Shown piece by piece: positions 1-64,000 of a DNA stretch of 64,000 nucleotides. Position numbers and translations under genes: made by a program. Position 1 is the stretch's first letter, and each line of letters opens with the position of its first letter. This DNA comes from Hyphomicrobium denitrificans ATCC 51888 (GTDB lineage Bacteria; Pseudomonadota; Alphaproteobacteria; Rhizobiales; Hyphomicrobiaceae): contig NC_014313.1 of the NCBI RefSeq assembly GCF_000143145.1, forward strand, positions 2,976,001 to 3,040,000, read 5' to 3'. A model generated the notes under the pieces. The model was not told the DNA's origin. It worked only from the letters and a program-made list of their open reading frames with translations, and made no database searches.

Positions 1-2096
1 TCGAGGCGCAGACGGTCGCCGCGGAAGAGGCCGTGAAGACGACGCAGGCCGAGGCCAGGTCGCGACGCGATGAAGCCCAGCGGGTCCGTCTCGCGGCGAA
101 CGCGTTCTCGACGGAGCGCGAGACGATCGCCAAGCTTCTGGCCGTTGCCGACGAAGGCGCGTATCCGCCCGCCGTCGATCAGATCCGCGTTTCGCCCGGA
201 TATGAGACCGCGCTCGGTGCGGCGCTCGGAGACGATCTCGAAGCGCCTCTGGCGACGGAAGCCAGCGTCCACTGGCGGCACCTCGACGTTCCTGCCGAAG
301 AGCACGCCCTGCCTGCCGAAGCCGAGCCGATGGTGATGCATGTCCAGGCGCCGCAGGAGCTGACGCGCCGCCTACGTCAGATCGGCGTGGTGCACAGGTC
401 CGCCGGGCCGCTGCTGCAGCCGCACTTGAAGCCTGGCCAGCGTCTCGTTTCGCTCGAAGGCGATCTCTGGCGTTGGGATGGCTTCGTCGCGGCTGCGGGT
501 GGCGTGACGCCTGCGGCGCAGCGGCTCGCGCACAAGAACCGCCTGCTCGAACTCGATCGCAAGGCTCAGGCCGTGCTGAACGAGGCCAAGGATACGATCG
601 AAGCCGAGCGCGCGGCGGCTGATGCCGCGCAAAAAGCTGAAGCGGACGAGCGGCGCTTGCGGCAGTTATGGCGCGACAAGCAAAACGAGCTCGCACAAAT
701 CCGGCAGAAATTAACGTCGCTCGAAAAGCTTCAGCGCGAAAGCGAGACGCGGCTTGCGGCTGTCACCGCGCAACGGGCGCGCGCGGACGAAGACCTGACG
801 AACGCGCAGGCGCGGCACGTCGAGATCGAGGCGCACATCGTCACGATGAGCGCTGGCGAAGATCTCGAACCGCTGCTCAAGACGGCGCAGACCGAAGCCG
901 AGCAGGCGCGGCGCGAGGTCGCCGAAGCGCGCGTGCGTGTCGGAAGCATCGAGCGGGATCGTCAAATCCGAGCGGAACGCATTCGTCACGCCAACGCCGA
1001 CATCGCCCGCTGGAAAGGCCGGCACGAGAGCGCCGAACAGCAGGTGCAGGCGCTGGAAGCACGGCTCACCGAAACGCGGGGTGAGATCGAAGCCAACGCC
1101 GATCTGCCCGCGCGCATCGCGGCTCAGCGCGAGACGCTGCTGTCGGCGCTTTCGCGCGCTGACGAAGATCGCAAATCCGCGGCCGACGCGCTGGCTACGG
1201 TCGAAGCCTCGTTGCGAGCGGCGACAGAAGGTTTGCGAGCGGCGCAGACGGAAGTCTCAAGCGCACGCGAAGCCAATGCCCGAATTGAAACACGGCTCGA
1301 AAATGGGCGTCTGCGTCGGCAGGAGGCGGCCCGGCACATTCGCGAGACGTTCGAAGTTGCACCCGAGGATTGCCTCGCAATTGCTGCGGTTTCCGAATTT
1401 TCGACCATTCCGCCGCTTGCCGAAGTCGAAAAACAGCTGACGCGGCTGAAGGCCGATCGCGAACGGCTCGGCGGCGTCAATCTGCAAGCGGATGATGACC
1501 TCGCGGAGGTCTCGAAACAGCTCGAAGGTCTTGGCGCGGAGAAGAACGATCTCGAGCAGGGAATTCAAAAGCTGCGTGGCGCCATCCAGCAGTTGAACAA
1601 GGAAGGCAAGGCGCGGCTCGACGAAGCCTTCGCGACCGTCAATGCGCACTTCGAGCGGCTGTTCACGCATCTGTTCGGTGGCGGCGAAGCGCGGCTCGAG
1701 ATGATCGAGAGTCCGGAAGACCCGTTGGAGGGCGGCCTCGAGATCATCGCCAAGCCGCCAGGAAAGAAGCCTGCGACGCTGTCATTGCTTTCGGGCGGCG
1801 AGCAGACGCTGACGGCGCTATCGCTCATCTTCGCGGTGTTCCTCACCAACCCGTCGCCGATCTGCGTCCTGGACGAGGTCGATGCGCCGCTCGACGATGC
1901 CAACGTCGATCGCTTCTGCCGCCTGATGGAGCAGATGGCGAGCGAGACAGCCACGCGGTTCCTCGCAATCACGCATCACCCGATGACGATGGCGCGCATG
2001 AACCGGCTGTTCGGCGTCACGATGGCTGAAAAGGGCGTGTCGCAGCTCGTCTCCGTCGACCTTCAGACCGCACAGAGCTTCCGGGAAGCGGGTTAA
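1..2096 (+). CDS. smc: Chromosome segregation protein SMC, C-terminal part (5' end outside window)
   Basis: SMC is the ATPase of the bacterial condensin that loads on and compacts the chromosome. The reading frame is open from base 3, so the N-terminal ATPase lobe and first coiled-coil arm lie upstream; about 697 residues are visible. A hinge-like globular segment comes first (roughly visible residues 40-170), then a long Glu/Arg/Ala-rich coiled coil (about 175-520), then the C-terminal ABC head. The head shows the signature LSGGEQ near base 1795 and the Walker B run ICVLDEVDAPLDD near 1860-1895, followed by an ITHH switch-type histidine. It ends TAA at 2096. Identity is firm from hinge, coil and head together; the related Rad50 and RecN have different hinge and head arrangements. 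Confidence 0.95.
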   Translation, partial: EAQTVAAEEAVKTTQAEARSRRDEAQRVRLAANAFSTERETIAKLLAVADEGAYPPAVDQIRVSPGYETALGAALGDDLEAPLATEASVHWRHLDVPAEEHALPAEAEPMVMHVQAPQELTRRLRQIGVVHRSAGPLLQPHLKPGQRLVSLEGDLWRWDGFVAAAGGVTPAAQRLAHKNRLLELDRKAQAVLNEAKDTIEAERAAADAAQKAEADERRLRQLWRDKQNELAQIRQKLTSLEKLQRESETRLAAVTAQRARADEDLTNAQARHVEIEAHIVTMSAGEDLEPLLKTAQTEAEQARREVAEARVRVGSIERDRQIRAERIRHANADIARWKGRHESAEQQVQALEARLTETRGEIEANADLPARIAAQRETLLSALSRADEDRKSAADALATVEASLRAATEGLRAAQTEVSSAREANARIETRLENGRLRRQEAARHIRETFEVAPEDCLAIAAVSEFSTIPPLAEVEKQLTRLKADRERLGGVNLQADDDLAEVSKQLEGLGAEKNDLEQGIQKLRGAIQQLNKEGKARLDEAFATVNAHFERLFTHLFGGGEARLEMIESPEDPLEGGLEIIAKPPGKKPATLSLLSGGEQTLTALSLIFAVFLTNPSPICVLDEVDAPLDDANVDRFCRLMEQMASETATRFLAITHHPMTMARMNRLFGVTMAEKGVSQLVSVDLQTAQSFREAG

Positions 2097-2176
2097 TCCC
2101 GGCGGCTGCGCATCGGCAAGGCGGAACCGCTATTCCCGGCCGGCGTTCTCCAAACTCAGAGGAATGGAGGTCGCCC

Positions 2177-2422
2177 GTGGAAAGGCCGAAATATTCGCCG
2201 ACGAAAGGCGAGGTTATCGAACCAACTGACGCGCGGCAGGGCAACCGAAAGAAGATGAATTTTCGGGTTCTGCTGATTTCGACCGCATTGATCGTCGCAA
2301 TATTTGCTGGGTTCGTGATCGTTTTCTTCAATAAGACCTCGAAACCGATGGATGCGTCGAGCGGCCCACAGCCGTCCACAAGCGAGCCTGCGACCGGCTC
2401 CCAGACGACCCCGCGGCCCTAG
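2177..2422 (+). CDS. Small single-pass membrane protein, unknown function
   Basis: An 81-residue protein starting at GTG 2177, preceded by GGAATGGAGG about 7 bases upstream, which is why I accept the start. The N-terminal 27 residues are charged, one hydrophobic helix follows (about residues 28-50), and the last 30 residues are rich in Ser, Thr, Pro and Gln, so a short cytoplasmic head and a disordered periplasmic tail are likely. It sits 80 bases after smc on the same strand and could be cotranscribed with it. I do not recognise a family. Confidence 0.6.
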   Translation: MERPKYSPTKGEVIEPTDARQGNRKKMNFRVLLISTALIVAIFAGFVIVFFNKTSKPMDASSGPQPSTSEPATGSQTTPRP

Positions 2423-2440
2423 TCACAAACCGCCTGACGT

Positions 2441-2485
2441 TTAGATTTTATCTAATGAACACGCGAAGCATGTTATGCGTGTTCA
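2441..2485. promoter_or_regulatory. Two abutting inverted repeats upstream of the atp operon
   Basis: A perfect palindrome TTAGAT-TTT-ATCTAA (2441-2455) is followed with no gap by a second inverted repeat, TGAACACGC (2456-2464) pairing with GCGTGTTCA (2477-2485) across a 12-base loop. They lie 18 bases after the small ORF stops and about 90 bases before the atpI promoter. The second could act as a factor-independent terminator stem, though no T-run follows; the first looks more like a protein-binding palindrome. Function is inferred only. Confidence 0.4.
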
Positions 2486-2575
2486 GTGCACGCCGGACCT
2501 GCTACTTTCAGGCGAATAAGCCGATAGTGCGCCGTTTCGCCGTACCTGCCGGGGCGATCGCGCATTCCCATTTTC

Positions 2576-2604
2576 TTGACACCCATATACCCCCTATCTA
2601 TGGT
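2576..2604 (+). promoter_or_regulatory. Sigma70-type promoter for the atpI-B-E-F'-F operon
   Basis: A perfect -35 hexamer TTGACA (2576-2581) and a TATGGT -10 element (2599-2604) are separated by exactly 17 bases, the optimum for housekeeping sigma factors. Transcription would begin near 2611, giving a leader of about 50 bases before atpI. Confidence 0.6.
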
Positions 2605-2662
2605 CCGCGCCGTCGATCTCCCGTAGCGGCCGATTTTCCGCAATTTCTGGATGGTTTGAACC

Positions 2663-3064
2663 ATGTCAGGCGATGGCAAGGGTCAGTCTCCGGGCAACGG
2701 CGAAATTAGCCCGGAAGACCGTGAAGCAATCCGCAAACGGTCCGAAGAACTTGGTCACAAGCTCGACGCGCTGAAAACGCAGCGGGCGAAGGCCGAACGG
2801 TCGGTCAAAAACGGAAGCCAGTCCGGTGATTTCGGGGCTGCTTTCAAATTTGCCGCCGAGTTGGTCGTCGGTGTTGTTGTCGGCGGCGCGCTCGGCTGGG
2901 CGCTCGACCAGCATCTTGGCACGGCGCCCTGGTTGATGATCGTTCTGGTCATCATGGGCTTCGCTGCAGGTCTTCTGAATGTTGTCCGCGCCGCCCAACA
3001 GGCGCAGGCAAAAAATGAGCCGCTGCAAAGAGCAGCGCCTTCGGTAAAAGACGACGACGAATGA
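2663..3064 (+). CDS. atpI: ATP synthase subunit I (AtpI)
   Basis: A 133-residue protein at the head of the Fo operon. AtpI is a membrane chaperone that helps assemble the c-ring. The N-terminal half is charged and predicted cytoplasmic (residues 1-50, with many Lys/Arg/Glu); two hydrophobic segments follow (about 60-80 and 88-108), with the Gly-rich GGALGWALD turn typical of AtpI between them. The tail is polar and acidic. The atpB start lies 19 bases downstream. Position plus the two-helix pattern support the name; sequence conservation in this family is low. Confidence 0.85.
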   Translation: MSGDGKGQSPGNGEISPEDREAIRKRSEELGHKLDALKTQRAKAERSVKNGSQSGDFGAAFKFAAELVVGVVVGGALGWALDQHLGTAPWLMIVLVIMGFAAGLLNVVRAAQQAQAKNEPLQRAAPSVKDDDE

Positions 3065-3082
3065 GACGCAGGGGGTAGGAAC

Positions 3083-3841
3083 TTGGCTGCCGAAGTTGCT
3101 GGAGAAGTTGCCCATCACGGTCCGATGGAGCAGTTCGAGATCCACCGGATCATCTCGCTCAATGTGTTCGGACACGATGTCTCGTTCACGAACTCGTCGC
3201 TGATGATGATCATCGCGCTGTTCTTGGTCACGGCATTCATGGTCTTTGCGATGCGCTCGCGCTCGCTGATCCCGTCTCGCGTGCAGTCGCTCGCAGAAAT
3301 CACATATGAATACGTCGCCGGCATCGTCAAAGAGAGCCTCGGCGAAGAGGGAATGAAGTACTTCCCTTGGATTTTCTCGATTTTCATCTTCATTCTCTTC
3401 CTCAATTTCATGAGCCTGTTGCCCGGCTCCTTCGCCGTCACCAGCCACATCATCGTCACGTTCGCGCTGGCCGCTATGGTGTGGATCACGGCGACGATCA
3501 TCGGTTTCTGGAAGCATGGCGCGGGCTATCTCCGGCTTTTCGTCCCGCACGGCGTGCCGCTCTGGCTGCTGGTCGTGATCGTGCCGATCGAGCTCATCTC
3601 GTATTTCATCCGCCCCATCAGCCACTCGGTGCGTCTGTTCGCAAACATGATGGCCGGCCACACCATGCTCGAAGTGTTCGCAGGCTTCGCGGTCATGCTG
3701 CCGTGGTGGGGCAAGATCGCTCCGGCCGGCTTCATGGTGGCTTTCACGGGCCTCGAGCTTCTGGTCGCGTTCCTGCAGGCTCTGATCTTCACCGTTCTGA
3801 CCTGCATCTATCTGAACGACGCCATCAACATGCATCACTAA
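3083..3841 (+). CDS. atpB: F0F1 ATP synthase subunit a
   Basis: A 252-residue integral membrane protein forming the proton half-channels against the c-ring. The essential stator arginine is seen in SVRLFANMMAGH, in the fifth helix, and the last helices carry the conserved FTGLELLVAFLQA segment. The start appears to be TTG at 3083, just after a GGGGGTAGGA purine run; it gives an N-terminus (MAAEVAGEV...QFEIHRI) of normal alphaproteobacterial form, whereas the first ATG, at 3125, has no ribosome site. It lies between atpI and atpE in the usual order. Confidence 0.95.
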   Translation: MAAEVAGEVAHHGPMEQFEIHRIISLNVFGHDVSFTNSSLMMIIALFLVTAFMVFAMRSRSLIPSRVQSLAEITYEYVAGIVKESLGEEGMKYFPWIFSIFIFILFLNFMSLLPGSFAVTSHIIVTFALAAMVWITATIIGFWKHGAGYLRLFVPHGVPLWLLVVIVPIELISYFIRPISHSVRLFANMMAGHTMLEVFAGFAVMLPWWGKIAPAGFMVAFTGLELLVAFLQALIFTVLTCIYLNDAINMHH

Positions 3842-3905
3842 CCGGATCGTCCTGATCCGGTGCGGACTTTCAAACTCAAGAGTTACAGCAAAGGGAGACT
3901 TTGAA

Positions 3906-4130
3906 ATGGATCTTCAAGCAGCGAAGATGATCGGCGCGGGCCTCGCGTGCAGCGCTTTGATCGGCGCTGGTGTCGGCATCGGCAACATCTTCGGCAACTA
4001 CCTGTCGGGCGCTATGCGTAACCCGTCGGCTGCTCCGGGACAGTTCACGAACCTTCTGATCGGCTTCGCTCTCGCCGAAGCAACGGGTCTGTTCGGCCTG
4101 CTGATCGCACTCATCATTCTCTACGGTTGA
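3906..4130 (+). CDS. atpE: F0F1 ATP synthase subunit c
   Basis: A 74-residue two-helix hairpin proteolipid; multiple copies form the rotor ring. The first helix carries the Gly/Ala packing pattern (GAGVGIGNIFGNY), the polar loop has the conserved RNP triplet (AMRNPSA), and the proton-carrying carboxylate is the Glu in FALAEATGLF of helix 2. A good Shine-Dalgarno (AAAGGGAGA) precedes the ATG. The 64-base gap after atpB and the strong site are consistent with the high expression this subunit needs. Confidence 0.97.
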   Translation: MDLQAAKMIGAGLACSALIGAGVGIGNIFGNYLSGAMRNPSAAPGQFTNLLIGFALAEATGLFGLLIALIILYG

Positions 4131-4165
4131 GACTGGGTACGGCACACTCAAACCGGAGGCTAACG

Positions 4166-4729
4166 ATGTTTGCCGGCACCACCATGCTTTTTGCGGCCGC
4201 CGCCGAGGCGGCCGAGGGAGCCGCGAAGCACGAAGGGGGCGGGTTACCGCAGCTCAACCCCGAGCACTTCACGGGTCAGCTCTTTTGGCTGGTTCTGACA
4301 TTTGTCGCCCTGCTGTTCGTCATGAGCAGGATCGCGCTGCCGCGCGTCGGAGACGTTCTGGAAGAACGCCGCGACCGCATCAAGCGCGATCTCGAGTCCG
4401 CTGCACGCCTGAAGGACGAAACTGACGCTGCTCTCGCCAACTACGAAAAGGCGTTAGCGGATGCTCGTTCCAACGCCTCGGGCATTGCCAAGGAAACCCG
4501 CGAGAAGCTCGCGGCGGAAACCGAGGCTGAGCGGCACCGGGTCGATGCTCAGATCGCCGTGAAGCTTCAGGACGCCGAAGCGCGTATTTCGACGACGAAG
4601 TCGAAGGCCGTGTCGGCGATCGGCGAAGTTGCGACGGAGACGGCGCGGGCGGTGGTTTCCAAGCTCATCGGGCACGACGTCTCGCCCGAGGACGTGAAGA
4701 AAGTGCTCCAGCCGGCACCGGCCGAGTAA
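4166..4729 (+). CDS. atpF': F0F1 ATP synthase subunit b' (peripheral stalk)
   Basis: A 187-residue protein with an N-terminal Ala/Glu-rich stretch, one membrane helix (about residues 38-58) and a long charged helix that dimerises with subunit b to form the stator stalk. Photosynthetic and many alphaproteobacterial ATP synthases carry two diverged b subunits, b' followed by b, as here. I start at ATG 4166, 6 bases after CGGAGG; the open frame extends upstream to 4127 but has no better site. The atpF start lies 9 bases after its stop. Confidence 0.92.
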   Translation: MFAGTTMLFAAAAEAAEGAAKHEGGGLPQLNPEHFTGQLFWLVLTFVALLFVMSRIALPRVGDVLEERRDRIKRDLESAARLKDETDAALANYEKALADARSNASGIAKETREKLAAETEAERHRVDAQIAVKLQDAEARISTTKSKAVSAIGEVATETARAVVSKLIGHDVSPEDVKKVLQPAPAE

Positions 4730-4738
4730 GGATAAGCA

Positions 4739-5230
4739 ATGTTAGATCCGAACAATCCACTTTTCTGGGTTCTGCTTGCCTTCCTGACGTTCATTGCGCT
4801 GGTGCTCTACTATCGCGTGCCCGCGCTGATCGGCAAAATGCTCGACGACCGTGCGGACGCAATCCGCAAGGAACTCGACGAAGCTCGCAAGCTTCGCGAA
4901 GACGCTCAGGCCCTTCTCGCCGACTATCAGCGGAAGGCACGCGAGGCGGAAAACGAAGCGCGCTCGATCATCGATCAGGCGAAACGCGAGGCCGAGGCTT
5001 TGGCCGTCGATGCCCGCAAGTCGCTTGCCGAAAGCCTCGAACGGCGGTCGAAGATTGCCGAAGAAAAGATCGCACGTGCGGAGACGCAGGCTCTGAGCGA
5101 AGTCCGCGCAACCGCAGTCGATACGGCGATTTCCGCAGCGCATGAGCTTTTGAAGACGCGCGCTAGCGGTTCGGTTGGCGATTCGCTGATTACTCAGTCG
5201 ATCAGCGATCTTCGCGGCAACCTGAACTAA
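4739..5230 (+). CDS. atpF: F0F1 ATP synthase subunit b
   Basis: A 163-residue peripheral stalk subunit: an N-terminal membrane helix (about residues 5-27, FWVLLAFLTFIALVLYY) then a continuous Glu/Arg/Ala helix. It is the last gene of the Fo operon and ends 30 bases before a strong terminator. The F1 genes (atpHAGDC) are not in the window, in keeping with the split Fo/F1 arrangement of alphaproteobacteria. Confidence 0.95.
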   Translation: MLDPNNPLFWVLLAFLTFIALVLYYRVPALIGKMLDDRADAIRKELDEARKLREDAQALLADYQRKAREAENEARSIIDQAKREAEALAVDARKSLAESLERRSKIAEEKIARAETQALSEVRATAVDTAISAAHELLKTRASGSVGDSLITQSISDLRGNLN

Positions 5231-5254
5231 ACGGCGCCGCTCAATCCAACAGAA

Positions 5255-5290
5255 AAACAAAAGCCAGGCATTATGCCTGGCTTTTTTATT
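5255..5290. terminator. Bidirectional intrinsic terminator between atpF and the lipoprotein gene
   Basis: A 9-bp perfect stem AGCCAGGCA / TGCCTGGCT with a 3-base TTA loop (5262-5282) is followed by a T-run on the plus strand and preceded by an A-rich run (AAAAACAAA), which becomes a T-run on the minus strand. It therefore ends both the atp operon and the convergent lipoprotein gene. Confidence 0.92.
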
Positions 5291-5319
5291 TGTCCGATGG
5301 CTTGGCTGGGCCGCCGATC

Positions 5320-5961
5320 TCAGCCAGAGCCCGATGCACGGCTGTCGAAGCCAATGACGAGTTCGAATTCGCCCGGCCGCGATCCCTCGGGGATGGCGAA
5401 GCTGATCGTGTGCACGGCTGAGAAATAGCTGATCGGCTTATCGGCACCGATGTTGACGTCGATCTTCATCGTATCGGCCGCGACCCGGTCACGCTTCGAA
5501 TTGTTGACGATGACCGCGACGGGCAAGGTCAAAGCACCGGCCTGGCCCTTCGGTCCAAGCAGCACGCGGCCGGAAAAGCCGTATTTGACGACGACGCGGC
5601 CGGGCTCGACCTGGCATTCGCGCGCCGTCTTCGTGATCTCGCCTCGCTGCGTCACCGACATGGCGTCGCCGACGTGGCCCTGCTCATAGAAGGTGATGTA
5701 GTTGTCGCGCGGCGCGATCCGGAGACGCGGACAGCCAGCTTCGATTTCGCCGATGTTCGTGCTGCCGGTGGCGCTCGAGTCCGATGACTTGGCCGCATCG
5801 AGCAGCTGGTCTTCGGAAACGGTCGAGACCTGCGAACCCGACGAGCCGCCGCCGAACATTCCGCCGCCGAGGCCCGACGTCAGCGACGACATTCCGCAGC
5901 CGCCGAGCGCGAGCGCCGAAAATCCGGTCACAACCAGGGCCGCCACGGAAACGGGCGTCAT
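5320..5961 (-). CDS. Outer- or inner-membrane lipoprotein, unknown function
   Basis: A 213-residue protein. I start at ATG 5961 because it gives a clean lipoprotein signal: a hydrophobic segment ending ALALGGC, with Cys at residue 22 as the lipidation site. A Gly/Ser-rich linker (residues 23-50) leads to a folded domain with two further cysteines (in EAGCPRLRI and ARECQVEPG), possibly a disulfide, and a mostly beta-strand look. The open frame runs on upstream to 6315 but that stretch looks non-coding. It is divergent from ispH. No function can be read from the sequence. Confidence 0.8.
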   Translation of the reverse strand: MTPVSVAALVVTGFSALALGGCGMSSLTSGLGGGMFGGGSSGSQVSTVSEDQLLDAAKSSDSSATGSTNIGEIEAGCPRLRIAPRDNYITFYEQGHVGDAMSVTQRGEITKTARECQVEPGRVVVKYGFSGRVLLGPKGQAGALTLPVAVIVNNSKRDRVAADTMKIDVNIGADKPISYFSAVHTISFAIPEGSRPGEFELVIGFDSRASGSG

Positions 5962-6171
5962 CCGGCTGCGTGCTAACCCCGCATCCCTGTCCCAAAGATG
6001 CTGCGGACTTGAGTTCTGCAACAATACCCCCTGAGGTTCCGAAGCGCGGCCCCTTGTATTGTCAAAAAAGGACCGTACCATCCGGCCAAGCCTGCATCCA
6101 ACAGCATTTTCAGATGCGGCGGATGAGTATAAAGACCATCGTTCTTTCATGTCCGGCCTTAACCAATTGAA

Positions 6172-7149
6172 GTGATCGTGCCGAAGCCACCACTCAAAAT
6201 CCTGCTCGCTGCGCCCCGCGGCTTCTGTGCCGGCGTTGATCGCGCCATCCAGATCGTGGAACAGGCTTTGACGAAATTCGGAGCCCCCGTCTACGTCCGA
6301 CACGAAATCGTACACAACCGCTATGTTGTTGATTCACTGAGAGCTAAAGGCGCCGTTTTTGTGAAGGAGCTGGATGAGATCCCGGATACGACTCAACCCG
6401 TGATTTTTTCGGCACACGGAGTGGCCAAGGCTATCCCGGAAAAGGCGAAAAACCGGAACATGTTCGTCGTCGACGCGACTTGTCCACTGGTATCGAAGGT
6501 TCACATGGAGGCGGCACGGCACCACGAGCAGGGTCGCGAAATCATCCTTGTTGGTCATAACGGCCATCCGGAAGTGGTCGGGACGCTGGGGCAGCTGCCT
6601 GCGGGAGCCATCCATCTCGTCGAATCAGTGGAAGACGCGCGGACCTTTACGCCGCGCGATGCATCGAAACTGGCCTATGTCACGCAGACAACGCTGTCGC
6701 TCGACGACACGGCGGAGATTGTCGCGGTGCTCAAGGAGCGCTTTCCCGAGATCGGCGGGCCGGTGAAGGAAGACATCTGCTACGCGACGACCAACCGGCA
6801 GAACGCAGTCAAGGTGATCGCGCCGAAAATCGACGGGCTCCTGGTCATCGGCGGGCCGAAAAGCTCGAATTCGCTGCGGCTGGTCGAAGTCGCCGCAAAG
6901 TCCGGTTGCAAGTTTTCGTATCTGGTCGAGCGCGCCAAGGATATTCCGTGGGGCGATCTTGAGCACGCGCACACGATCGGCATCACGGCCGGCGCGTCGG
7001 CGCCAGAGGTGATCGTCGAAGAGGTCATCGAAGCCATTCGCGAACGCTACGACCTCGATATCGAAATCGTCACGACGCTCGAAGAGCGCGTCGTCTTCAA
7101 CGTGCCACGGGAAGTCAGGGCGCCACGCGCCCCGGCCGAGCAGCACTAG
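6172..7149 (+). CDS. ispH: 4-hydroxy-3-methylbut-2-enyl diphosphate reductase (IspH/LytB)
   Basis: IspH does the last step of the MEP isoprenoid pathway, reducing HMBPP to IPP and DMAPP with a [4Fe-4S] cluster. The three cluster cysteines are seen at residues 19 (PRGFCAGVD), 104 (DATCPLV) and 203 ([11 protein letters not shown]). The substrate residues are present too: His in [19 protein letters not shown] with the proton-relay Glu 134, and the TQTT and SSNSLRL motifs. At 325 residues the length is normal. The start is a GTG at 6172 or 6178; neither has a strong ribosome site. thrB follows after 26 bases. Confidence 0.97.
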
Positions 7150-7175
7150 ACCTCCATCCGGCGTCAAGGACAGAT

Positions 7176-8147
7176 ATGGCGGTCTATACCGAAATCAGCG
7201 ACGACGAGCTCGCGCGCTTCATACGTTCCTATAACCTGGGCAGCCTGCTTTCGTGCAAGGGCATTGCCGAGGGCGTCGAGAACACCAACTATCTCGTGCA
7301 TACGACGAAGGGCGCGTTCATCCTCACGCTTTACGAAAAGCGTGTCGACCCGAAGGATCTGCCGTTCTTTCTTGGGCTGATGGAGCATCTCTCCGCGCGG
7401 GGCGTGACGTGTCCGCTACCGGTGCGCGACTCAGAGGGCCGCGTTCTGAACGAGCTTGCCGGCCGGCACGCCGCGCTCGTGACGTTCCTCGAAGGCATGT
7501 GGCCGACGCATCCGAAAGCCGAGCACTGCCTGGAGCTTGGGAAAGCGCTTGCGCGCATGCACATCGCGGGCGCAGGCTTCGCGTTGCATCGCGCTAACGC
7601 GCTCGGACTTTCAGGATGGCGGCCGCTGTTCGAGAGGTTCTCGCCGCGCGCTGCGGAAATTCTGCCAGAGCTCAAAACGCTCATTGCGGACGAACTCTCG
7701 TTCCTTGAAAAATCCTGGCCTGCCGATCTGCCGCAAGGCGTGATCCACGCCGACCTGTTTCCCGACAACGTCTTCTTCATCGACGATAAGCTTTCAGGGC
7801 TGATCGACTTCTATTTCGCCTGCGATGACGCGCTCGCCTACGACATTGCCGTGTCGATCAATGCGTGGTGCTTCGAGCCGGATTGCGAGTTCAACGCCGG
7901 CAAGGGCCGGGCGCTGCTCGAAGGCTACAACAGCGTCAGGCCGTTGACGGACGCCGAGCGAAAGGCGTTTCCAACTCTCGCCCGGGGGGCTGCGATGCGG
8001 TTCCTGCTGACCCGTAGTTACGACTGGTTGAATACGCCGAAGGATGCGCTCGTCGCCCGCAAGGACCCGATCGATTATGTGCGCAGGCTGCGCTTTCACC
8101 AGACCGTCCGTTCTATCGAGGATTATGGCTTCGAGCTTGCCCGATGA
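7176..8147 (+). CDS. thrB: Homoserine kinase (aminoglycoside-phosphotransferase fold)
   Basis: A 323-residue kinase that phosphorylates homoserine for threonine synthesis. It belongs to the APH-like ThrB type found in alphaproteobacteria and pseudomonads, not the GHMP type of E. coli. The catalytic loop is [10 protein letters not shown] (His 191, Asp 193, Asn 198) and the metal-binding Asp is in GLIDFYF (Asp 211). It sits in the common ispH-thrB-rnhA run and overlaps rnhA by ATGA. Its partner enzyme gene thrC lies about 8 kb away on the other strand. Confidence 0.93.
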
Positions 8148-8623
8148 CCGCTGAGGCGCCCAAGATTCTGATTTATAGCGACGGCGCGTGCTCGGGGAAT
8201 CCAGGCCCCGGCGGCTGGGGCGCCGTGCTGATTTCAGGAAAGCATCGCAAGGAAATCAGTGGCGGCGAGGTTCTGACGACCAACAACCGCATGGAGCTGC
8301 TGGCAGCGATCTCAGCGCTCGAAGCCTTGAAGAAGCGAAGCGAGGTCGCGCTCTATACCGACAGCGCCTACGTCAAGAACGGCATCACGGGCTGGGTTCA
8401 CGGCTGGAAAAAGAACGGCTGGCGGACGGCGGACAAGAAACCCGTCAAGAACGTAGAACTCTGGCAAGCGCTCGACGCGCTACGCAACAAGCACGACGTC
8501 GAGTGGCACTGGTTGAAAGGCCATGCCGGACATCCGGAGAACGAACGCGCCGACGAGTTGGCGCGTCAGGCCATGGCTCCATTCAAGCTGGCGCCTCGGC
8601 CTGACGCCTCCACGAAGATCTAG
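8144..8623 (+). CDS. rnhA: Ribonuclease HI
   Basis: A 159-residue enzyme that cuts RNA in RNA:DNA hybrids. All four catalytic carboxylates are visible: Asp 13 ([16 protein letters not shown]), Glu 51 (NNRMELLAA), Asp 73 (YTDSAYV) and Asp 137 (NERADELA), plus the flexible-loop His in KGHAGHPEN. The start overlaps the thrB stop, so the two are translationally coupled. Its stop overlaps the convergent peroxiredoxin stop by 4 bases. Confidence 0.97.
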
Positions 8624-9114
8624 AGCGAGCGATCGATCATCGAGCACAGGTTCGCCGCGCTCGATTTTTCGGCGACCGGCGGACTGTCCTCGACGTTCAA
8701 GACTTTGACGACGCCGTCGTCGACCAGCATGGCATAGCGCTTCGAGCGCAGTCCGAGGCCGAAACCGGCCAGATCGATATCGAGGCCGATGGCCTTGGCG
8801 AAATCGCCGGAGCCGTCCGCCAGCATTTCGATCTTGCCTGCGGCGCCCGTATCTTTCGCCCAGTTGGTCAGCACGAAGACATCGTTGACGGCGGTGCAGG
8901 CGATCGCATCGATGCCCTTGGCTTTCAGTTCATCGACGCGATTGACGAAGCCCGGCATGTGATCATTCGAGCAGGTCGGCGTATACGCGCCCGGCACCGC
9001 GAACAGCGCAACTTTCTTTCCCGCAAAGACTTCGGCGACCGTCTTCGGCTTCGGCCCATCGGACCCCATCACCGTAAACTTTGCGTCAGGCAGCTTGTCG
9101 CCAACATTGATCAT
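8620..9114 (-). CDS. Peroxiredoxin (Prx5 / glutaredoxin-dependent type)
   Basis: A 164-residue peroxidase reducing hydrogen peroxide and alkyl hydroperoxides. The peroxidatic Cys 48 is in the motif [16 protein letters not shown], the form specific to the Prx5 / hybrid-Prx family. Other cysteines at 73 and near the C-terminus (NLCSM) could be a resolving partner. A conserved RSKRYAMLV segment follows. A plain RBS (AGAGGAACGC) precedes the ATG. It is convergent with rnhA. Confidence 0.93.
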
Positions 9115-9164
9115 CGTGCGTTCCTCTTGTTTTGATTATCGCGATGCGTTCGCGGGACGTTCGG

Positions 9165-10001
9165 TTATTTCAACGTGATCGTCGTTTCGGACTGGCCCTT
9201 GCCGTCGACCATCGTGACCGTGAGCGCCTTGCCCTTGAGTTCCTTGAGGTCGACATCGACCGAAAGATCGACCTCGAAGACGGCTTTGCCGGACGCGTTC
9301 GCCACGCGCTTGGGCAGGGGGACGTAAATGCCGCCCGGGGCGACGACGAAGGCATCGGCCTTATCGGGAACCGACGTCTCGACATTTAAAACCAGCTTTG
9401 GCTTCTGCGCCAATGGGTCGAAGTGCCATGTGTCGAGCTTCGGGTCGACGCCCGAGCGCGGGCTCGTCTGAGGAACGCGCGCCAATGTGTCGGTCAGTTC
9501 CGCCGACGCGCCGACGTTCGGAGGAATGACGACTTTCAAATCGGCTTGCGCGGGAATGCAGATATCCTTGCATAGGCCATATTCGACCTTGCCGCGAAGG
9601 ACGACCGGCTTCGTGGCATCCTTCGGGACGACGCGAACGGGGAAGATGACGCCGCCCTTGTAGCCGACGGTGTCGCCCGCCTTGTCGCTGAGCCTGTGAG
9701 GCGCGGGGTAGAGCACATCCGCCGACTGCAGGTTCTCGGATGCGTTCCAATCGAAGTCGGGCGGGACGCCGCCGGCGTCGCCGGGCGCGCGCCAATAGGT
9801 TTTCCAGCCTTCCGGCATTGCAACTTCAACGCCGGCATAGAGCGCCGTCTTGCCGTCACGAACGGCCTGTCCGGCGACGAGGCGCGCCTGATTATCGAAC
9901 CCCTTAACCCAATCCGACGACACGGGTGCGCCGGGTTCGCTGAGCGCCGTCGCCGCATTCAACGACAGACACGCGAACGCCAAACCGATCGTCAGTCGCA
10001 T
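9165..10001 (-). CDS. Secreted DsbD N-terminal-domain-like protein
   Basis: A 278-residue protein with a Sec signal peptide (residues 1-22, ending in LSLNAATALSE). The mature part resembles the periplasmic alpha domain of thiol:disulfide interchange protein DsbD: the GWKTYWRAPGDAGG core and the Cys pair in YGLCKDICIPAQ, the site that accepts electrons. There is no membrane domain or C-terminal thioredoxin domain, so this is a free-standing alpha-like domain, a form common in Hyphomicrobiales. I start at ATG 10001 after GAGCGGAA. It may reduce periplasmic thiols or help cytochrome or copper-site assembly; that is inference. Confidence 0.82.
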   Translation of the reverse strand: MRLTIGLAFACLSLNAATALSEPGAPVSSDWVKGFDNQARLVAGQAVRDGKTALYAGVEVAMPEGWKTYWRAPGDAGGVPPDFDWNASENLQSADVLYPAPHRLSDKAGDTVGYKGGVIFPVRVVPKDATKPVVLRGKVEYGLCKDICIPAQADLKVVIPPNVGASAELTDTLARVPQTSPRSGVDPKLDTWHFDPLAQKPKLVLNVETSVPDKADAFVVAPGGIYVPLPKRVANASGKAVFEVDLSVDVDLKELKGKALTVTMVDGKGQSETTITLK

Positions 10002-10163
10002 ATTTCCGCTCACAAGCGTCACCTCTTGCGGCAAGCGGCCTGAACATCGGCCCCTTGTCCTTTTCACTATACGGCTCAAAAGCCTGCGCCGTAACATAGG
10101 TAGTCATTTTATTGCGTTTCAACCATCTTCACGTCGCCATGCTTCCGGATTAGTCTGGCTGTC

Positions 10164-10781
10164 ATGAAGTCCGTGCGCCAGAGGGGCCTCACAGAAGGCT
10201 CCGACATCAAGCTCGAGGGGCAACTCCTCATTGCCATGCCGGCGATGTCTGACCGCCGGTTCCAGCGCTCGGTCATTTACATGTGTGCGCATTCGTCCGA
10301 AGGCGCGATGGGTCTGGTGATCAACCAGCGCGCCAATCATATCACCGCTCCCGATCTGCTCGAGAAGCTCGGCATCTCTCCGCGCAGCCCGGATGACGAG
10401 ATCACGAGCGAGGTCTTGTCGCTTTCCATTCAGGTCGGCGGACCGGTCGAGACCGGACGCGGATTTGTGCTGCACAGCTCGGATTATTTTTCGGAAGATT
10501 CGACGCTGGCGATCGAGAACGATGTCTGCCTCACGGCAACGATCGATATTCTGAAAGCGATTGCGCAGGGGCATGGTCCGGCGCGCGCCCTTCTTGCGCT
10601 CGGTTACGCGGGTTGGTCGCCCGGCCAGCTCGAAAACGAGATCCAGGCCAACGGCTGGCTACACTGCCCGGCTGATCCCGATCTGATTTTCGACGATGAT
10701 CTCGACAACAAATATTCGCGCGCGCTCGCGAAAATCGGGATCGATCTCTCGCATCTCGTCAGTGACGCGGGACACGCCTGA
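10164..10781 (+). CDS. YqgE/AlgH family protein (UPF0301)
   Basis: A 205-residue protein with the family hallmarks [23 protein letters not shown] near the start, [12 protein letters not shown], the [14 protein letters not shown] motif and the late [14 protein letters not shown] segment. The family is widespread and of unclear function; AlgH was linked to alginate regulation in Pseudomonas. It has no signal peptide or membrane helix. It is divergent from the DsbD-like gene and convergent with the next gene, with a 36-base gap. Confidence 0.93.
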
Positions 10782-10817
10782 GCACGGCTCTTCGGCGCAT
10801 TTCTTCGACGCCGTCTT

Positions 10818-13800
10818 CTATCCCTTCGACGCGATCTTCTGTTCGGTTCTCGGCGCGCCGTTCTCCGGTTCGCCTGAGGCCGGCGCATTGCCTGCGAGCC
10901 GCGCGAGACTTGCCGCGATCGACGGCGGCAGCGTCGAGAAGTCCGGCTGCGACGGCGTTACGTTGACTGGAGGTGGAGGTGGCAACGGCGCTTCAGCGCG
11001 CCGAGGCTGCGGCTCACCCGGGCTCGCGGGTGGCATCCCGTTCGCGGGTGGACGTTGCGGCGCTGGTCGTCCAGTCGTCGGATCAGACGCCGCTGCGCGC
11101 GCCAATGCTTCCGACAACGGCGCCAGGATCGCCTGTCGTGGTGGTGCCGCCGGAGCCGGTTCGGCGGCCGGACGGAACGGCGGAGCGCCGGGCGCGGCGT
11201 GCCCGTTTGCCGGGGCGCGCGGGTTTTGCGGCGGCACCGATCTGCGTTCCATGGTTTGCAGGAGTTCCGGCGGCAACGAGGGCGCTGCGGCTGGCGGCAA
11301 TGCCGGCCCGGAAGCGGCAACTGCCACACGGAGCGCATCGGCCGGTTTCTTCGACGGCATGCCCGGCGTGCCGGGTGCGCCGGCGTTTGCGACGGGGTTC
11401 GGACTTGCGCCGTTCGCCACGGCCTTGGGGTCGGGTTTGTGCCGGTGACGCACAACCGATCCTGCCGGAAGCGCCGCAGCCTTGGCCGCACCCTGAGGCG
11501 GCGCGGTGGTCGTCTTCGCCTCGCCGTTGGCGACGGATTTCGCAATCGCAGCCGCCGGTCGCGCCGCTTGTGCGACGACCTTTTTCGCCGCGTTCTTGAA
11601 TTTCGGGCGGAAGAAGCCGCGCGGCTGCATCTTGCGTTCGGAGCGGCGCACCATCTTCAAGAGCTGCGCGACTGCGCGCTCCGGAATGGGTTCGCCGAAG
11701 TGATACCCCTGCGCGTATTCGCAACCGATCGAGCGCAGGAACGTCGCTTCGTCCGCACGTTCGACGCCTTCGGCGACGACGGTTTTCGAAAGCTCGTGCG
11801 CCAGCGCCACCATCGATCGCATGATCGCGGCGCCGTTCGCGGTGCCACTGCCGCGCACCAATCCGCGACAGACCTTGATCGTGTCGAACGGGAAGCGGTT
11901 CAAATAGGCGAGCGATGAATAGCCGGTGCCGAATTCATCCAACGAGAGTTCCGCGCCTGAGCCGCGAAGCACCTTCAGCACTTCGATGGCCTGCTCCGGA
12001 TTGCCCATCATGAGATTTTCGGCGATCTCCAGACGCAACGTCCCCGGCGGGACGATGTTGCGGCCGAGGATGTGGCGGATCTCCTGGATCGATTCCGGCT
12101 TGAAGATGTGCGGGCTAGAAATGTTGACGGTGACGAACAACGGCCGTTCAGGACGCGGCAGTTCGGCCAACCAGCGCGAGGCGTCTTTCGCGGCTCGCAG
12201 CAGCAGGTAGGCGCTGACCTTGACCATCGCGTCCGGCTCGTTGGCCTCGTCGATGACCGACGCCGGATTGACGAGGCCGAGTTTCGGATGCTCCCAGCGC
12301 GCGAAAGCTTCGAAGCCCGCAAGCTCTTTCGTCGGCAGGTAAACAATCGGCTGATAGACGACCTTCAGCTGACCCTTCTCGATTGCCTTGGCGAGTTCGG
12401 CGCCGATGTTCGAGTCGCGGTCGCGGCGCATGGAGGCGTCGAAGACTTCGATGCGATCGGCGCCGGCGCGCTTGGCGCGATACATCGCAAGCTCGGCATC
12501 CTTCAGCAGATCGCCATCGGCAGATTGATTTTCGTCCCATGCGGCGACGCCGATGGAGCCCGTGAGGATGACTTCCTGATTGGCGAGCGGGATCGGCGCG
12601 CGCAGCGAGCGGCGGACGCGTTCCGCAAGCGCGGGAAGATTACGCGCTTCCCGTTCGCCGACGAACAGCATCGCGAACTGATCGCCGCCGACGCGCGCGA
12701 CGGTGTCGTGCGGTCCGAGGTGGCGCTGCAGGCGGCGCGCGACGGTCAGAAGCAAGCTGTCGCCGCGCACGAGACCGAACGAAGAATTGATGCTCTTGAA
12801 CTTGTCGAGGTCGATGAAGATCACGGCCGGGCGAACGCCGCCATCGGTCTTTGCGCGGCTGACGACACCCTTCAGGCGATCGAGAAACAGTTCGCGATTG
12901 GGAAGGCCGGTCAGGCTGCAATTGACCGCGTCGTGGAGCAGCCGCTCGTGGGCGCGCTTCATGTCGGACACGTCGCGCAGCAGGCCGACACAGCGAAGCG
13001 TGCGTCCGTCGGAATTCGGGACGCTCGCGGCCTCAAGTTCAAACCAGCGCCAGCTGTTGTCGGAATGACGGAGGCGGAAGTCGGTTCTGATGCGGACGCC
13101 TGAGCGTTCCTGCGCCGACATCATCATGACGCGGAAGCGCTCTTTGTCGGTCGGGTGGACGTGGCGCAGAAAATCCTCGACCTTGGTCGAGAGTTCGCCG
13201 GGCATCAGCGACAGCGCGATTTCGACTTCGGGGCTGACCTTGATCTCATCGCGGCGGATATTCCATTCCCAGACCGTCGAGCCGGACGCGGCCAGCGCGA
13301 GAGAGCGGCCCTGAAGTTCGGTCGGCGCGCCTGCGTAGGCCGCATCGGAGGACCGGAAGGCGTACTGCGTGACGGTGAAGCCCATCAGGATCACGACCAG
13401 CACGAGGCCCGCGATCAGGCTCGAGACGACGACGTCGCCCGACATGCGTCCGCTGAGCGTCATTCCGGTCGCGAAGATCCAGACAAGAAGCAGAAGCCAT
13501 GTCGGTACCAGCGATAGTGCGCGGTCCTGGCCTTTGAACGCCAAGAAGAGCGTGAACAATCCGCCGACGCCGCCGATCATCAGGAACGACAGGCGCGCGA
13601 AGGTTGCGGCCAAGCGCGGATCGATAACGGCGACGGCGATGAGCGTCAGCTGCGCCACCATCCACACGCCGATCATCATGCGCACCATTCCGTGCCAGAG
13701 TCCGAGGCGCAGGAACGTCGACAGGAAGATTACGAAGCTCGACGCCATCGCGGCTTCGCCGGCGGCGCGATAGACGGCGTTGTCCTCGGGCCGCAGGTTG

Positions 13801-14540
13801 AACAGCTTGTGGAAGAAACCGAAGTCGACGCACAGGTAGCTCAGCACCGTCCAGGAGACGAGGGCAGCTGCGGGGAAGATCAGCTTGTGATTTGCCGCGA
13901 AAATCGCGGTCAGGAAGATCGCGAGCAGGCCGGTCAGGCCGAGCATGGCGCCGTTGAAGAGCTGACGGTCGCGGCTTTTGATTTCGTAGTCGATCGGCTT
14001 CCAAAGATAGAGCCGCGAGAAGTGCTCGCCCGCAAGCTCGGCAACGTAGGTGATCGTCTGGCCGGGCTCGAGCGTGATGCGGAACACGTCCGCCTTGTCG
14101 CTCTTGATGCGCTCTGGCACGAAGCCGACAGACGGCGTGACGCTTTCGATGCGCCGGGCGTCGAGATCGGGCCAGACCGTTCCCGATCCGACGATGGAAT
14201 AGCGGTCGGCTGCGAGCAGGCGTTCGAGTGACTTGTCGGTCTTGTTGGTGAGCGCGAACACCATCCAGTTGGGGCTGGTGCCCGGCACCGAGGCGCGAAC
14301 CGTCATGCGGCCCGACACGCCATCCTGCCCAGCCGAGGTTTCGACTTGCAGGCTATCGCCGCGCCCTTCGTAGGCTTCGCCGAGATTGGTGATTTCAACC
14401 CGGTCTTGATCGTCTTGAATCGGGATCGGAGTCAGAGCGGCGGCGTGCCCGGCGAGGCCGAGCATCCAAAGAATTGCGACGGCCAGCACCGCGAGCCGTG
14501 ACAATCCCGAATTTTCGTTCCCCCGTCCCCCCTTGCGCAT
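10818..14540 (-). CDS. 7TM-PAS-GGDEF-EAL membrane protein with degenerate catalytic motifs and long Pro/Ala tail
   Basis: A 1240-residue multidomain protein. After a signal peptide (to about residue 36) comes a periplasmic sensory domain (about 37-185, 7TMR-DISM-like), seven or so membrane helices (about 190-395), a PAS domain (about 410-525), a GGDEF domain (about 535-695) and an EAL domain (about 700-950). The diguanylate cyclase motif reads GGDQF instead of GGDEF. In the phosphodiesterase domain EAL is EAF, DDFGTG is DEFGTG and the KxD motif is KVC, while VNIS, EIAE and AEGVE remain. It may therefore bind c-di-GMP or sense without turnover. Residues 960-1240 are Pro/Ala-rich and disordered-looking. 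Its ATG overlaps the upstream stop by ATGA. Confidence 0.88.
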   Translation of the reverse strand: MRKGGRGNENSGLSRLAVLAVAILWMLGLAGHAAALTPIPIQDDQDRVEITNLGEAYEGRGDSLQVETSAGQDGVSGRMTVRASVPGTSPNWMVFALTNKTDKSLERLLAADRYSIVGSGTVWPDLDARRIESVTPSVGFVPERIKSDKADVFRITLEPGQTITYVAELAGEHFSRLYLWKPIDYEIKSRDRQLFNGAMLGLTGLLAIFLTAIFAANHKLIFPAAALVSWTVLSYLCVDFGFFHKLFNLRPEDNAVYRAAGEAAMASSFVIFLSTFLRLGLWHGMVRMMIGVWMVAQLTLIAVAVIDPRLAATFARLSFLMIGGVGGLFTLFLAFKGQDRALSLVPTWLLLLVWIFATGMTLSGRMSGDVVVSSLIAGLVLVVILMGFTVTQYAFRSSDAAYAGAPTELQGRSLALAASGSTVWEWNIRRDEIKVSPEVEIALSLMPGELSTKVEDFLRHVHPTDKERFRVMMMSAQERSGVRIRTDFRLRHSDNSWRWFELEAASVPNSDGRTLRCVGLLRDVSDMKRAHERLLHDAVNCSLTGLPNRELFLDRLKGVVSRAKTDGGVRPAVIFIDLDKFKSINSSFGLVRGDSLLLTVARRLQRHLGPHDTVARVGGDQFAMLFVGEREARNLPALAERVRRSLRAPIPLANQEVILTGSIGVAAWDENQSADGDLLKDAELAMYRAKRAGADRIEVFDASMRRDRDSNIGAELAKAIEKGQLKVVYQPIVYLPTKELAGFEAFARWEHPKLGLVNPASVIDEANEPDAMVKVSAYLLLRAAKDASRWLAELPRPERPLFVTVNISSPHIFKPESIQEIRHILGRNIVPPGTLRLEIAENLMMGNPEQAIEVLKVLRGSGAELSLDEFGTGYSSLAYLNRFPFDTIKVCRGLVRGSGTANGAAIMRSMVALAHELSKTVVAEGVERADEATFLRSIGCEYAQGYHFGEPIPERAVAQLLKMVRRSERKMQPRGFFRPKFKNAAKKVVAQAARPAAAIAKSVANGEAKTTTAPPQGAAKAAALPAGSVVRHRHKPDPKAVANGASPNPVANAGAPGTPGMPSKKPADALRVAVAASGPALPPAAAPSLPPELLQTMERRSVPPQNPRAPANGHAAPGAPPFRPAAEPAPAAPPRQAILAPLSEALARAAASDPTTGRPAPQRPPANGMPPASPGEPQPRRAEAPLPPPPPVNVTPSQPDFSTLPPSIAASLARLAGNAPASGEPENGAPRTEQKIASKG

Positions 14541-15151
14541 CAGGTCCCTCCGCCCTGTGGAACCTCGGACAGAGGCGCGCCCGCGACGCGCGCGTAAAGG
14601 ATGTGATCTTCCCAGCGCCCGTTGATCTTCAAATATGAGCGGGCGATGCCTTCGCGTTCAAAGCCGCATACTTCGAGGACGCGAATGGAGGCGGCGTTGT
14701 TCAGCATCGACGCGGCTTCGATGCGGTGCAGGCGAAGCGTTCCGAATGCGACGGGCAACAGCGTCGATACGGCTTCGCGCATGTAGCCGCGCCCCGCATA
14801 CGTCACGCCCATCCAGTAGCCGAGAGACGCCGTCTGCGCCGAGCCGCGCCGCACGTTCGACAGCGTCATGCCGCCGACGAGCGCGCCGGACGACGTATCG
14901 AAAATGAAATACGGATACGAGGAATCCTCGCGCACGTCCTTGGCGTAGGCGCGCAGGCGGCGGCGATACATGCCGTGGGAGAGATCGTCGTGTGCCCAGG
15001 TCGGCTCCCAGGGCGTCAGATGGCTGCGGCTCCGCGCCCTCAGTTCCGCCCATTCCGCATAGTCACCGGCCGCCGGCTGTCGCAGCAGAACCGCGCGGCC
15101 GCGAATGACCTCGAAATCTTCTTCCGGACGGGTTGTGCGGAGAAAAGCCAC
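14540..15151 (-). CDS. GNAT N-acetyltransferase, RimJ/RimL type
   Basis: A 203-residue acetyl-CoA-dependent N-acetyltransferase of the ribosomal-protein-alanine type. Seen: the substrate-side LTPWEPTW motif near residue 47, the strand GALVGGMTLSNV, the acetyl-CoA loop region LGYWMGVTYAGRGYMREAV, and IEAASMLNNAASIRVLEVCGFEREGIAR, the classic RimJ/RimL ending. It is in the minus-strand run thrC, M16 peptidase, GNAT, GGDEF/EAL, overlapping the last by ATGA. The target protein is not predictable. Confidence 0.9.
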   Translation of the reverse strand: MAFLRTTRPEEDFEVIRGRAVLLRQPAAGDYAEWAELRARSRSHLTPWEPTWAHDDLSHGMYRRRLRAYAKDVREDSSYPYFIFDTSSGALVGGMTLSNVRRGSAQTASLGYWMGVTYAGRGYMREAVSTLLPVAFGTLRLHRIEAASMLNNAASIRVLEVCGFEREGIARSYLKINGRWEDHILYARVAGAPLSEVPQGGGT

Positions 15152-15158
15152 GGCGTCG

Positions 15159-16460
15159 TCACCTCGATCCCTGGCTGATCATAGCGCTGGTGGTGGCCGG
15201 ATTGAACAACGCGGCAACGCGGGTGGCCTGGGCCGCGGACTTCCTGCCCGAGCCGATCACCGCGACCGAAGCGGACTCGCTTCGCAGGCTGCCGGCGAAA
15301 TCCCTGATACGATCCCGGTCGACGGCCTCGACTTCGTCGATCAACTCCGACATCGCGACGAAGCGATCCTGCGCCAGAAGTTGCCGCGCCATCTGTTCCG
15401 CGTTGACCGAAGAGCTTTCGAGCGCCATCAGCAGGCCTGCCTTCAACTGCGCCTTGGCACGCAGCAACTCGGCATCGGTCGGGCCAGCATCCGCAAGCGA
15501 TGCAAACTCGCCAGCCACAACGGCCGCGAGTTCGTCAACCATCTCAGGTCCCGTTGCTGCGTGAACGGCCAGCATTCCGGTGTCTTTAACTCCCCAAACC
15601 GTCGAATAGATCGAATAGCAGAGGCCTCGATCTTCGCGGACTTCCTGAAACAGACGAGAGGACATCCCGCCACCGAGCAGACCGGAAAAGACCTGAGCGG
15701 TGTAGAATGCAGGTTCCAGGCACGACGGCGACGGCAGGCCGATCAGAACGTGGCTCTGTTCGAACGGCTTGGCCGAGGCTGTCGATCCGCCCCGATAGCG
15801 CGCTAGCGATTCGGTTCCACGACGGCGTTGAGTGAGCCCCCCGAATAGGGCTTCAACGTGGCGGACGATCTCGTCGTGGTGGACAGCACCTGCGGCAGAA
15901 ACCACAATCGCTTCAGGGAGATAATGCTCGTCGAGATAGCCGCTCAAGTCAGCGGCGCGAAATCTGCCGACGCTGGCCTTCGTTCCGAGGATCGGGCGAC
16001 CGATCGCCTGCTCGGGGAATGCCACGCTTTGCATCAGGTCGAAGATAATATCGTCGGGGCTGTCGTCGGTGGAGGCGATTTCCTGCTGGATGACGACGCG
16101 CTCGCGGTCGAGGTCTTCGGGCGCGAACTTCGAGTTGAGCAGGATGTCGGCGATCAGTTCGAGTGCGACGCCTTCGTCACCCTTCAATACGCGCGCATAG
16201 TACGCGGTCGTATCAAGGCCCGTCGCCGCGTTGAGATCTCCGCCGACGCTTTCGATCGTCTCGGCGATCATGCGGGCGGACCGCGACTTCGTCCCCTTGA
16301 ACGCCATGTGCTCGAGAAAATGCGAGAGGCCGTGCTGGTCGTCACGCTCGTGACGCGAGCCGACCGCCACCCAGACGCCGAGCGACACCGTTTCAAGATT
16401 GGGCATCCGGTGGGTCGCGACGCGGACGCCGTTCGAAAGTGTCGTCAGCTCGGTGGTCAT
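15159..16460 (-). CDS. M16 family zinc metallopeptidase (processing-peptidase-like)
   Basis: A 433-residue peptidase like the beta subunit of the mitochondrial processing peptidase and bacterial PqqL/YmxG. The inverted zinc motif HxxEH is at residues 47-51 (GLSHFLEHMAFKGT), and the distal Glu ligand is in the segment ERVVIQQEI. The C-terminal half is the second, non-catalytic M16 domain, with the Gly-rich loop GLLGGGMSSRLFQEVRE. I start at ATG 16460, which overlaps the thrC stop by ATGA; the frame extends upstream without a better site. thrC followed by this peptidase is a frequent pair in Hyphomicrobiales. Confidence 0.93.
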   Translation of the reverse strand: MTTELTTLSNGVRVATHRMPNLETVSLGVWVAVGSRHERDDQHGLSHFLEHMAFKGTKSRSARMIAETIESVGGDLNAATGLDTTAYYARVLKGDEGVALELIADILLNSKFAPEDLDRERVVIQQEIASTDDSPDDIIFDLMQSVAFPEQAIGRPILGTKASVGRFRAADLSGYLDEHYLPEAIVVSAAGAVHHDEIVRHVEALFGGLTQRRRGTESLARYRGGSTASAKPFEQSHVLIGLPSPSCLEPAFYTAQVFSGLLGGGMSSRLFQEVREDRGLCYSIYSTVWGVKDTGMLAVHAATGPEMVDELAAVVAGEFASLADAGPTDAELLRAKAQLKAGLLMALESSSVNAEQMARQLLAQDRFVAMSELIDEVEAVDRDRIRDFAGSLRSESASVAVIGSGRKSAAQATRVAALFNPATTSAMISQGSR

Positions 16461-17857
16461 TGAGGGGTTCCGGCCGCCACGCGGCAATGCTTCAAGACGA
16501 ACTTCTGCACCGACGAGAGACTGTTCGGCAGCGTATCGAATTTCTCTGCATCGGTCATGAGATGCGCTTGATGCGCGGGCAAAGCCGGGCGCGCACCGGT
16601 AATGGCTTCGATTGCGTCCGGAAACTTCGCAGGGTGCGCCGTCGAGAGAATGACGGTGTTCCCCGCCGGAGCGACACGCTCGGCGGCTACGAACGCGCAC
16701 GCCGTGTGCGGATCGAGAACATAGCCATATGCGGTTTTCGTGCGGCGGATCGCATCCGCGACGTCGGCTTCCGATGCCGAGACAGCGGCGAAATCCTGCT
16801 TCAAGCGCGAGCCTGTGCGGCCAAGCTCGAAACTCCCGGTGGCGATCAGCGATGTCATCGAGCTGCGGACAAAATCGGCGTCACGATCCGACGCCTCGAA
16901 CAGATAGCGCTCGAAATTCGACGAGATCTGAATGTCCATCGAGGGCGACGACGTGGCGATGACGTCCTTCATCGCATAGACGCCCGTCGCGACGGCGCGC
17001 GGCAGGATATCGTTTTCGTTCGAGGCGATGATGAGCTTGTCGATCGGGAGACCCAGGCGCTTTGCGACGTAGCTCGCAAAAATGTCGCCGAAGTTTCCGG
17101 TCGGTACGGAAAACGATAACGGCTCGGTGGTTCCGATGCGCGACGCCGCCCAGAAATAGTAAGTGACCTGCGCGACGATGCGGGCCCAGTTGATCGAATT
17201 GACGCCGGACAGCTCGACGCGATCCCGAAACGCGTGATCGTTGAACATCGCTTTGACGAGCGCCTGACAGTCGTCGAACGTGCCTTCGATCGCGACGGCA
17301 TGGACGTTCGGTTCCGTCGGCGTCGTCATCATGCGGCGTTGAACGTCGGACACGCGGCCTTTGGGAAACAGGATCACGACGTCGACGCGCTTCGACGAGC
17401 GGAAGGCTTCGATGGCCGCGCCGCCGGTATCGCCCGACGTCGCGCCGACGATGGTGGCGCGAGCGCCGCGCTTCTCGAGCACGTGATCCATCAGCCGCGC
17501 CAGGAGTTGCATCGCAACGTCTTTGAAGGCGAGCGTCGGGCCGTGGAACAATTCGAGGATGGTCAGGCCGGGTTTGATTTCGACGAGCGGCGTCACCTCG
17601 GACGTATCGAAGGTCGCGTAGGCTTCCGACGCCATGCGGCGCAGTTCATCGCGCGAGATCTCGTCGCCGGTAAAAGGATGGATGACCTCGACAGCGATTT
17701 CGACGAACGGCTTGTCGCGAAACGACGCGATCGTGTCAGGCGTCAGCGTCGGCCAGACTTCGGGGACGTACAGACCGCCGTCGCGCGCCAATCCGGCAAG
17801 CAGGACATCTTCGAACCCGAGCGCTTCCGCCCCGCCCCGAGTAGAAATGTATTTCAA
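16457..17857 (-). CDS. thrC: Threonine synthase
   Basis: A 466-residue PLP enzyme that turns O-phosphohomoserine into threonine. The Schiff-base lysine is Lys 112 in GPTLAFKDVAMQLL, and the PLP phosphate loop is GATSGDTGGAAIEAF. The N-terminus MKYISTRGG and the length are those of the longer bacterial/fungal class of threonine synthase. It leads the block thrC-M16-GNAT and lies 103 bases after the SURF1 gene. Confidence 0.96.
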   Translation of the reverse strand: MKYISTRGGAEALGFEDVLLAGLARDGGLYVPEVWPTLTPDTIASFRDKPFVEIAVEVIHPFTGDEISRDELRRMASEAYATFDTSEVTPLVEIKPGLTILELFHGPTLAFKDVAMQLLARLMDHVLEKRGARATIVGATSGDTGGAAIEAFRSSKRVDVVILFPKGRVSDVQRRMMTTPTEPNVHAVAIEGTFDDCQALVKAMFNDHAFRDRVELSGVNSINWARIVAQVTYYFWAASRIGTTEPLSFSVPTGNFGDIFASYVAKRLGLPIDKLIIASNENDILPRAVATGVYAMKDVIATSSPSMDIQISSNFERYLFEASDRDADFVRSSMTSLIATGSFELGRTGSRLKQDFAAVSASEADVADAIRRTKTAYGYVLDPHTACAFVAAERVAPAGNTVILSTAHPAKFPDAIEAITGARPALPAHQAHLMTDAEKFDTLPNSLSSVQKFVLKHCRVAAGTPQ

Positions 17858-17960
17858 TGATGCGATCTCACAGTCGACGTGTTGAGGAGCCGTGCCAAGG
17901 TAGTGGTCTCAATGGTGCGGAACAAGGCGTGAGCCGGCCCGGCACCCGGATTCCCGGTCA

Positions 17961-18752
17961 TTAAGATTGTCGGGGACCGTTTTCCAGCTCTTTCAGCCGC
18001 TGGCGGGCATAGACCGCGAAGATGCAGAGCAGCGTCAAGGCGAGGCCGTACCACGTCACCACATATTGCAAATGTGAATTGGGGATAACGACCATCGTCG
18101 TCCCGCCCTTCGGCCAGCCGCCGGGGTTTTCCGGCAGGGGGTCGGTATCGATCGAGAACGGCGCGTAGGCCTGCTGGTTTTCGACCGAGAACAGAAGTGG
18201 CGAGGGTCGGCCCTCAGCGCCCCATCGCATGGCATCAACGTCGCGCCAGAACCATTGGTTCGTGGCGTAATTGTTGTCGGGCGTGAACCAGCCCTTGTGC
18301 TCGGGCAGGCGGACGAGGCCCGTGATCGTCACCGGACCCTGAAGCTGACCCTCGGCCCGCTTCGAAGGGTCCTTGAGCGTATCTGGGACCCAGCCGCGAT
18401 TGACGAAGACGGGCGGCAGACCGCCCTCCGGCTTCAGCGGCGTGTAAACGTGCCAGCCCTGACTTTCAGCTTCCGGCGCGTAGAGATGGCGTTCCTGGCT
18501 GTGATCGAACGTTCCGGTGACGCGGACGTGCAGGTACTCGACGTCGCCATCTTTGACATATTTGGCGAGGGCGGCGGGATAGGAGATCGGCTCCGCTGTC
18601 CGACGGGCGTCGATCTTCGCGATCAGGTCTTCCTTCCACGCCTTACGATGCCATTGCCAGTTGCCGAGCCCGATCAGCACGGGCAGCAGAGCGAGCGTCA
18701 GAAGCGACGGCAGAATGAGACCAGCAGCACGCCAGCGCGCAAACATCTTCAC
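17961..18752 (-). CDS. SURF1 family cytochrome oxidase assembly protein
   Basis: A 263-residue inner membrane protein that helps insert heme a into subunit I of cytochrome aa3. Two membrane helices bracket a periplasmic domain: residues about 12-32 (ending VLIGLGNWQWHRKAWKE, the family signature) and about 233-253 (YVVTWYGLALTLLCIFAVY). The central domain has the conserved VNRGWVPDTLKDP and PDNNYATNQWFWRD motifs. It overlaps the DUF983 gene by 4 bases and belongs to the oxidase operon. Confidence 0.94.
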   Translation of the reverse strand: MKMFARWRAAGLILPSLLTLALLPVLIGLGNWQWHRKAWKEDLIAKIDARRTAEPISYPAALAKYVKDGDVEYLHVRVTGTFDHSQERHLYAPEAESQGWHVYTPLKPEGGLPPVFVNRGWVPDTLKDPSKRAEGQLQGPVTITGLVRLPEHKGWFTPDNNYATNQWFWRDVDAMRWGAEGRPSPLLFSVENQQAYAPFSIDTDPLPENPGGWPKGGTTMVVIPNSHLQYVVTWYGLALTLLCIFAVYARQRLKELENGPRQS

Positions 18753-19135
18753 TCCTTGGCGATGCGACCTTCCTCGGCCTTGTTGCTAAACTGCAGGGCG
18801 ATCAGGGTCGCCTTCAGGAAGCGCAGCAGGAAGACAGCGAAGATCGGCGTCAGGATACCCCACAGAATAATGTGCATCCACCAGGGAACGCCGAATTTGA
18901 ACTCGGCGATCAGCGCTCCGCCGACGCAGAGAAATCCCAGTATGAAAATTCCGAAGACCGCCGGGCCATCACCGGTGTCGACGAATTTATAGTCGAGTCC
19001 GCACGCGTCGCACTTGTCGCGCATGGCGAGCGGGTTGAGCGGACCGGCGAACAACGGCGCCTTGCCACAGCGCGGGCATGCGCATTTCAGCCCTGAGACG
19101 AACGGGGACGGAGATGTGCTTGAGCTCGACACCAA
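18749..19135 (-). CDS. DUF983 family membrane protein
   Basis: A 128-residue protein with an N-terminal zinc-ribbon-like pair CPRC (about residues 20-23) and CDAC (about 42-45), then two membrane helices (about 58-80 and 86-108). DUF983 genes are found inside cytochrome oxidase operons of alphaproteobacteria; a role in oxidase or copper biogenesis is inferred from location only. The start is probably TTG 19135 or GTG 19132, after GAGG; there is no nearby ATG. Confidence 0.85.
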   Translation of the reverse strand: MVSSSSTSPSPFVSGLKCACPRCGKAPLFAGPLNPLAMRDKCDACGLDYKFVDTGDGPAVFGIFILGFLCVGGALIAEFKFGVPWWMHIILWGILTPIFAVFLLRFLKATLIALQFSNKAEEGRIAKE

Positions 19136-19229
19136 GGACCTCGATGTTTCTTCCGCAGCAAGCTCAGAGAGCCTGCGAGTTCATTTTGACAAACCGCCGC
19201 AAGATACGAGACGCGGGGCCCGAAATGCG

Positions 19230-19253
19230 AGAGGCGGCTCTAGGGCCGCCTCT
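19230..19253 (-). terminator. Hairpin between ctaE and the DUF983 gene
   Basis: A 9-bp perfect GC-rich stem (AGAGGCGGC / GCCGCCTCT) with a 6-base loop lies 28 bases beyond the ctaE stop. There is no clear T-run downstream on the minus strand, so it is more likely an intercistronic stabiliser or partial terminator than a full stop. Confidence 0.45.
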
Positions 19254-19280
19254 TACAATATTATTTTCTGTGGGGCCGAG

Positions 19281-20216
19281 TTAGTGGCCTCCCGCTACGG
19301 TCGGACCCGCGCCCCAGACATAGATGCAGGCGAACAGGAACAGCCAGACAACGTCGACGAAGTGCCAGTACCAGGCAGCGGCTTCAAAACCGAAGTGCTG
19401 CTTCGGCGTGAAGGCGCCTCTGATCGCGCGGACCAGGCAGACGAACAGGAATATCGTGCCGATGATCACGTGCGCGCCGTGGAAGCCGGTCGCCATGAAG
19501 AACGTCGAACCGTAGTTGTGGCCGGCGAAGCTGAAGCCGGCGTGGCTGTATTCGATCGCCTGGCAGATCGTGAAGGTGATGCCCAGCAGCACCGTCAGAA
19601 GCAGACCGATCACCAGACCGCGACGGTCGTTCTTCAGCAGCGAGTGATGCGCCCACGTCACCGTGCAGCCCGACGTCAACAGAATGAGGGTGTTGACCAG
19701 CGGCAGGCCCCAGGGATCGAACGTGTGCTTGAAATAACCCGGAATCGCCGCAGCCGTCTCCGCCGGTACCGGCGGCCATTTTCCGCCGAAGACCTGATCG
19801 CGCGTGGTCAGTCCGACGAGCTGGCCGGCATTGTTCATCAGTTCGTGGACGCCAGCCGGGAAAAGCGCGCTGTCGAAGTAGGCCCAGAACCAGGCGACGA
19901 AGAACATGGCCTCCGACGCGATGAACATGAGCATGCCGTAGCGCAGGTGAAGCTGCACGACCGGCGTCTGATAGCCTTCGTTGGCTTCGCGGATGATGTC
20001 GACCCACCAGGCCCATGCGGTCGCGACGAGCGCCGCGAAGCCGATCGCGAACAGATACCAGCCTTTGATTCCGAGCACGCCTTCGCCGTCGACATGCGTA
20101 CGCATCCAGGCGATGCCGCCGATGGCGGTGATCAGCGCTGCAACGGACGCGAGGAGCGGCCAAGGACTGGGATTCACCAGATGATAGTCGTGATGTTTCA
20201 CATGCGTGTCTGCCAT
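19281..20216 (-). CDS. ctaE: Cytochrome c oxidase subunit III
   Basis: A 311-residue, seven-helix subunit of the aa3 oxidase. Family motifs seen include HHDYHLVNPSPWPL at the N-terminus, the RYGMLMFIASEAMFFVAWFW helix, the late GFHGAHVIIGTIFL motif and a C-terminal AWYWHFVDVVWLFLF. I start at ATG 20216 after GGAGACCGAA; the frame runs 22 codons further upstream without support. It lies between ctaG and the DUF983 gene. Confidence 0.96.
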   Translation of the reverse strand: MADTHVKHHDYHLVNPSPWPLLASVAALITAIGGIAWMRTHVDGEGVLGIKGWYLFAIGFAALVATAWAWWVDIIREANEGYQTPVVQLHLRYGMLMFIASEAMFFVAWFWAYFDSALFPAGVHELMNNAGQLVGLTTRDQVFGGKWPPVPAETAAAIPGYFKHTFDPWGLPLVNTLILLTSGCTVTWAHHSLLKNDRRGLVIGLLLTVLLGITFTICQAIEYSHAGFSFAGHNYGSTFFMATGFHGAHVIIGTIFLFVCLVRAIRGAFTPKQHFGFEAAAWYWHFVDVVWLFLFACIYVWGAGPTVAGGH

Positions 20217-20351
20217 TTCGGTCTCCGTCGTCCCCGTTCGTGCTCCCGGATCAAATCTTGAACTTGCTGGGCTCGCGCCCAAGAGATCAATTTTCGATCG
20301 CGCTTCTTTTGCTATTTCGGTTCGTTCTCAGTCGTGTTGCTTCTGCTTTTT

Positions 20352-20966
20352 TTAACCGCCCGATTTTGCAGGCTTGGCCGTCATGTCGGCCGTCGCGTGC
20401 TCGACGGGATAGAAAATGTAAGACAAGGTCACTTCCGACAAAATTTTGGTGTCGCTGTCATCGACCATTTTCGGATCGATGTAGAAGGTCACCGGCATTT
20501 CGACGGTCTCGTGCGGCTTCAAGGTCTGCTCGGTGAAGCAGAAGCACGCGATCTTGTTGAAGTAGATGCCCATGACCTCAGGCGTGACGTTGAACGCCGC
20601 CTTGCCGGTCACCGGCTTGTCCGAAAGGTTTGTGACCCGGAAATAGGCCATCGAGGTCTCACCGAGCTTGACGTCCATCTTGTTGACTTCAGGCTCGAAC
20701 TTCCAGGCGAGGTGCGGGGCGATATTGCTGTCGAAGCGCACCGTCATCGTCCGATCGAGGATCTTGTCGCTGTGTGCCTCGGCGCGCTGCGTGGTGCCGC
20801 CGTAACCCGTCAGGCTGCAGAACATGCGATAGAGTGTCGGCGAATAGGCCGTTATTCCGCCCATGACGGCGAGCGCGGCAAGGCAGCCGAGAACAACCGT
20901 GCGGTTGCTTTTCGAGCCTTTGCTGGAGATTTCGCTGCCGGGCTGCACGTCTGGGCTTTCTCGCAT
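20352..20966 (-). CDS. ctaG: Cytochrome c oxidase copper chaperone CtaG/Cox11
   Basis: A 204-residue protein with one N-terminal membrane helix (about residues 25-45) and an immunoglobulin-like periplasmic domain. It delivers copper to the CuB site of subunit I. The copper-binding pair is in KIACFCFTEQTL (CxC), and the conserved MPVTFYIDP motif follows. Its ATG overlaps the stop of the preceding small gene (TAATG). Confidence 0.96.
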   Translation of the reverse strand: MRESPDVQPGSEISSKGSKSNRTVVLGCLAALAVMGGITAYSPTLYRMFCSLTGYGGTTQRAEAHSDKILDRTMTVRFDSNIAPHLAWKFEPEVNKMDVKLGETSMAYFRVTNLSDKPVTGKAAFNVTPEVMGIYFNKIACFCFTEQTLKPHETVEMPVTFYIDPKMVDDSDTKILSEVTLSYIFYPVEHATADMTAKPAKSGG

Positions 20967-21127
20967 TAGAGCATGCCGTTCGCGGCATTGCTGCCGAGGC
21001 GGATGAAGGTTGCGATGTAGAATGCGAGGACCATGAAGCCCAACGTCAGGCCAATCGCAATCGACCGGCGCCGGCGAATTTTTTCCGCCGCAGGATCGAG
21101 TTTGCCATTGTTGGGATTGTCGCTCAT
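20966..21127 (-). CDS. Small single-helix protein of the oxidase operon (CoxF-like)
   Basis: A 53-residue protein: a polar, basic N-terminus (MSDNPNNGKLDP then RRRRS), one membrane helix (about residues 24-44) and a short tail ending NAANGML. It lies between ctaB and ctaG, 11 bases after ctaB, and its stop overlaps the ctaG start, so it is almost surely translated. Small proteins in this slot are labelled CoxF or hypothetical in relatives; they may help subunit insertion, but that is inference. Confidence 0.85.
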   Translation of the reverse strand: MSDNPNNGKLDPAAEKIRRRRSIAIGLTLGFMVLAFYIATFIRLGSNAANGML

Positions 21128-21138
21128 CAGATCAGGTC

Positions 21139-22062
21139 TCAAGCCATCAAGCGGTGGAACAGAGCTTCAACGAACAGCGTCGCGAACAGCGCATAGAGAT
21201 AAAGGATCGAGAACAGGAACAGCCGGCGCGCCGCGGTGTCGGCTTCGCGGCCTTCGCGCGTGACGTAGACGCGAAACGCCAGCGCGAGGAACACCACGCC
21301 CAGCACGACCGACACCCCGAGGTACGCCAAGCCGCCCAGTCCGACAAAATAGGGAACGACGGCAAGCGGAACGAGCAGGATCGAGTAGATCAGAATCTGG
21401 CGACGGGTTGCATCGGGGCCAGCGACGACGGGGAGCATCGGCACGCCGACACGTTCGTAGTCGCGGCAGCGGTACAGCGCCAAAGCCCAGAAGTGCGGCG
21501 GAGTCCACATGAAGATGATGAGGAAGAGCAGAAGGCTCGGAAGTCCGATGCCACCGGTCACAACCGCCCAGCCGATCATCGGAGGGAAGGCGCCCGCGGC
21601 GCCGCCGATCACGATGTTCTGCGGCGTGCGGCGCTTCAACCACATCGTATAGACGAAGATGTAATAGGCGATCGTCAGGGCGAGCAGAGCGCCGGCTGTC
21701 CAGTTGACGAGCACGCCGAGCGTCACGACCGAACCGACCGACAGCACGCCACCGAAGCTCAGCGCTTCATCGGCCGTCACGCGACCGCGCGGCAGCGGAC
21801 GCGCTGCTGTGCGCGCCATGCGGGCGTCGATGTCCGCGTCGTACCACATATTGAGTGCACCGGAGGCGCCTGCGCCGACGGCGATGCAGATGATGCCGAT
21901 CATCCCGAGGACAGGATTGATGTGTCCCGGCGCGGCCAACATCGCGGCCAACGCCGTGAAGACCACGAGCGCCATGACGCGCGGTTTCATCAGCTGGATG
22001 AAATCGCCGACACTCGGCTCCATAACCAGATCGGCCTGACCAATTTCGCTTTGAATGCTCAT
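21139..22062 (-). CDS. ctaB: Protoheme IX farnesyltransferase (heme O synthase)
   Basis: A 307-residue UbiA-family prenyltransferase that adds a farnesyl group to heme b, giving heme O, the precursor of heme a. The first Asp-rich prenyl-diphosphate site is [23 protein letters not shown]; the second conserved region is [17 protein letters not shown]. About nine membrane helices are evident. It follows ctaD after 100 bases and leads into the ctaF-like gene and ctaG. Confidence 0.96.
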
Positions 22063-22106
22063 CGCCGGTGCGTCGCCTGCGTCAACCGTTTATCTCGGGT
22101 TTGCGA

Positions 22107-22141
22107 GAGCGGCGGGTTTGCTGATTGCTTACCCGCCGCTC
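22107..22141 (-). terminator. Intercistronic hairpin between ctaD and ctaB
   Basis: An 11-bp perfect stem (GAGCGGCGGGT / ACCCGCCGCTC) with a 13-base loop lies 22 bases after the ctaD stop. There is no T-run. It could lower readthrough or protect the 3' end of the ctaD message, so that structural subunits exceed the heme O synthase. Confidence 0.5.
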
Positions 22142-22162
22142 GATGCCTTTGCCTGCAACCGA

Positions 22163-23788
22163 TCAGTGATGATCCGTTGCTGCAATCCGCGGCAGCGTCT
22201 CATACGAGTGGAATGCCGGCGGCGAGGGCAGGGTCCATTCGAGCGTCGTTGCGCCGATACCCCACGGGTTGCTCGCAGCCTTCTCCTTACGGATGAAGTA
22301 CGCGTAGAACATCGAGACCAGGAACACGACCAGACCAGCGGTCGTGAGGTAGGAGCCGTACGACGAGATACGGTTCCAGAACGCGAACGCTTCGGGATAG
22401 TCAGCGTAGTGGCGCGGCATGCCCGACAGACCGAGGAAGTGCTGCGGGAAGAAGAGCACGTTGGCGCCGATGAAGGTCATCCAGAAGTGCACTTTGCCCC
22501 AGAACTCGCTATACATGTAGCCCGACATTTTCGGGAACCAGTAGTACCAGCCGGCAAAGATCGAGAAGACCGCGCCGAGCGACAGCACGTAATGGAAGTG
22601 GGCCACGACGTAGTAGGTGTTGTGGATCGAGCGGTCGATGCCGGCGTTGGCGCACATCACGCCCGTCACACCGCCAACGGTGAACAGGAAGATGAAGCCC
22701 AGCGCCCAGATCATCGGCACCTTGAACTGGATCGAACCACCCCACATCGTCGCGATCCACGAGAAGATCTTCACGCCCGTCGGAACGGCGATGACCATGG
22801 TCGCGAACATGAAGTAGGCCTGCGTGTCGACGCTGAGACCCGCGGTGTACATGTGGTGCGCCCACACGACGAAGCCGACGAGACCGATGGCGACCATCGC
22901 GTACGCCATGCCGAGGTAACCGAAGATCGGCTTGCGCGAGAACGTCGAGACGATGTGGCTGATCATGCCGAAGCCCGGCAGGATGAGAATGTAGACTTCA
23001 GGGTGACCAAAGAACCAGAACAAGTGCGCGTAGAGCAGCGGGTCGCCGCCGCCTGCGGGATCATAGAACGTGGTGCCGAAGTTACGATCGGTCAGCAGCA
23101 TCGTGATCGCGCCAGCGAGAACCGGCAGCGACAGAAGAAGCAGGAAGGCGGTGACGAGAACCGACCAGGCAAAGAGCGGCATCTTGTGCAGCGTCATGCC
23201 GGGTGCGCGCATGTTGAAGATCGTGGTGATGAAGTTGATGGCGCCGAGAATCGAGGACGCGCCGGCGACGTGCAGGAACAGGATCGCGAAGTCGACAGAC
23301 GCGCCAGGATGGCCGATCTTGGACGACAGCGGCGCGACGAGAATCCAGCCCGTACCAACACCGTCAGCATCCGCCGTTCCGGGAACGAAGAGCGAGATCA
23401 GCAGCAGGATCATCGCAACCGGCAGAAGCCAGAACGAGATGTTGTTCATGCGCGGGAAGGCCATGTCCGGCGCGCCGATCATCAGCGGCACGAACCAGTT
23501 GCCGAAGCCGCCCATCATGGCCGGCATGACCATGAGGAACACCATGAACAGGCCGTGGCCCGTGACCAGGACGTTATAGGTGCCGGGATTGGCGAAGTAC
23601 TGAAGGCCGGGCTCCTGAAGTTCCAGGCGCATCATCACCGACAGGATGGTGCCGATGATGCCCGCGAGGATCGCGAACAGGAAATACATCGTGCCGATGT
23701 CTTTGTGGTTCGTCGAACAGAACCAACGCCGGAAAAATCCTGGAGCGTGATCGTGACTGTCTCCAGCTGCGTGTGCTGTGCTTCCCAT
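22163..23788 (-). CDS. ctaD: Cytochrome c oxidase subunit I (aa3 type)
   Basis: A 541-residue, twelve-helix catalytic subunit holding heme a and the heme a3/CuB centre. Seen: the N-terminal [12 protein letters not shown] motif, the low-spin heme His region ([17 protein letters not shown]), the cross-linked His-Tyr pair in [18 protein letters not shown], the paired CuB histidines in [10 protein letters not shown], and the [14 protein letters not shown] heme a/a3 ligands. The Tyr in HPEVY and the D- and K-channel residues mark a type A heme-copper oxidase. It lies between ctaC and ctaB. Confidence 0.98.
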
Positions 23789-23845
23789 AATTCCTAGAGC
23801 CCTTGTCCCGGAAGTTTCTTCGAGAGTGTGTTTCAGCGCGTTAAG

Positions 23846-23866
23846 CGGTGGGCGAGACGCCCACCG
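23846..23866 (-). terminator. Intercistronic hairpin between ctaC and ctaD
   Basis: A 9-bp perfect stem (CGGTGGGCG / CGCCCACCG) with a 3-base AGA loop begins 15 bases after the ctaC stop. No T-run follows. It may tune the ratio of subunit II to subunit I messages or act as an RNA stabiliser. Confidence 0.5.
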
Positions 23867-23881
23867 TTAGCAAGACATCGT

Positions 23882-24859
23882 TTACTGAGCAGCCGCGACG
23901 GACTGATTGGCGTGAGCCGCAGCATCGTCGTTCAAGATCTGCTGGGCCTTCTTCCTGTCCTTCGCCTTCAGCGCGGCCATCCAGGAGTCGTAAACCGGCT
24001 GATCAACGACGCGGACGACGATCGGCATTGCCGAGTGCAGCTTGCCGCAAAGAACCGAGCACTGGCCGGTGAACGTGCCGAGCTTCGTCGCCTTGAACCA
24101 AACGGCAGACGTGCGGCCCGGAACAGCCTGCATTTTCACGCCGAACGACGGGATCGTCCAGGAGTGGATGACGTCGGCGGACGTGACCAGCATGGTCACA
24201 ACCTTGTTCACCGGAACCGCGATTTCCTGGTCGACGGCCAGACGGCGAAGCTTGTGATCCTCGGCCCAGATCGGAGCGGAATCCTTATATTGCGCTTCCG
24301 TCAGAGCGGTGCCTTCGAGCGCGCCGTACTTCTGGTCATAAGCTTCGTCACCGAGCTTGGCGCGCAGGACGTCTTCGTCATTGACCATGTTGGACGTGAT
24401 CGTGACCTTGTCGTCCACATACTCATGTTCCCAGAACCAAGCGTTGCCGACCGCCTTGATCGTCACATCGGGCTTGGGGAAGGAGTACTGATTGAAGAGC
24501 AGGTGGAAGGAGGGAATGGCGATCCCGACAAGAACGAGGATCGGGACGATCGTCCAGGCAACCTCAAGCATCGTATTGTGGGTCGTGCGCGAAGGGACCG
24601 GGTTGCGCTTCTCGCTGAAGCGGAACATCACCCAGAGCATCAAAACGAGAACGAACAGGGTGATGACGATGATGATGGTGTTCACGACATGGAAGAGAGA
24701 GGAAATCTGATCCATGATGGGGCTGGCGGAGGCCTGAAGGCCGAGCTCACCGCTTGTCGGCTGGCCTAGGCCGGCGAAGGCCGCGTCCGTACCACCAAAA
24801 GCTAGCGTCATGCAGGCGATCGCCAGAACGGCGATCATGCCGAACATCCTCTTAGACAT
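23882..24859 (-). CDS. ctaC: Cytochrome c oxidase subunit II
   Basis: A 325-residue subunit that takes electrons from cytochrome c through the binuclear CuA centre. Residues 1-29 are a signal peptide, two membrane helices follow (about 52-75 and 96-118), then the cupredoxin domain with the CuA motif GQCSVLCGKLHSAMP (both Cys, His, Met) and the earlier His in DVIHSWTIPSFG. I start at ATG 24859 after GAAGGA; the frame runs upstream to 24994 but has a charged, signal-less N-terminus there. It is the first gene of the oxidase operon. Confidence 0.97.
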   Translation of the reverse strand: MSKRMFGMIAVLAIACMTLAFGGTDAAFAGLGQPTSGELGLQASASPIMDQISSLFHVVNTIIIVITLFVLVLMLWVMFRFSEKRNPVPSRTTHNTMLEVAWTIVPILVLVGIAIPSFHLLFNQYSFPKPDVTIKAVGNAWFWEHEYVDDKVTITSNMVNDEDVLRAKLGDEAYDQKYGALEGTALTEAQYKDSAPIWAEDHKLRRLAVDQEIAVPVNKVVTMLVTSADVIHSWTIPSFGVKMQAVPGRTSAVWFKATKLGTFTGQCSVLCGKLHSAMPIVVRVVDQPVYDSWMAALKAKDRKKAQQILNDDAAAHANQSVAAAQ

Positions 24860-25244
24860 TCCTTCGCTCCCAATATGTCGGACCGGCAATGGCCTTAGGA
24901 CCGACAATCTCCCATTTTCCGATATGCCGCCGCGGCGTACCGTCCCCGCTGATTTTTGCCCGGCTTTTTTCTGACCGGGAACGCCTTCGTCCAAGCGCCG
25001 AACCGTCGTTCATCTGCTAAGGCAGGTTGATACAGAGCACAAGCGCTACGATTGACTCAAGTCAAGTCTATGCGTCATTTGTTCGCGAAAAAACCGCCTG
25101 TACGGCGGCCGAATCATCTTAGCGAAATCTGAGGATTTGTTCGCCGGGAGGAACAGAATTCGGCCGAAATCCTGGTCGACGAAGCGGCCTCTCGTTCGAA
25201 CATTCGGGCTCCGTCCGGTGGGCAACCCCCGCCATACCAGGGAA
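24860..25244. other. Intergenic region between divergent ctaC and ialB-like genes
   Basis: This 385-base stretch holds the control region of the oxidase operon and of the IalB-family gene. The clear element is the FNR/FixK-type palindrome at 25052-25065, listed separately. I see no convincing small gene in it. Confidence 0.6.
25052..25065. promoter_or_regulatory. FNR/FixK-type palindrome upstream of the cytochrome oxidase operon
   Basis: TTGACTCAAGTCAA fits the TTGA-N6-TCAA pattern bound by FNR/FixK-family oxygen-responsive regulators, with 6-bp perfect arms. Its centre is about 199 bases upstream of the ctaC ATG. On the minus strand a TATCAA hexamer lies at 25032-25027, where the -10 element of an activator-dependent promoter centred at -41.5 would fall. 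It is also about 186 bases upstream of the IalB-family gene. Binding is inferred. Confidence 0.5.
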
Positions 25245-25856
25245 ATGCTCTTGTCAATTCTCAAGCGACGCCATCTCGGCCGCGTCTCGAATCCGCATCG
25301 CGGACGAGCCGGAACGCGGATCTTGCGCCGGCTCTTGTCCGCCGCCGTTCTTGGGATCGTCCTCGCGATCGCGCAGGCCGTGCCGTCGCCTCTTCAGTCA
25401 AATTCCGCGTTCGCCGTCGAGACCCCGGAAGGATCGGTCAAGTCGCAGCACGGCGACTGGCAGGTCGTCTGCAAAGATCCTCCGGCCGGATCGAAGAACC
25501 CTGTCTGCGCGCTCGTCCAAAGCGTCACCGCCGAGGACAAGAACAATATCGGGCTCACCGTCTACTTCCAGAAGTTTTCAAACGGCACGCGCGTGCTTCG
25601 GGTCTTTGCGCCGTTGGGCGTCCTGTTGCCGCCAGGCATTGGGCTGAAGATCGACGACAAAGACGTTGGACATGCGCCGTTCCTGCGCTGTCATAGTTTT
25701 GCTTGCTATGCCCAGGTCGTCGTCGACGACCCGCTCATCGAGCGCCTGAAGACAGGCAAAACGGCAATTTTCATCATCTTCCAGACGGAAGAGGCCGGCA
25801 TCGGCATTCCGATTTCGCTCAAGGGTTTCGGCGAGGCGATGGGCGAGCTGAAATAA
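25245..25856 (+). CDS. Invasion-associated locus B (IalB) family secreted protein
   Basis: A 203-residue protein with a long N-terminus: about 30 basic residues, then a hydrophobic signal (LLSAAVLGIVLAIAQA) and a predicted cut near SAFAVE. The mature domain begins SQHGDWQVVCKDP and has the paired cysteines and the PLGVLLPPGIGLKID motif of the IalB family. The family is named for a Bartonella invasion factor but is common in free-living Hyphomicrobiales, so no pathogenicity is implied. The start at ATG 25245 follows CAGGGAA. Confidence 0.88.
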   Translation: MLLSILKRRHLGRVSNPHRGRAGTRILRRLLSAAVLGIVLAIAQAVPSPLQSNSAFAVETPEGSVKSQHGDWQVVCKDPPAGSKNPVCALVQSVTAEDKNNIGLTVYFQKFSNGTRVLRVFAPLGVLLPPGIGLKIDDKDVGHAPFLRCHSFACYAQVVVDDPLIERLKTGKTAIFIIFQTEEAGIGIPISLKGFGEAMGELK

Positions 25857-25926
25857 AACGCTCCGCTACGGCGACGCGCTGAACGCGTCGTCTTCATTGG
25901 CGGCTTTAGGTAGGCGCCGAGAAGGG

Positions 25927-26355
25927 TCAGGCGACCCTGCGCTGCTCGTAGCTTTCGGTTGGCGCTTGCTCATGATCCAGAAGGATCAGCGTATCGCGGG
26001 AGCGCTTGACGGGAGTTGGCAACACGATCGGTGCAACGGATTGGGTCGCGGTGCTGGCAACCGCGAACATGCGCGGAGCGGCGTCGGTGCAGTTTCCGAT
26101 CATGGTCTGCCAAAGCTCGGCACTGAGTTTCGCTGCATCCGCAGGCGAAGATGCCCGAAACATCTGATGGGTCCAGCGAAGAACCGCCTGCGCCTGTCGA
26201 GCCTGAAGCCCCGCCAGTTCAAGCTGGCTGCCGCCGATGGCTTTCAGATATGGCTGCCAAAAAAAGGACGTCGTATCGATGGTGTCGAATAGAGTTTGGT
26301 AAAACGAAAAGTACGGTGAAGTATTCCTTGGAGCCTGCTCCGCAAAACCTGCCAT
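25927..26355 (-). CDS. Phasin-like / granule-associated family protein
   Basis: A 142-residue, mostly helical, soluble protein with no signal peptide. Its central region (AGLQARQAQAVLRWTHQMFRA, LWQTMIGNCTDAAPR) looks like the amphipathic helices of phasin-family proteins that coat polyhydroxyalkanoate granules. I start at ATG 26355 after a strong GGGAGGA. It is divergent from the BcsS gene. The phasin label rests on overall character, not a decisive motif. Confidence 0.6.
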   Translation of the reverse strand: MAGFAEQAPRNTSPYFSFYQTLFDTIDTTSFFWQPYLKAIGGSQLELAGLQARQAQAVLRWTHQMFRASSPADAAKLSAELWQTMIGNCTDAAPRMFAVASTATQSVAPIVLPTPVKRSRDTLILLDHEQAPTESYEQRRVA

Positions 26356-26701
26356 TGCGTCCTCCCAGACACAAACAACTTTACAGAATACTGATAGACG
26401 GCGCGTGTCTCGATCCGTTTCATTCCGCGAGGCTTGAGGCGCGTAATCTTTGAGTATCACGCCTCTACGACGATAGCATTTCACAGCTACGTGCTTCGCA
26501 TGTCCGCGAGCGGCCGTCCTTGATCTGCATCTGGGGTGTCTTGACGGCAAAGCAATGGCGCACCGTCGAAGAACACAAAATCCTCCCGATCCATAAGAAT
26601 TCGCGCGGACATACTTTGTTCACGTTGACGATTTGATCCGCCTACGACGCATATAGTCACGTTGTTGAATAGAATTTTGTTTCGCATTTTGAGTTGTGCA
26701 A
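26356..26701. other. Intergenic region between divergent phasin-like and bcsS-like genes
   Basis: About 346 bases with no supported gene. It contains a 6-bp inverted repeat GAGGCG / CGCCTC (26436-26465, 18-base spacer). I could not find a well-spaced sigma70 promoter for either gene. Confidence 0.5.
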
Positions 26702-27613
26702 ATGCGTCCGCGTTCGGGGGGTCGAGAACGATGGCGTCGAGTCGTGATCGTGGGCGCGAGCGCCACGACATACCTCCTCTTTTGTCCCGCAAATTCAGCG
26801 CTCTCGCAGCCGATCGATCCTCCGCCTGAGGGCGCGCAAGTCGCGTACGGATGGCGGGAAGTCTGGACGGGCGTCGACGCCGCGCGGGATCAATGGCTGG
26901 TCTATTCCGGGATGACGGTCGCTCCTTGGAGCCGGGACATTTACAGCGACGGGTTGCGCCTGCGCTTCGGCGGGGGGTACGGGCAGTACGGCTATGATAT
27001 CGATCCGTCACGCCACGATGCTTGCGAAAAAATCGTTGCCGGAGCTTGCGATGATCCGGGTGGAGGCAAGAAGCATTACAAAGTCGGACAAACCTACGCC
27101 GAACTGCTGATCGGCTACCATCTGCGCCTCGGCGCTCTGACCGCGAAAGCGTTCGCAGGAGCATCCATGTCGCGTCAGAAGCATATTACCGACGTTCCGA
27201 AGACCGCAGACGATCACGACAATGGCGACGGAACGTACGTCGGCGCCAAGGCCGCGCTGGAACTTTGGCTGGATATCAGTCCCAAAGCATGGACTTCGCT
27301 CGATGCCAGCTACACGACGGCGCGCGATGAAACGTCGTTACGCTGGCGTGCCGGCTGGCGGGTTACTCCGCAGATCTCGGTCGGCCCAGAACTCCGGTAT
27401 GATAAAAACAGGGAGACCGACGACGGTTTTTGGGACGACAAAGAAAGCCGGTATGTTCGATACGACTGGGATGGCCGGGCAGGCCTTTTCGGCCGGTACG
27501 AATGGCAGGGTGGAGAACTGTCGCTCGCGGGAGGGTTCGCAAGCCCTGTCGAAAACTGGACAGCGAAGGATAGATCAATTTACGGCACCCTGAACGTGCT
27601 ATTGCAATTCTAG
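26702..27613 (+). CDS. Cellulose biosynthesis protein BcsS family, outer-membrane barrel-like
   Basis: A 303-residue secreted protein. A basic N-terminus and hydrophobic signal end near NSALSQ. The mature part alternates short amphipathic strands (GYGQYGYDID, TYAELLIGYHLRLGALT, RWRAGWRVTPQISVGPELRYD) and ends in Phe (LNVLLQF), the C-terminal signature of outer-membrane beta barrels. The opening YGWREVWTGVDAARDQW is typical of BcsS proteins from Hyphomicrobiales. No bcsA or bcsB lies in the window, so the link to cellulose export is unproven. I start at ATG 26702 rather than GTG 26696. Confidence 0.8.
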   Translation: MRPRSGGRERWRRVVIVGASATTYLLFCPANSALSQPIDPPPEGAQVAYGWREVWTGVDAARDQWLVYSGMTVAPWSRDIYSDGLRLRFGGGYGQYGYDIDPSRHDACEKIVAGACDDPGGGKKHYKVGQTYAELLIGYHLRLGALTAKAFAGASMSRQKHITDVPKTADDHDNGDGTYVGAKAALELWLDISPKAWTSLDASYTTARDETSLRWRAGWRVTPQISVGPELRYDKNRETDDGFWDDKESRYVRYDWDGRAGLFGRYEWQGGELSLAGGFASPVENWTAKDRSIYGTLNVLLQF

Positions 27614-27639
27614 CGAAGCAGAGCGGGACTTGGAGAGCG

Positions 27640-27945
27640 ATGACGAAGCCGATCACGATCGCAGCACTGCTTCTCGCCACCGCGTCAGCTCAGTTTCTTA
27701 TCTCGAGTCCCGTCAAGGCCGGGGCGTGCTCGCAAACCTCGGTCATGGCGCGGGGCGAGGAATCTCGCTTCGTTTGGATGGCCAAGGTCAAAGCCCGGGC
27801 GCTGTGGCGGCAGAAGGTCCGCGCTTTTCCGGGTCTCGGCCCCAATTATGCGAACTGGGCGCGCGCGCAGAACACGGAAGAGCGCTGCCTTACGGGCGGT
27901 GCGGGCACCGTCTGTATCTTCACCGGCACGCCCTGCCTGCCGTGA
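27640..27945 (+). CDS. Small secreted cysteine-containing protein, unknown
   Basis: A 101-residue protein with a signal peptide (residues 1-27, ending SSPVKAG). The mature part has four cysteines (GACSQ, ERCLTG, TVCIF, TPCLP), enough for two disulfides, and a Trp/Arg-rich middle (ARALWRQKVRAFPGLG). The ATG follows GGAGAGCG. It begins 26 bases after the BcsS gene on the same strand, so the pair may be cotranscribed. I do not recognise a family. Confidence 0.65.
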   Translation: MTKPITIAALLLATASAQFLISSPVKAGACSQTSVMARGEESRFVWMAKVKARALWRQKVRAFPGLGPNYANWARAQNTEERCLTGGAGTVCIFTGTPCLP

Positions 27946-28334
27946 CCATTGCGGGCACGTATCCCCTCAGCACCGCATCCACCAGAATCGCCATGGCTAT
28001 CGGCGTGAAACGCAATTTTGAGTGGCATTAGCAACTGCCGGGCGATAGCTGTTTTCTTGAGCATTCGAACGTGCGGAAGCCCGCAAATTCGCGGGCCCCA
28101 CGCCCGAACGCGCAGAGAAGGAGCGGTAGGCTGCGGGACCTGTCGCTCCTCTTTGTACAGAGGCACGCTGCCTCGCTTTCGTTCGAACTAACCCATACAT
28201 ATCATATGGTTACGCTGACCTGGCGTTTGTCTCCGTTAGGGTCGCGAAACATAGATGAATTCTATAAAACGAACACTTATTCGCCTTGACCCGACCGCAA
28301 TCTTGCGACAAACAGAACGCGCATTCTTTTATCT
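27946..28334. other. Intergenic region before the tetR-RND efflux operon
   Basis: About 390 bases with no supported gene. It holds a GCCCGC / GCGGGC hairpin (28079-28096), a long hairpin (28119-28150) and a near-palindrome AACCCATA...TATGGTT (28190-28211) that could be a TetR operator. Confidence 0.55.
28119..28150 (+). terminator. 12-bp hairpin, terminator-like
   Basis: AGGAGCGGTAGG (28119-28130) pairs fully with CCTGTCGCTCCT (28139-28150), allowing two G-U pairs, across an 8-base loop, and is followed by CTTTG. It is the likely end of the upstream BcsS and small secreted gene transcript, although the T-run is short. Confidence 0.45.
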
Positions 28335-29006
28335 ATGCTTCAACCGAGACCTCTGTTTGCGCAGATGCCCAGGCTCAAACCCGACACCCATCGCGCCCGG
28401 CGCGAGAACATTCTGGACGCCGCGTTCACCTGTTTCGCGCGCGGCGGCTTCCACGCGACGACCATGCAGGCGATCTGCCGTGAAGCCGGAATCAGTCCGG
28501 GCGCTCTCTACGTCTATTTCGACAGCAAGGAAGCGCTCATCGCAGGGCTTTGCGAGCGCGATCGCGCAGAGTTTGCAGAGCGCTTTGCACGGCTCGCGGA
28601 AGCACCCGATTTTCTCGAAGCGCTGGCGGCGATCGGCGAACACTACTTCGTCGCGGAATCGCACGAGAAGCAGCGCTTCGTCGTCGAAATGGGGGTCGAG
28701 GCGACACGCAATCCGCGCATCGCCGAGATCTTCATGGGCGTCGACAAATACTGCTCGGCGAGCTTCGAAGCGTTGTTTCAGCGCCTAAAGGACGAGGGGC
28801 GCATCGCACCGAATGTCGATATTCCGACGCTTGCGAAAGTTTTCAGCGTACTCGGCGACGGCATGTTCTGGCGACGCGCGATCGAACCGAAAGCGGACAT
28901 GCGATCGGTTCTGCCCGTGATCATCGAAATGGTCGGGGCGCTGCTCAATCCGACTGATGAACTTCCGGTCGCTCACAAGGCCGCCGCTTTCGAGGTGCGC
29001 CGATGA
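28335..29006 (+). CDS. TetR family transcriptional regulator of the adjoining efflux pump
   Basis: A 223-residue repressor. The helix-turn-helix is at about residues 36-60 (TMQAICREAGISPGALYVYFDSKEALI), preceded by RRENILDAAFTCFARGGF. The C-terminal ligand domain has no recognisable specificity. The start is ATG 28335 or, more typical for the family, ATG 28365; neither has a clear ribosome site. The stop overlaps the next start by ATGA, so regulator and pump are one operon and the repressor probably represses its own operon. Confidence 0.92.
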   Translation: MLQPRPLFAQMPRLKPDTHRARRENILDAAFTCFARGGFHATTMQAICREAGISPGALYVYFDSKEALIAGLCERDRAEFAERFARLAEAPDFLEALAAIGEHYFVAESHEKQRFVVEMGVEATRNPRIAEIFMGVDKYCSASFEALFQRLKDEGRIAPNVDIPTLAKVFSVLGDGMFWRRAIEPKADMRSVLPVIIEMVGALLNPTDELPVAHKAAAFEVRR

Positions 29007-30217
29007 CTTTCGGAAAAATCGTAACGACGCTTGCGGTGATCGGCGCGCTCGCCGGTGGCGGGTATCTCTTCATCGAGAAAAGGCAGACGGAAGCTATACA
29101 GGCCGAGCGCATGGAGGCTGCAAAACCGACAGCCGCCCCTGCCGTCACCGTTTCCAAAGTGACGACGAATGACTTTGTCGAGACGGCTGTGGTTTCCGGC
29201 TCGCTCATTCCGCGCGAGGAAATTCTCGTTTCGCCGGAGATCGAAGGCTTGCGCGTATTGCAGCTGCTCGCCGACGAAGGGGATCGCGTGAAGAAGGGCG
29301 ACATTCTCGCCCGCCTCGTGTCGGAACAGATCGACGCGCAGATCGCTCAGAACCAGGCAAATCTCGCACGCTCCGTCGCGGCGATCGCGCAGGCGGAAAG
29401 CCAGATCGCGCAAGCCGAGGCGCAGGCAAAGGAAGCGGCGGCTCAGCTCGAGCGCGCCGAACCCTTGAAGAAGTCCGGCTATCTGTCGGGCGCCACCTAC
29501 GACCAGCGTGAGAGCGCCGCGCGCACGACTGCCGCGCAACTCGTGGCCGCGCGCGATGGCCTGACGGCGGCAAAGGCCGACAAGGCGCAGGTCGAAGCTC
29601 AGGGCCGCGAATTGCAATGGCGGCGAAGCAATACAGACGTGACCGCTCCGCAGGATGGCGTCATCAGCCGACGGAACGCGCGCATGGGTGCGCTCGCAAC
29701 ATCCATCGGCGAACCGATGTTCCGCATCATTCAAAGAGGCGAAATCGAACTCGATGCGGAGATCGTCGAGACGGAGCTGAAGAACGTCAAGGTCGGACAG
29801 AAGGCCGTCGTGAGTGTGCCGCAGATCGGCGACTTTGAAGGCAAGGTTCGGCTGGTGTCGCCGGAGGTCGACAAGACGACACGTCTTGGGCGCGTGAAGA
29901 TTTTCCTCGGGTCCAATCCGCAGCTCCGGATCGGATCTTATGCGCGCGGCCTCATTGAAACGGCGCGCAGTCGAGGCCTCGGCATTCCGACTTCCGCCGT
30001 CACCTTCGACCAGGGCACAAACTTCGTGCAGGTCGTCATCGACAATAAAGTCAAGAAGCAAGCCGTTCGGCTGGGTCTGATCAGCGGCGACCTCGTCGAA
30101 GTCAAAGACGGCCTCAACAACAGCGACCTCGTCGTGACGCGCGCCGGCACCTTCCTGCGCGACGGCGATACGGTGCGCCCCGTGATGCCCGAAGCGAAGC
30201 TGAGCGAGGTTCGCTGA
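29003..30217 (+). CDS. RND efflux periplasmic adaptor (membrane fusion protein)
   Basis: A 404-residue adaptor: an N-terminal membrane anchor (about residues 8-24), a lipoyl half-motif, a long alpha-helical hairpin rich in Gln/Ala/Glu (about 105-195), the second lipoyl half (VTAPQDGVISRRNARMG) and a beta-barrel and membrane-proximal domain. It links the inner-membrane RND pump to an outer-membrane channel. Its stop overlaps the RND start (TGATG). No TolC-type channel gene is in the window. Confidence 0.94.
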   Translation: MTFGKIVTTLAVIGALAGGGYLFIEKRQTEAIQAERMEAAKPTAAPAVTVSKVTTNDFVETAVVSGSLIPREEILVSPEIEGLRVLQLLADEGDRVKKGDILARLVSEQIDAQIAQNQANLARSVAAIAQAESQIAQAEAQAKEAAAQLERAEPLKKSGYLSGATYDQRESAARTTAAQLVAARDGLTAAKADKAQVEAQGRELQWRRSNTDVTAPQDGVISRRNARMGALATSIGEPMFRIIQRGEIELDAEIVETELKNVKVGQKAVVSVPQIGDFEGKVRLVSPEVDKTTRLGRVKIFLGSNPQLRIGSYARGLIETARSRGLGIPTSAVTFDQGTNFVQVVIDNKVKKQAVRLGLISGDLVEVKDGLNNSDLVVTRAGTFLRDGDTVRPVMPEAKLSEVR

Positions 30218-33200
30218 TGCGGATCAACATTTCGGCTTGGTCGATCCGCCGTCCGGTTCCGGCGATCGTTCTGTTTGCGGTGCTCATGCTGCTCGGCTTG
30301 CTGAGCTTCAGGCAGCTACCGGTCACGCGCTTTCCCAATATCGACATTCCGCTGATCTCGATCCTCATCACGCAATCTGGCGCGGCGCCGGCCGAGCTTG
30401 AAACGCAAGTCACGAAGATCGTCGAAGATTCAGTCGCCAACATCACCGGCGTCAAACACATCACGTCGACGCTGACCGACGGAACATCGACGACGATCAT
30501 CGAATTCCGGCTCGAAACGAACACGGACCGGGCGCTGAACGACGTCAAGGATGCACTCGCGAAAGTTCGCGGAGACCTTCCGCGCACCATCGATGAACCG
30601 GTGATCGAACGCATCGACGTCGAAGGACAAGCGATCCTGACGTTCGCTGCGACGTCTCCCGGCATGACGCTCGAACAGTTGTCGTGGCACGTGGACGACG
30701 TCGTCAAGCGACGGCTGCAGGCGACCAAGGGCGTCGGCCGCGTCGAGCGCTACGGCGGCGTCGATCGCGAGATCCGCGTCAATCTCGATCCGGACAAGCT
30801 GCTGGCGTACGGCATCAGCGCCGCGGATGTGAACAAGCAGGTTTTCGCGACGAACGTCGATCTCGGGTCGGGGCGTGGCGAAGTCGGGGGCCAAGAGCAA
30901 GCCATCCGCACGCTGGCCGGCGCACGGCAGATTACGGCGCTCGCTGATGCAAAGATCATTCTCGCCGGCGGGCGCGAAGTCCGTCTCAAGGATCTCGGCA
31001 CGGTCGTTGACGGTGCGAGCGAGCAGCGCGCGTTTGGACGTCTCAACGGCGAGCCCGTCGTTTCGTTCTCGGTTTTTCGCACCAAGGGCTCGAGTGAGCT
31101 TTCCGTTTCGGACGCCGTCAACGAGTCGCTGAAAGAGCTTCAGGCCGCCGACCCCGAGGTCCGGCTGACAAAGATCGATGATGCGGTCTCCTACACGCGC
31201 GGCAACTATGTCGCCGCGATGGAAGCGCTGATCGAAGGCGCCGTACTCGCGGTGCTCGTCGTGTTTCTGTTTCTGCGCAACATCCGCGCGACGATCATCT
31301 CGGCAATCGCGTTGCCGCTTGCAGCGATCCCGACGTTCTGGGCGATCAGCGCGATGGGATTTTCGCTCAATCTCGTCAGCCTGCTCGGCATCACGCTGGC
31401 GACCGGCATTCTCGTCGACGACGCCATCGTCGAAATCGAGAACATCGTCCGCCACATGCGCATGGGCAAGAAGCCCTATCGCGCCGCGCTCGAAGCAGCC
31501 GACGAAATCGGCCTCGCCGTCATCGCCATCACTTTGACGATCGTCGCGATCTTCGCGCCTGTGTCGTTCATGGGCGGGATAGCGGGGCAATATTTCCGTC
31601 AGTTCGGCATGACCGTTGCCGTCGCGGTGCTGTTTTCGCTTCTGGTCGCGCGCCTCATCACACCGATGATGGCTGCCTATCTGATGCGGCCGATCCCTGA
31701 GAAGCCGCATGTCGATGGCCCGCTGATGCGCACCTATACGCGCTTCCTGCAGATGACGTTGCGGCATCCCTATCTGACGCTGATCAGCGGCGTGGCGCTC
31801 TTTTCCGCTTCCGTCTACGCGACGACGCTGCTTCCGACCGGCTTCCTGCCGGATGAAGACACGTCGCGCGTGGTCGTCGCCGTCGAGCTGCCGCCCGGCA
31901 CGCAGCTTGACGAGACGAGCAAAAAAACCGATCGCATGGTGACCGTGCTACGGGCCATTCCCGAAGTGAGACAGGTCTTCGTTCTGGGCGGCACCAGTCC
32001 CACGGGACAGCTCGATGTTCGCCGCGCGTCGCTGTTCGTGCAGCTCGTGCCGAAGACGAAACGAAAACTCACCGAAAAGCAGCTCAAATCGATCATCGCG
32101 GCGAAACTTGCCGACGAACCGGATAGCCGCGCCTGGTACATCAACGAGCGCGGCGAGCGCGAGCTTTCCTTCTCGATGCTGTCGCGCAGCGGCGACGATC
32201 TCAATCGCGCGATCGGTCAAGTCGAGGGTGCGTTGCGGCTCGTTCCCGGATTCCGCAACGTCGCGGCTTCGGGATCGACGGACCGGCCCGAGATTCAGAT
32301 CGTTCCGCGTCTCGATGAGGCCGCGCGCCTCGGCGTTGCGCCGGAGCAGATTTCCGAAACCATTCGTGTTGCCACGATCGGCGACGCTGACTTCAACCTC
32401 GCGAAGTATACGGTCGGCGACCGCCAGGTGCCGATCCGCGTTCAGCTCGACGAAGCGACGCGCACCGATTTGAAGCGGATCGAGCAGCTTCGCCTCACCA
32501 ACGCGCAGGGCAAGGCCATTCCTCTGACGGCCGTCGCCTCCGTCGAATTCGGGCGCGGGCCAGCCGCGATCGAACGCTTCGACCGGCTGCGGCGCGCCGT
32601 CGTCGGCGTCGATCTCGATCGTGGCGTGCCGTTGAGCGTTGCGCGCGACCGCTTCCTGAAAGTCATTGAGGAGCAGAATCTGCCTGCGTCCGTCACTCTG
32701 CAGCCATCAGGCGACGCTGAGGTGCAAGACGAAGTCGCGAACGGATTCATCACCGCGATGGGGACCGGCATCCTGATCGTGCTCGGCTTGCTCATTGTGC
32801 TGTTCGGGAGCGTCTTCCAACCGGTGACAATTCTGCTGTCGTTGCCGCTGTCGTTCGGCGGCGTGGCGCTGAGCCTGCTCGTCACCGATAATTCTATCAG
32901 CATGCCGGTTTACATCGGACTTCTCATGCTGATGGGCATCGTCACCAAGAACGCGATCATGCTCGTCGACTTCGCGATCGAAGAGATTGCGAATGGCATC
33001 GAACGCGGCGTTGCCATCGTCGACGCCGGCCGCAAGCGCGCGCGTCCCATCATCATGACGACGCTGGCGATGGCGGCAGGCATGCTGCCCAGCGCCTTCG
33101 CGCTCGGAGACGGCGGCGAATTTCGAGCGCCCATGGCGATCGCGGTGATCGGCGGCTTGCTCGTGTCGACGTTGCTGTCGCTGATCTTCGTGCCGTCGTT

Positions 33201-33351
33201 CTTTACCGTAATGGACGACTTCGGCTGGCTGATGCAGCGCATTTTCGGCCGCTTTATCGGTCCTTCGGATGAGGAAGACGAACCAGCGGCCGATCAGGGC
33301 AAGGCTAATGCCCAGTCGAAACAGGGGCAGTTGCCGCTCGCCGCGGAATAA
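30217..33351 (+). CDS. RND family efflux transporter permease (HAE1/AcrB type)
   Basis: A 1044-residue proton-driven exporter with twelve membrane helices and two large periplasmic loops. The proton-relay Asp pair is in TGILVDDAIVEIENI in helix 4, and the conserved GIVTKNAIMLVDFAIEE is in helix 10. The porter regions have the IDRALNDVKDAL- and SGAAPAELETQV-type motifs of the family. The length and motifs place it with hydrophobe/multidrug exporters (HAE1) rather than metal exporters (no extra Met/Glu triad in helix 4). Substrates are unknown. Confidence 0.95.
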   Translation: MRINISAWSIRRPVPAIVLFAVLMLLGLLSFRQLPVTRFPNIDIPLISILITQSGAAPAELETQVTKIVEDSVANITGVKHITSTLTDGTSTTIIEFRLETNTDRALNDVKDALAKVRGDLPRTIDEPVIERIDVEGQAILTFAATSPGMTLEQLSWHVDDVVKRRLQATKGVGRVERYGGVDREIRVNLDPDKLLAYGISAADVNKQVFATNVDLGSGRGEVGGQEQAIRTLAGARQITALADAKIILAGGREVRLKDLGTVVDGASEQRAFGRLNGEPVVSFSVFRTKGSSELSVSDAVNESLKELQAADPEVRLTKIDDAVSYTRGNYVAAMEALIEGAVLAVLVVFLFLRNIRATIISAIALPLAAIPTFWAISAMGFSLNLVSLLGITLATGILVDDAIVEIENIVRHMRMGKKPYRAALEAADEIGLAVIAITLTIVAIFAPVSFMGGIAGQYFRQFGMTVAVAVLFSLLVARLITPMMAAYLMRPIPEKPHVDGPLMRTYTRFLQMTLRHPYLTLISGVALFSASVYATTLLPTGFLPDEDTSRVVVAVELPPGTQLDETSKKTDRMVTVLRAIPEVRQVFVLGGTSPTGQLDVRRASLFVQLVPKTKRKLTEKQLKSIIAAKLADEPDSRAWYINERGERELSFSMLSRSGDDLNRAIGQVEGALRLVPGFRNVAASGSTDRPEIQIVPRLDEAARLGVAPEQISETIRVATIGDADFNLAKYTVGDRQVPIRVQLDEATRTDLKRIEQLRLTNAQGKAIPLTAVASVEFGRGPAAIERFDRLRRAVVGVDLDRGVPLSVARDRFLKVIEEQNLPASVTLQPSGDAEVQDEVANGFITAMGTGILIVLGLLIVLFGSVFQPVTILLSLPLSFGGVALSLLVTDNSISMPVYIGLLMLMGIVTKNAIMLVDFAIEEIANGIERGVAIVDAGRKRARPIIMTTLAMAAGMLPSAFALGDGGEFRAPMAIAVIGGLLVSTLLSLIFVPSFFTVMDDFGWLMQRIFGRFIGPSDEEDEPAADQGKANAQSKQGQLPLAAE

Positions 33352-33443
33352 ATCGGAAAGGTTATTTGCGCGGGGAGTTGTGCGTGACAGGCGCGCTCAC
33401 TACGTTTCCGGCCGTAGCGTTCGCAACGGAAGGACCCCCCACC

Positions 33444-34583
33444 ATGTTCGACGCCAAGTCCATTCTCGAAAACATCGTGCGCGGTGCCGCATCCTCTCAG
33501 CCTTCCGGCGCGCCCGGCGGCGGTAGCGGTGGCGGCCTCGGCGATTTGATCAACGAAATCGGCAGGAGCCTGTCACAGCAGCAAGGCGCTGCGCCGGCCG
33601 GTGGACAGACGCCGGCTTCCGGCACGTCGGGAACGAGCATCGGCGACATCCTCGGCGATCTCGCACGGCAGTTCGGACAGCCGTCGTCCAACGCGACGCC
33701 GGATTCGCTGCCGCAGGCGCCGGGATCGACGCCTGCTTCACGAGGCGGTTCCTCTTCGCCCGACCTCGGAGATGTTCTCGCGCAGATCAAGGATAAGCTC
33801 AATCAGGCTGGCGGCGCGGTCTCTGACGGCGGAAGCATCACGGACATCCTCGGCAAGATTCTCACTCAGGCGACGCAGGGCGTGAGCGAAGGCGCATCGC
33901 GCGTCGGGCAAGCGACCGGTGCGTCGGATGCTCTCGGACGTGCAGCGGCCGATCCCAGAGCCGCTGAAATTCTCAATCAGCTGAAAGGCGTGCTGCAGTC
34001 CAATCCGTTTGCATCGGGCACCGCGGCGGGCGGACTCGGCGGACTTCTCCTCGGCACGCGGGCTGGACGTTCGCTCGCATCGAGCGCCGTCAAGGTCGGC
34101 GCGCTCGCGATGATCGGCGGCCTCGCCTACAAGGCGCTGCAAAATTATCAGGCAGGCAAACCGCTCATCACCGGCGCAACAACGCCGGTCGCGCCTCCGG
34201 CGGGCTCGGGCTTCGAGCCTTCGGCGGTGACGAACGACGCGGCCGTTCACTACATCCAGGCGATGATCGCGGCAGCGGCGTCCGATGGTCGGATCGATGC
34301 CAGCGAACATGAAACTCTGGTCGCGAGCCTGAAGCAGGCCGGCGCGGGCAGCGACGCGGAAGCGTTCATCGCGCAAGAGTTGAACCGGCCGCGCTCGGTG
34401 CAGGAACTCGCCGCGTCGGTGAATTCTCCGCAAGAGGCTATTCAGCTTTATACGGCGGCGCGCATTGCGGTCGCCGACGATTCACCGGCCGAACAACAAT
34501 TCCTCGCATCGCTGGCGGCCGCTTTGAATATCGATCCAAAGCTCGCGGCTCACGTGGATGCGACGGCGAGGGCAGCGGCCTGA
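33444..34583 (+). CDS. DUF533 / TerB-like domain protein with low-complexity N-terminus
   Basis: A 379-residue protein. I start at ATG 33444 (MFDAKSILENIV, the usual opening for DUF533 proteins), about 12 bases after GGAAGG. Residues 15-190 are low complexity (Gly, Ser, Ala, Pro, Gln); a Gly-rich membrane-like hairpin follows (about 200-250), then a C-terminal helical TerB-like domain (about 285-379) with the conserved AAASDGRIDASEHETLV and DDSPAEQQFLASLAAAL. Function in this family is unknown. It is downstream of the RND operon by 92 bases. Confidence 0.82.
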   Translation: MFDAKSILENIVRGAASSQPSGAPGGGSGGGLGDLINEIGRSLSQQQGAAPAGGQTPASGTSGTSIGDILGDLARQFGQPSSNATPDSLPQAPGSTPASRGGSSSPDLGDVLAQIKDKLNQAGGAVSDGGSITDILGKILTQATQGVSEGASRVGQATGASDALGRAAADPRAAEILNQLKGVLQSNPFASGTAAGGLGGLLLGTRAGRSLASSAVKVGALAMIGGLAYKALQNYQAGKPLITGATTPVAPPAGSGFEPSAVTNDAAVHYIQAMIAAAASDGRIDASEHETLVASLKQAGAGSDAEAFIAQELNRPRSVQELAASVNSPQEAIQLYTAARIAVADDSPAEQQFLASLAAALNIDPKLAAHVDATARAAA

Positions 34584-34624
34584 TAGGCCCTCGTCACTCG
34601 GATCGCCAACAACACTCGTGACAT

Positions 34625-34658
34625 GAAAAAGGCGCTGACCGGTTGGTCAGCGCCTTTT
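34625..34658. terminator. Bidirectional intrinsic terminator
   Basis: A 10-bp perfect stem GGCGCTGACC / GGTCAGCGCC with a GGTT loop is flanked by GAAAAA on the left and TTTTGATTG on the right, giving a T-run in either direction. It separates the DUF533 gene from the convergent ABC exporter operon. Confidence 0.9.
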
Positions 34659-34684
34659 GATTGCGTTTTGTCAGACGCCTTTGT

Positions 34685-35791
34685 TCAGTTCGTCTTCGAC
34701 GTGTTGTTCGTCGACGCAGACGCCTGATTGTTGTCGAGCTTGAAGAACGTGTCGACGCGCATGCCGGTGAACAGCGGCGGATGGCCGTCGAGATCAACCA
34801 TCACTTCGACGACTTCGACGTCGTTCGGACGTCGGGGCCCACGCGTTGCGATGCGCGGAGCAGCAAGCGACTGCGAAATCGACGTCACCGTTCCTTCGAA
34901 CGTTTTATCCGGGAAAGCATCTGCCTTGACGACGACGCGCTGGCCGACGCGAACCTTCGCCGCGTCGCGCTCTTCGACTTCGGCGCGCAGCCTGAGGCTC
35001 GACATGTCGCCGAATACGACGAGGGCGCTGTCAGGCGACGGCACGGCGGTTTCGCCGACCTTGGCCAGCATGTTCAAAACCGTACCATCGGCCGGGGCGC
35101 GGATGCGTGTGCGTTCGAGCGCCAGTTCCGCCGATGTGAGATCGGAACGTGCGAGAGCGAGCGACGATTCAAGTCTCTGCGGAAGCGGCATGCCGGACTT
35201 GGCCTCGACTTCGCTCAGCTTGTTCTTGGCGTCTGCTAAAGCTTCCTTTTTCGATACGAGGTCTTTGCGCGCCGTTTCGACGGCGTCGTCGGTGCCTTTG
35301 TCAGCCTTGGCCGAGCGATAGGCCGCGTCGAAGGCTTCATGGGCCGCGAACACCGCGCGCTGCGCCTTTGAGAGGTCGTCCTCGGCGTTGCGGCGATCTT
35401 GCGCCAAGCCGGAGACCTGTTCCTCGCTGCGCTCGCGCTCACGCACACCAGCTTCGGAGGCTGCGGCTGCGATCTTCGTGTAGTAATCGGCATCATCGAG
35501 GCGGAGCAGCAGATCGCCGGCTTTCACCTGATCGTTCGTCTTGGCGAGGACTTCGGCGACCTTACCGCCAACCTCGCTCGCGATGCGAACTTCACCGTCC
35601 TTCGGCTCGACGCGACCCGTGGCGGAGGCAGCCCACTGCGGAACGGGAACCGGCGTATCGGCGCGCGCAGATCCTGCCAGGTTGCTGAGCGCCGTCCGGT
35701 CGCTGAACGTCTGGATTCCCAATCCAAGCGTGACCGCGATGGCAGCCGCGATCAGGATGGTCGAAACCGCGGGATCGATCTTTTTAAGCAT
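34685..35791 (-). CDS. HlyD/DevB-type periplasmic adaptor of an ABC exporter
   Basis: A 368-residue membrane fusion protein with an N-terminal membrane anchor (about residues 10-30), a lipoyl half near residues 55-90, a long Ala/Glu/Lys coiled-coil hairpin (about 90-205) and the second lipoyl half (RIRAPADGTVLNMLAKVGE). It is the last gene of a three-gene minus-strand operon (permease, ATPase, adaptor) and overlaps the ATPase gene by 8 bases. The trio matches DevBCA- and MacAB-like exporters. Confidence 0.9.
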   Translation of the reverse strand: MLKKIDPAVSTILIAAAIAVTLGLGIQTFSDRTALSNLAGSARADTPVPVPQWAASATGRVEPKDGEVRIASEVGGKVAEVLAKTNDQVKAGDLLLRLDDADYYTKIAAAASEAGVRERERSEEQVSGLAQDRRNAEDDLSKAQRAVFAAHEAFDAAYRSAKADKGTDDAVETARKDLVSKKEALADAKNKLSEVEAKSGMPLPQRLESSLALARSDLTSAELALERTRIRAPADGTVLNMLAKVGETAVPSPDSALVVFGDMSSLRLRAEVEERDAAKVRVGQRVVVKADAFPDKTFEGTVTSISQSLAAPRIATRGPRRPNDVEVVEVMVDLDGHPPLFTGMRVDTFFKLDNNQASASTNNTSKTN

Positions 35792-36536
35792 GCAGCTTTC
35801 GCCTCTTCGTCAAATCGGTGATTTCCGGAGCATTGATGCCCTCGGGTCTACGTTCTTCGCCGACGATCCGGCCGTCCTCGATGCGGACGACGCGGTCGGC
35901 ATATCCCAAAGTTCGGGGATCGTGCGTCACGGCAAGCACGCTGCGGCTCTGTTCCTTCGCGATCCGCGACAGCAGCGACATGACGGCATGTCCGTTTTCG
36001 CTGTCGAGTGCGGCGGTCGGTTCGTCGGCCAGCACGATCGACGGCGAGCTTGCGATCGCGCGCGCAACCGCGACGCGCTGCTGCTCACCGCCGGACAGGT
36101 TGCCGGGGTAGTTCGTCAGCCGATGGCCGAGCCCAACCTCGCGCAGTACTTCCTCGGAGCGGCTGGTGGCCGCGAAGCCCTTCACGCCGCGCACGTCGAG
36201 CGCGATGCGAACGTTCTCGAGCGCGTTCAGCGTCGGGAAGAGGTTGTAGGACTGGAAGATGAAGCCGATGTGATCGCGCCGGATCTTGGCCAGCTCTTCC
36301 GCCGAAAGGCCGTCGAGCGACTGGTCGGCAATACGGATCGTGCCCGATGTCGGCTTCATGATGCAGCCGAGAATGGACAGTAGCGTCGTCTTGCCGGAGC
36401 CCGATGGCCCCATCAGAAGCGTCAACTCGCCGGGGACGAGATCGAGCGTGACGCCTTTGACGGCGACCACCAGACCTGCGCCGGAGCCGAGCTCCTTGAC
36501 GACATTTTCAGCATGTAAAACGGAGGACGTCGTCAT
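35784..36536 (-). CDS. ABC transporter ATP-binding protein (DevA/MacB/LolD type)
   Basis: A 250-residue ATPase with Walker A GPSGSGKTTLL, Q-loop IFQSYNLFPTLNA, signature LSGGEQQRVAVARAI, Walker B SIVLADEPTAALD and H-loop AVTHDPR. These are the spellings of the MacB/LolD/DevA branch, which powers mechanotransmission exporters rather than uptake. It lies between the FtsX-like permease and the adaptor, overlapping both. Confidence 0.93.
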   Translation of the reverse strand: MTTSSVLHAENVVKELGSGAGLVVAVKGVTLDLVPGELTLLMGPSGSGKTTLLSILGCIMKPTSGTIRIADQSLDGLSAEELAKIRRDHIGFIFQSYNLFPTLNALENVRIALDVRGVKGFAATSRSEEVLREVGLGHRLTNYPGNLSGGEQQRVAVARAIASSPSIVLADEPTAALDSENGHAVMSLLSRIAKEQSRSVLAVTHDPRTLGYADRVVRIEDGRIVGEERRPEGINAPEITDLTKRRKLHA

Positions 36537-37663
36537 CGCGAGAACACCGTAGCCGGATCAATTTTCGTGACTTTGACGATGGCCGAAAGCGCCGAAATCG
36601 AGCACATGAAAAGCGTCAACGCGAACAGCCAAAATGCCAAGCCTGGAGTCATAACGAGCGGTAGCGACGAATTACGGCTGGCGTAGAGAACCAATAACGC
36701 GATCGCCATGCCGAGAACGTAACCGATCACCGCGCTGAGACCGGCCTGAGCCAGAATAACTTTGTGAATGTAGGACTTCGACGACCCCAGCGCACGCAAG
36801 GTCGCGAATTCGTGAATGTGATCCTTGGTGCTCGAATAGAGCGTCTGGGCGACGATCACCGTACCGACGAGACTGCCGAGGATCGCGCCGCCGATCAGCG
36901 CCAAGCCCGCGCCGGTGCGGAACAGCCATTGCAGCAGACTGCGGCTTTCGAACTCGTCTTTCGTCAGGACATCTGCGGACTCCAGACGGCCGGCGAGATC
37001 AGCCTGCACCTTCGCCATGTCGGCGCCGGGCGCCAGTTTCACGAGAAGGAACGTCGATCGGTCCTCGGGCACGCCAAGAAGCTGACGGGCACGATTGAGC
37101 GTCGTGTAGGCGTAAGGCGACTGCGTGAACGAGCGGATGCCTGTGGTCAGCGCCCTGATTTTAACGCGGCCGTTGGCGGCCTGCGCGCTGTCGCCGATGC
37201 CTGAGACGCCGAGTTCCCCGAGATAGCTGCGATCGATCGCGATGGCGTCGGGCGCCTTGATGTCGTCGAGCGTGCCTTCGACCAGCGACCAGGGAATGAG
37301 GCCGCGGTCCTCGGCGTCGGAGCCGACGAGCACGACACGAGACGATCCGCCGGACGGCTTACGCCATTCGGCGAATGAAACGACGAGCGGAACGACACTT
37401 TCGACGCCGGGCGTCGCGAGCGCCTGATGGCGTTCGCGATCCGTGAGCAATACGCCGCCGTCCTCGAAACTCTTCGCACCATAGGTGGTTATAAAGAGAT
37501 CGGCGTTGGAACGCGCGATGTTGGCGGTTATCATCTCGCTCGAACCGAGGTACAGGCCAAGCTGAACCGCGACCAGCACGATCGAGAACAGGATGCCGAT
37601 CAGCGTAACGGCGAGGCGCACACGATCGTGCAGCAAGTTGCGAAGCGCGAGAGTAAAGATCAT
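36533..37663 (-). CDS. FtsX/DevC-like ABC exporter permease
   Basis: A 376-residue protein of the MacB/FtsX type: one N-terminal membrane helix (about residues 12-35), a large periplasmic domain (about 36-255), and three C-terminal helices (about 260-285, 310-335 and 345-370). The short conserved FATLRALGSSKSYIHKVILAQ coupling segment lies before helix 3. It starts the operon and overlaps the ATPase gene by ATGA. What it exports, perhaps a lipid or glycolipid as for DevBCA, is inference. Confidence 0.9.
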   Translation of the reverse strand: MIFTLALRNLLHDRVRLAVTLIGILFSIVLVAVQLGLYLGSSEMITANIARSNADLFITTYGAKSFEDGGVLLTDRERHQALATPGVESVVPLVVSFAEWRKPSGGSSRVVLVGSDAEDRGLIPWSLVEGTLDDIKAPDAIAIDRSYLGELGVSGIGDSAQAANGRVKIRALTTGIRSFTQSPYAYTTLNRARQLLGVPEDRSTFLLVKLAPGADMAKVQADLAGRLESADVLTKDEFESRSLLQWLFRTGAGLALIGGAILGSLVGTVIVAQTLYSSTKDHIHEFATLRALGSSKSYIHKVILAQAGLSAVIGYVLGMAIALLVLYASRNSSLPLVMTPGLAFWLFALTLFMCSISALSAIVKVTKIDPATVFSR

Positions 37664-37923
37664 CTCAATGCCGGGTCTCGTGTTGCAAACTGGGGTATCG
37701 GCTTATTCCGTACAGAGCCTTTCAGCGGCTCCAGCTGCCTGACTTCGTATAGCTCCAATGCGAGCCTGCTGCCATCGCGAACCCCGTGAGAAATGCGCGC
37801 GTCCTGATGCCAGGAGCCTGTCGCGGCATTGGGTCCGGCACCGGAAATCGCCGGAAAGGCTTAGCAGCCGGTTAACAGTTTCACTCCAATGTTTCGCCGT
37901 TTTCGAGGCATAGGAGTGAAAAC

Positions 37924-38589
37924 GTGGTCTTTACTCTGCGGTTTATTGTCATGCGTTCTAAGACTGTTTCCCCGTTTTCAGCTGGTCTGCTTCGCTTGGT
38001 TACCGCTGCCGCGGGGGCTATGCTTTGTTATGTCCCGGCTTTTGCCGATCCGCGCGAGGTGGGCGTCTGGATCGATGACACCGGCAAGGGTGCGGTGAAA
38101 ATCGAGATTTGCACGCCGACGACGCTCTGCGGCAAAATCTACTGGCTCAAGGAGCCGCTCGGCACCAACGGCGAACCAAAGATCGACCGCTACAATCCCG
38201 AGCCCTCGATGCGGACCCGTCCGATTTGCGGGTTGCCTGTTCTCGGCGATCTGTCGCAGTTGGCGGAAGGGGGCTTCGACAACGGCTGGGTTTACGACCC
38301 GAAAGAGGGAAAATCCTACAGCGTTGCCCTTGATCTCGTTAATGCGGATACGCTGAAGGTGACCGGCTACAAAGGTATGCGCTTCCTCGGCAAATCCTTC
38401 ATCTGGACGCGAGCGCCGGCAGATCTGCCGTCGTGCTCTGCGGATGCTGCCGAAGCTCCCGGCGAAGCCAGCCCTCACGCCGCAAATGCAAAGGCCGCCT
38501 CACCAGCCAAACCCGGTAAGACGGCCTCTAATACAAAACCCAAGCCCAAAAAGGCTGCTACTCCGCAGCACCCAGTTGCTTCGAACTAG
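37924..38589 (+). CDS. DUF2147 family secreted protein
   Basis: A 221-residue protein. GTG 37924 lies after AGGAGTGAAAAC, so I prefer it to ATG 37951. A signal peptide ends near CYVPAFAD. The mature domain has the DUF2147 motifs EVGVWIDDTGKGAVKIEIC, GKIYWLKEP, the Asp/Asn-rich turn NGWVYDPKEGKSYS and a late KGMRFLGKSFIWTR. The tail (about 170-221) is low complexity (Ala, Pro, Lys). The 3' end overlaps the convergent esterase gene by 32 bases. Confidence 0.87.
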   Translation: MVFTLRFIVMRSKTVSPFSAGLLRLVTAAAGAMLCYVPAFADPREVGVWIDDTGKGAVKIEICTPTTLCGKIYWLKEPLGTNGEPKIDRYNPEPSMRTRPICGLPVLGDLSQLAEGGFDNGWVYDPKEGKSYSVALDLVNADTLKVTGYKGMRFLGKSFIWTRAPADLPSCSADAAEAPGEASPHAANAKAASPAKPGKTASNTKPKPKKAATPQHPVASN

Positions 38590-39445
38590 AGGATGCCTGC
38601 TTGCGGCCGGACTTGACTGCTTCGGCCGCCAGGATGCGATCAACGAATTCCGCCGTCCTATCAACGACATAGTTGCGCTGACGATCGAGCGTGACGAGGT
38701 GATAGCTATCCTCGAGCACTGAAACTTCGACCACGCCGCCCAGCTTGCGTTGCAGCGTCATCGTATTCTTGATGTCGCTTTGATCATCGTGCCGGGGGTG
38801 GAAGATCAGCGTGTGCAATTTCACCAGCGACAGCATCGGCCGGACATTGCGGACGAGCGAGAAGAATTCATAGACCGTTCCGCCGCCGCGCACCGTGATA
38901 TCGGCGGGCATGTTGTCGGCGCCGCGCATCGCGTCGAGTGCAAAGTTGCGGATGCGCTCGTCCTTGATGCCGTAAGGGGCCGGAGTGCGGAACTTGAAGA
39001 GGCGCGCCGTCCACTTGTCGGTGACGAGGTGGAACAGCTTGATCATCTTCGGGATCGCCCAGCCGTTCACGGCCAGCGTCGGCGCATAGAGCATCAAGCC
39101 CGCAGCCTGATCCTGCCTGTAGGCGGCAAGTCTCAGCGCCAGAATTGAGCCGGCCGAAGCGCCGCCGATGATGACGGTGTCGCACGTGCTGCGCAGATCG
39201 TCGAAAGCCTTGGAAACCGTCTGATACCAGTCATGCCACGTCGAAAGACCGGAAACGTCGGTCCCGAAGGTCAGACCTGGAACGACAGGGCAGTAAACCG
39301 TCATGCCTTTGCGGGAAAGCGCGTGGGCCACCGATTTCATCTCGAGCGGAGATCCGCCCAGAGAATGAATCAACAATACCCCCGAGGATCCGCCCGGAAT
39401 GAAGAGACTGCCGCGAGTAGGCTGAAATTTCTGTTTATTTGTCAT
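38558..39445 (-). CDS. Alpha/beta hydrolase, carboxylesterase/monoacylglycerol-lipase-like
   Basis: A 295-residue serine hydrolase. The oxyanion loop is VLLIHSLGGSPLEM, the nucleophile elbow is GGASAGS (GxSxG), and the late Asp and His are in FHPRHDDQSD and EDSYHLVTLDR, the arrangement of the Est30-like carboxylesterases. It has no signal peptide, so it is probably cytoplasmic. It is convergent with the DUF2147 gene. Confidence 0.88.
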   Translation of the reverse strand: MTNKQKFQPTRGSLFIPGGSSGVLLIHSLGGSPLEMKSVAHALSRKGMTVYCPVVPGLTFGTDVSGLSTWHDWYQTVSKAFDDLRSTCDTVIIGGASAGSILALRLAAYRQDQAAGLMLYAPTLAVNGWAIPKMIKLFHLVTDKWTARLFKFRTPAPYGIKDERIRNFALDAMRGADNMPADITVRGGGTVYEFFSLVRNVRPMLSLVKLHTLIFHPRHDDQSDIKNTMTLQRKLGGVVEVSVLEDSYHLVTLDRQRNYVVDRTAEFVDRILAAEAVKSGRKQASSSSKQLGAAE

Positions 39446-40004
39446 TAGCTACTTGCACTTGCTGAGGACCAGCCGAACGCTCTTTACGACGCAGCATCCC
39501 AAGATGCCAACGCAACTATGTGTCGCGCCACCGTAAATTTTAAGGGTAACCCTGGACGTCCCGCAGTTAAGATTTGGTTCGCGAACTTATTACGAAGTAT
39601 CTGAAATGGCCACACCTTTCGACACCAGATCAATACACGTTGGTAAACAAAGACCTGACGCCGACCCGACCATCTCAGTGACTGCCAGTTGGCGCCCTAA
39701 CTCATGATGTTGCAATGCGGCATAAAATGGGTGGGGCGTGCGGCGAATTGATATCTCATCATCGATGAGCCCTCCGTGCCCGATCGTTCGGACCCTGTGA
39801 AAGTCAGCTCCCCAAGTCGCTTCCGATACTCAACACCGGTCGTACGCTAGCGTTCCCCGCGTCCCGTGGTGTGCAATTTTTCCGTGAGATTCTGACTGAT
39901 CGGCGGGCCAGTCACTGTTCGCACGCATTCTTTGATTTATACTCGCCACAACTTTTCTATTGGACGCGCATGCCGACGACGCACGCCGCTGGGATTAGAT
40001 TGCA
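39446..40004. other. Gene-free region upstream of the 602-aa membrane protein
   Basis: About 560 bases with no supported gene or RNA. It includes a perfect hairpin CTCATC-ATC-GATGAG (39755-39769). The region must hold promoters for the esterase (left) and the 602-aa protein (right), but I could not assign them. Confidence 0.5.
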
Positions 40005-41813
40005 GTGATTTTCTCGCCGCGCTCCGCAATTGCGCTTCTCGTGTGCATTGCCGTCGCATCGAGCCAGCTTTCGCTTCCCACGATCGCGGCCGAGATCAGC
40101 CGCGCCGAATATGAGGCCTGTCAGGCTCGCGACGACGCCGGATTGAGAACCGCAGTCGTCGCAATCGCGACCGACGCGATCACCAACGGCACCAAGACGA
40201 TCGACTACGGCGCCCTTGTCGACGCGCAATGGCGCGAGCGAAACCTCGACCAGATCATCGACAACCGGGTCGACATCGCGGTTACCGAGATCACTAACGA
40301 GACGAGCTGGACCGATCGGCTGAAGACTCTGGCCGACAATGAAAAAGCCCAGCAGCTCGCGACGGCCGTCGCAGAGCGCGTCTATCGCTCGGATGCGGTA
40401 AAGACGGCGATTGCCGATCTTGCCTCCGGGGTCGCGAAGGAAGTCGGCAAAAGCATCGAATTCGCAAGCACGGACGCAACGAACACGCTGCTTCAGTGCC
40501 TAAAAGCCTTCGTCGGGCCTCGCTACGGCGGAGCGGTCGCCAGCGTTCTCGCGGGCGACGCCAGCCGAAGCGTCAACGTCGACCCCAACAAGGCGTCGGG
40601 CAAAGTTTCGGCAGGTTCGGTCCTGAATGAATCGACCGGGGGCCTCGCGGGAGCGACGATCCTGATCGTCCGGAGGCAGCTCGCCAACCTCGCCCAGCGC
40701 GTCGGCCAGCGGATCGTCGGCAGCGTGCTGTCGCGCGTCGTCTCGGTGGTCGCCGGGGGGGTCGGGCTCGTGTTGATCGCCAAGGACCTCTGGGATTTCC
40801 GAAACGGCGTGCTGCCGATCATCGCCACGGAGATGAAGTCGCCCGCGACCAAGGTGAAGGTGCGCGAGGAGCTCGCGAACACTCTTGCGACCCAGATGAA
40901 CGATCACATTAAGGAAATCGCAGAGGCGACCGCCGATCAGGTCATCGAAGTCTGGCAGACGTTCCGCCGGGCACATGCGCTGGTCCTTCAGATCGCCGAC
41001 CAGAACGGAGACTTCCGGGCGTTTCTCGATCGCGTCGATCCGCAGTCGCTGCCCCGGCTCGACGAAGTGGTGTCGATCCTTGCCGCCTCGGAAGGTCAGG
41101 ACTCGATCCTGCGCAGGCTTCAGGACGGCTCCCTTAACCAGGCCGTTCACCTGATGCCGGACAAGGGCCTGCAGATCGCGCGGGAAACCAACTCGGTGGC
41201 GACAGGCCTCGCCTGGACGGCATTGGCAGGCAAGCGGCTCGATCGCGTCGTCGACTATGAGTTGCATCGGCGGATGTCGACCAAAGATCTGACGACGGGA
41301 TCACTCGATCGCATTCTCGACCTCAACGACCGGGCGGCGATCACCAAGATCGCGGGTGTGCCGGCGGCGGCGCGCGACGCTTTATTCAGTCTCGATGTCG
41401 CCGACCTCAACCTTCTGCTGCGGTCTCTTTCCGAAGACGAAATAGAATCTCTTGCGGGTTATCTCGACGGGCTGAGGCCCGGACCGCGGGAAGCGGTTCT
41501 GAAGACGATCGCGGCAAGCCCCGCGAAAATGCAGTTGCTGGCGTCGCGGAGCATTCGCGAGGGTATCATCGCGAGCCAGGATCAGGAAATGGCGGCGCGG
41601 ATGATGCTGGCGGACAGCAGCGGCCTGTCGCCGAAGGCCGTCGTGGACGACGCGCGACTGGTGTTCGACGGCCGCGTCGCGCCGTCTCTCTTATGGTCCA
41701 AGCATCCGCAAGCGATCGTCGCCGCGGGACTGCTGAGCCTCATTGTGCTTGCCTGGTTCGCCCGCCTTTTCCGGCGCAGGCGTCCGGCGCAAGCGTCCGA
41801 GAGCAAGACTTAA
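40005..41813 (+). CDS. 602-aa membrane-anchored periplasmic protein, unknown family
   Basis: Starts at GTG 40005. A signal peptide (residues 1-29, ending PTIAAE) is followed by a helical region with a hydrophobic Gly-rich segment (about 238-258, GSVLSRVVSVVAGGVGLVLIA), a long Ala/Asp/Leu-rich helical part (about 260-565) and a C-terminal membrane helix (about 572-590) ending in RRRRP. The domain between signal and C-terminal anchor would face the periplasm. No catalytic motif is visible. Regular amphipathic helices suggest a scaffold or a stress protein rather than an enzyme. It does not match any family I know. Confidence 0.82.
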   Translation: MIFSPRSAIALLVCIAVASSQLSLPTIAAEISRAEYEACQARDDAGLRTAVVAIATDAITNGTKTIDYGALVDAQWRERNLDQIIDNRVDIAVTEITNETSWTDRLKTLADNEKAQQLATAVAERVYRSDAVKTAIADLASGVAKEVGKSIEFASTDATNTLLQCLKAFVGPRYGGAVASVLAGDASRSVNVDPNKASGKVSAGSVLNESTGGLAGATILIVRRQLANLAQRVGQRIVGSVLSRVVSVVAGGVGLVLIAKDLWDFRNGVLPIIATEMKSPATKVKVREELANTLATQMNDHIKEIAEATADQVIEVWQTFRRAHALVLQIADQNGDFRAFLDRVDPQSLPRLDEVVSILAASEGQDSILRRLQDGSLNQAVHLMPDKGLQIARETNSVATGLAWTALAGKRLDRVVDYELHRRMSTKDLTTGSLDRILDLNDRAAITKIAGVPAAARDALFSLDVADLNLLLRSLSEDEIESLAGYLDGLRPGPREAVLKTIAASPAKMQLLASRSIREGIIASQDQEMAARMMLADSSGLSPKAVVDDARLVFDGRVAPSLLWSKHPQAIVAAGLLSLIVLAWFARLFRRRRPAQASESKT

Positions 41814-41945
41814 ACCCGACGTTGCAATTCAGCCTTATCCAAAGGCTGTCCACATGCAATCCACCTTGCCTCGTCCCGGCGGAGGCGGGCTCCTGCTATA
41901 ACGATTCGACGGTCATTGATGGACCCATAGCGAAGGGGGAAGATC

Positions 41946-42161
41946 ATGCGCGTGCGGTTCAGAAACGAAGAGGGAGTTGGTGACATGGGATTGAAGGCGC
42001 CGGGGATCGTTACGTTCATGGTCTCCGTTATCCTTACGGTCATCGTTCTGACGTCGAAGTTTTTTGGCGCCGAGATTCCCGGCCTGACCGGTAATGAATC
42101 ATGGGCGCTTCTCGCTTCCTACGCGATCCTCATGCTCGGCTGCATGGTTCGCGGGATGTAG
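41946..42161 (+). CDS. 71-aa small membrane protein, unknown
   Basis: A clear ATG 41946 follows GGGGAAGATC. A polar head (MRVRFRNEEG) is followed by two hydrophobic segments (about residues 20-40 and 52-68) separated by a polar turn (GAEIPGLTGNES). It lies 132 bases after the 602-aa gene on the same strand. The codon pattern is normal for the window. It may be cotranscribed with its neighbours. Confidence 0.6.
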   Translation: MRVRFRNEEGVGDMGLKAPGIVTFMVSVILTVIVLTSKFFGAEIPGLTGNESWALLASYAILMLGCMVRGM

Positions 42162-42274
42162 CGAAATGGGTCGCTCGTGCTGCAACGCAACCGAGCTTCG
42201 GACATCGCTTTCGATCACTTCATCCCAGTGATGTGCGCTCCTGTCGCGCGGCAACCCGCGATATGGAGGTGCGT

Positions 42275-42508
42275 ATGGCCGCTGGCTATCGAAGGGCGAT
42301 GCCGAACGAGATGCCTCAAACTTTTGCGCGGCGCGCGCGCCATTCCAGCAAAGCCATCGTGATGGCTGTCGCGCTGACGCTTGCGGCGCTGATCGCGCTC
42401 GCTATCGCATCTCGCGACACGCGTCCCATGAGCATGAAGACGTTCACCCCGGTTTCGACGATGCCGGTCAGCGTCGAGTCAGGCGTGCTGCCGGTGGTCC
42501 ACCGCTAA
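42275..42508 (+). CDS. 77-aa small single-pass membrane protein, unknown
   Basis: Starts at ATG 42275, 8 bases after GGAGG. A basic N-terminus (RRARHSSK) precedes one helix (about residues 27-47, IVMAVALTLAALIALAIA) and a short tail ending VLPVVHR. The last 30 bases overlap the convergent pabB stop region. I do not know its function. Confidence 0.5.
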   Translation: MAAGYRRAMPNEMPQTFARRARHSSKAIVMAVALTLAALIALAIASRDTRPMSMKTFTPVSTMPVSVESGVLPVVHR

Positions 42509-44380
42509 GCGCGGCACCAGCGGCTCGGCCCGCACCAGTCCGCGGACAGAATTCCCGAGATAGATTTCCGCCGCTCCATTCAGATCCTGGATCGTCAGCC
42601 GAGCTTCCTCGGCGCGTCCCTCATCAATGAGAGCTGCCCGCAACGTGCCGGGCAACACGCCTGCCGCCAGACGCGGCGTCAGCAGCTTGCCATCGCGCGC
42701 GATGAAGATCGACGTCCGGCTTCCCTCGGCAAGCTCGCCCGCCTCGTTGAGATAGATGACTTCATCGGCGCCGAGCGTGTCGGCGTAGTGCTTCCATTCG
42801 CGATCGTACAGCTCACGCCGGGTCGTCTTGTGGTAGAGGAACAGGTCGGAGCTGTTGAGCCGGCTGTCGGACACGACATACCGCATCACCGCATCGGCCG
42901 GCGCCGCAGGCTGCGGAGCCGTGGTGACGGTTACGCCGCCGTCTTCATCGAGCAGCAAGCGGACGCGCAGGCGCTCGTTGGCGTTCCCCGAAATTGCGGC
43001 TTCGATCGCGTCGTGAACCTTGCTCGCGTCGAACACAAATCCGAAATAGGCCGCAGACGCCGCCAGCCGCGCCAGATGATAGCCGCGCAGCCAAATCCCT
43101 TTCTCCGGCTCATGCAGCATCGTTTCGATGAGTTCAAAGCGGCGCACGGGGTCGGTGAGGAACTTCATCTTGAGCAGGCATTCGGCGTATTCCTTGATGC
43201 CATCGGAATCCGCGACGATCCCCGAGCCGATCCCCATCTCGCCCGCGCCCTTGCGATCGATGACCGTGGTGCGGATCGCTACGTTCAGAAGCGCCGTGCC
43301 GTCCGGCGAGAACCGTCCGATGGCGCCGCAATAAACGCCGCGCGGTTCGGTTTCGAGTTCGCGGATCAGTTCCATGGCGCGGATCTTCGGCGCGCCGGTG
43401 ATGGAGCCAGGCGGAAAGATCGCCTTCAGGACATCGACGAGGCCGGTGCCCGGTTTCAGCTCGGCGCGCACGCCCGACGTCATCTGATGCAGCGTCTTGA
43501 ACGTTTCGACGGTGAAGAGATCGGTGACGCTGACGGAGCCCGGATCGGAAATGCGCCCGAGATCGTTGCGCATCAAATCGACGATCATCAGGTTTTCGGC
43601 GCGATTTTTCACGTCCTTTGAGAGCGCCGCGCGAACCTCAGAGTCGGCATCAAGCGTTCCGGCGCGCGGTGCCGTTCCCTTCATGGGGCGCGTCTCGATC
43701 ACCCGGCCGTCCTGCTTGATGAACAGTTCGGGCGACGCCGAGAGAATTGTCACGTCACCGGTATCGACGATGCCGGCGTAAGCGACGCGCTGTTTCAGAC
43801 GCAGATCGCGGTAGAGCGCGAGCGGCGAACCTTGCAGATTGAACTTCGCCTTGAAGGTCAGATTGAGCTGGTAGATATCACCGCTCTTGATGTTGTTCTG
43901 AACCTGCTCGAAGCGTTTCAGATACGAGGCGCTGTCCCAGCTATGGGCAAGCTCGCCGAGCGTCGGGTTGCCGATCGCCTCCTGGTTCAGCCATTCCTGA
44001 ACTTCGGAGCCCATCAACTCGCGCGGCGACGTATAAAGCCCGAACCAGAGAAGGGGCATTTTGCGCCGCTCGGGAAGGAGCGACGCGAGCCGCGGCTCCA
44101 GGAGATAGCCAAGCTCGTAGGAGAAAAACCCGGCTGCGTGCAGGCCGCGTTCAAGTCCCGAAGTCAACGCGGCCAGCGCGGCGTCGACCTCTTCCGGGCT
44201 ATCGGCGCGAATGATCTCGGCCGGATGCTCGAACAGCTGCGACACCGCCTCTAGCGATGTGCTGTTGTCCAGCAGAACGAATCCTTCGGCGAGCGCGGGC
44301 GTCTTATGAGCCGTGGTATTCGCTTGCGCACCAGCGCCGGATGTTGAGGGGGAATTGTTTGCGGAAGAGCGGTATGTCAT
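42479..44380 (-). CDS. pabB: Aminodeoxychorismate synthase component I fused to aminodeoxychorismate lyase (PabB-PabC)
   Basis: A 633-residue fusion that makes p-aminobenzoate for folate. The N-terminal chorismate-binding domain (about residues 30-380) shows RPMKGTAPR, LMIVDLMRNDLGRIS, and PPGSITGAPKIRAMELI; the C-terminal half (about 390-630) is the PLP-dependent aminotransferase-IV type lyase, with FELIETM, AELAEGSRTSIFIARDGKL and GVLPGTLR. The fusion joins two consecutive pathway steps in one chain. The glutamine amidotransferase PabA is not in the window. Confidence 0.93.
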   Translation of the reverse strand: MTYRSSANNSPSTSGAGAQANTTAHKTPALAEGFVLLDNSTSLEAVSQLFEHPAEIIRADSPEEVDAALAALTSGLERGLHAAGFFSYELGYLLEPRLASLLPERRKMPLLWFGLYTSPRELMGSEVQEWLNQEAIGNPTLGELAHSWDSASYLKRFEQVQNNIKSGDIYQLNLTFKAKFNLQGSPLALYRDLRLKQRVAYAGIVDTGDVTILSASPELFIKQDGRVIETRPMKGTAPRAGTLDADSEVRAALSKDVKNRAENLMIVDLMRNDLGRISDPGSVSVTDLFTVETFKTLHQMTSGVRAELKPGTGLVDVLKAIFPPGSITGAPKIRAMELIRELETEPRGVYCGAIGRFSPDGTALLNVAIRTTVIDRKGAGEMGIGSGIVADSDGIKEYAECLLKMKFLTDPVRRFELIETMLHEPEKGIWLRGYHLARLAASAAYFGFVFDASKVHDAIEAAISGNANERLRVRLLLDEDGGVTVTTAPQPAAPADAVMRYVVSDSRLNSSDLFLYHKTTRRELYDREWKHYADTLGADEVIYLNEAGELAEGSRTSIFIARDGKLLTPRLAAGVLPGTLRAALIDEGRAEEARLTIQDLNGAAEIYLGNSVRGLVRAEPLVPRLAVDHRQHA

Positions 44381-44630
44381 CGGCTGGTTCTAACGCGGGC
44401 GCGCGGGGATTGCCACTCTGACGGCGTCCTTGCCGGATCGTGGCGGTCCTGGAAAACTGCATGTGGGACGGCGGTTCTGCCGATATGGAATGACTGGCGA
44501 CGCCTGCAAAAGGTCGCATGGTGGTGGCCGCGCCGCGATTGAAGTCCCAGATGCTTCCCGACTCCGCGGAGCGCAACCCAGACTGAAACGGCATGGATTT
44601 TCTAGATCGCGTCGAAACAGGCATAAGCTG

Positions 44631-45854
44631 ATGACACAAAGCGTAGCGTCGCGCATCGAAACCGGTTGCGCTATCGTCGGAGCCGGTCCGGCCGGGCTGA
44701 TGCTCGGCCTCATGCTCGCGCGCGCCGGCGTCGACGTGACCGTCATCGAGAAGCACGCCGATTTTCTTCGCGACTTTCGCGGCGATACTATTCATCCATC
44801 GACGCTGGAAGTCATGCACGAACTCGGGCTGCTAGATGGGCTACTGGCGCTTCCGCATACCGAGGCGTCGCGTCTGCACGCGGAGATCGGCGGCAAGGAC
44901 ATCACCATCGCGGATTTCTCGCGCCTGCCGACGAAATGCCGTTTCATCGCATTCATGCCGCAATGGGAATTTCTCGACTACCTGGCGAGCGTAGCACGCA
45001 AGTTGCCGAATTTCCGGTTGGTAATGCCTGCCACCGTTACGGCGCTGATTTCAGACGGCGGAAAAATTGCCGGCATTCAAGCGACCACAACGAACGGCGA
45101 TATCGAAATCCGATCGCGGCTCGTGATCGGCGCGGATGGACGCAACTCGGTCGTGCGCGAGAAAGCGCAGCTCGAGGTTGAGCGCTTCGGAAGCCCGAGC
45201 GAAGTCGTTTGGATGAAGCTGTCTCACGCTTCCGACGATCCACCATATACGATGGGTCACGGCGGCCCGCGCCAGGGCTTCGTCATGGTTGATCGCGGCG
45301 ATTACTGGCAGTGCGGTTATGTCATCCGCAAGGGCAGCTTCGAGGATCTGAAGGCCGGTGGGCTCGACGCATTCCGGGCGACGGTCTCCGCTGTCTCGCC
45401 GCTGCCGCCCGAGCGCCTTCAGGAAGTTCGGTCGTGGGACGACGTGCATCTTTTGAGTGTGCGCATCGATCGTCTCAAGCGGTGGTGGCGGCCGGGGCTG
45501 CTGTGCATCGGTGATGCGGCGCACGCGATGTCGCCGATCGGTGGCGTCGGCGTCAATCTCGCGATCCAGGACGCTGTGGCGGCCGCCAATATTCTCGCGG
45601 CACCGCTCCGCGATGACACGCTGACAGACAAGCATCTCGCCGACGTCGAAGCGCGGCGGTCATTTCCGACGAAGGCCACGCAAAAACTGCAGCTGATGAT
45701 GCGACGCGACCGGCGAAAGCGCGAGGCCACGGACGCAAAGCGGGACGGGCCTCCGGCCTTCATGCGCAAAATCGCGCGCTGGCCGATCCTCGCCCATCTT
45801 GCCGGGCGTCTGATCGGTCTCGGCTTTCGCCCGGAGCATGTTCGAGACACATAG
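44631..45854 (+). CDS. FAD-dependent monooxygenase (p-hydroxybenzoate hydroxylase / UbiH fold)
   Basis: A 407-residue class A flavoprotein hydroxylase. The dinucleotide motif is CAIVGAGPAGLMLGLMLARAG with the acidic VIEKH strand, the middle motif is VIGADGRNSVVR, and the FAD-ribose motif is LCIGDAAHAMSPIGGVGVN. The start at ATG 44631 follows AAGCTG and gives the dinucleotide motif near the N-terminus; the frame extends upstream without sense. The hydrophilic, basic C-terminus is as in PHBH-like hydroxylases. The substrate is unknown; an aromatic or ubiquinone-precursor role is possible. Confidence 0.92.
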   Translation: MTQSVASRIETGCAIVGAGPAGLMLGLMLARAGVDVTVIEKHADFLRDFRGDTIHPSTLEVMHELGLLDGLLALPHTEASRLHAEIGGKDITIADFSRLPTKCRFIAFMPQWEFLDYLASVARKLPNFRLVMPATVTALISDGGKIAGIQATTTNGDIEIRSRLVIGADGRNSVVREKAQLEVERFGSPSEVVWMKLSHASDDPPYTMGHGGPRQGFVMVDRGDYWQCGYVIRKGSFEDLKAGGLDAFRATVSAVSPLPPERLQEVRSWDDVHLLSVRIDRLKRWWRPGLLCIGDAAHAMSPIGGVGVNLAIQDAVAAANILAAPLRDDTLTDKHLADVEARRSFPTKATQKLQLMMRRDRRKREATDAKRDGPPAFMRKIARWPILAHLAGRLIGLGFRPEHVRDT

Positions 45855-45868
45855 CCAGGGAGTTTGAA

Positions 45869-45885
45869 CCGCATGGAGTATGCGG
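45869..45885 (+). terminator. Small hairpin after the FAD monooxygenase gene
   Basis: A perfect 6-bp stem CCGCAT / ATGCGG with a 5-base loop lies 15 bases after the stop; ATCGATTT follows. The stem is short and the T-run weak, so termination here is plausible but unproven. Confidence 0.3.
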
Positions 45886-46108
45886 ATCGATTTAGCATAA
45901 AGTATATCGCTGGTTCCTTTAGCTGACCCGCGCGAAACACTTTCGGATACGTGGGCGGCGTGCTTTAAAGAGGCGGAAAGTCGCTTTTTAAGAACGCAGA
46001 TACTCCGAACCATGAAATGCCGCCGATTCCTCATCGGCATGGGAATTCGGCACATCAGCAAATTCAAAGCTGAGTGTCAGCCTGCATCCTTCCAGCGTAG
46101 GACGGTTC

Positions 46109-47158
46109 ATGGAAGTCGCCGCTAGAATTTATGCCGGGATCATTTTTCCGGACGTCAGTTCCAAAATCGAACCTCACCTCTCGGCCACGCAAAAAGCAAT
46201 GCTGGATGCAACACCGGATTGCATCAAAGTGCTGTCGGTTGACGGCAAGCTGGTGACGATGAACAGGGCTGGATGCCTCGCGCTCAACATCCCCGCCGAA
46301 TCCGAGTTCGGAATGCCTTGGCTGCCGTTGCTGCCTGAACAAGTACATGAACCCGGTCTAGCCGCGCTGCATCAAGCTGCCGAGGGGCACAACGCGCGCT
46401 TCGCTGGTCAAAGCGTGTCAGAGGACGGCATCAGGTATTGGGACAACCTTCTGACCCCCATCGTCAACAATGCGGGCCAAGTGCTGTCGATCCTTTGCGT
46501 ATCGCGCGACGTCACTGAAAAGATGCGGATCGAGCGGGAGCTGGAAGCTGCGATTCACCGCGAGAAACTTCTTTCACGTGAGATGCAGCATCGCATCAAG
46601 AACCTGTTCACGGTCGTGTCTGCGCTGATTTCCATTTCCGAGAAAGAAGCTGCAAGCGATCAGTCCCCTGCTCACGCAACCAAAATTCTTCGCCAGAAGC
46701 TGCATGCGTTGGGACGCGCATCGGATGCTGCGTTTGCCGACCGAACTGGCGAGCACCTCGATACGAAGCAGATAGAATTGGGTTCGCTCGTCCACTCAGT
46801 CCTGAAACCTTATGGCGATCGCTTCCGGGCGAACGGCTGCCAGATCTATGTCGGCAGCGCCATCATGACGATGCTCGCATTATTCCTGCATGAACTTGCG
46901 ACCAACTCGGTCAAGTACGGGGCCTTCAGCGGCGACGACGGAATTGTTTCCGTACAGTGGAGCAGCGGAGACAGCGGACTTGATCTCACGTGGGTTGAAG
47001 ACAACGGTCCGAAGATCGAGGAGGCGCCGCAGCGCCAAGGCTTCGGCAGCGAAATGGTGGACCACATCGTTCAGACTGCGGGCGGAACCGTGAACAGGAA
47101 CTGGCGCAGCCAAGGTCTCGTCACGGAGCTGCACTTGCCGCTTTCAGCTCTGATATAA
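46109..47158 (+). CDS. PAS-HWE sensor histidine kinase, orphan
   Basis: A 349-residue soluble kinase. A PAS domain (about residues 28-140) is followed by an HWE-type kinase core: the phosphorylated His 161 in EMQHRIKNLFTVVSALI, the N-box FLHELATNSVKYGAFS and the HWE-defining Trp-x-Glu in LTWVEDNGP. There is no membrane helix, so a cytoplasmic signal, redox or light, is likely. The absence of a flavin-binding Cys motif (no NCRFLQ) argues against a LOV domain. No response regulator is adjacent; an unlinked partner such as a PhyR-type regulator is possible. Confidence 0.92.
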   Translation: MEVAARIYAGIIFPDVSSKIEPHLSATQKAMLDATPDCIKVLSVDGKLVTMNRAGCLALNIPAESEFGMPWLPLLPEQVHEPGLAALHQAAEGHNARFAGQSVSEDGIRYWDNLLTPIVNNAGQVLSILCVSRDVTEKMRIERELEAAIHREKLLSREMQHRIKNLFTVVSALISISEKEAASDQSPAHATKILRQKLHALGRASDAAFADRTGEHLDTKQIELGSLVHSVLKPYGDRFRANGCQIYVGSAIMTMLALFLHELATNSVKYGAFSGDDGIVSVQWSSGDSGLDLTWVEDNGPKIEEAPQRQGFGSEMVDHIVQTAGGTVNRNWRSQGLVTELHLPLSALI

Positions 47159-47226
47159 TTCTCTCGGCACTCCCGGAAGCGCCGTCAGATTTATGCGGCA
47201 CAATCAAAAGAGCACGGGCTGGCGGC

Positions 47227-48171
47227 CTAAAACCATCCTCGCCACTTGAACCAGAGCAACGGTATGATCGTGCTCAAAACGATGAGCGCCAAGGCGTACG
47301 GATAGCCCCAGCTCCAATTCAGCTCCGGCATATCCTTGAAATTCATTCCGTAGATGCTTGCAATCAGAGTCGGCGGTATTCCCGCGACGGACACGACGGT
47401 CAGCACCTGGAAGATGTCGTTCTGCTTCGTCGTGATGAAACCGAGAACCGCGTCGAGCAAAAACTGCACTTTGCCGTAGAGCTGCGTCTCGAAATCCGCG
47501 AGTGAGAGCAGATCGGCTTGCGACGTTTTGAGATCGCTCACGACCGAAGCGCTGACCCACGGCCGCTCTTTCGCAAACGGAAGCGGGACGATGCGCTGCA
47601 ATCCGAGAATGCTCGCGCGGATATTCGATAGCCGCTCGCCGGTGTTGCCGACTTCGATCAGGATGCTTCTGAGCGCCGCGTTCGATTTCAGTTTCGGGCG
47701 ACCGCGACGGCTTTTCATTGATGGAAAAATCTGGCGCGAAAGCGTGTCCAGTTCACTGCCTATTTGCTCCAGCAGATCCGAAATCACGTCGATCATCTCG
47801 CCCGTGAGAGACGCGAAGGCTTCGGCACTTGACGTCATCTGCTTGCCCTCGAGGAACCCGGCTTTGCAGGCATTAAACGCCCTGAGTTCCGAAAATCGGG
47901 TGGTGATGAGCACCTTTTCGGACAAAACAAAGCCGATCGGTGAGGGAGGTTCGTCGATCGAATTCGCATTCGTCACAAACGGCATGCTGAGATAGAGCAC
48001 ACCGCCGCGCTCGGATACTCGGCTGGAAGTTTCGATTTCAGAGAGCTTCTCGCGGTCGGGGAGCTTCAGCCCCGTTGCCGATTGAGCTTCGGCGAAATCA
48101 GCCTGCGATGGATTGACGAGATCGTACCAGATCTTCGAACCGCTTTGCGCGTCGCCGTAGCTTGACAACAT
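47227..48171 (-). CDS. corA: CorA family Mg2+/divalent cation transporter
   Basis: A 314-residue transporter: a cytoplasmic alpha/beta domain, a long helix, and two C-terminal membrane helices (about residues 252-275 and 285-308). The selectivity loop is YGMN (SIYGMNFKDMPEL) with the trailing Pro-Glu-Leu. The extreme C-terminus LLWFKWRGWF carries the basic tail of the family. It could also be a ZntB-type efflux protein, but the YGMN and MPEL loop fits CorA best. Confidence 0.93.
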   Translation of the reverse strand: MLSSYGDAQSGSKIWYDLVNPSQADFAEAQSATGLKLPDREKLSEIETSSRVSERGGVLYLSMPFVTNANSIDEPPSPIGFVLSEKVLITTRFSELRAFNACKAGFLEGKQMTSSAEAFASLTGEMIDVISDLLEQIGSELDTLSRQIFPSMKSRRGRPKLKSNAALRSILIEVGNTGERLSNIRASILGLQRIVPLPFAKERPWVSASVVSDLKTSQADLLSLADFETQLYGKVQFLLDAVLGFITTKQNDIFQVLTVVSVAGIPPTLIASIYGMNFKDMPELNWSWGYPYALALIVLSTIIPLLWFKWRGWF

Positions 48172-48543
48172 TCGGAAGGTCCATCTCGTTTTGAGGATGC
48201 TGCTCTTTTAGAGCATCGAAAATACGGTTCAATTGCGAAGCGCAAACTTGCGAAGAAAACGGCGTCCCAGCGCGGGCTTGAGACTAGAATTGCTACCAAC
48301 AGCGCAACCTCATCGAGCGCTGCTTCAACAAGCTCAATCCGTTCCGGCACTTCGCAATGCGCTTCGACCGAAATCCGCTTAACTGCCTCGCCATGATCAA
48401 TCTTGCATCGCCTAATCCGATCTTACCGTTCGCTTCCTTCGCCTTTATGCATTCCTTATACCGGCGTCGCGATTTTCCAATCGAGACTTGATGCCCGTCG
48501 CCGCATGTTTCGCTCGTCAGCCATTCGTAGCGGAGCCAAGCGC
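48172..48543. other. Intergenic region between corA and the kdp operon
   Basis: About 370 bases. It holds the IS5-type transposase relic described separately and, closer to kdp, a pair of CCTTTATG / CCTTATAC elements (48442-48461) that could be a KdpE site. No intact gene is supported. Confidence 0.5.
48294..48410 (+). pseudogene. IS5-family transposase relic (C-terminal fragment)
   Basis: The frame at 48294-48410 reads YQQRNLIERCFNKLNPF then RHFAMRFDR and LAMINLAS, which is the C-terminal end of IS5-family (IS427-like) transposases, normally YRQRNLIERCFNKLKHFRRIATRYD...FLAMVQLAS. The conserved Glu of the DDE triad is the Glu in LIER. Upstream in this frame there are TAG and TGA stops (about 48275-48290), and I saw no terminal repeat or D-D part. 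It is a decayed fragment, not an active element. Confidence 0.72.
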
Positions 48544-48627
48544 ATGCTCGATATCGCCTATCTCTTCCTCGGCCTTGGCTGCTTCGGCCTGATGGCCGGT
48601 TACGCCAAGCTGTGCGGCAGGCTGTGA
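48544..48627 (+). CDS. 27-aa hydrophobic small protein preceding kdpF
   Basis: ATG 48544 to TGA 48627 gives MLDIAYLFLGLG then CFGLMAGYAKLCGRL, a single hydrophobic helix. It ends 7 bases before kdpF. Very short proteins of this pattern occur before kdpFABC in related alphaproteobacteria, which supports it being real. Its role is unknown. Confidence 0.55.
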   Translation: MLDIAYLFLGLGCFGLMAGYAKLCGRL

Positions 48628-48634
48628 GACGGCC

Positions 48635-48721
48635 ATGAGCGATCCCATCATCGGCCTGATCGTCGCCGTCGGTCTCGGCGCCTATCTCGTCTACACGCTC
48701 GTCAGGCCCGAAAAGTTCTAA
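48635..48721 (+). CDS. kdpF: K+-transporting ATPase small subunit KdpF
   Basis: A 28-residue single-helix protein (MSDPIIGLIVAVGLG then AYLVYTLVRPEKF) that stabilises the KdpFABC complex. The PEKF ending is the KdpF hallmark. It lies 19 bases before kdpA and would be missed by a minimum-length cut-off. Confidence 0.9.
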   Translation: MSDPIIGLIVAVGLGAYLVYTLVRPEKF

Positions 48722-48740
48722 CGGCCCGGAGGGCTAGTCC

Positions 48741-50450
48741 ATGACATTGGCTGGTTGGATTCAGATTGTGCTGGTGCTCGCCGCTGTGCTCTTGGCCGCC
48801 TGGCCGCTCGGCCACTACATGGCGCGCGTTTTCGCCGGGGAACGCACGGCGCTGTCGTCCATCTTGAACCCGGGAGAGCGCAGCCTTTACGCGTTGGCGC
48901 GAGTCAAGCCGGGCTCCGAACAGACGTGGCTTTCCTATACGCTTGCCATGCTCGTGTTCAACGGCATCGGGTTCGTCTTCCTCTACGCGTTGATGCGGCT
49001 GCAGCATCTCCTACCGCTCGATGCGCAAGGTTTCGCCGCCGTCGAACCGGGGCTCGCCTTCAATACGTCGATGAGCTTCGTCACCAACACCAACTGGCAA
49101 TCGTATGCCGGGGAAACGACGATGGGCCATCTCGTCCAGATGACGGGGCTCGCCGTGCAGAATTTCCTTTCCTCTGCTACCGGCATTGCGCTTGCCGTCG
49201 CCGTGGTCCGCGCGTTTACGCGCAGCGGCGTTCGGGAAATCGGCAATTTCTGGGTCGATGTCACGCGTGCGACGCTCTACGTCCTGCTGCCGCTGTCGAT
49301 CGTGGTGGCGCTCGTCTACGTCGCATCAGGAGTGCCGCAGACGCTTGCGATCAACATTTCCGCGACCACGCTTGAGGGCGCAAAGCAAACGATCGCGCTC
49401 GGTCCCGTCGCAAGCCAAGAGGCCATCAAACAACTCGGCACCAATGGCGGCGGCTTCTTCAACGCCAATGCCGCACACCCGTTCGAGAATCCGAACGCCT
49501 GGTCGAACATTCTGTCGATCTGGAGCATGCTGCTCATCCCGACGGCAATGACGTTCACGTTCGGCCGCATGGTTGGCGACCGGCGGCAAGGCTGGACGCT
49601 GCTCGCGGTCATGGGCGTTCTGCTGATCGCCGGAACCGCAGTCATCTATGCGTCCGAGACGACCGGTAATCCGCTGCTCGCGGCGGCGGGCGTCGATCCT
49701 TCGGCCGGCAACCTCGAAGGCAAGGAGCTTCGCTTCGGACAAGCGCTGACCGCACTCTATATCGCCGCCACGACCGGGCTTTCGTGCGGCGCCGTCAACG
49801 CTATGCACGACTCGCTGATGCCACTCGGCGGCATGGTTCCTTTGTTCATGATCGAGCTTGGCGAAATTCTGCCGGGCGGTGTCGGCTCCGGCCTCTACGG
49901 CATGATCGTCATGGCGCTGCTTGCCGTGTTCGTCGCCGGCCTGATGGTCGGGCGAACGCCTGAGTATCTCGGCAAGAAGATCGAGGCGCGCGAGATGAAG
50001 CTCGCGATGCTGGCGTTGATCGTACTGCCCTTTTGCATTCTCAGCTTCACGGCGATTGCGGCAGTGCTGCCAGCTGCGCTGACGAGCCTCGCGAACGGCG
50101 GGCCGCACGGGCTGAGCGAGATCCTTTACGCTTACTCGTCGGCGACCGGCAACAATGGCTCCGCTTTCGCAGGGCTAAACGCCAATACGCCGTGGTTCAA
50201 CACGACCCTCGGTCTCGCCATGATGTTCGGACGTTTCGCCTACGTCGTGCCGGTGATGGCGATTGCGGGCTCGATCGCCGCCAAGACGAAAACAGCGGCA
50301 TCGGCCGGGACGTTTCCGACAGACGGCGCCTTGTTCTCCGGCCTGCTCACTGGCGTGATCCTGATCCTCGGTGGCCTTCTGTATTTCCCCGCTCTGGCAC
50401 TCGGTCCCATCGTCGAACACCTGCTGATGCTGGCTGGCAAAACATTCTAG
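48741..50450 (+). CDS. kdpA: K+-transporting ATPase subunit A
   Basis: A 569-residue channel-like subunit with ten membrane helices that binds and conducts K+. The selectivity-loop motifs are seen ([52 protein letters not shown] and [13 protein letters not shown]). The length is normal. It is followed after 6 bases by kdpB. Confidence 0.97.
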
Positions 50451-50456
50451 GAGGCG

Positions 50457-52511
50457 ATGATGAGCAAGCGCGCAGTTTACGGATTGCTGGACCGCTCTAT
50501 TCTCCGCCGTGCCGCCGCCGACGCATTTCGCAAGCTCGGACCGCGAAAGCTCGTGCGCAATCCGGTGATGTTCGTCACAGGCGTGGTGGCGGCTTTCGTC
50601 ACCGCGATCTTCATTCGCGATGTCGCGATGGGCCGGGGCGGGCTTCTCTTCACCGGGCAGATTGCAGCCTGGCTATGGTTCACCGTTCTTTTCGCCAATT
50701 TTGCTGAAGCCGTCGCAGAAGGCCGTGGCCGGGCGCAAGCGGACGCACTGAGGCGCACGCGCAGCGACACGATGGCTAAGCTGCTGCTTCATCCGGACGA
50801 CACCAAAGATGATCCGTGGGAAGCGAAGCCGGCACAAGATCTCGTCGCGGGCGACGTTGTGCTGGTCGAGGCCGGCGACACTATTCCGGCCGACGGCGAG
50901 GTCATCGAGGGCATCGCCTCGGTGAACGAGTCCGCCATCACGGGCGAATCCGCGCCAGTCATTAGGGAGTCCGGCGGTGACCGTTCGGCAGTGACCGGCG
51001 GCACGGTCGTGTTGTCCGACTGGATCATCGTGCGGGTCACGGCGGTTGCGGGGTCGTCGTTCCTCGACCGCATGATCGCGCTCGTCGAAGGCGCCGAACG
51101 GCAGAAGACGCCGAACGAAATCGCGCTTTCGATCCTGCTCTCCGGCATGACATTGATCCTGCTCATTACGGTTGCGACGCTCTGGGGCATCGCTCGCTAT
51201 TCCGCGACCGACGTTTCGGTGACGGTGCTCGTTGCACTGCTCGTGACGCTCATTCCGACGACCATCGGCGGGCTTTTGTCTGCAATCGGCATCGCCGGGA
51301 TGGACCGGCTCGTTCGCTTCAACGTCGTCGCAACCTCCGGACGCGCGGTCGAGGCCGCTGGCGATGTCGACACGCTGCTGCTCGACAAGACGGGCACCAT
51401 TACATACGGCAACCGCCTCGCCAGCGCTTTCATACCTGTGCCCGGACGCTCGGAGCGCGACGTCGCGGAATCCTCATATCTCGCGTCGCTTGCCGATGAA
51501 ACGCCGGAAGGACGTTCGATCGTGGCGCTGGCGCGCGGTCATTACGGACTTTCGGAAATGAGCGACAAAACCCCAACGAAGATCATTCCCTTCTCCGCAC
51601 AAACACGCGTGTCCGGCGTCGATATTGACGGCCGCCGCTTCCGCAAAGGCTCCGTCGATGCGATGCTTGCGCAGGTCGGCCAGACGATCGAACAGGCTCC
51701 AGCCGTGTTCCGGCAAGCCGTCGACTCGATCGCGCGGACGGGCGGCACGCCGCTCGCTGTTGCCGAAGGTGCCGATCTCGTCGGCGTCATTCACCTCAAG
51801 GATGTCGTCAAGCCCGAGATCAAGACGCGCTTTGCGGCGCTGCGCCAGATGGGCATCAAGACCGTGATGGTAACCGGAGACAATCCCGTCACGGCCGCCG
51901 CTATCGCCTCCGAGGCTGGCGTCGACGACTACATCGCGGAAGCGACGCCGCAGGACAAGCTGGCCTATATCCGCTCCGAGCAGCGCAAGGGCCGGCTGAT
52001 CGCCATGTGCGGCGACGGCACCAACGATGCGCCGGCGCTTGCCCAGGCCGATGTCGGCGTCGCAATGCAGACGGGCACGCAGGCGGCGCGCGAAGCGGGC
52101 AATATGGTCGACCTCGACAGCGATCCGACGAAGCTGATCGAGATCACCGAAATCGGCAAACAGTTGCTGATGACACGCGGCTCCTTGACGACATTTTCCA
52201 TCGCCAACGATGTCGCGAAATATTTCGCAATCATTCCGGCGTTGTTCGTGGCGACATATCCCGAGCTCGGCAGGCTCAACGTCATGGCGCTTGCGACCCC
52301 GCAGAGCGCCATCCTTTCCGCCGTCATCTTCAATGCCCTGATCATCATCGCGCTGATCCCTCTGGCGCTGAAAGGCGTCACCTACCGGCCAATCGGCGCA
52401 GCGGCGCTGCTGAGGCGCAACCTTCTTGTCTACGGACTCGGCGGCATCGTCGTTCCGTTTGTCGGCATCAAGATCGTCGACTTGGTCGTCTCCGCTTTCG
52501 GCCTCGCTTAA
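50457..52511 (+). CDS. kdpB: K+-transporting P-type ATPase subunit B
   Basis: A 684-residue P-type ATPase. The phosphorylated Asp is in [14 protein letters not shown] (residue about 310), the dephosphorylation motif is [12 protein letters not shown], the nucleotide pocket has RKGSVDAML, and the hinge is [13 protein letters not shown] with [19 protein letters not shown]. The start may be the first or second Met of MMSKR. kdpC follows 27 bases later. Confidence 0.97.
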
Positions 52512-52538
52512 CTGGGCCTCGCTCAAGGAGCGCTCCAC

Positions 52539-53117
52539 ATGCTGTCGTACATCCGCCCCGCAATCATCCTGTTCGTCGTTTTCACGGCGCTGACCGGGCT
52601 CGTCTATCCGCTGGCACTGACCGGCGCCGCGACCGTCCTTTTCCCCACGGCATCTTCCGGAAGCCAGATCGTTCGCGACGGAAAGGTGGTGGGATCTCGA
52701 CTGATCGGCCAGGCCTTCGCTTCGGACCGCTACTTTCATGGGCGACCGTCGGCGGCGGGCCAGTCCGGCTATGACGCGTCGGCATCGTCGGGATCGAATC
52801 TCGGACCGCTTTCCAAGCAGCTTCTGGATCGCGTTGCGCAGGACACCGCGAAGCTGCGCGAGGCGGGCGCCACCGTTATTCCGGCCGACGCTGTGACGGC
52901 CTCGGGCAGCGGCCTCGATCCGCACATCAGTCCGGCCTATGCTGAGCTGCAGGTCGCTCGCGTGGCGACGGCGCGCGGTGTGGCACCGGATCGCGTTCGC
53001 GCCCTCGTCGCGCAAGGCACCGATATGCCGGCCTTAGGTTTCGTCGGGGAGCCGCTCGTTAACGTTCTGCTGCTCAATTTGGCTCTTGACCGCGCTTTTG
53101 GAGCGGGTTCCGGATAG
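52539..53117 (+). CDS. kdpC: K+-transporting ATPase subunit C
   Basis: A 192-residue protein with one N-terminal membrane helix (about residues 8-30) and a periplasmic domain with the family motifs [37 protein letters not shown] and the late [14 protein letters not shown]. It holds KdpA and KdpB together. The kdpD start lies 3 bases after its stop. Confidence 0.97.
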
Positions 53118-53120
53118 ATC

Positions 53121-55841
53121 ATGGCCAACACGTTGCGGCCGGAAGATGCGCGCCGCCCCTCAGCCAAGGCTTTTCTGGAGCTTGCCACCAACGAACGGCG
53201 CGGCAAGCTTAAGGTGTTTCTCGGCATGGCGCCGGGCGTCGGCAAGACCTACGCCATGCTGTCGGCGGCACGCGCCCTGAAGCGCGAGGGACTCGACGTC
53301 GTCGTCGGCGTTGTCGAGACGCACGGACGCTCCGAGACTGCGGCATTGCTCGATGGACTGGACGTGCTACCGCGCCGGACCGTCTCCTATCGCAATCGCA
53401 CACTCATGGAGTTCGATATCGACGCCGCGATCGCGCGTCGCCCGGCGCTGCTCCTCGTCGACGAATTCGCGCACACCAACGCGCCGGGATTGGTGCATCC
53501 CAAGCGCTATCAGGACGTCGAAGGCGTTCTGCAAGCGGGTATCGACGTCTGGACGACGCTCAACATTCAGCATCTCGAAAGCCTGACCGACGTCGTCGAG
53601 CGCATCGCCGGAATTACGGTTCGCGAGACGGTCCCCGACAAGGTTCTCGAGCGCGCCGACGAGATCGTCGTCGTCGACCTGCCGCCGGAAGACCTGATCC
53701 AGCGTCTCAAGGAAGGCAAAGTCTACCTGCCGGACAATGCGCGCCGGGCGATGGATCAGTTCTTCCAGATGGGCAATCTCACGGCGTTGCGCGAACTGGC
53801 GTTGCGCCGGACGGCCGATCGCGTCGACGAACAAATGCTGTCGCAGCTTCGCAGGCAAGGGATCGAAGGGCCGTGGCCGACGGCGGAACGGCTAATGGTT
53901 TGCGTCGGCGACGACGAGCTGGCCGAGCCCGTCGTACGCGCCGCGGCGCGCATGGCGACAGCGCTCAAGTCTGACTGGATTGCAGTTCATGTCGTGCAAA
54001 GCGAACGCGAACAGACGGATCGCGGCTCCGTACGACGCATGGAAAAAGCGATGCGTCTCGCGGACCGCCTGGGCGCAACGACCGTACGTCTACGCGCCAA
54101 GGACCTGACCGCGGAAGTCCTGGCCTATGCCAAGCGCAACAACATTACTCAGATCATCGTCGGCCGCTCGCGCCCACAATTGCTCGATCGCTGGCGCGGA
54201 AAATCGTTTTCGACCGAGCTGGTAGCCGAAGCGGCGGGGCCGTCCGTCACCGTCGTCGCGCCGGATGCGCCGTTGGCACCGCTTTCCTCGCCGTGGCATC
54301 TTCCCGATATCAGCGAGTTCTGGTCCGGCGGGATCGCGGCTGTCGTCGCCGTTGCGGGCGGCGTCATCGCGGGCCGGATGCTGGAGAAGATCACGCAGCT
54401 TCCCAACCTGTCGATGATTTTCCTGTTCGCGGTTCTCGTCTGCGCGCTCCGCTTCGGAACGTACTCTGCCGTGGCCGCGGCCGTGCTGTCCTTTCTTGCA
54501 TTCAACTTCTTCTTTATCGATCCGCGCTACACACTGACGATTGCATCGCCGTACGAACTTTTTGGCTTGCTGATTTTCCTCGTCGTCGCTGCCGCGACCG
54601 GCGGCCTGGCCGGACGCCTTCGCGAGCAGGCCAACGCCACACGCGAACGGGCGGAAGCGACGCAAGCGCTGTACGAATTTTCGGGAAAACTTTCGGCGAC
54701 GACGGAGATCGATGACGTGCTGTGGCTGCTCGCCGCGCAGTCGGCGGCGCTTGTCAAAGGCAAGTCGATCATCCTTCTGGAACACGCGAACGAGCTTTCC
54801 ATCGCAGGCGGCTGGCCGCCGGACGACACGCTCGGAACTGCCGACTGGGCGGCGGCCCGGTGGGCGCATCGCAATGGCGAGCCCGCCGGCTACCTGACGG
54901 AGACGATGCCTTCGGCGGCGTTTCAATTCCGCCCGTTGATCGCATCGGCAGGACCGGTGGGTGTGCTCGGGGTCGTGCCGGGAGACGCCGACGAGGCGCT
55001 GCCCTCGGCGACCGGGAGCGCGCTTCAGTCGTTCGCCGATCAGGCCGCGGTCGCCATCGAGCGCACGCGACTGTTCGAGCAGGCTGCCAAGGCTGCGACC
55101 GCTGCCGAAAGCGAGCGGCTGCGCGGCGTGCTCTTATCTTCGATCTCGCACGATCTGCGGACGCCGCTCGCATCCATTCTGGGCTCGGCGACCAGCCTCC
55201 GACAGCTCGGCGACCGCATGCGCAAGCAAGACCGCGCCGATCTTCTGGCAACCATCGAAGAGGAAGCGACCCGGCTGTCCTCCTTCGTATCCAACCTGCT
55301 CGACATGACGAAAGTCGAAACCGGCCTTCTCGACATCCGGCGCGACTGGGTGGACGTGGCCGACGCCGTTCGCGGCGCCGCCGCGCGAGCCAGAAAGATC
55401 TTTCCGGCACGACATATCGAGACTGTCATCGCCGCCAACCTGCCGCTCATTCGCGGCGATGCGGCGATGCTCGAGCAGGTCATGTTCAATCTGATCGACA
55501 ACGCACACAAATACAGTCCACCGGAGTCGGTGACCCGCGTCAGCATCACGCCAGCCACCGGAGGCGGATTGCACATCCGCGTGACCGACGACGGCATCGG
55601 CATTCCACCCGAGGCATTGAACAAGGTCTTCGACAAGTTCTATCGTGCACATGTCGGCGACGGCCGTGCGCCCGGCACCGGCTTAGGATTGTCGATCTGC
55701 GCTGGAATCGTGTCTGCGATGGGCGGAACGATATCGGCACAGAGTCCTATCGCCGACGGAAAGGGCACCGAGATTTCGATCCTGCTTCCTGCCGGCGAAG
55801 AGAGCGTATCTACTGAAACGTCTCCCAAGGATACCGCATGA
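53121..55841 (+). CDS. kdpD: Sensor histidine kinase KdpD
   Basis: A 906-residue, normal-length KdpD. It has the N-terminal KdpD domain with Walker-type GMAPGVGKTYAMLS (about residues 35-48), a USP-like domain (about 255-380), four membrane helices (about 395-500), a GAF-like region, and the kinase core with His 677 in SSISHDLRTPLASILG and the N and G boxes (NLIDNAHKYSP, VTDDGIGIPPEALNKVFDKFYR). It senses K+ limitation and drives KdpE. It follows kdpC by 3 bases and overlaps kdpE by ATGA. Confidence 0.97.
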   Translation: MANTLRPEDARRPSAKAFLELATNERRGKLKVFLGMAPGVGKTYAMLSAARALKREGLDVVVGVVETHGRSETAALLDGLDVLPRRTVSYRNRTLMEFDIDAAIARRPALLLVDEFAHTNAPGLVHPKRYQDVEGVLQAGIDVWTTLNIQHLESLTDVVERIAGITVRETVPDKVLERADEIVVVDLPPEDLIQRLKEGKVYLPDNARRAMDQFFQMGNLTALRELALRRTADRVDEQMLSQLRRQGIEGPWPTAERLMVCVGDDELAEPVVRAAARMATALKSDWIAVHVVQSEREQTDRGSVRRMEKAMRLADRLGATTVRLRAKDLTAEVLAYAKRNNITQIIVGRSRPQLLDRWRGKSFSTELVAEAAGPSVTVVAPDAPLAPLSSPWHLPDISEFWSGGIAAVVAVAGGVIAGRMLEKITQLPNLSMIFLFAVLVCALRFGTYSAVAAAVLSFLAFNFFFIDPRYTLTIASPYELFGLLIFLVVAAATGGLAGRLREQANATRERAEATQALYEFSGKLSATTEIDDVLWLLAAQSAALVKGKSIILLEHANELSIAGGWPPDDTLGTADWAAARWAHRNGEPAGYLTETMPSAAFQFRPLIASAGPVGVLGVVPGDADEALPSATGSALQSFADQAAVAIERTRLFEQAAKAATAAESERLRGVLLSSISHDLRTPLASILGSATSLRQLGDRMRKQDRADLLATIEEEATRLSSFVSNLLDMTKVETGLLDIRRDWVDVADAVRGAAARARKIFPARHIETVIAANLPLIRGDAAMLEQVMFNLIDNAHKYSPPESVTRVSITPATGGGLHIRVTDDGIGIPPEALNKVFDKFYRAHVGDGRAPGTGLGLSICAGIVSAMGGTISAQSPIADGKGTEISILLPAGEESVSTETSPKDTA

Positions 55842-56530
55842 CCGGCTCGCGCATTCTCGTCGTTGACGACGAACCGCAAATCCTGCGCTTCCTGAAGCCG
55901 AGCCTGACAGCTGCGGGTTACGAGGTCGTCGTGGCGACGACCGGCAAGGAGGCATTGAAGGCTGCCGCCACGCAATCGCCAGACATCATTCTGCTCGATC
56001 TCGGTCTCCCCGACATGGACGGCAAGGACGTGATCCGCGAACTCCGAGGATGGTCGAAGACGCCGATTCTGGTGCTTTCGGCGCGCGACCGGGAGAGCGA
56101 AAAGATCGCCGCATTTGATCTCGGCGCCGACGATTACGTCAACAAGCCGTTCGGCATCGGCGAACTCACGGCGCGCTTGCGGACGGCGCTCCGCCACGCC
56201 GCACAACAAGCTTCCGAACAAACCCATCTGAAATCGGGAGCCCTCGAGGTCGATGTTCTGGCGCATACGGTGACGCTCAACGGCGCGGCGGTAAAGCTGA
56301 CGCCGAAGGAGTTCGATCTGCTCGCGATCCTGGTTCGCAACGCCGGACGCCTTCTGACGCACCGCCAGCTTCTCGCGGCCGTCTGGGGCGCCGCACACAC
56401 CGAGGACCTGCAATATCTGCGCGTTTTCGTCGGTCAGCTACGGCAAAAGCTCAAAGCATCGCCCGATGCACCAGAATTCATCGTGACCGAACCAGGGATC
56501 GGCTACCGCCTGCAAATCGACGTAAGTTGA
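55838..56530 (+). CDS. kdpE: Response regulator KdpE (OmpR family)
   Basis: A 230-residue two-domain regulator. The receiver has the acidic pair VVDDEPQ, the phosphorylated Asp 54 (ILLDLGLPDMDG), a conserved Ser/Lys pair (LSARD, NKPFG), and the winged-helix output domain with LTPKEFDLLAILVRNAGR and LRVFVGQLRQKL. Its start overlaps the kdpD stop. It activates kdpFABC at low K+. Confidence 0.97.
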   Translation: MTGSRILVVDDEPQILRFLKPSLTAAGYEVVVATTGKEALKAAATQSPDIILLDLGLPDMDGKDVIRELRGWSKTPILVLSARDRESEKIAAFDLGADDYVNKPFGIGELTARLRTALRHAAQQASEQTHLKSGALEVDVLAHTVTLNGAAVKLTPKEFDLLAILVRNAGRLLTHRQLLAAVWGAAHTEDLQYLRVFVGQLRQKLKASPDAPEFIVTEPGIGYRLQIDVS

Positions 56531-56565
56531 CCAAGCGCAAATTCGATTGAATCAAAGGCAGGGCG

Positions 56566-58041
56566 ATGCAAAGTCAATTTACCGGAACGCTCTTAGCGTT
56601 GCTTGAGGAGCAGGCGAGTTACGATTTGCCGATTGGCGTCCGTATTCAAAATGCCATTCGCCGACAGCTGAGAAATGGGAGCCTCAAGGCTTTCGAGCGC
56701 TTGCCATCGACACGTCTCTTGGCGAGCGAATTGAGCGTCGCACGCGAGACTGTGGAGCTTGCCTATCAACATCTGGAAGCCGAGGGGTATCTGATCCGTC
56801 GACACGGAAGCGGGACGTTTGTCTCAGAGACGGGCGCACAGCTGGCGACATTTCAGACCAATCCTGGCAGAAAAACAGGTGGCCTAAACCTCTCCGAGAG
56901 GGGCAGAAAAATTCAGCGCTCTGGAAAAGTGCAAGATCCGGTGCAGCTGCCTTTCGCTGCGGCCTTTCCGGATGTGAGGTCGTTTCCAATCGATCTTTGG
57001 AAACAGACTCTCTCCCGCGTCTCGAGACGATTGGGAACGAATGCTCTCGGCTATTGCGATTCGCAGGGCCTTGAACAACTTCGCGAGGAGATTGCCCGCT
57101 ACCTGGGCGCCTATCGTGGTGTCAAGTGTGGCGCGGAGAATGTCATCGTACTCACGAGTTCTCAGGAAGCTCTACTGCTTATCACGACGATGATGCTTGA
57201 CCCCGGAGATACGGTTGCTGTCGAAGATCCGTGCTATCTGGGTATACGTTCTGCCGTCACCGTTTCGGGCGCGGTTCCACTGCCCATTGACGTCGACGAC
57301 AATGGGATGGTGGTCGAAAATCTCATCCGACGAAAGCCTGTTCCGCGCGGCGTCTACGTAACGCCTTCACATCAGTATCCTACGACAGCAACCCTCAATC
57401 TCGAGCGCCGCATGGCTCTGGTCGATTGGGCGAAGGCGAACAGCAGATTCATTATCGAAGACGATTACGACAGCGAATACCGTTACGACGGTGCGCCGAT
57501 ATCCTGCATTCAAGGATTAGACACATCCGGCAACGTTCTCTACGTCGGCACCTTTACCAAGACCCTTTTCCCTGGAGTTCGCCTCGCCTATCTAGTTGCG
57601 CCGACGCATCTCGTGCCTGCGTTGGTTGGAATGCGGACACTTGTCGACGGACATTCAGCCATTTTGAATCAGGCGACTTTGGCCGAGTTCATGGCAACAG
57701 GCGAATTTACTGCACACATACGGCGCATGCGCCAGCTCTTCAAAGCGAGGCGCGATTCCTTTGTCGAAGCCGCCGAACGCTATCTTGCGCCGTATGGAAA
57801 GCTCCGAATTCCCGCCGGCGGATTTCAGGCGACTTGGTATCTTCATGACGGCCGCGCCGAGGACGAAGTCATGAGAAAGGCGGAGCAGAGTGGTATTGTT
57901 CTCTTATCCCTCTCGAGTCTTTTTATAAGGAAGCGCAGGACCCCAGGGTTCGTTCTCGGCTTTGCTGGTCTAACGTCGGAGGAGTGTGAGATTGCCGTTA
58001 AGCGATTCGCTCGCGTCTTGAAGGGGATTGCGGCCCACTGA
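56566..58041 (+). CDS. MocR/PdxR-type transcriptional regulator (GntR HTH fused to aminotransferase)
   Basis: A 491-residue regulator: a GntR winged HTH at residues about 20-85 (PSTRLLASELSVARETVELAYQ, HLEAEGYLIRRHGSGTFV) fused to a fold-type I aminotransferase domain (about 120-490). The PLP lysine is in VGTFTKTLFPGVRLAY, the phosphate-binding and Asp residues in IIEDDYDSEYRYDG. Some members (PdxR) bind PLP and control its synthesis. The adjoining gene encodes a PNPOx-like flavoprotein on the same strand, so local control is likely. Confidence 0.9.
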   Translation: MQSQFTGTLLALLEEQASYDLPIGVRIQNAIRRQLRNGSLKAFERLPSTRLLASELSVARETVELAYQHLEAEGYLIRRHGSGTFVSETGAQLATFQTNPGRKTGGLNLSERGRKIQRSGKVQDPVQLPFAAAFPDVRSFPIDLWKQTLSRVSRRLGTNALGYCDSQGLEQLREEIARYLGAYRGVKCGAENVIVLTSSQEALLLITTMMLDPGDTVAVEDPCYLGIRSAVTVSGAVPLPIDVDDNGMVVENLIRRKPVPRGVYVTPSHQYPTTATLNLERRMALVDWAKANSRFIIEDDYDSEYRYDGAPISCIQGLDTSGNVLYVGTFTKTLFPGVRLAYLVAPTHLVPALVGMRTLVDGHSAILNQATLAEFMATGEFTAHIRRMRQLFKARRDSFVEAAERYLAPYGKLRIPAGGFQATWYLHDGRAEDEVMRKAEQSGIVLLSLSSLFIRKRRTPGFVLGFAGLTSEECEIAVKRFARVLKGIAAH

Positions 58042-58089
58042 TCGTCAGACGCCTCACCTCATGTTGCGCCGGATCAGTGGCGATTTTTC

Positions 58090-58142
58090 CCATGTGGTCT
58101 GCCGCATGTATCCAAAGTGGATGAATACAGCATTCCACATGG
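58090..58142. promoter_or_regulatory. 8-bp inverted repeat between the mocR-type gene and the PNPOx-like gene
   Basis: CCATGTGG (58090-58097) and CCACATGG (58135-58142) are exact inverted repeats with a 37-base spacer. They lie in the 147-base space before the flavoprotein gene and could be operator half-sites for the MocR regulator; this is inference. Confidence 0.4.
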
Positions 58143-58149
58143 AGGATAA

Positions 58150-58185
58150 GAATTCCCGCGTTAAGTGCGAATATCATGGGAATTC
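58150..58185 (+). promoter_or_regulatory. 8-bp inverted repeat just upstream of the PNPOx-like start
   Basis: GAATTCCC (58150-58157) and GGGAATTC (58178-58185) form an exact inverted repeat with a 20-base loop that ends 3 bases before ATG 58189. In RNA the 3' arm would cover the GGGAA that best fits the ribosome site, so translation could be masked; as DNA it could be a regulator site. Confidence 0.45.
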
Positions 58186-58188
58186 AGA

Positions 58189-58902
58189 ATGGACACCCCG
58201 AGCGACATGCCTTTATCGGACCGCACGAGAATGCGGCGCTACCATTGGCTCGCCAAATACGATCGCGAAAGCGTCAATAGTATCATCGATGCCGGGATCA
58301 TTTGCCAGGTTGGGTATGTGTTCGACGGAGTACCATACGTTACGCCAACGAGCCATTGGCGCATCGATGACCATGTCTATTGGCACGGCTCGTCAGCAAG
58401 TCGGATGCTCAAAGCGCAGGAAAAGAACATTCCAGTTTGTTTCAGCGTCACCCACATCGACGGCATCGTCTTCGCGCGCGCCGCGATGAACCACAATATT
58501 CTTTATCGCTCCGTCATGGCTTTCGGCAACGCATCGGTCACGAGCGAAGAGGAGAAAAGGCACGTCCTCTCTGTTTTTTGCGACCGGTTGGCTCCAGGTC
58601 TTTGGGACTACGCTCGAAGACCGAACGAGCAGGAGTGGAAAGCGACCAAGGTCATCAAACTCAAGTTGGACGAAGTGGCTGCCAAGGTGAATGATGCGCT
58701 GCCCGGTGACGAAGAGCCTGATCTTGCAACAGACCGTTGGGCCGGCATGGTTGCGCTTGAACTCATGCAAAAAGCGCCAGTTCCCGACCCAAGATTGGCT
58801 CCGGGGCTCAAGATGCCGGATTTCGTGAAGGCCTTCAGCTATTCTGCACGTGCAGGTGACAGATCGGCATGGACTCCCGAGAAAGTTGGTGACGACAGCT
58901 GA
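58189..58902 (+). CDS. PNPOx-like FMN-binding protein (pyridoxamine 5'-phosphate oxidase family)
   Basis: A 237-residue flavoprotein of the split-barrel fold. Seen: RYHWLAKYDRESVNSIIDAGIICQVGYVFDGVPYVTP, HWRIDDHVYWHGSSASRML (FMN contact region), CFSVTHIDGIVFARAA, and NHNILYRSVMAFGNASV, a pattern of NimA-like/PNPOx-related proteins. It is probably not PdxH itself, which has other motifs. It is 147 bases after the MocR regulator, on the same strand, and is a plausible target of it. I start at ATG 58189; the frame is open to 58165. Confidence 0.82.
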   Translation: MDTPSDMPLSDRTRMRRYHWLAKYDRESVNSIIDAGIICQVGYVFDGVPYVTPTSHWRIDDHVYWHGSSASRMLKAQEKNIPVCFSVTHIDGIVFARAAMNHNILYRSVMAFGNASVTSEEEKRHVLSVFCDRLAPGLWDYARRPNEQEWKATKVIKLKLDEVAAKVNDALPGDEEPDLATDRWAGMVALELMQKAPVPDPRLAPGLKMPDFVKAFSYSARAGDRSAWTPEKVGDDS

Positions 58903-59621
58903 CCTCTACGTCACTGGGGACCGCAACGTGCTGAGAAAAGCGGCAACGCTCATCCATTGAAAAGTTGTTCAGACGTTGGCGTTCCAGCCCATACATAGAT
59001 ATTGCGGTAATACGGGCGATATCGAAGCTTTTCGTTTCGACGGCCCACCAGTGCGAATTGAGTAAATTTGTTTGCAGTCACGCCAAGCTATTCGGCACCG
59101 GACCATTCAAAGTGGATGGTGACGGGTATTCATTTCTTCGTAATTTTATTGTTGCGGATAACTTTATCGATCGAGATTTGTTCTTTCGGGCGAGACAACA
59201 GCGCAACCTCAACAATGCACGGTGACCCCTAGTGTATTTCGTAGAGTAGAGATGGATTCGCGAATGCTTCGGCAACGCTTGGCGCGCGACAACCTGGACC
59301 TCGCTGCGGACGGGTAGCTTTTCCTGTTTTTGAACATTCGTTTTTATTTACTAGACGCTCATGAGTTTCGCGATGCAACGACGAATTCAATTGACTTAAA
59401 ACATCCGCAAGCGCCCTTTCGCCCGCGGACGGGTGGGTTGCTACGCATGCGAGCGCGAGTTCGGCAATGCTATTGCGCGTCAAAAGCAGACCAGTAGCGA
59501 GCTGCTGCCAGCGTGCCGCTCCGTTTGATTTCTCGCCTTCATCGCAATTGATGTTTTTCGCGTTGTTCTTCAACTCCGCCGGGTCGCGATGCGCATCGCA
59601 TCTTCGGGGGAGCGCAAAGCG
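58903..59621. other. AT-richer, gene-poor region before the sulfatase cluster
   Basis: About 700 bases that are visibly more AT-rich (58950-59250) than the rest of the window. It contains no gene I can support strongly; one weak minus-strand reading frame is listed separately. Its composition differs from both flanks, consistent with the edge of an acquired segment, but no repeat or integrase is visible. Confidence 0.5.
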
Positions 59622-59645
59622 ATGAGTCGAAGCCTTCCATCGCAC
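59229..59645 (-). CDS. Possible 138-aa hypothetical protein (weak)
   Basis: An open frame on the minus strand from ATG 59645, overlapping the FGE start region, or from a later non-ATG start. The middle part (ARWQQLATGLLLTRN, then IAELALACVATHPSAGERAL) looks helical and coding, while the N-terminal 30 residues and the C-terminal third do not. There is no clear ribosome site. It could be a decayed gene. I list it because nothing else explains the stretch. Confidence 0.25.
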   Translation of the reverse strand: MRWKASTHRFALPRRCDAHRDPAELKNNAKNINCDEGEKSNGAARWQQLATGLLLTRNSIAELALACVATHPSAGERALADVLSQLNSSLHRETHERLVNKNECSKTGKATRPQRGPGCRAPSVAEAFANPSLLYEIH

Positions 59646-60623
59646 GATCTCGGAATTTCACAACGTCACGATGGCAGCGCTGACCGATTACATAGCGGCA
59701 TGGTCTTCGTTCCTGGCGGGACGTTCCGCATGGGATCCGATCATCACTATCCCGAGGAAGCGCCCGCGCATCGTGTCAGCGTCGATTCATTCTGGATTGA
59801 TGAGGCGCCGATTACGAACGCCGAGTTTCGGCGCTTCGTGGACGCAACAAACTACGTAACTTTTGCCGAGTTGACGCCGAACGCGAGCGATTATCCAGGC
59901 GCGTTGCCGCACATGTTGCGGGCAGGCTCACTCGTCTTCAAGCCGCCGGCGGGAGAAATCGATCTCAGGAATTGGGGGCAGTGGTGGGAATTTCGCTTCG
60001 GCGCGAATTGGCGCCTTCCCTACGGCCCTGGAAGTTCAATCAAGGGTCTTGACGAACACCCTGTCGTGCACGTCGCCTATTGCGATGCGGAGGCCTATGC
60101 GCATTGGGCAGGAAAGGAATTGCCAACCGAGGCGGAATGGGAGTTCGCCGCGCGTGGCGGCATCGAAGGGGCCGAATTCGCCTGGGGGGATGAGTTGACG
60201 CCAGGCGGCAAGTACATGGCCAACACCTGGCAAGGCATTTTCCCGCGCGAGAACCTGAAGCTCGATGGCTATGAGCGCACTTCTCCGATCAAGGCCTTTC
60301 CACCCAACGGCTACGGAATCCACGATATGATCGGCAACGTCTGGGAATGGACGAGCGATTGGTATGCGCCGAAGCATCCTGCGGATGCTCAGAAGGCGTG
60401 TTGCATTCCGAAGAATCCTCGCGGCCCCGGGCAGGATCAAAGCCTGGATCCTTATCAGCCTCAGATCCGCATACCCCGCAAGGTTCTCAAAGGCGGGTCT
60501 CATCTCTGTGCGCCAAACTATTGCCGCCGCTACAGGCCAGCGGCACGCCACGCCGAGCCTATCGATACGTCGACAAGCCATGTGGGATTTCGCTGCATCG
60601 TCCGAACACGTGCTGAAAACTGA
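59622..60623 (+). CDS. Formylglycine-generating enzyme (sulfatase-modifying factor)
   Basis: A 333-residue FGE-sulfatase domain protein, which oxidises the sulfatase active-site Cys to formylglycine. The catalytic Cys pair is in GGSHLCAPNYCRRYRPAAR, the substrate-binding and Ca-loop motifs are seen in VFVPGGTFRMGSD, LPTEAEWEFAARGG, NVWEWTSDW and TSHVGFRCI. There is no signal peptide, so it acts in the cytoplasm, where the nascent sulfatase is. I start at ATG 59622, about 8 bases after GGGGGAG. The next gene starts 18 bases on; the matching sulfatase is the second gene downstream. Confidence 0.93.
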   Translation: MSRSLPSHDLGISQRHDGSADRLHSGMVFVPGGTFRMGSDHHYPEEAPAHRVSVDSFWIDEAPITNAEFRRFVDATNYVTFAELTPNASDYPGALPHMLRAGSLVFKPPAGEIDLRNWGQWWEFRFGANWRLPYGPGSSIKGLDEHPVVHVAYCDAEAYAHWAGKELPTEAEWEFAARGGIEGAEFAWGDELTPGGKYMANTWQGIFPRENLKLDGYERTSPIKAFPPNGYGIHDMIGNVWEWTSDWYAPKHPADAQKACCIPKNPRGPGQDQSLDPYQPQIRIPRKVLKGGSHLCAPNYCRRYRPAARHAEPIDTSTSHVGFRCIVRTRAEN

Positions 60624-60641
60624 GATTCTAATGAGGGATTC

Positions 60642-61721
60642 ATGAAAACATTTTTTGGGTTCTCATTGGTGTTGCTCGTTTTCGTCATGATTGGCGCTGC
60701 GCCGGTACGAGCGGACGACGAGAAGTTTTCCAAGCAGCAGCTCGACCAGATGCTGGCGCCGATCGCGCTCTATCCTGATGATCTTCTGTCGAATGTCCTT
60801 ATGGCATCGACATATCCACTCGATGTCGTCGAGGCGCAGCGGTGGCGAAGCGTGCCTGGAAACGCCAGCCTGCAGGGGGATGCACTTGTCGATGCGCTCA
60901 AGTCAAAAGACTGGGACCCGAGCATCAAAGCCCTCGTGCAATTTCCTGACGTTCTAAAGATGATGAGCGATCAGCTCGATTGGACGCAAAATCTCGGGAA
61001 TGCCTTTCTTGCTCAGCAAGATCAGGTGATGGATCAGGTCCAGTTTCTGCGATCGAAGGCTGATTCAAGCGGTCATCTGAAAAGCAACTCACAACAGACA
61101 GTGAAACAACAGGATGGCGCGTATGTCATCCGGTCCGCCAATCCCGATACCGTCTATGTGCCGGTATATGAGCCGTCGGTCGTCTACGGGACATGGTGGT
61201 ATCCCGATTATCCTCCGTATTACTGGGGCTATCCTGGCGCCGTGTTCACGGACGGGTTTTTCTGGGGCGCCACTGGCATCGCGATCGCTGGCGGTATCTG
61301 GGGGTGGAACCATTGGGATTGGCATAATCGCCGTATCGACATTGATGCCAACCGTTGGAACCGGATCGACGTCAACCGCCGCAACATCAGCAACAACGTC
61401 TGGAAACACGATCCGAAACATCGCGGAGATCTCCGGCGCGGTGACAAGAATTTCAACCGCGCAGACATCGAACGTCGGCTGCACGACGGCAACCGTCCGG
61501 ATGCCAAGAAGAAATTCGAGCACAGCGCTCAGCTGCCGAATAGCGCGAGAAACATATCGAAAGCTAAGACAGGCGCCGCTCGATCCGCGCACGCACGCGG
61601 TGGTAGCGCGGCCAAGAAATTTGAAAAGAGAGGGGGCGGTCGGGCGACGCGGCCAGCGACTCATTTCAAAAAGCCCGCCGTTCAGCATCGCGGCGCGGGC
61701 CGTCGCGGTAGACGAAGGTGA
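60642..61721 (+). CDS. DUF3300 family secreted protein
   Basis: A 359-residue protein with a Sec signal peptide (residues 1-24, ending GAAPVRADD). The N-terminal domain carries the DUF3300 motifs LDQMLAPIALYPDDLLSN, VEAQRW and LKMMSDQLDWTQNLGNAF; the middle has VYVPVYEPSVVYGTWWYPDYPPYYW, and the rest is a Trp/Asn/Arg-rich, then Lys/Arg-rich tail with no predicted fold. Between FGE and sulfatase genes it may be a periplasmic helper, but the family has no proven function. A TonB box or catalytic motif is not seen. Confidence 0.9.
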   Translation: MKTFFGFSLVLLVFVMIGAAPVRADDEKFSKQQLDQMLAPIALYPDDLLSNVLMASTYPLDVVEAQRWRSVPGNASLQGDALVDALKSKDWDPSIKALVQFPDVLKMMSDQLDWTQNLGNAFLAQQDQVMDQVQFLRSKADSSGHLKSNSQQTVKQQDGAYVIRSANPDTVYVPVYEPSVVYGTWWYPDYPPYYWGYPGAVFTDGFFWGATGIAIAGGIWGWNHWDWHNRRIDIDANRWNRIDVNRRNISNNVWKHDPKHRGDLRRGDKNFNRADIERRLHDGNRPDAKKKFEHSAQLPNSARNISKAKTGAARSAHARGGSAAKKFEKRGGGRATRPATHFKKPAVQHRGAGRRGRRR

Positions 61722-61813
61722 TTGAAGCAGGAAACGCTTTTTAAAGCGTCATTATACGGAGATTTACGCCGGGGAAACGCCGAGGGCAGTAGCTAATAGA
61801 ATGAGGTAGCGAA

Positions 61814-63616
61814 ATGACTGCCAATATTCCATCGGATAGGAAGGATACGGCGACCGCTCTCAATCGTCGAAGCATCCTTCTAAGCGGAGCTTCGCTGGTT
61901 ACTCTTGCAGCAGCTGCTGCCGGATCTGCGAGCGCCCAAGACGCGAAACCATCCGACGCGCCGGCCGCATCTCCCGCGTCTGACAATAGTAAGCCGAACA
62001 TCCTTGTCCTTTGGGGTGACGACATAGGTGTTGCAAATGTCAGCGCGTATTCGAACGGATTGATGGGGTATGAGACCCCGAATATTGATCGCATCGCGAA
62101 AGAGGGGCTCAAGCTCCAGCACTATTACGGCGAACAGTCGTGCACTGCGGGTCGCTCGGCGTTCCTGACCGGCCAGCACATCATGCGCAGCGGCCTGAGC
62201 AAAGTTGGCTTCCCCGGCGCTCCGATGGGAATGAGCCAACTGGACCCCTCCATCGGCGGACTCCTCAAGAATCTCGGCTACACGACGGGCCAGTTTGGCA
62301 AGAACCATGTTGGCGACCGCAATGAATCTCTTCCCACCGTCAATGGTTTCGACGAATTCTTCGGCAACCTCTATCATCTTAACGCCGAAGAAGAGCCGGA
62401 GCTCCCGGATTACCCGAAAGACCCGGCTTATCGAGCCAAATTTGGCCCCCGAGGCGTTTTGAAATGCAAAGCAACGGATACTGACGATCCGACCGTCGAT
62501 CCTCGCTTCGGCAAAATCGGCAAACAGATTATCGAGGATACCGGCCCTCTGACGAAGAAGCGAATGGAGACGGTCGACGACGAGACATCGAGTGCCGCCA
62601 TCGACTTCATCAAGCGGCAGAACGCGGCCGGAAAGCCGTTCTTCTGCTGGTTCAATTCGACACGTATGCACTTGCGAACACATGTCCGGGCTGGCCATCG
62701 GGGCCGCTATACGCACGGAGACAGCGAGTACATCGATGGAATGATCGAGCATGACGACACGATTGGCTCATTGCTCAAAGTGCTGGATGACCTGGGCATC
62801 GCCGACAACACCATCGTCGTCTATTCGACCGACAACGGTCCACACATGAACACATGGCCTGACGGTGCCATGACGTGGTTCCGCTCCGAGAAGAATACGA
62901 ACTGGGACGGCGCATTTCGTGTCCCGTGTCTTGTCCGCTGGCCTGGCCACATCAAGCCCGGAACAATCAGCAACGAGCTTATGAGTCACAACGATTGGCT
63001 TCCGACGCTTTGTTCAATCGCGGGCGAGCCTGACATCGTCAACAAGCTCAAAGCCGGCTATACCGCCAATGGCATCGCCTACAAAGTACATCTCGACGGC
63101 TACGACCAGTCGGCGTTTTTACAAACCGTCAGTGGCAGTGCTGCCAACAACAACGGCATCAAGAGCGCGCGCAACAGTTTCTTCTATTCGAACGATGATG
63201 GACTGCTCGTGGCTTTCCGGCAGGGAGACTACAAGTACGTTTTTTCCGAGCAACGATCGCCTGGCACGATGGAAGTATGGGCGGAGCCATTCACGACACT
63301 CCGTTTGCAGAAGATCTTCAACATCTTCCAGGACCCATTCGAGCGCGCCGATATCACATCCAATACCTTCTGGGATTGGCAGCTCGACCACGTCGGATCC
63401 ATGTATGGCGTGATGGACGATGTCTTCCAATTTGCGTCGACATTCAAGGATTTCCCGCCCCGCTCGTTCCCGCCTAGCTTCAATCCGGCAAACATCATGG
63501 AGGATGAGATGGATGGCATAAAGCGGAGGGAAGCCTTCAAGAAAAACTTAGACCTCGATCGCATACGCGGCGGCTTAAACAAGATGATCGACGAGCGTTT
63601 GCAAGGCGTGCAGTAG
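61814..63616 (+). CDS. Arylsulfatase, Tat-exported, formylglycine type
   Basis: A 600-residue type I sulfatase. A twin-arginine signal (NRRSILLSGAS, residues 17-27) is followed by a hydrophobic run and a cut near ASAQD. The maturation motif C-x-A-x-R is CTAGR with Cys 110, the residue FGE oxidises. Metal ligands are Asp 69 and Asp 70 (LWGDDIG) and the later Asp/Asn in STDNGPHMN; the Lys in FRSEKNTNWDG and His in KNHVGD fit the family. Tat export implies it folds and is modified in the cytoplasm first. Substrate class is unknown. Confidence 0.95.
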   Translation: MTANIPSDRKDTATALNRRSILLSGASLVTLAAAAAGSASAQDAKPSDAPAASPASDNSKPNILVLWGDDIGVANVSAYSNGLMGYETPNIDRIAKEGLKLQHYYGEQSCTAGRSAFLTGQHIMRSGLSKVGFPGAPMGMSQLDPSIGGLLKNLGYTTGQFGKNHVGDRNESLPTVNGFDEFFGNLYHLNAEEEPELPDYPKDPAYRAKFGPRGVLKCKATDTDDPTVDPRFGKIGKQIIEDTGPLTKKRMETVDDETSSAAIDFIKRQNAAGKPFFCWFNSTRMHLRTHVRAGHRGRYTHGDSEYIDGMIEHDDTIGSLLKVLDDLGIADNTIVVYSTDNGPHMNTWPDGAMTWFRSEKNTNWDGAFRVPCLVRWPGHIKPGTISNELMSHNDWLPTLCSIAGEPDIVNKLKAGYTANGIAYKVHLDGYDQSAFLQTVSGSAANNNGIKSARNSFFYSNDDGLLVAFRQGDYKYVFSEQRSPGTMEVWAEPFTTLRLQKIFNIFQDPFERADITSNTFWDWQLDHVGSMYGVMDDVFQFASTFKDFPPRSFPPSFNPANIMEDEMDGIKRREAFKKNLDLDRIRGGLNKMIDERLQGVQ

Positions 63617-63637
63617 GCGGCAAGCGGAGAACGGCCA

Positions 63638-64000
63638 ATGGCCGTGATCGCCTTACGAAAATACGGGACATGGATGCTGGGCATTCTGGCATCCTTATTC
63701 ATGTGCATGGCGGTTGCGGCCGCTTCGGAGCCGCTTCCGTCGTGGAACGACGGTGCAACCAAACAGGCCATCATCGACTTCGTCGTCAGGGTGACGAAGG
63801 ACGGCAGCGCGGATTTCGTGCCCGAGGCACAACGCGTTGCCGCTTTCGACAACGACGGGACGCTGTGGGCCGAGCAACCGATGTACGTTCAGGCGCTGTT
63901 CGTCGCTGACCGCGTGAAAACGCTCGCTTCACAACATCCCGAATGGACGAGCAAAGAGCCTTTCGCATCGCTGCTCAAGGGTGACGCAACGGGAGTTGCG
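63638..64000 (+). CDS. HAD-superfamily phosphatase, N-terminal part (3' end outside window)
   Basis: Open from ATG 63638 to the window edge, 121 codons without a stop. A signal-peptide-like N-terminus (hydrophobic residues 12-29, ending AVAAAS) is followed by the HAD motif I AFDNDGTLW (Asp 71 and Asp 73). So a secreted or membrane-tethered HAD phosphatase is likely. It lies 21 bases after the sulfatase gene in the same direction and probably belongs to its operon. A role in releasing phosphate or dealing with sulfatase products is only guessable. Confidence 0.85.
   Translation, partial: MAVIALRKYGTWMLGILASLFMCMAVAAASEPLPSWNDGATKQAIIDFVVRVTKDGSADFVPEAQRVAAFDNDGTLWAEQPMYVQALFVADRVKTLASQHPEWTSKEPFASLLKGDATGVA

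Follow-up and report, generated by a model that had tools for sequence, protein, structure and literature searches.

A predicted FGE-activated sulfatase and a recurrently linked HAD hydrolase in a Hyphomicrobium denitrificans gene run that also carries DUF3300

The final part of a 64,000-nucleotide stretch of the Hyphomicrobium denitrificans ATCC 51888 genome (the window) encodes a formylglycine-generating enzyme (FGE), a DUF3300 protein, a type I sulfatase and a HAD hydrolase. Comparison of gene neighbourhoods indicates that the conserved unit is the sulfatase together with the HAD hydrolase, rather than the sulfatase together with DUF3300. The protein families and motifs, the gene order, the single FGE with its single client and the recurrent sulfatase-HAD linkage are established at the level of sequence. 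As an overall reading we consider it fairly probable that FGE activates a sulfatase that is exported, that the HAD hydrolase acts on a linked compound, and that DUF3300 is a recruited accessory.

The gene run and its enzymes

All four genes are on the forward strand, in the order FGE (59622..60623, 333 amino acids), DUF3300 (60642..61721, 359 amino acids), sulfatase (61814..63616, 600 amino acids) and HAD hydrolase (63638..64000, where the window end cuts the gene; 337 amino acids in full), with intergenic gaps of 18, 92 and 21 bp, respectively. The initial annotation had proposed four co-directional genes for FGE, DUF3300, a Tat-exported CTAGR sulfatase and a HAD protein, and all of them were found in place, 18-92 bp apart. 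Its description of a compact island holds for the tight spacing of the four genes but not for the extent of the run, which continues past the window end with, in order after the HAD gene, two DUF1254/1214 genes, a DUF3302 gene, a HlyD-type adaptor gene and a beta-barrel gene. From HAD to HlyD the genes are separated by small gaps or short overlaps, and a 190-bp gap separates the HlyD and beta-barrel genes. The supposed four-gene island is therefore the left half of a run of 8-9 genes. The beta-barrel family assignment was tested on a relative of the barrel gene in locus L047. A promoter and terminator scan of the locus gave no signal above chance level, and Rfam and tRNA searches returned nothing of use there.

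FGE matches PF03781 with 268 bits over domain positions 4-254 of 255 (Pfam). Its CAPNYC motif aligns with CHRSYC of a solved FGE, the aligned cysteines of which we take to be the catalytic ones, and no signal peptide was seen by eye, in agreement with the earlier description of a signal-less FGE with both catalytic cysteines. A genome-wide search found one full FGE and one CXAXR (formylglycine)-type sulfatase. The remaining PF00884 proteins of the genome are phosphoethanolamine transferase and one LtaS-like protein (by eye), the second FGE-domain protein is EgtB, and a radical maturase model gave zero matches in the genome. With a single FGE, a single formylglycine-type sulfatase and no radical maturase match, the FGE-sulfatase link is well founded, and the earlier proposal that FGE is the predicted activator of the neighbouring sulfatase is supported.

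The sulfatase matches the Pfam domain PF00884 with 152 bits (curated cut-off 25) and carries CTAGR at residues 110-114. We take the formylglycine motif to be C/S-X-P/A-X-R, with Ala tolerated at the third place, so that CTAGR fits; a pattern search found CTAGR kept in 78 of 80 sulfatase relatives. Residues D69, D70, K163, H165, D340, N341 and K360 are invariant in five sequences including that of the window, and presumably have the metal-binding and catalytic roles usual for the family where these are not among the residues named for PDB entry 7AJ0. By domain, motif and residues the protein is classified as a type I (S1, formylglycine) sulfatase, with sulfate-ester hydrolysis as the predicted activity.

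The best solved relative is PsFucS1 (7AJ0; 170 bits with a single sequence, 210 bits with a profile), with which the metal and catalytic positions, including the nucleophile, align, although the motif is CTAGR in the window sulfatase and CTSSR in PsFucS1. The PsFucS1 paper names Asp69, Asp70, Cys111 and Asp334, and describes a type I sulfatase of SulfAtlas family S1_13 with fucoidan oligosaccharides as substrate (PMC8484680). Its context is a marine polysaccharide, whereas nothing at the window locus points to fucoidan.

The N-terminus of the sulfatase (...NRRSILLSGASLVTLAAAAAGSASA) shows a twin-arginine signal with a hydrophobic region and an AxA end, seen directly in the sequence. The protein thus bears the signature of a Tat substrate, and Tat export is predicted. 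The twin RR is also present in the sulfatases of L047, L049, L073-L077, L079 and L094, but absent from those of L078 and several more distant alphaproteobacterial relatives.

The HAD hydrolase has a signal peptide and matches PF12710 with 54 bits on the full gene, Pfam being silent on the piece inside the window. DNDGT (residues 71-75) and the final GD of GNSDGD are invariant in eight sequences including that of the window, and by DxDGT and the acidic motif IV the protein is assigned to the HAD family. The only solved relative found by sequence is the HAD hydrolase of PDB 4OVY (424 bits, residues 31-333).

Linkage of the sulfatase and the HAD hydrolase

Among 80 relatives, drawn from many phyla, 49 have a HAD gene within 5 kb of the sulfatase gene, and in 42 it is adjacent and on the same strand; of the 57 relatives with 5 kb on both sides, 38 have one within 5 kb. 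Sulfatase, HAD hydrolase and FGE recur together across phyla. The single module of the initial annotation accordingly survives for the sulfatase with HAD and FGE, while DUF3300 falls outside the supported part. Both HAD and FGE are missing from the 5 kb around the sulfatase in 22 of the relatives, and in 15 when only the 57 fully flanked ones are counted. HAD is not indispensable, since beside the sulfatase it is missing or in pieces at L047, L049, L074 and L075, loci of Hyphomicrobium and Bradyrhizobium. The sulfatase and HAD trees are discordant: the window sulfatase groups with Nitrobacter, whereas Mesorhizobium escarrei and an Acidobacteriaceae are the neighbours of the window HAD. The linkage is hence not merely inheritance of one old block, and judged from these trees the two genes have apparently come together on more than one occasion.

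The run could also be an island for scavenging sulfur and phosphorus in general, with sulfatase and HAD acting on separate esters and having nothing but their regulation in common. Both families are broad ester hydrolases, the other genes vary between clusters, and only 22 of the 39 HAD places have a scored sulfatase within 5 kb, the other 17 being farther away. On the other hand, a sulfatase of the CTAGR family is present in 49 of 398 sampled genomes but in 34 of the 35 that have HAD, and the HAD family of the window occurs in 34 of 49 genomes with the sulfatase but in only 1 of 349 without it. Shared starvation control would not require so tight an association, and we regard such an island as conceivable but rather less than probable.

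The export state of sulfatase and HAD (signal present or absent, called by our own hydrophobicity rule with a hard threshold rather than a trained predictor) is the same in 45 of the 50 pairs scored. Two of these 50 (L039, L041) have a distant CTPGR sulfatase rather than the CTAGR type. The five discordant pairs have a signal on HAD and none on the sulfatase. In all, 87 loci were examined, and the 37 unscored ones comprise 32 where the 5 kb around gave no scored HAD of the same strand and five with an unscorable protein. On the tree the sulfatase state switches only two times and the HAD state seven times, so few independent cases are behind the agreement. An independent-pairs test yielded two pairs, with HAD changing in the same direction in 1.8 of 2 on average, which is too few for significance; export coupling is not claimed here as proven.

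Predicted course of sulfate-ester hydrolysis

In the reading that we prefer, the locus would form the left half of a co-transcribed Hyphomicrobium operon whose probable task is the hydrolysis of sulfate esters. FGE would oxidize Cys110 of CTAGR to formylglycine in the cytoplasm ahead of export, and the sulfatase would cross the inner membrane, probably via Tat, and, once in the periplasm, desulfate a small organic sulfate ester. The HAD hydrolase, itself exported, would probably be a phosphatase with this compound or a linked one as its substrate. Binding or transport in the envelope may fall to the products of the DUF1254/1214, DUF3302, HlyD-type adaptor and beta-barrel genes, and DUF3300 would be an exported envelope accessory recruited from the usual DUF3300-DUF2950 pair.

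Bacterial FGE-sulfatase gene pairs consist of a cytoplasmic FGE beside its client sulfatase, and compared with these the window run adds HAD, DUF1254/1214, DUF3302, HlyD and DUF3300. A bolder proposal, which we offer as speculative and rather unlikely, is that CTAGR sulfatase and HAD form an undescribed, repeatedly re-formed two-enzyme pathway across phyla in which one class of metabolites loses sulfate and phosphate in turn, in either order, with DUF3300 and DUF2950 joining in alphaproteobacteria as envelope components. To our knowledge many bacterial sulfatases are without a known substrate, and the recurrent partner enzyme, together with a genome that has a single FGE and a single client, makes the substrate question directly testable. 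The open-licence literature searched gave nothing linking DUF3300 or DUF1254 with a sulfatase and nothing on Hyphomicrobium with methyl sulfate, and the word sulfatase is nowhere in a DUF1254/DUF1214 paper (PMC6710368).

DUF3300 beside the sulfatase

The DUF3300 protein has a signal peptide and matches PF11737 with 299 bits over all 227 domain positions (Pfam). In the structural model a helical core with a small beta part (residues 26-256) is confident, and a basic tail (residues 257-359; 31 K/R against 9 D/E) is of low confidence; no solved structural relative of the core model was found. The commonest neighbour of DUF3300 is DUF2950 (51 of 101 DUF3300 loci). A DUF3300-DUF2950 pair is described for root nodule bacteria (PMC4653623); its DUF3300 is of the same family as the window protein and likewise has a signal peptide, but in the window genome sulfatase neighbours take the place of DUF2950. 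The latter was found neither in the gene run nor in the genome, and 14 control genomes were likewise silent, the same search being positive in two relatives, G069 and G053, and negative in G043, G044 and G047. DUF2950 is beside none of the 13 DUF3300 genes of a Hyphomicrobium clade. The open-licence literature searched has almost nothing on DUF3300, and the commonest neighbour, the confident core model and the clade without DUF2950 are what is gained for this family.

DUF3300 may simply be a passenger, an envelope gene often found in the same variable island and functionally untied to the sulfatase, which we consider possible, though somewhat doubtful. It is found at different places in the clusters (behind HlyD, behind HAD, or with FGE on one side and sulfatase on the other), and at L103, L198 and L211 it is on the opposite strand. 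On the DUF3300 tree the module label takes eight changes, and DUF3300 can be lost, as in G052, where a broken piece 28 bp ahead of the sulfatase is all that remains. Its recurrence is nevertheless above chance: of 64 places, 5 have DUF3300 within 10 kb of the sulfatase or HAD where chance placement predicts 0.35 (P about 5e-4 with the window's case left out, kinship ignored), and in the Hyphomicrobium clade 7 of the 13 genes are near FGE, HAD or sulfatase. The first of these counts is in line with the recruited accessory of the preferred reading.

The initial annotation had suggested that DUF3300 could serve the sulfatase as a dedicated partner (chaperone, tether or substrate binder), a role that is improbable. 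The G052 remnant is again before the sulfatase, and DUF3300 is directly between FGE and sulfatase in L049 (G043) as in the window. Co-occurrence extends beyond the lineage, contrary to the outcome by which the initial annotation would have been refuted, with DUF3300, DUF2950, FGE and sulfatase consecutive in Azospirillum (L219) and HAD beside DUF3300 in two genomes of other families (L220 on the same strand, L221 divergent). This sulfatase is also found in 27 of 58 genomes with DUF3300 against 22 of 340 without it (kinship and genome size uncorrected). However, only 11 of the 101 DUF3300 loci have a sulfatase, FGE or HAD within 5 kb, some of these being weak or broken copies; the absence at the other 90 tells against a partner role in general. 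No DUF3300 was found within the stretch examined at 79 of 80 named sulfatase loci, the nearest (Nitrobacter, L073) included. DUF3300 as a universal sulfatase accessory is rejected on these counts. The E. coli member of the family, YacH, is under CpxR regulation, with no sulfatase role named for it in the available part of PMC9600279. E. coli copies from a plasmid collection are 47-51% identical to the window protein, over about residues 17-154 only.

The gene run and its FGE-sulfatase pair

Reading frames and Pfam matches confirmed the four genes named by the initial annotation, all on the forward strand: those for FGE (59622-60623), a DUF3300 protein (60642-61721), a CTAGR sulfatase (61814-63616) and a HAD hydrolase (from 63638). 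The FGE start at 59622 is a chosen one, with a further ATG in the same open frame at 59589. The window spans bases 2976001-3040000 of one contig 3638969 bases long, and the HAD gene runs over its end to a stop at 64651. Past the end, where the window coordinate equals that of the fetched locus L002 plus 49000, lie two DUF1254/DUF1214 proteins (64588-66090 and 66115-67224; an alternative later ATG in the first, at 64648, would give a 4-base overlap with the HAD stop), a DUF3302 protein (67254-67490), an HlyD/RND-type adaptor (67487-68428) whose first 4 bases overlap the DUF3302 gene and, 190 bp after the adaptor, a beta-barrel gene that ends near 69551 and whose relative in locus L047 is Phenol_MetA_deg (PF13557). 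Ahead of the FGE gene, the window holds a KdpD-like sensor kinase and a KdpE-like regulator (53121-56530; 745 and 250 bits, under the equivalog cut-offs) and, at 56566-58902, a PdxR-like MocR regulator, scoring 406 bits against a cut-off of 320, with a pyridoxamine 5'-phosphate oxidase-like protein after it.

The CAPNYC of the FGE aligned with CHRSYC of a solved FGE, and no signal peptide was seen in its protein sequence; the sulfatase combines a twin-arginine signal with the CTAGR motif. A genome search with PF00884 returned three proteins. One is the window's sulfatase, another is a phosphoethanolamine transferase that scores 591 bits with NF028537 (cut-off 500), and the third is LtaS-like by eye, with no visible C-X-P/A-X-R. 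PF03781 returned the window's FGE and EgtB (592 bits, cut-off 360), the gene of which adjoins one resembling EgtD by eye. The radical maturase model TIGR03942 had no match in this genome, and matched 12 of 14 control genomes, above the cut-off in 2. These searches thus leave one FGE and one client, both in this run, and the proposed link between the two is sound.

Sulfatase and HAD hydrolase among relatives

DUF3300 had been put forward as a possible sulfatase partner, but the emphasis should shift to the HAD hydrolase. Scanning named genomes yielded 80 sulfatase loci, by titles including Alpha-, Beta- and Gammaproteobacteria, Flavobacterium, Planctomycetes, Acidobacteria, Actinobacteria, Chloroflexi and Cyanobacteria. 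Among these, the best 80 of at least 565 relatives, CTAGR was present in 78 sulfatases, HAD lay within 5 kb at 49 loci (same-strand adjacent in 42), FGE within 5 kb at 32, both at 23 and either at 58, and DUF3300 at one (L103, as a DUF3300-DUF2950 pair on the opposite strand). Where the same best 80 offered 5 kb on either side of the sulfatase (57 loci), HAD was found in 38 and HAD or FGE in 42. Across 398 genomes of the phylum, HAD occurred in at least 35, the sulfatase in at least 49 and both in at least 34, and of the 39 HAD places at least 22 had a sulfatase within 5 kb and at least 28 had one within 10 kb; these are lower bounds because at most three sulfatase and five HAD candidates were scored per genome. 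Fisher's test gave P of about 3e-36 for the co-occurrence, assuming independent genomes, which they are not. No open-licence papers linking DUF3300 or DUF1254 with a sulfatase were found; on this basis the linkage of sulfatase and HAD may not yet have been described, as far as that literature goes.

In the sulfatase tree the window's protein grouped with Nitrobacter (95/96), in a clade that includes Bradyrhizobium (L077), Ochrobactrum, Variovorax and Flavobacterium. A quick HAD tree placed the window's protein beside Mesorhizobium escarrei and one Acidobacteriaceae (SH-aLRT 96), and the Flavobacterium HADs lay in a separate clade. Identities to the window point the same way: in Flavobacterium L081 the sulfatase is 76% and the HAD 41% identical, and in Acidobacteriaceae L097 the values are 57% and 59%, respectively. 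That the two genes are adjacent despite diverging trees would be a good sign of a functional link. Their distances correlated with r 0.53 over 50 pairs (maximum of 500 shuffles, 0.11), in part due to common ancestry.

Signals were called by a hydrophobicity rule, and the 50 scored pairs had a signal on both proteins in 30, on neither in 15 and on HAD only in 5. The Variovorax L080 sulfatase is without a signal though it lies inside the exported sulfatase clade, and its HAD falls in one clade (99) with those of L038, L106 and L125, which likewise lack a signal. Since the sulfatase state changed just twice on the tree, this rule-based agreement is no more than suggestive of a shared compartment. 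In mycobacteria and Nocardia (L112, L118, L121, L129, L139, L142), sulfatase, HAD and FGE stand in a row, and none of the six sulfatases or of the four HADs that could be scored showed a signal.

The DUF3300 protein and its neighbours

The DUF3300 protein has a Sec-type signal, a conserved region that Pfam matches at residues 30-256, and a tail (residues 257-359) that is strongly basic, with 31 K/R versus 9 D/E. The core was modeled confidently (pLDDT 84, pTM 0.85) as nine N-terminal helices with a small beta part after them; the model had no significant match among PDB and viral structures, and the sequence gave nothing useful against solved structures (best E 0.03). For E. coli yacH, a section of PMC9600279 describes CpxR regulation and a tie to protamine tolerance; there the gene is said to add to resistance, yet the deletion survives better, leaving the sign conflicting.

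The neighbour count covered 101 DUF3300 loci, of which 41 belong to the window's family and 60 to the phylum sample. It omitted a broken piece in genome G052, three places in G448 and G400 that were fragmentary or matched weakly, and one place in G409 (L220). DUF2950, its identity Pfam-confirmed on two members, lay within 5 kb at 51/101, in agreement with the pair that a passage of PMC4653623 describes as universally co-localised in root nodule bacteria. HlyD-type adaptors, some of them weak matches, followed at 20, DUF3302 at 9, HAD at 8, sulfatase at 7 and FGE at 5. At least one of HAD, sulfatase and FGE lay within 5 kb at 11 loci, nine of them from the window's family and two (L198, L211) from elsewhere; these 11 include L039 and L041 with a distant CTPGR-type sulfatase, L061 with a weak match (79 bits), and L043 and L051 with HAD pieces. 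Beyond the 101, the genes for DUF3300, DUF2950, FGE and sulfatase follow one another on a single strand in Azospirillum L219, where HAD is divergent; in L220 the single-strand order is HAD-DUF3300-DUF2950, and a sulfatase lies about 8 kb away. DUF3300 was within 10 kb of a sulfatase or HAD at 5 of 64 places versus 0.35 expected under uniform placement, kinship ignored.

At eight loci (L214, L216, L186, L191-L193, L195, L199) DUF3300-DUF2950 stands near HlyD-type adaptors, with DUF3302 too in L214 and L216; no sulfatase was found at these loci, and this may be a more general setting of DUF3300.

Apparent partner loss in Hyphomicrobium

In a quick DUF3300 tree, with SH-aLRT support only, the window's gene belonged to a clade of 13 Hyphomicrobium genes (support 98), all without DUF2950 within 5 kb; the nearest entries outside (L033, L038, L042, L061) have it. 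Seven of the 13 have FGE, HAD or sulfatase close by, and in five of these cases there is a full sulfatase. Whole-genome searches found no DUF2950 in this genome or in G043, G044 and G047, and gave matches in G069 and G053. In some Hyphomicrobium and Bradyrhizobium loci (L043, L047, L051, L040, L074, L075) only short HAD pieces stand beside the sulfatase or DUF3300. L038 and L061 look like intermediate arrangements, in which a run with HAD and DUF1254 carries DUF3300-DUF2950 at its HlyD end; L061 has a CTAGR-family sulfatase further up the contig. In G052, a DUF3300 piece with an internal stop (C13:193907-194053) lies 28 bp ahead of a CTAGR-family sulfatase, so the window's gene order was probably once present there, DUF3300 having then decayed and the sulfatase having been kept.
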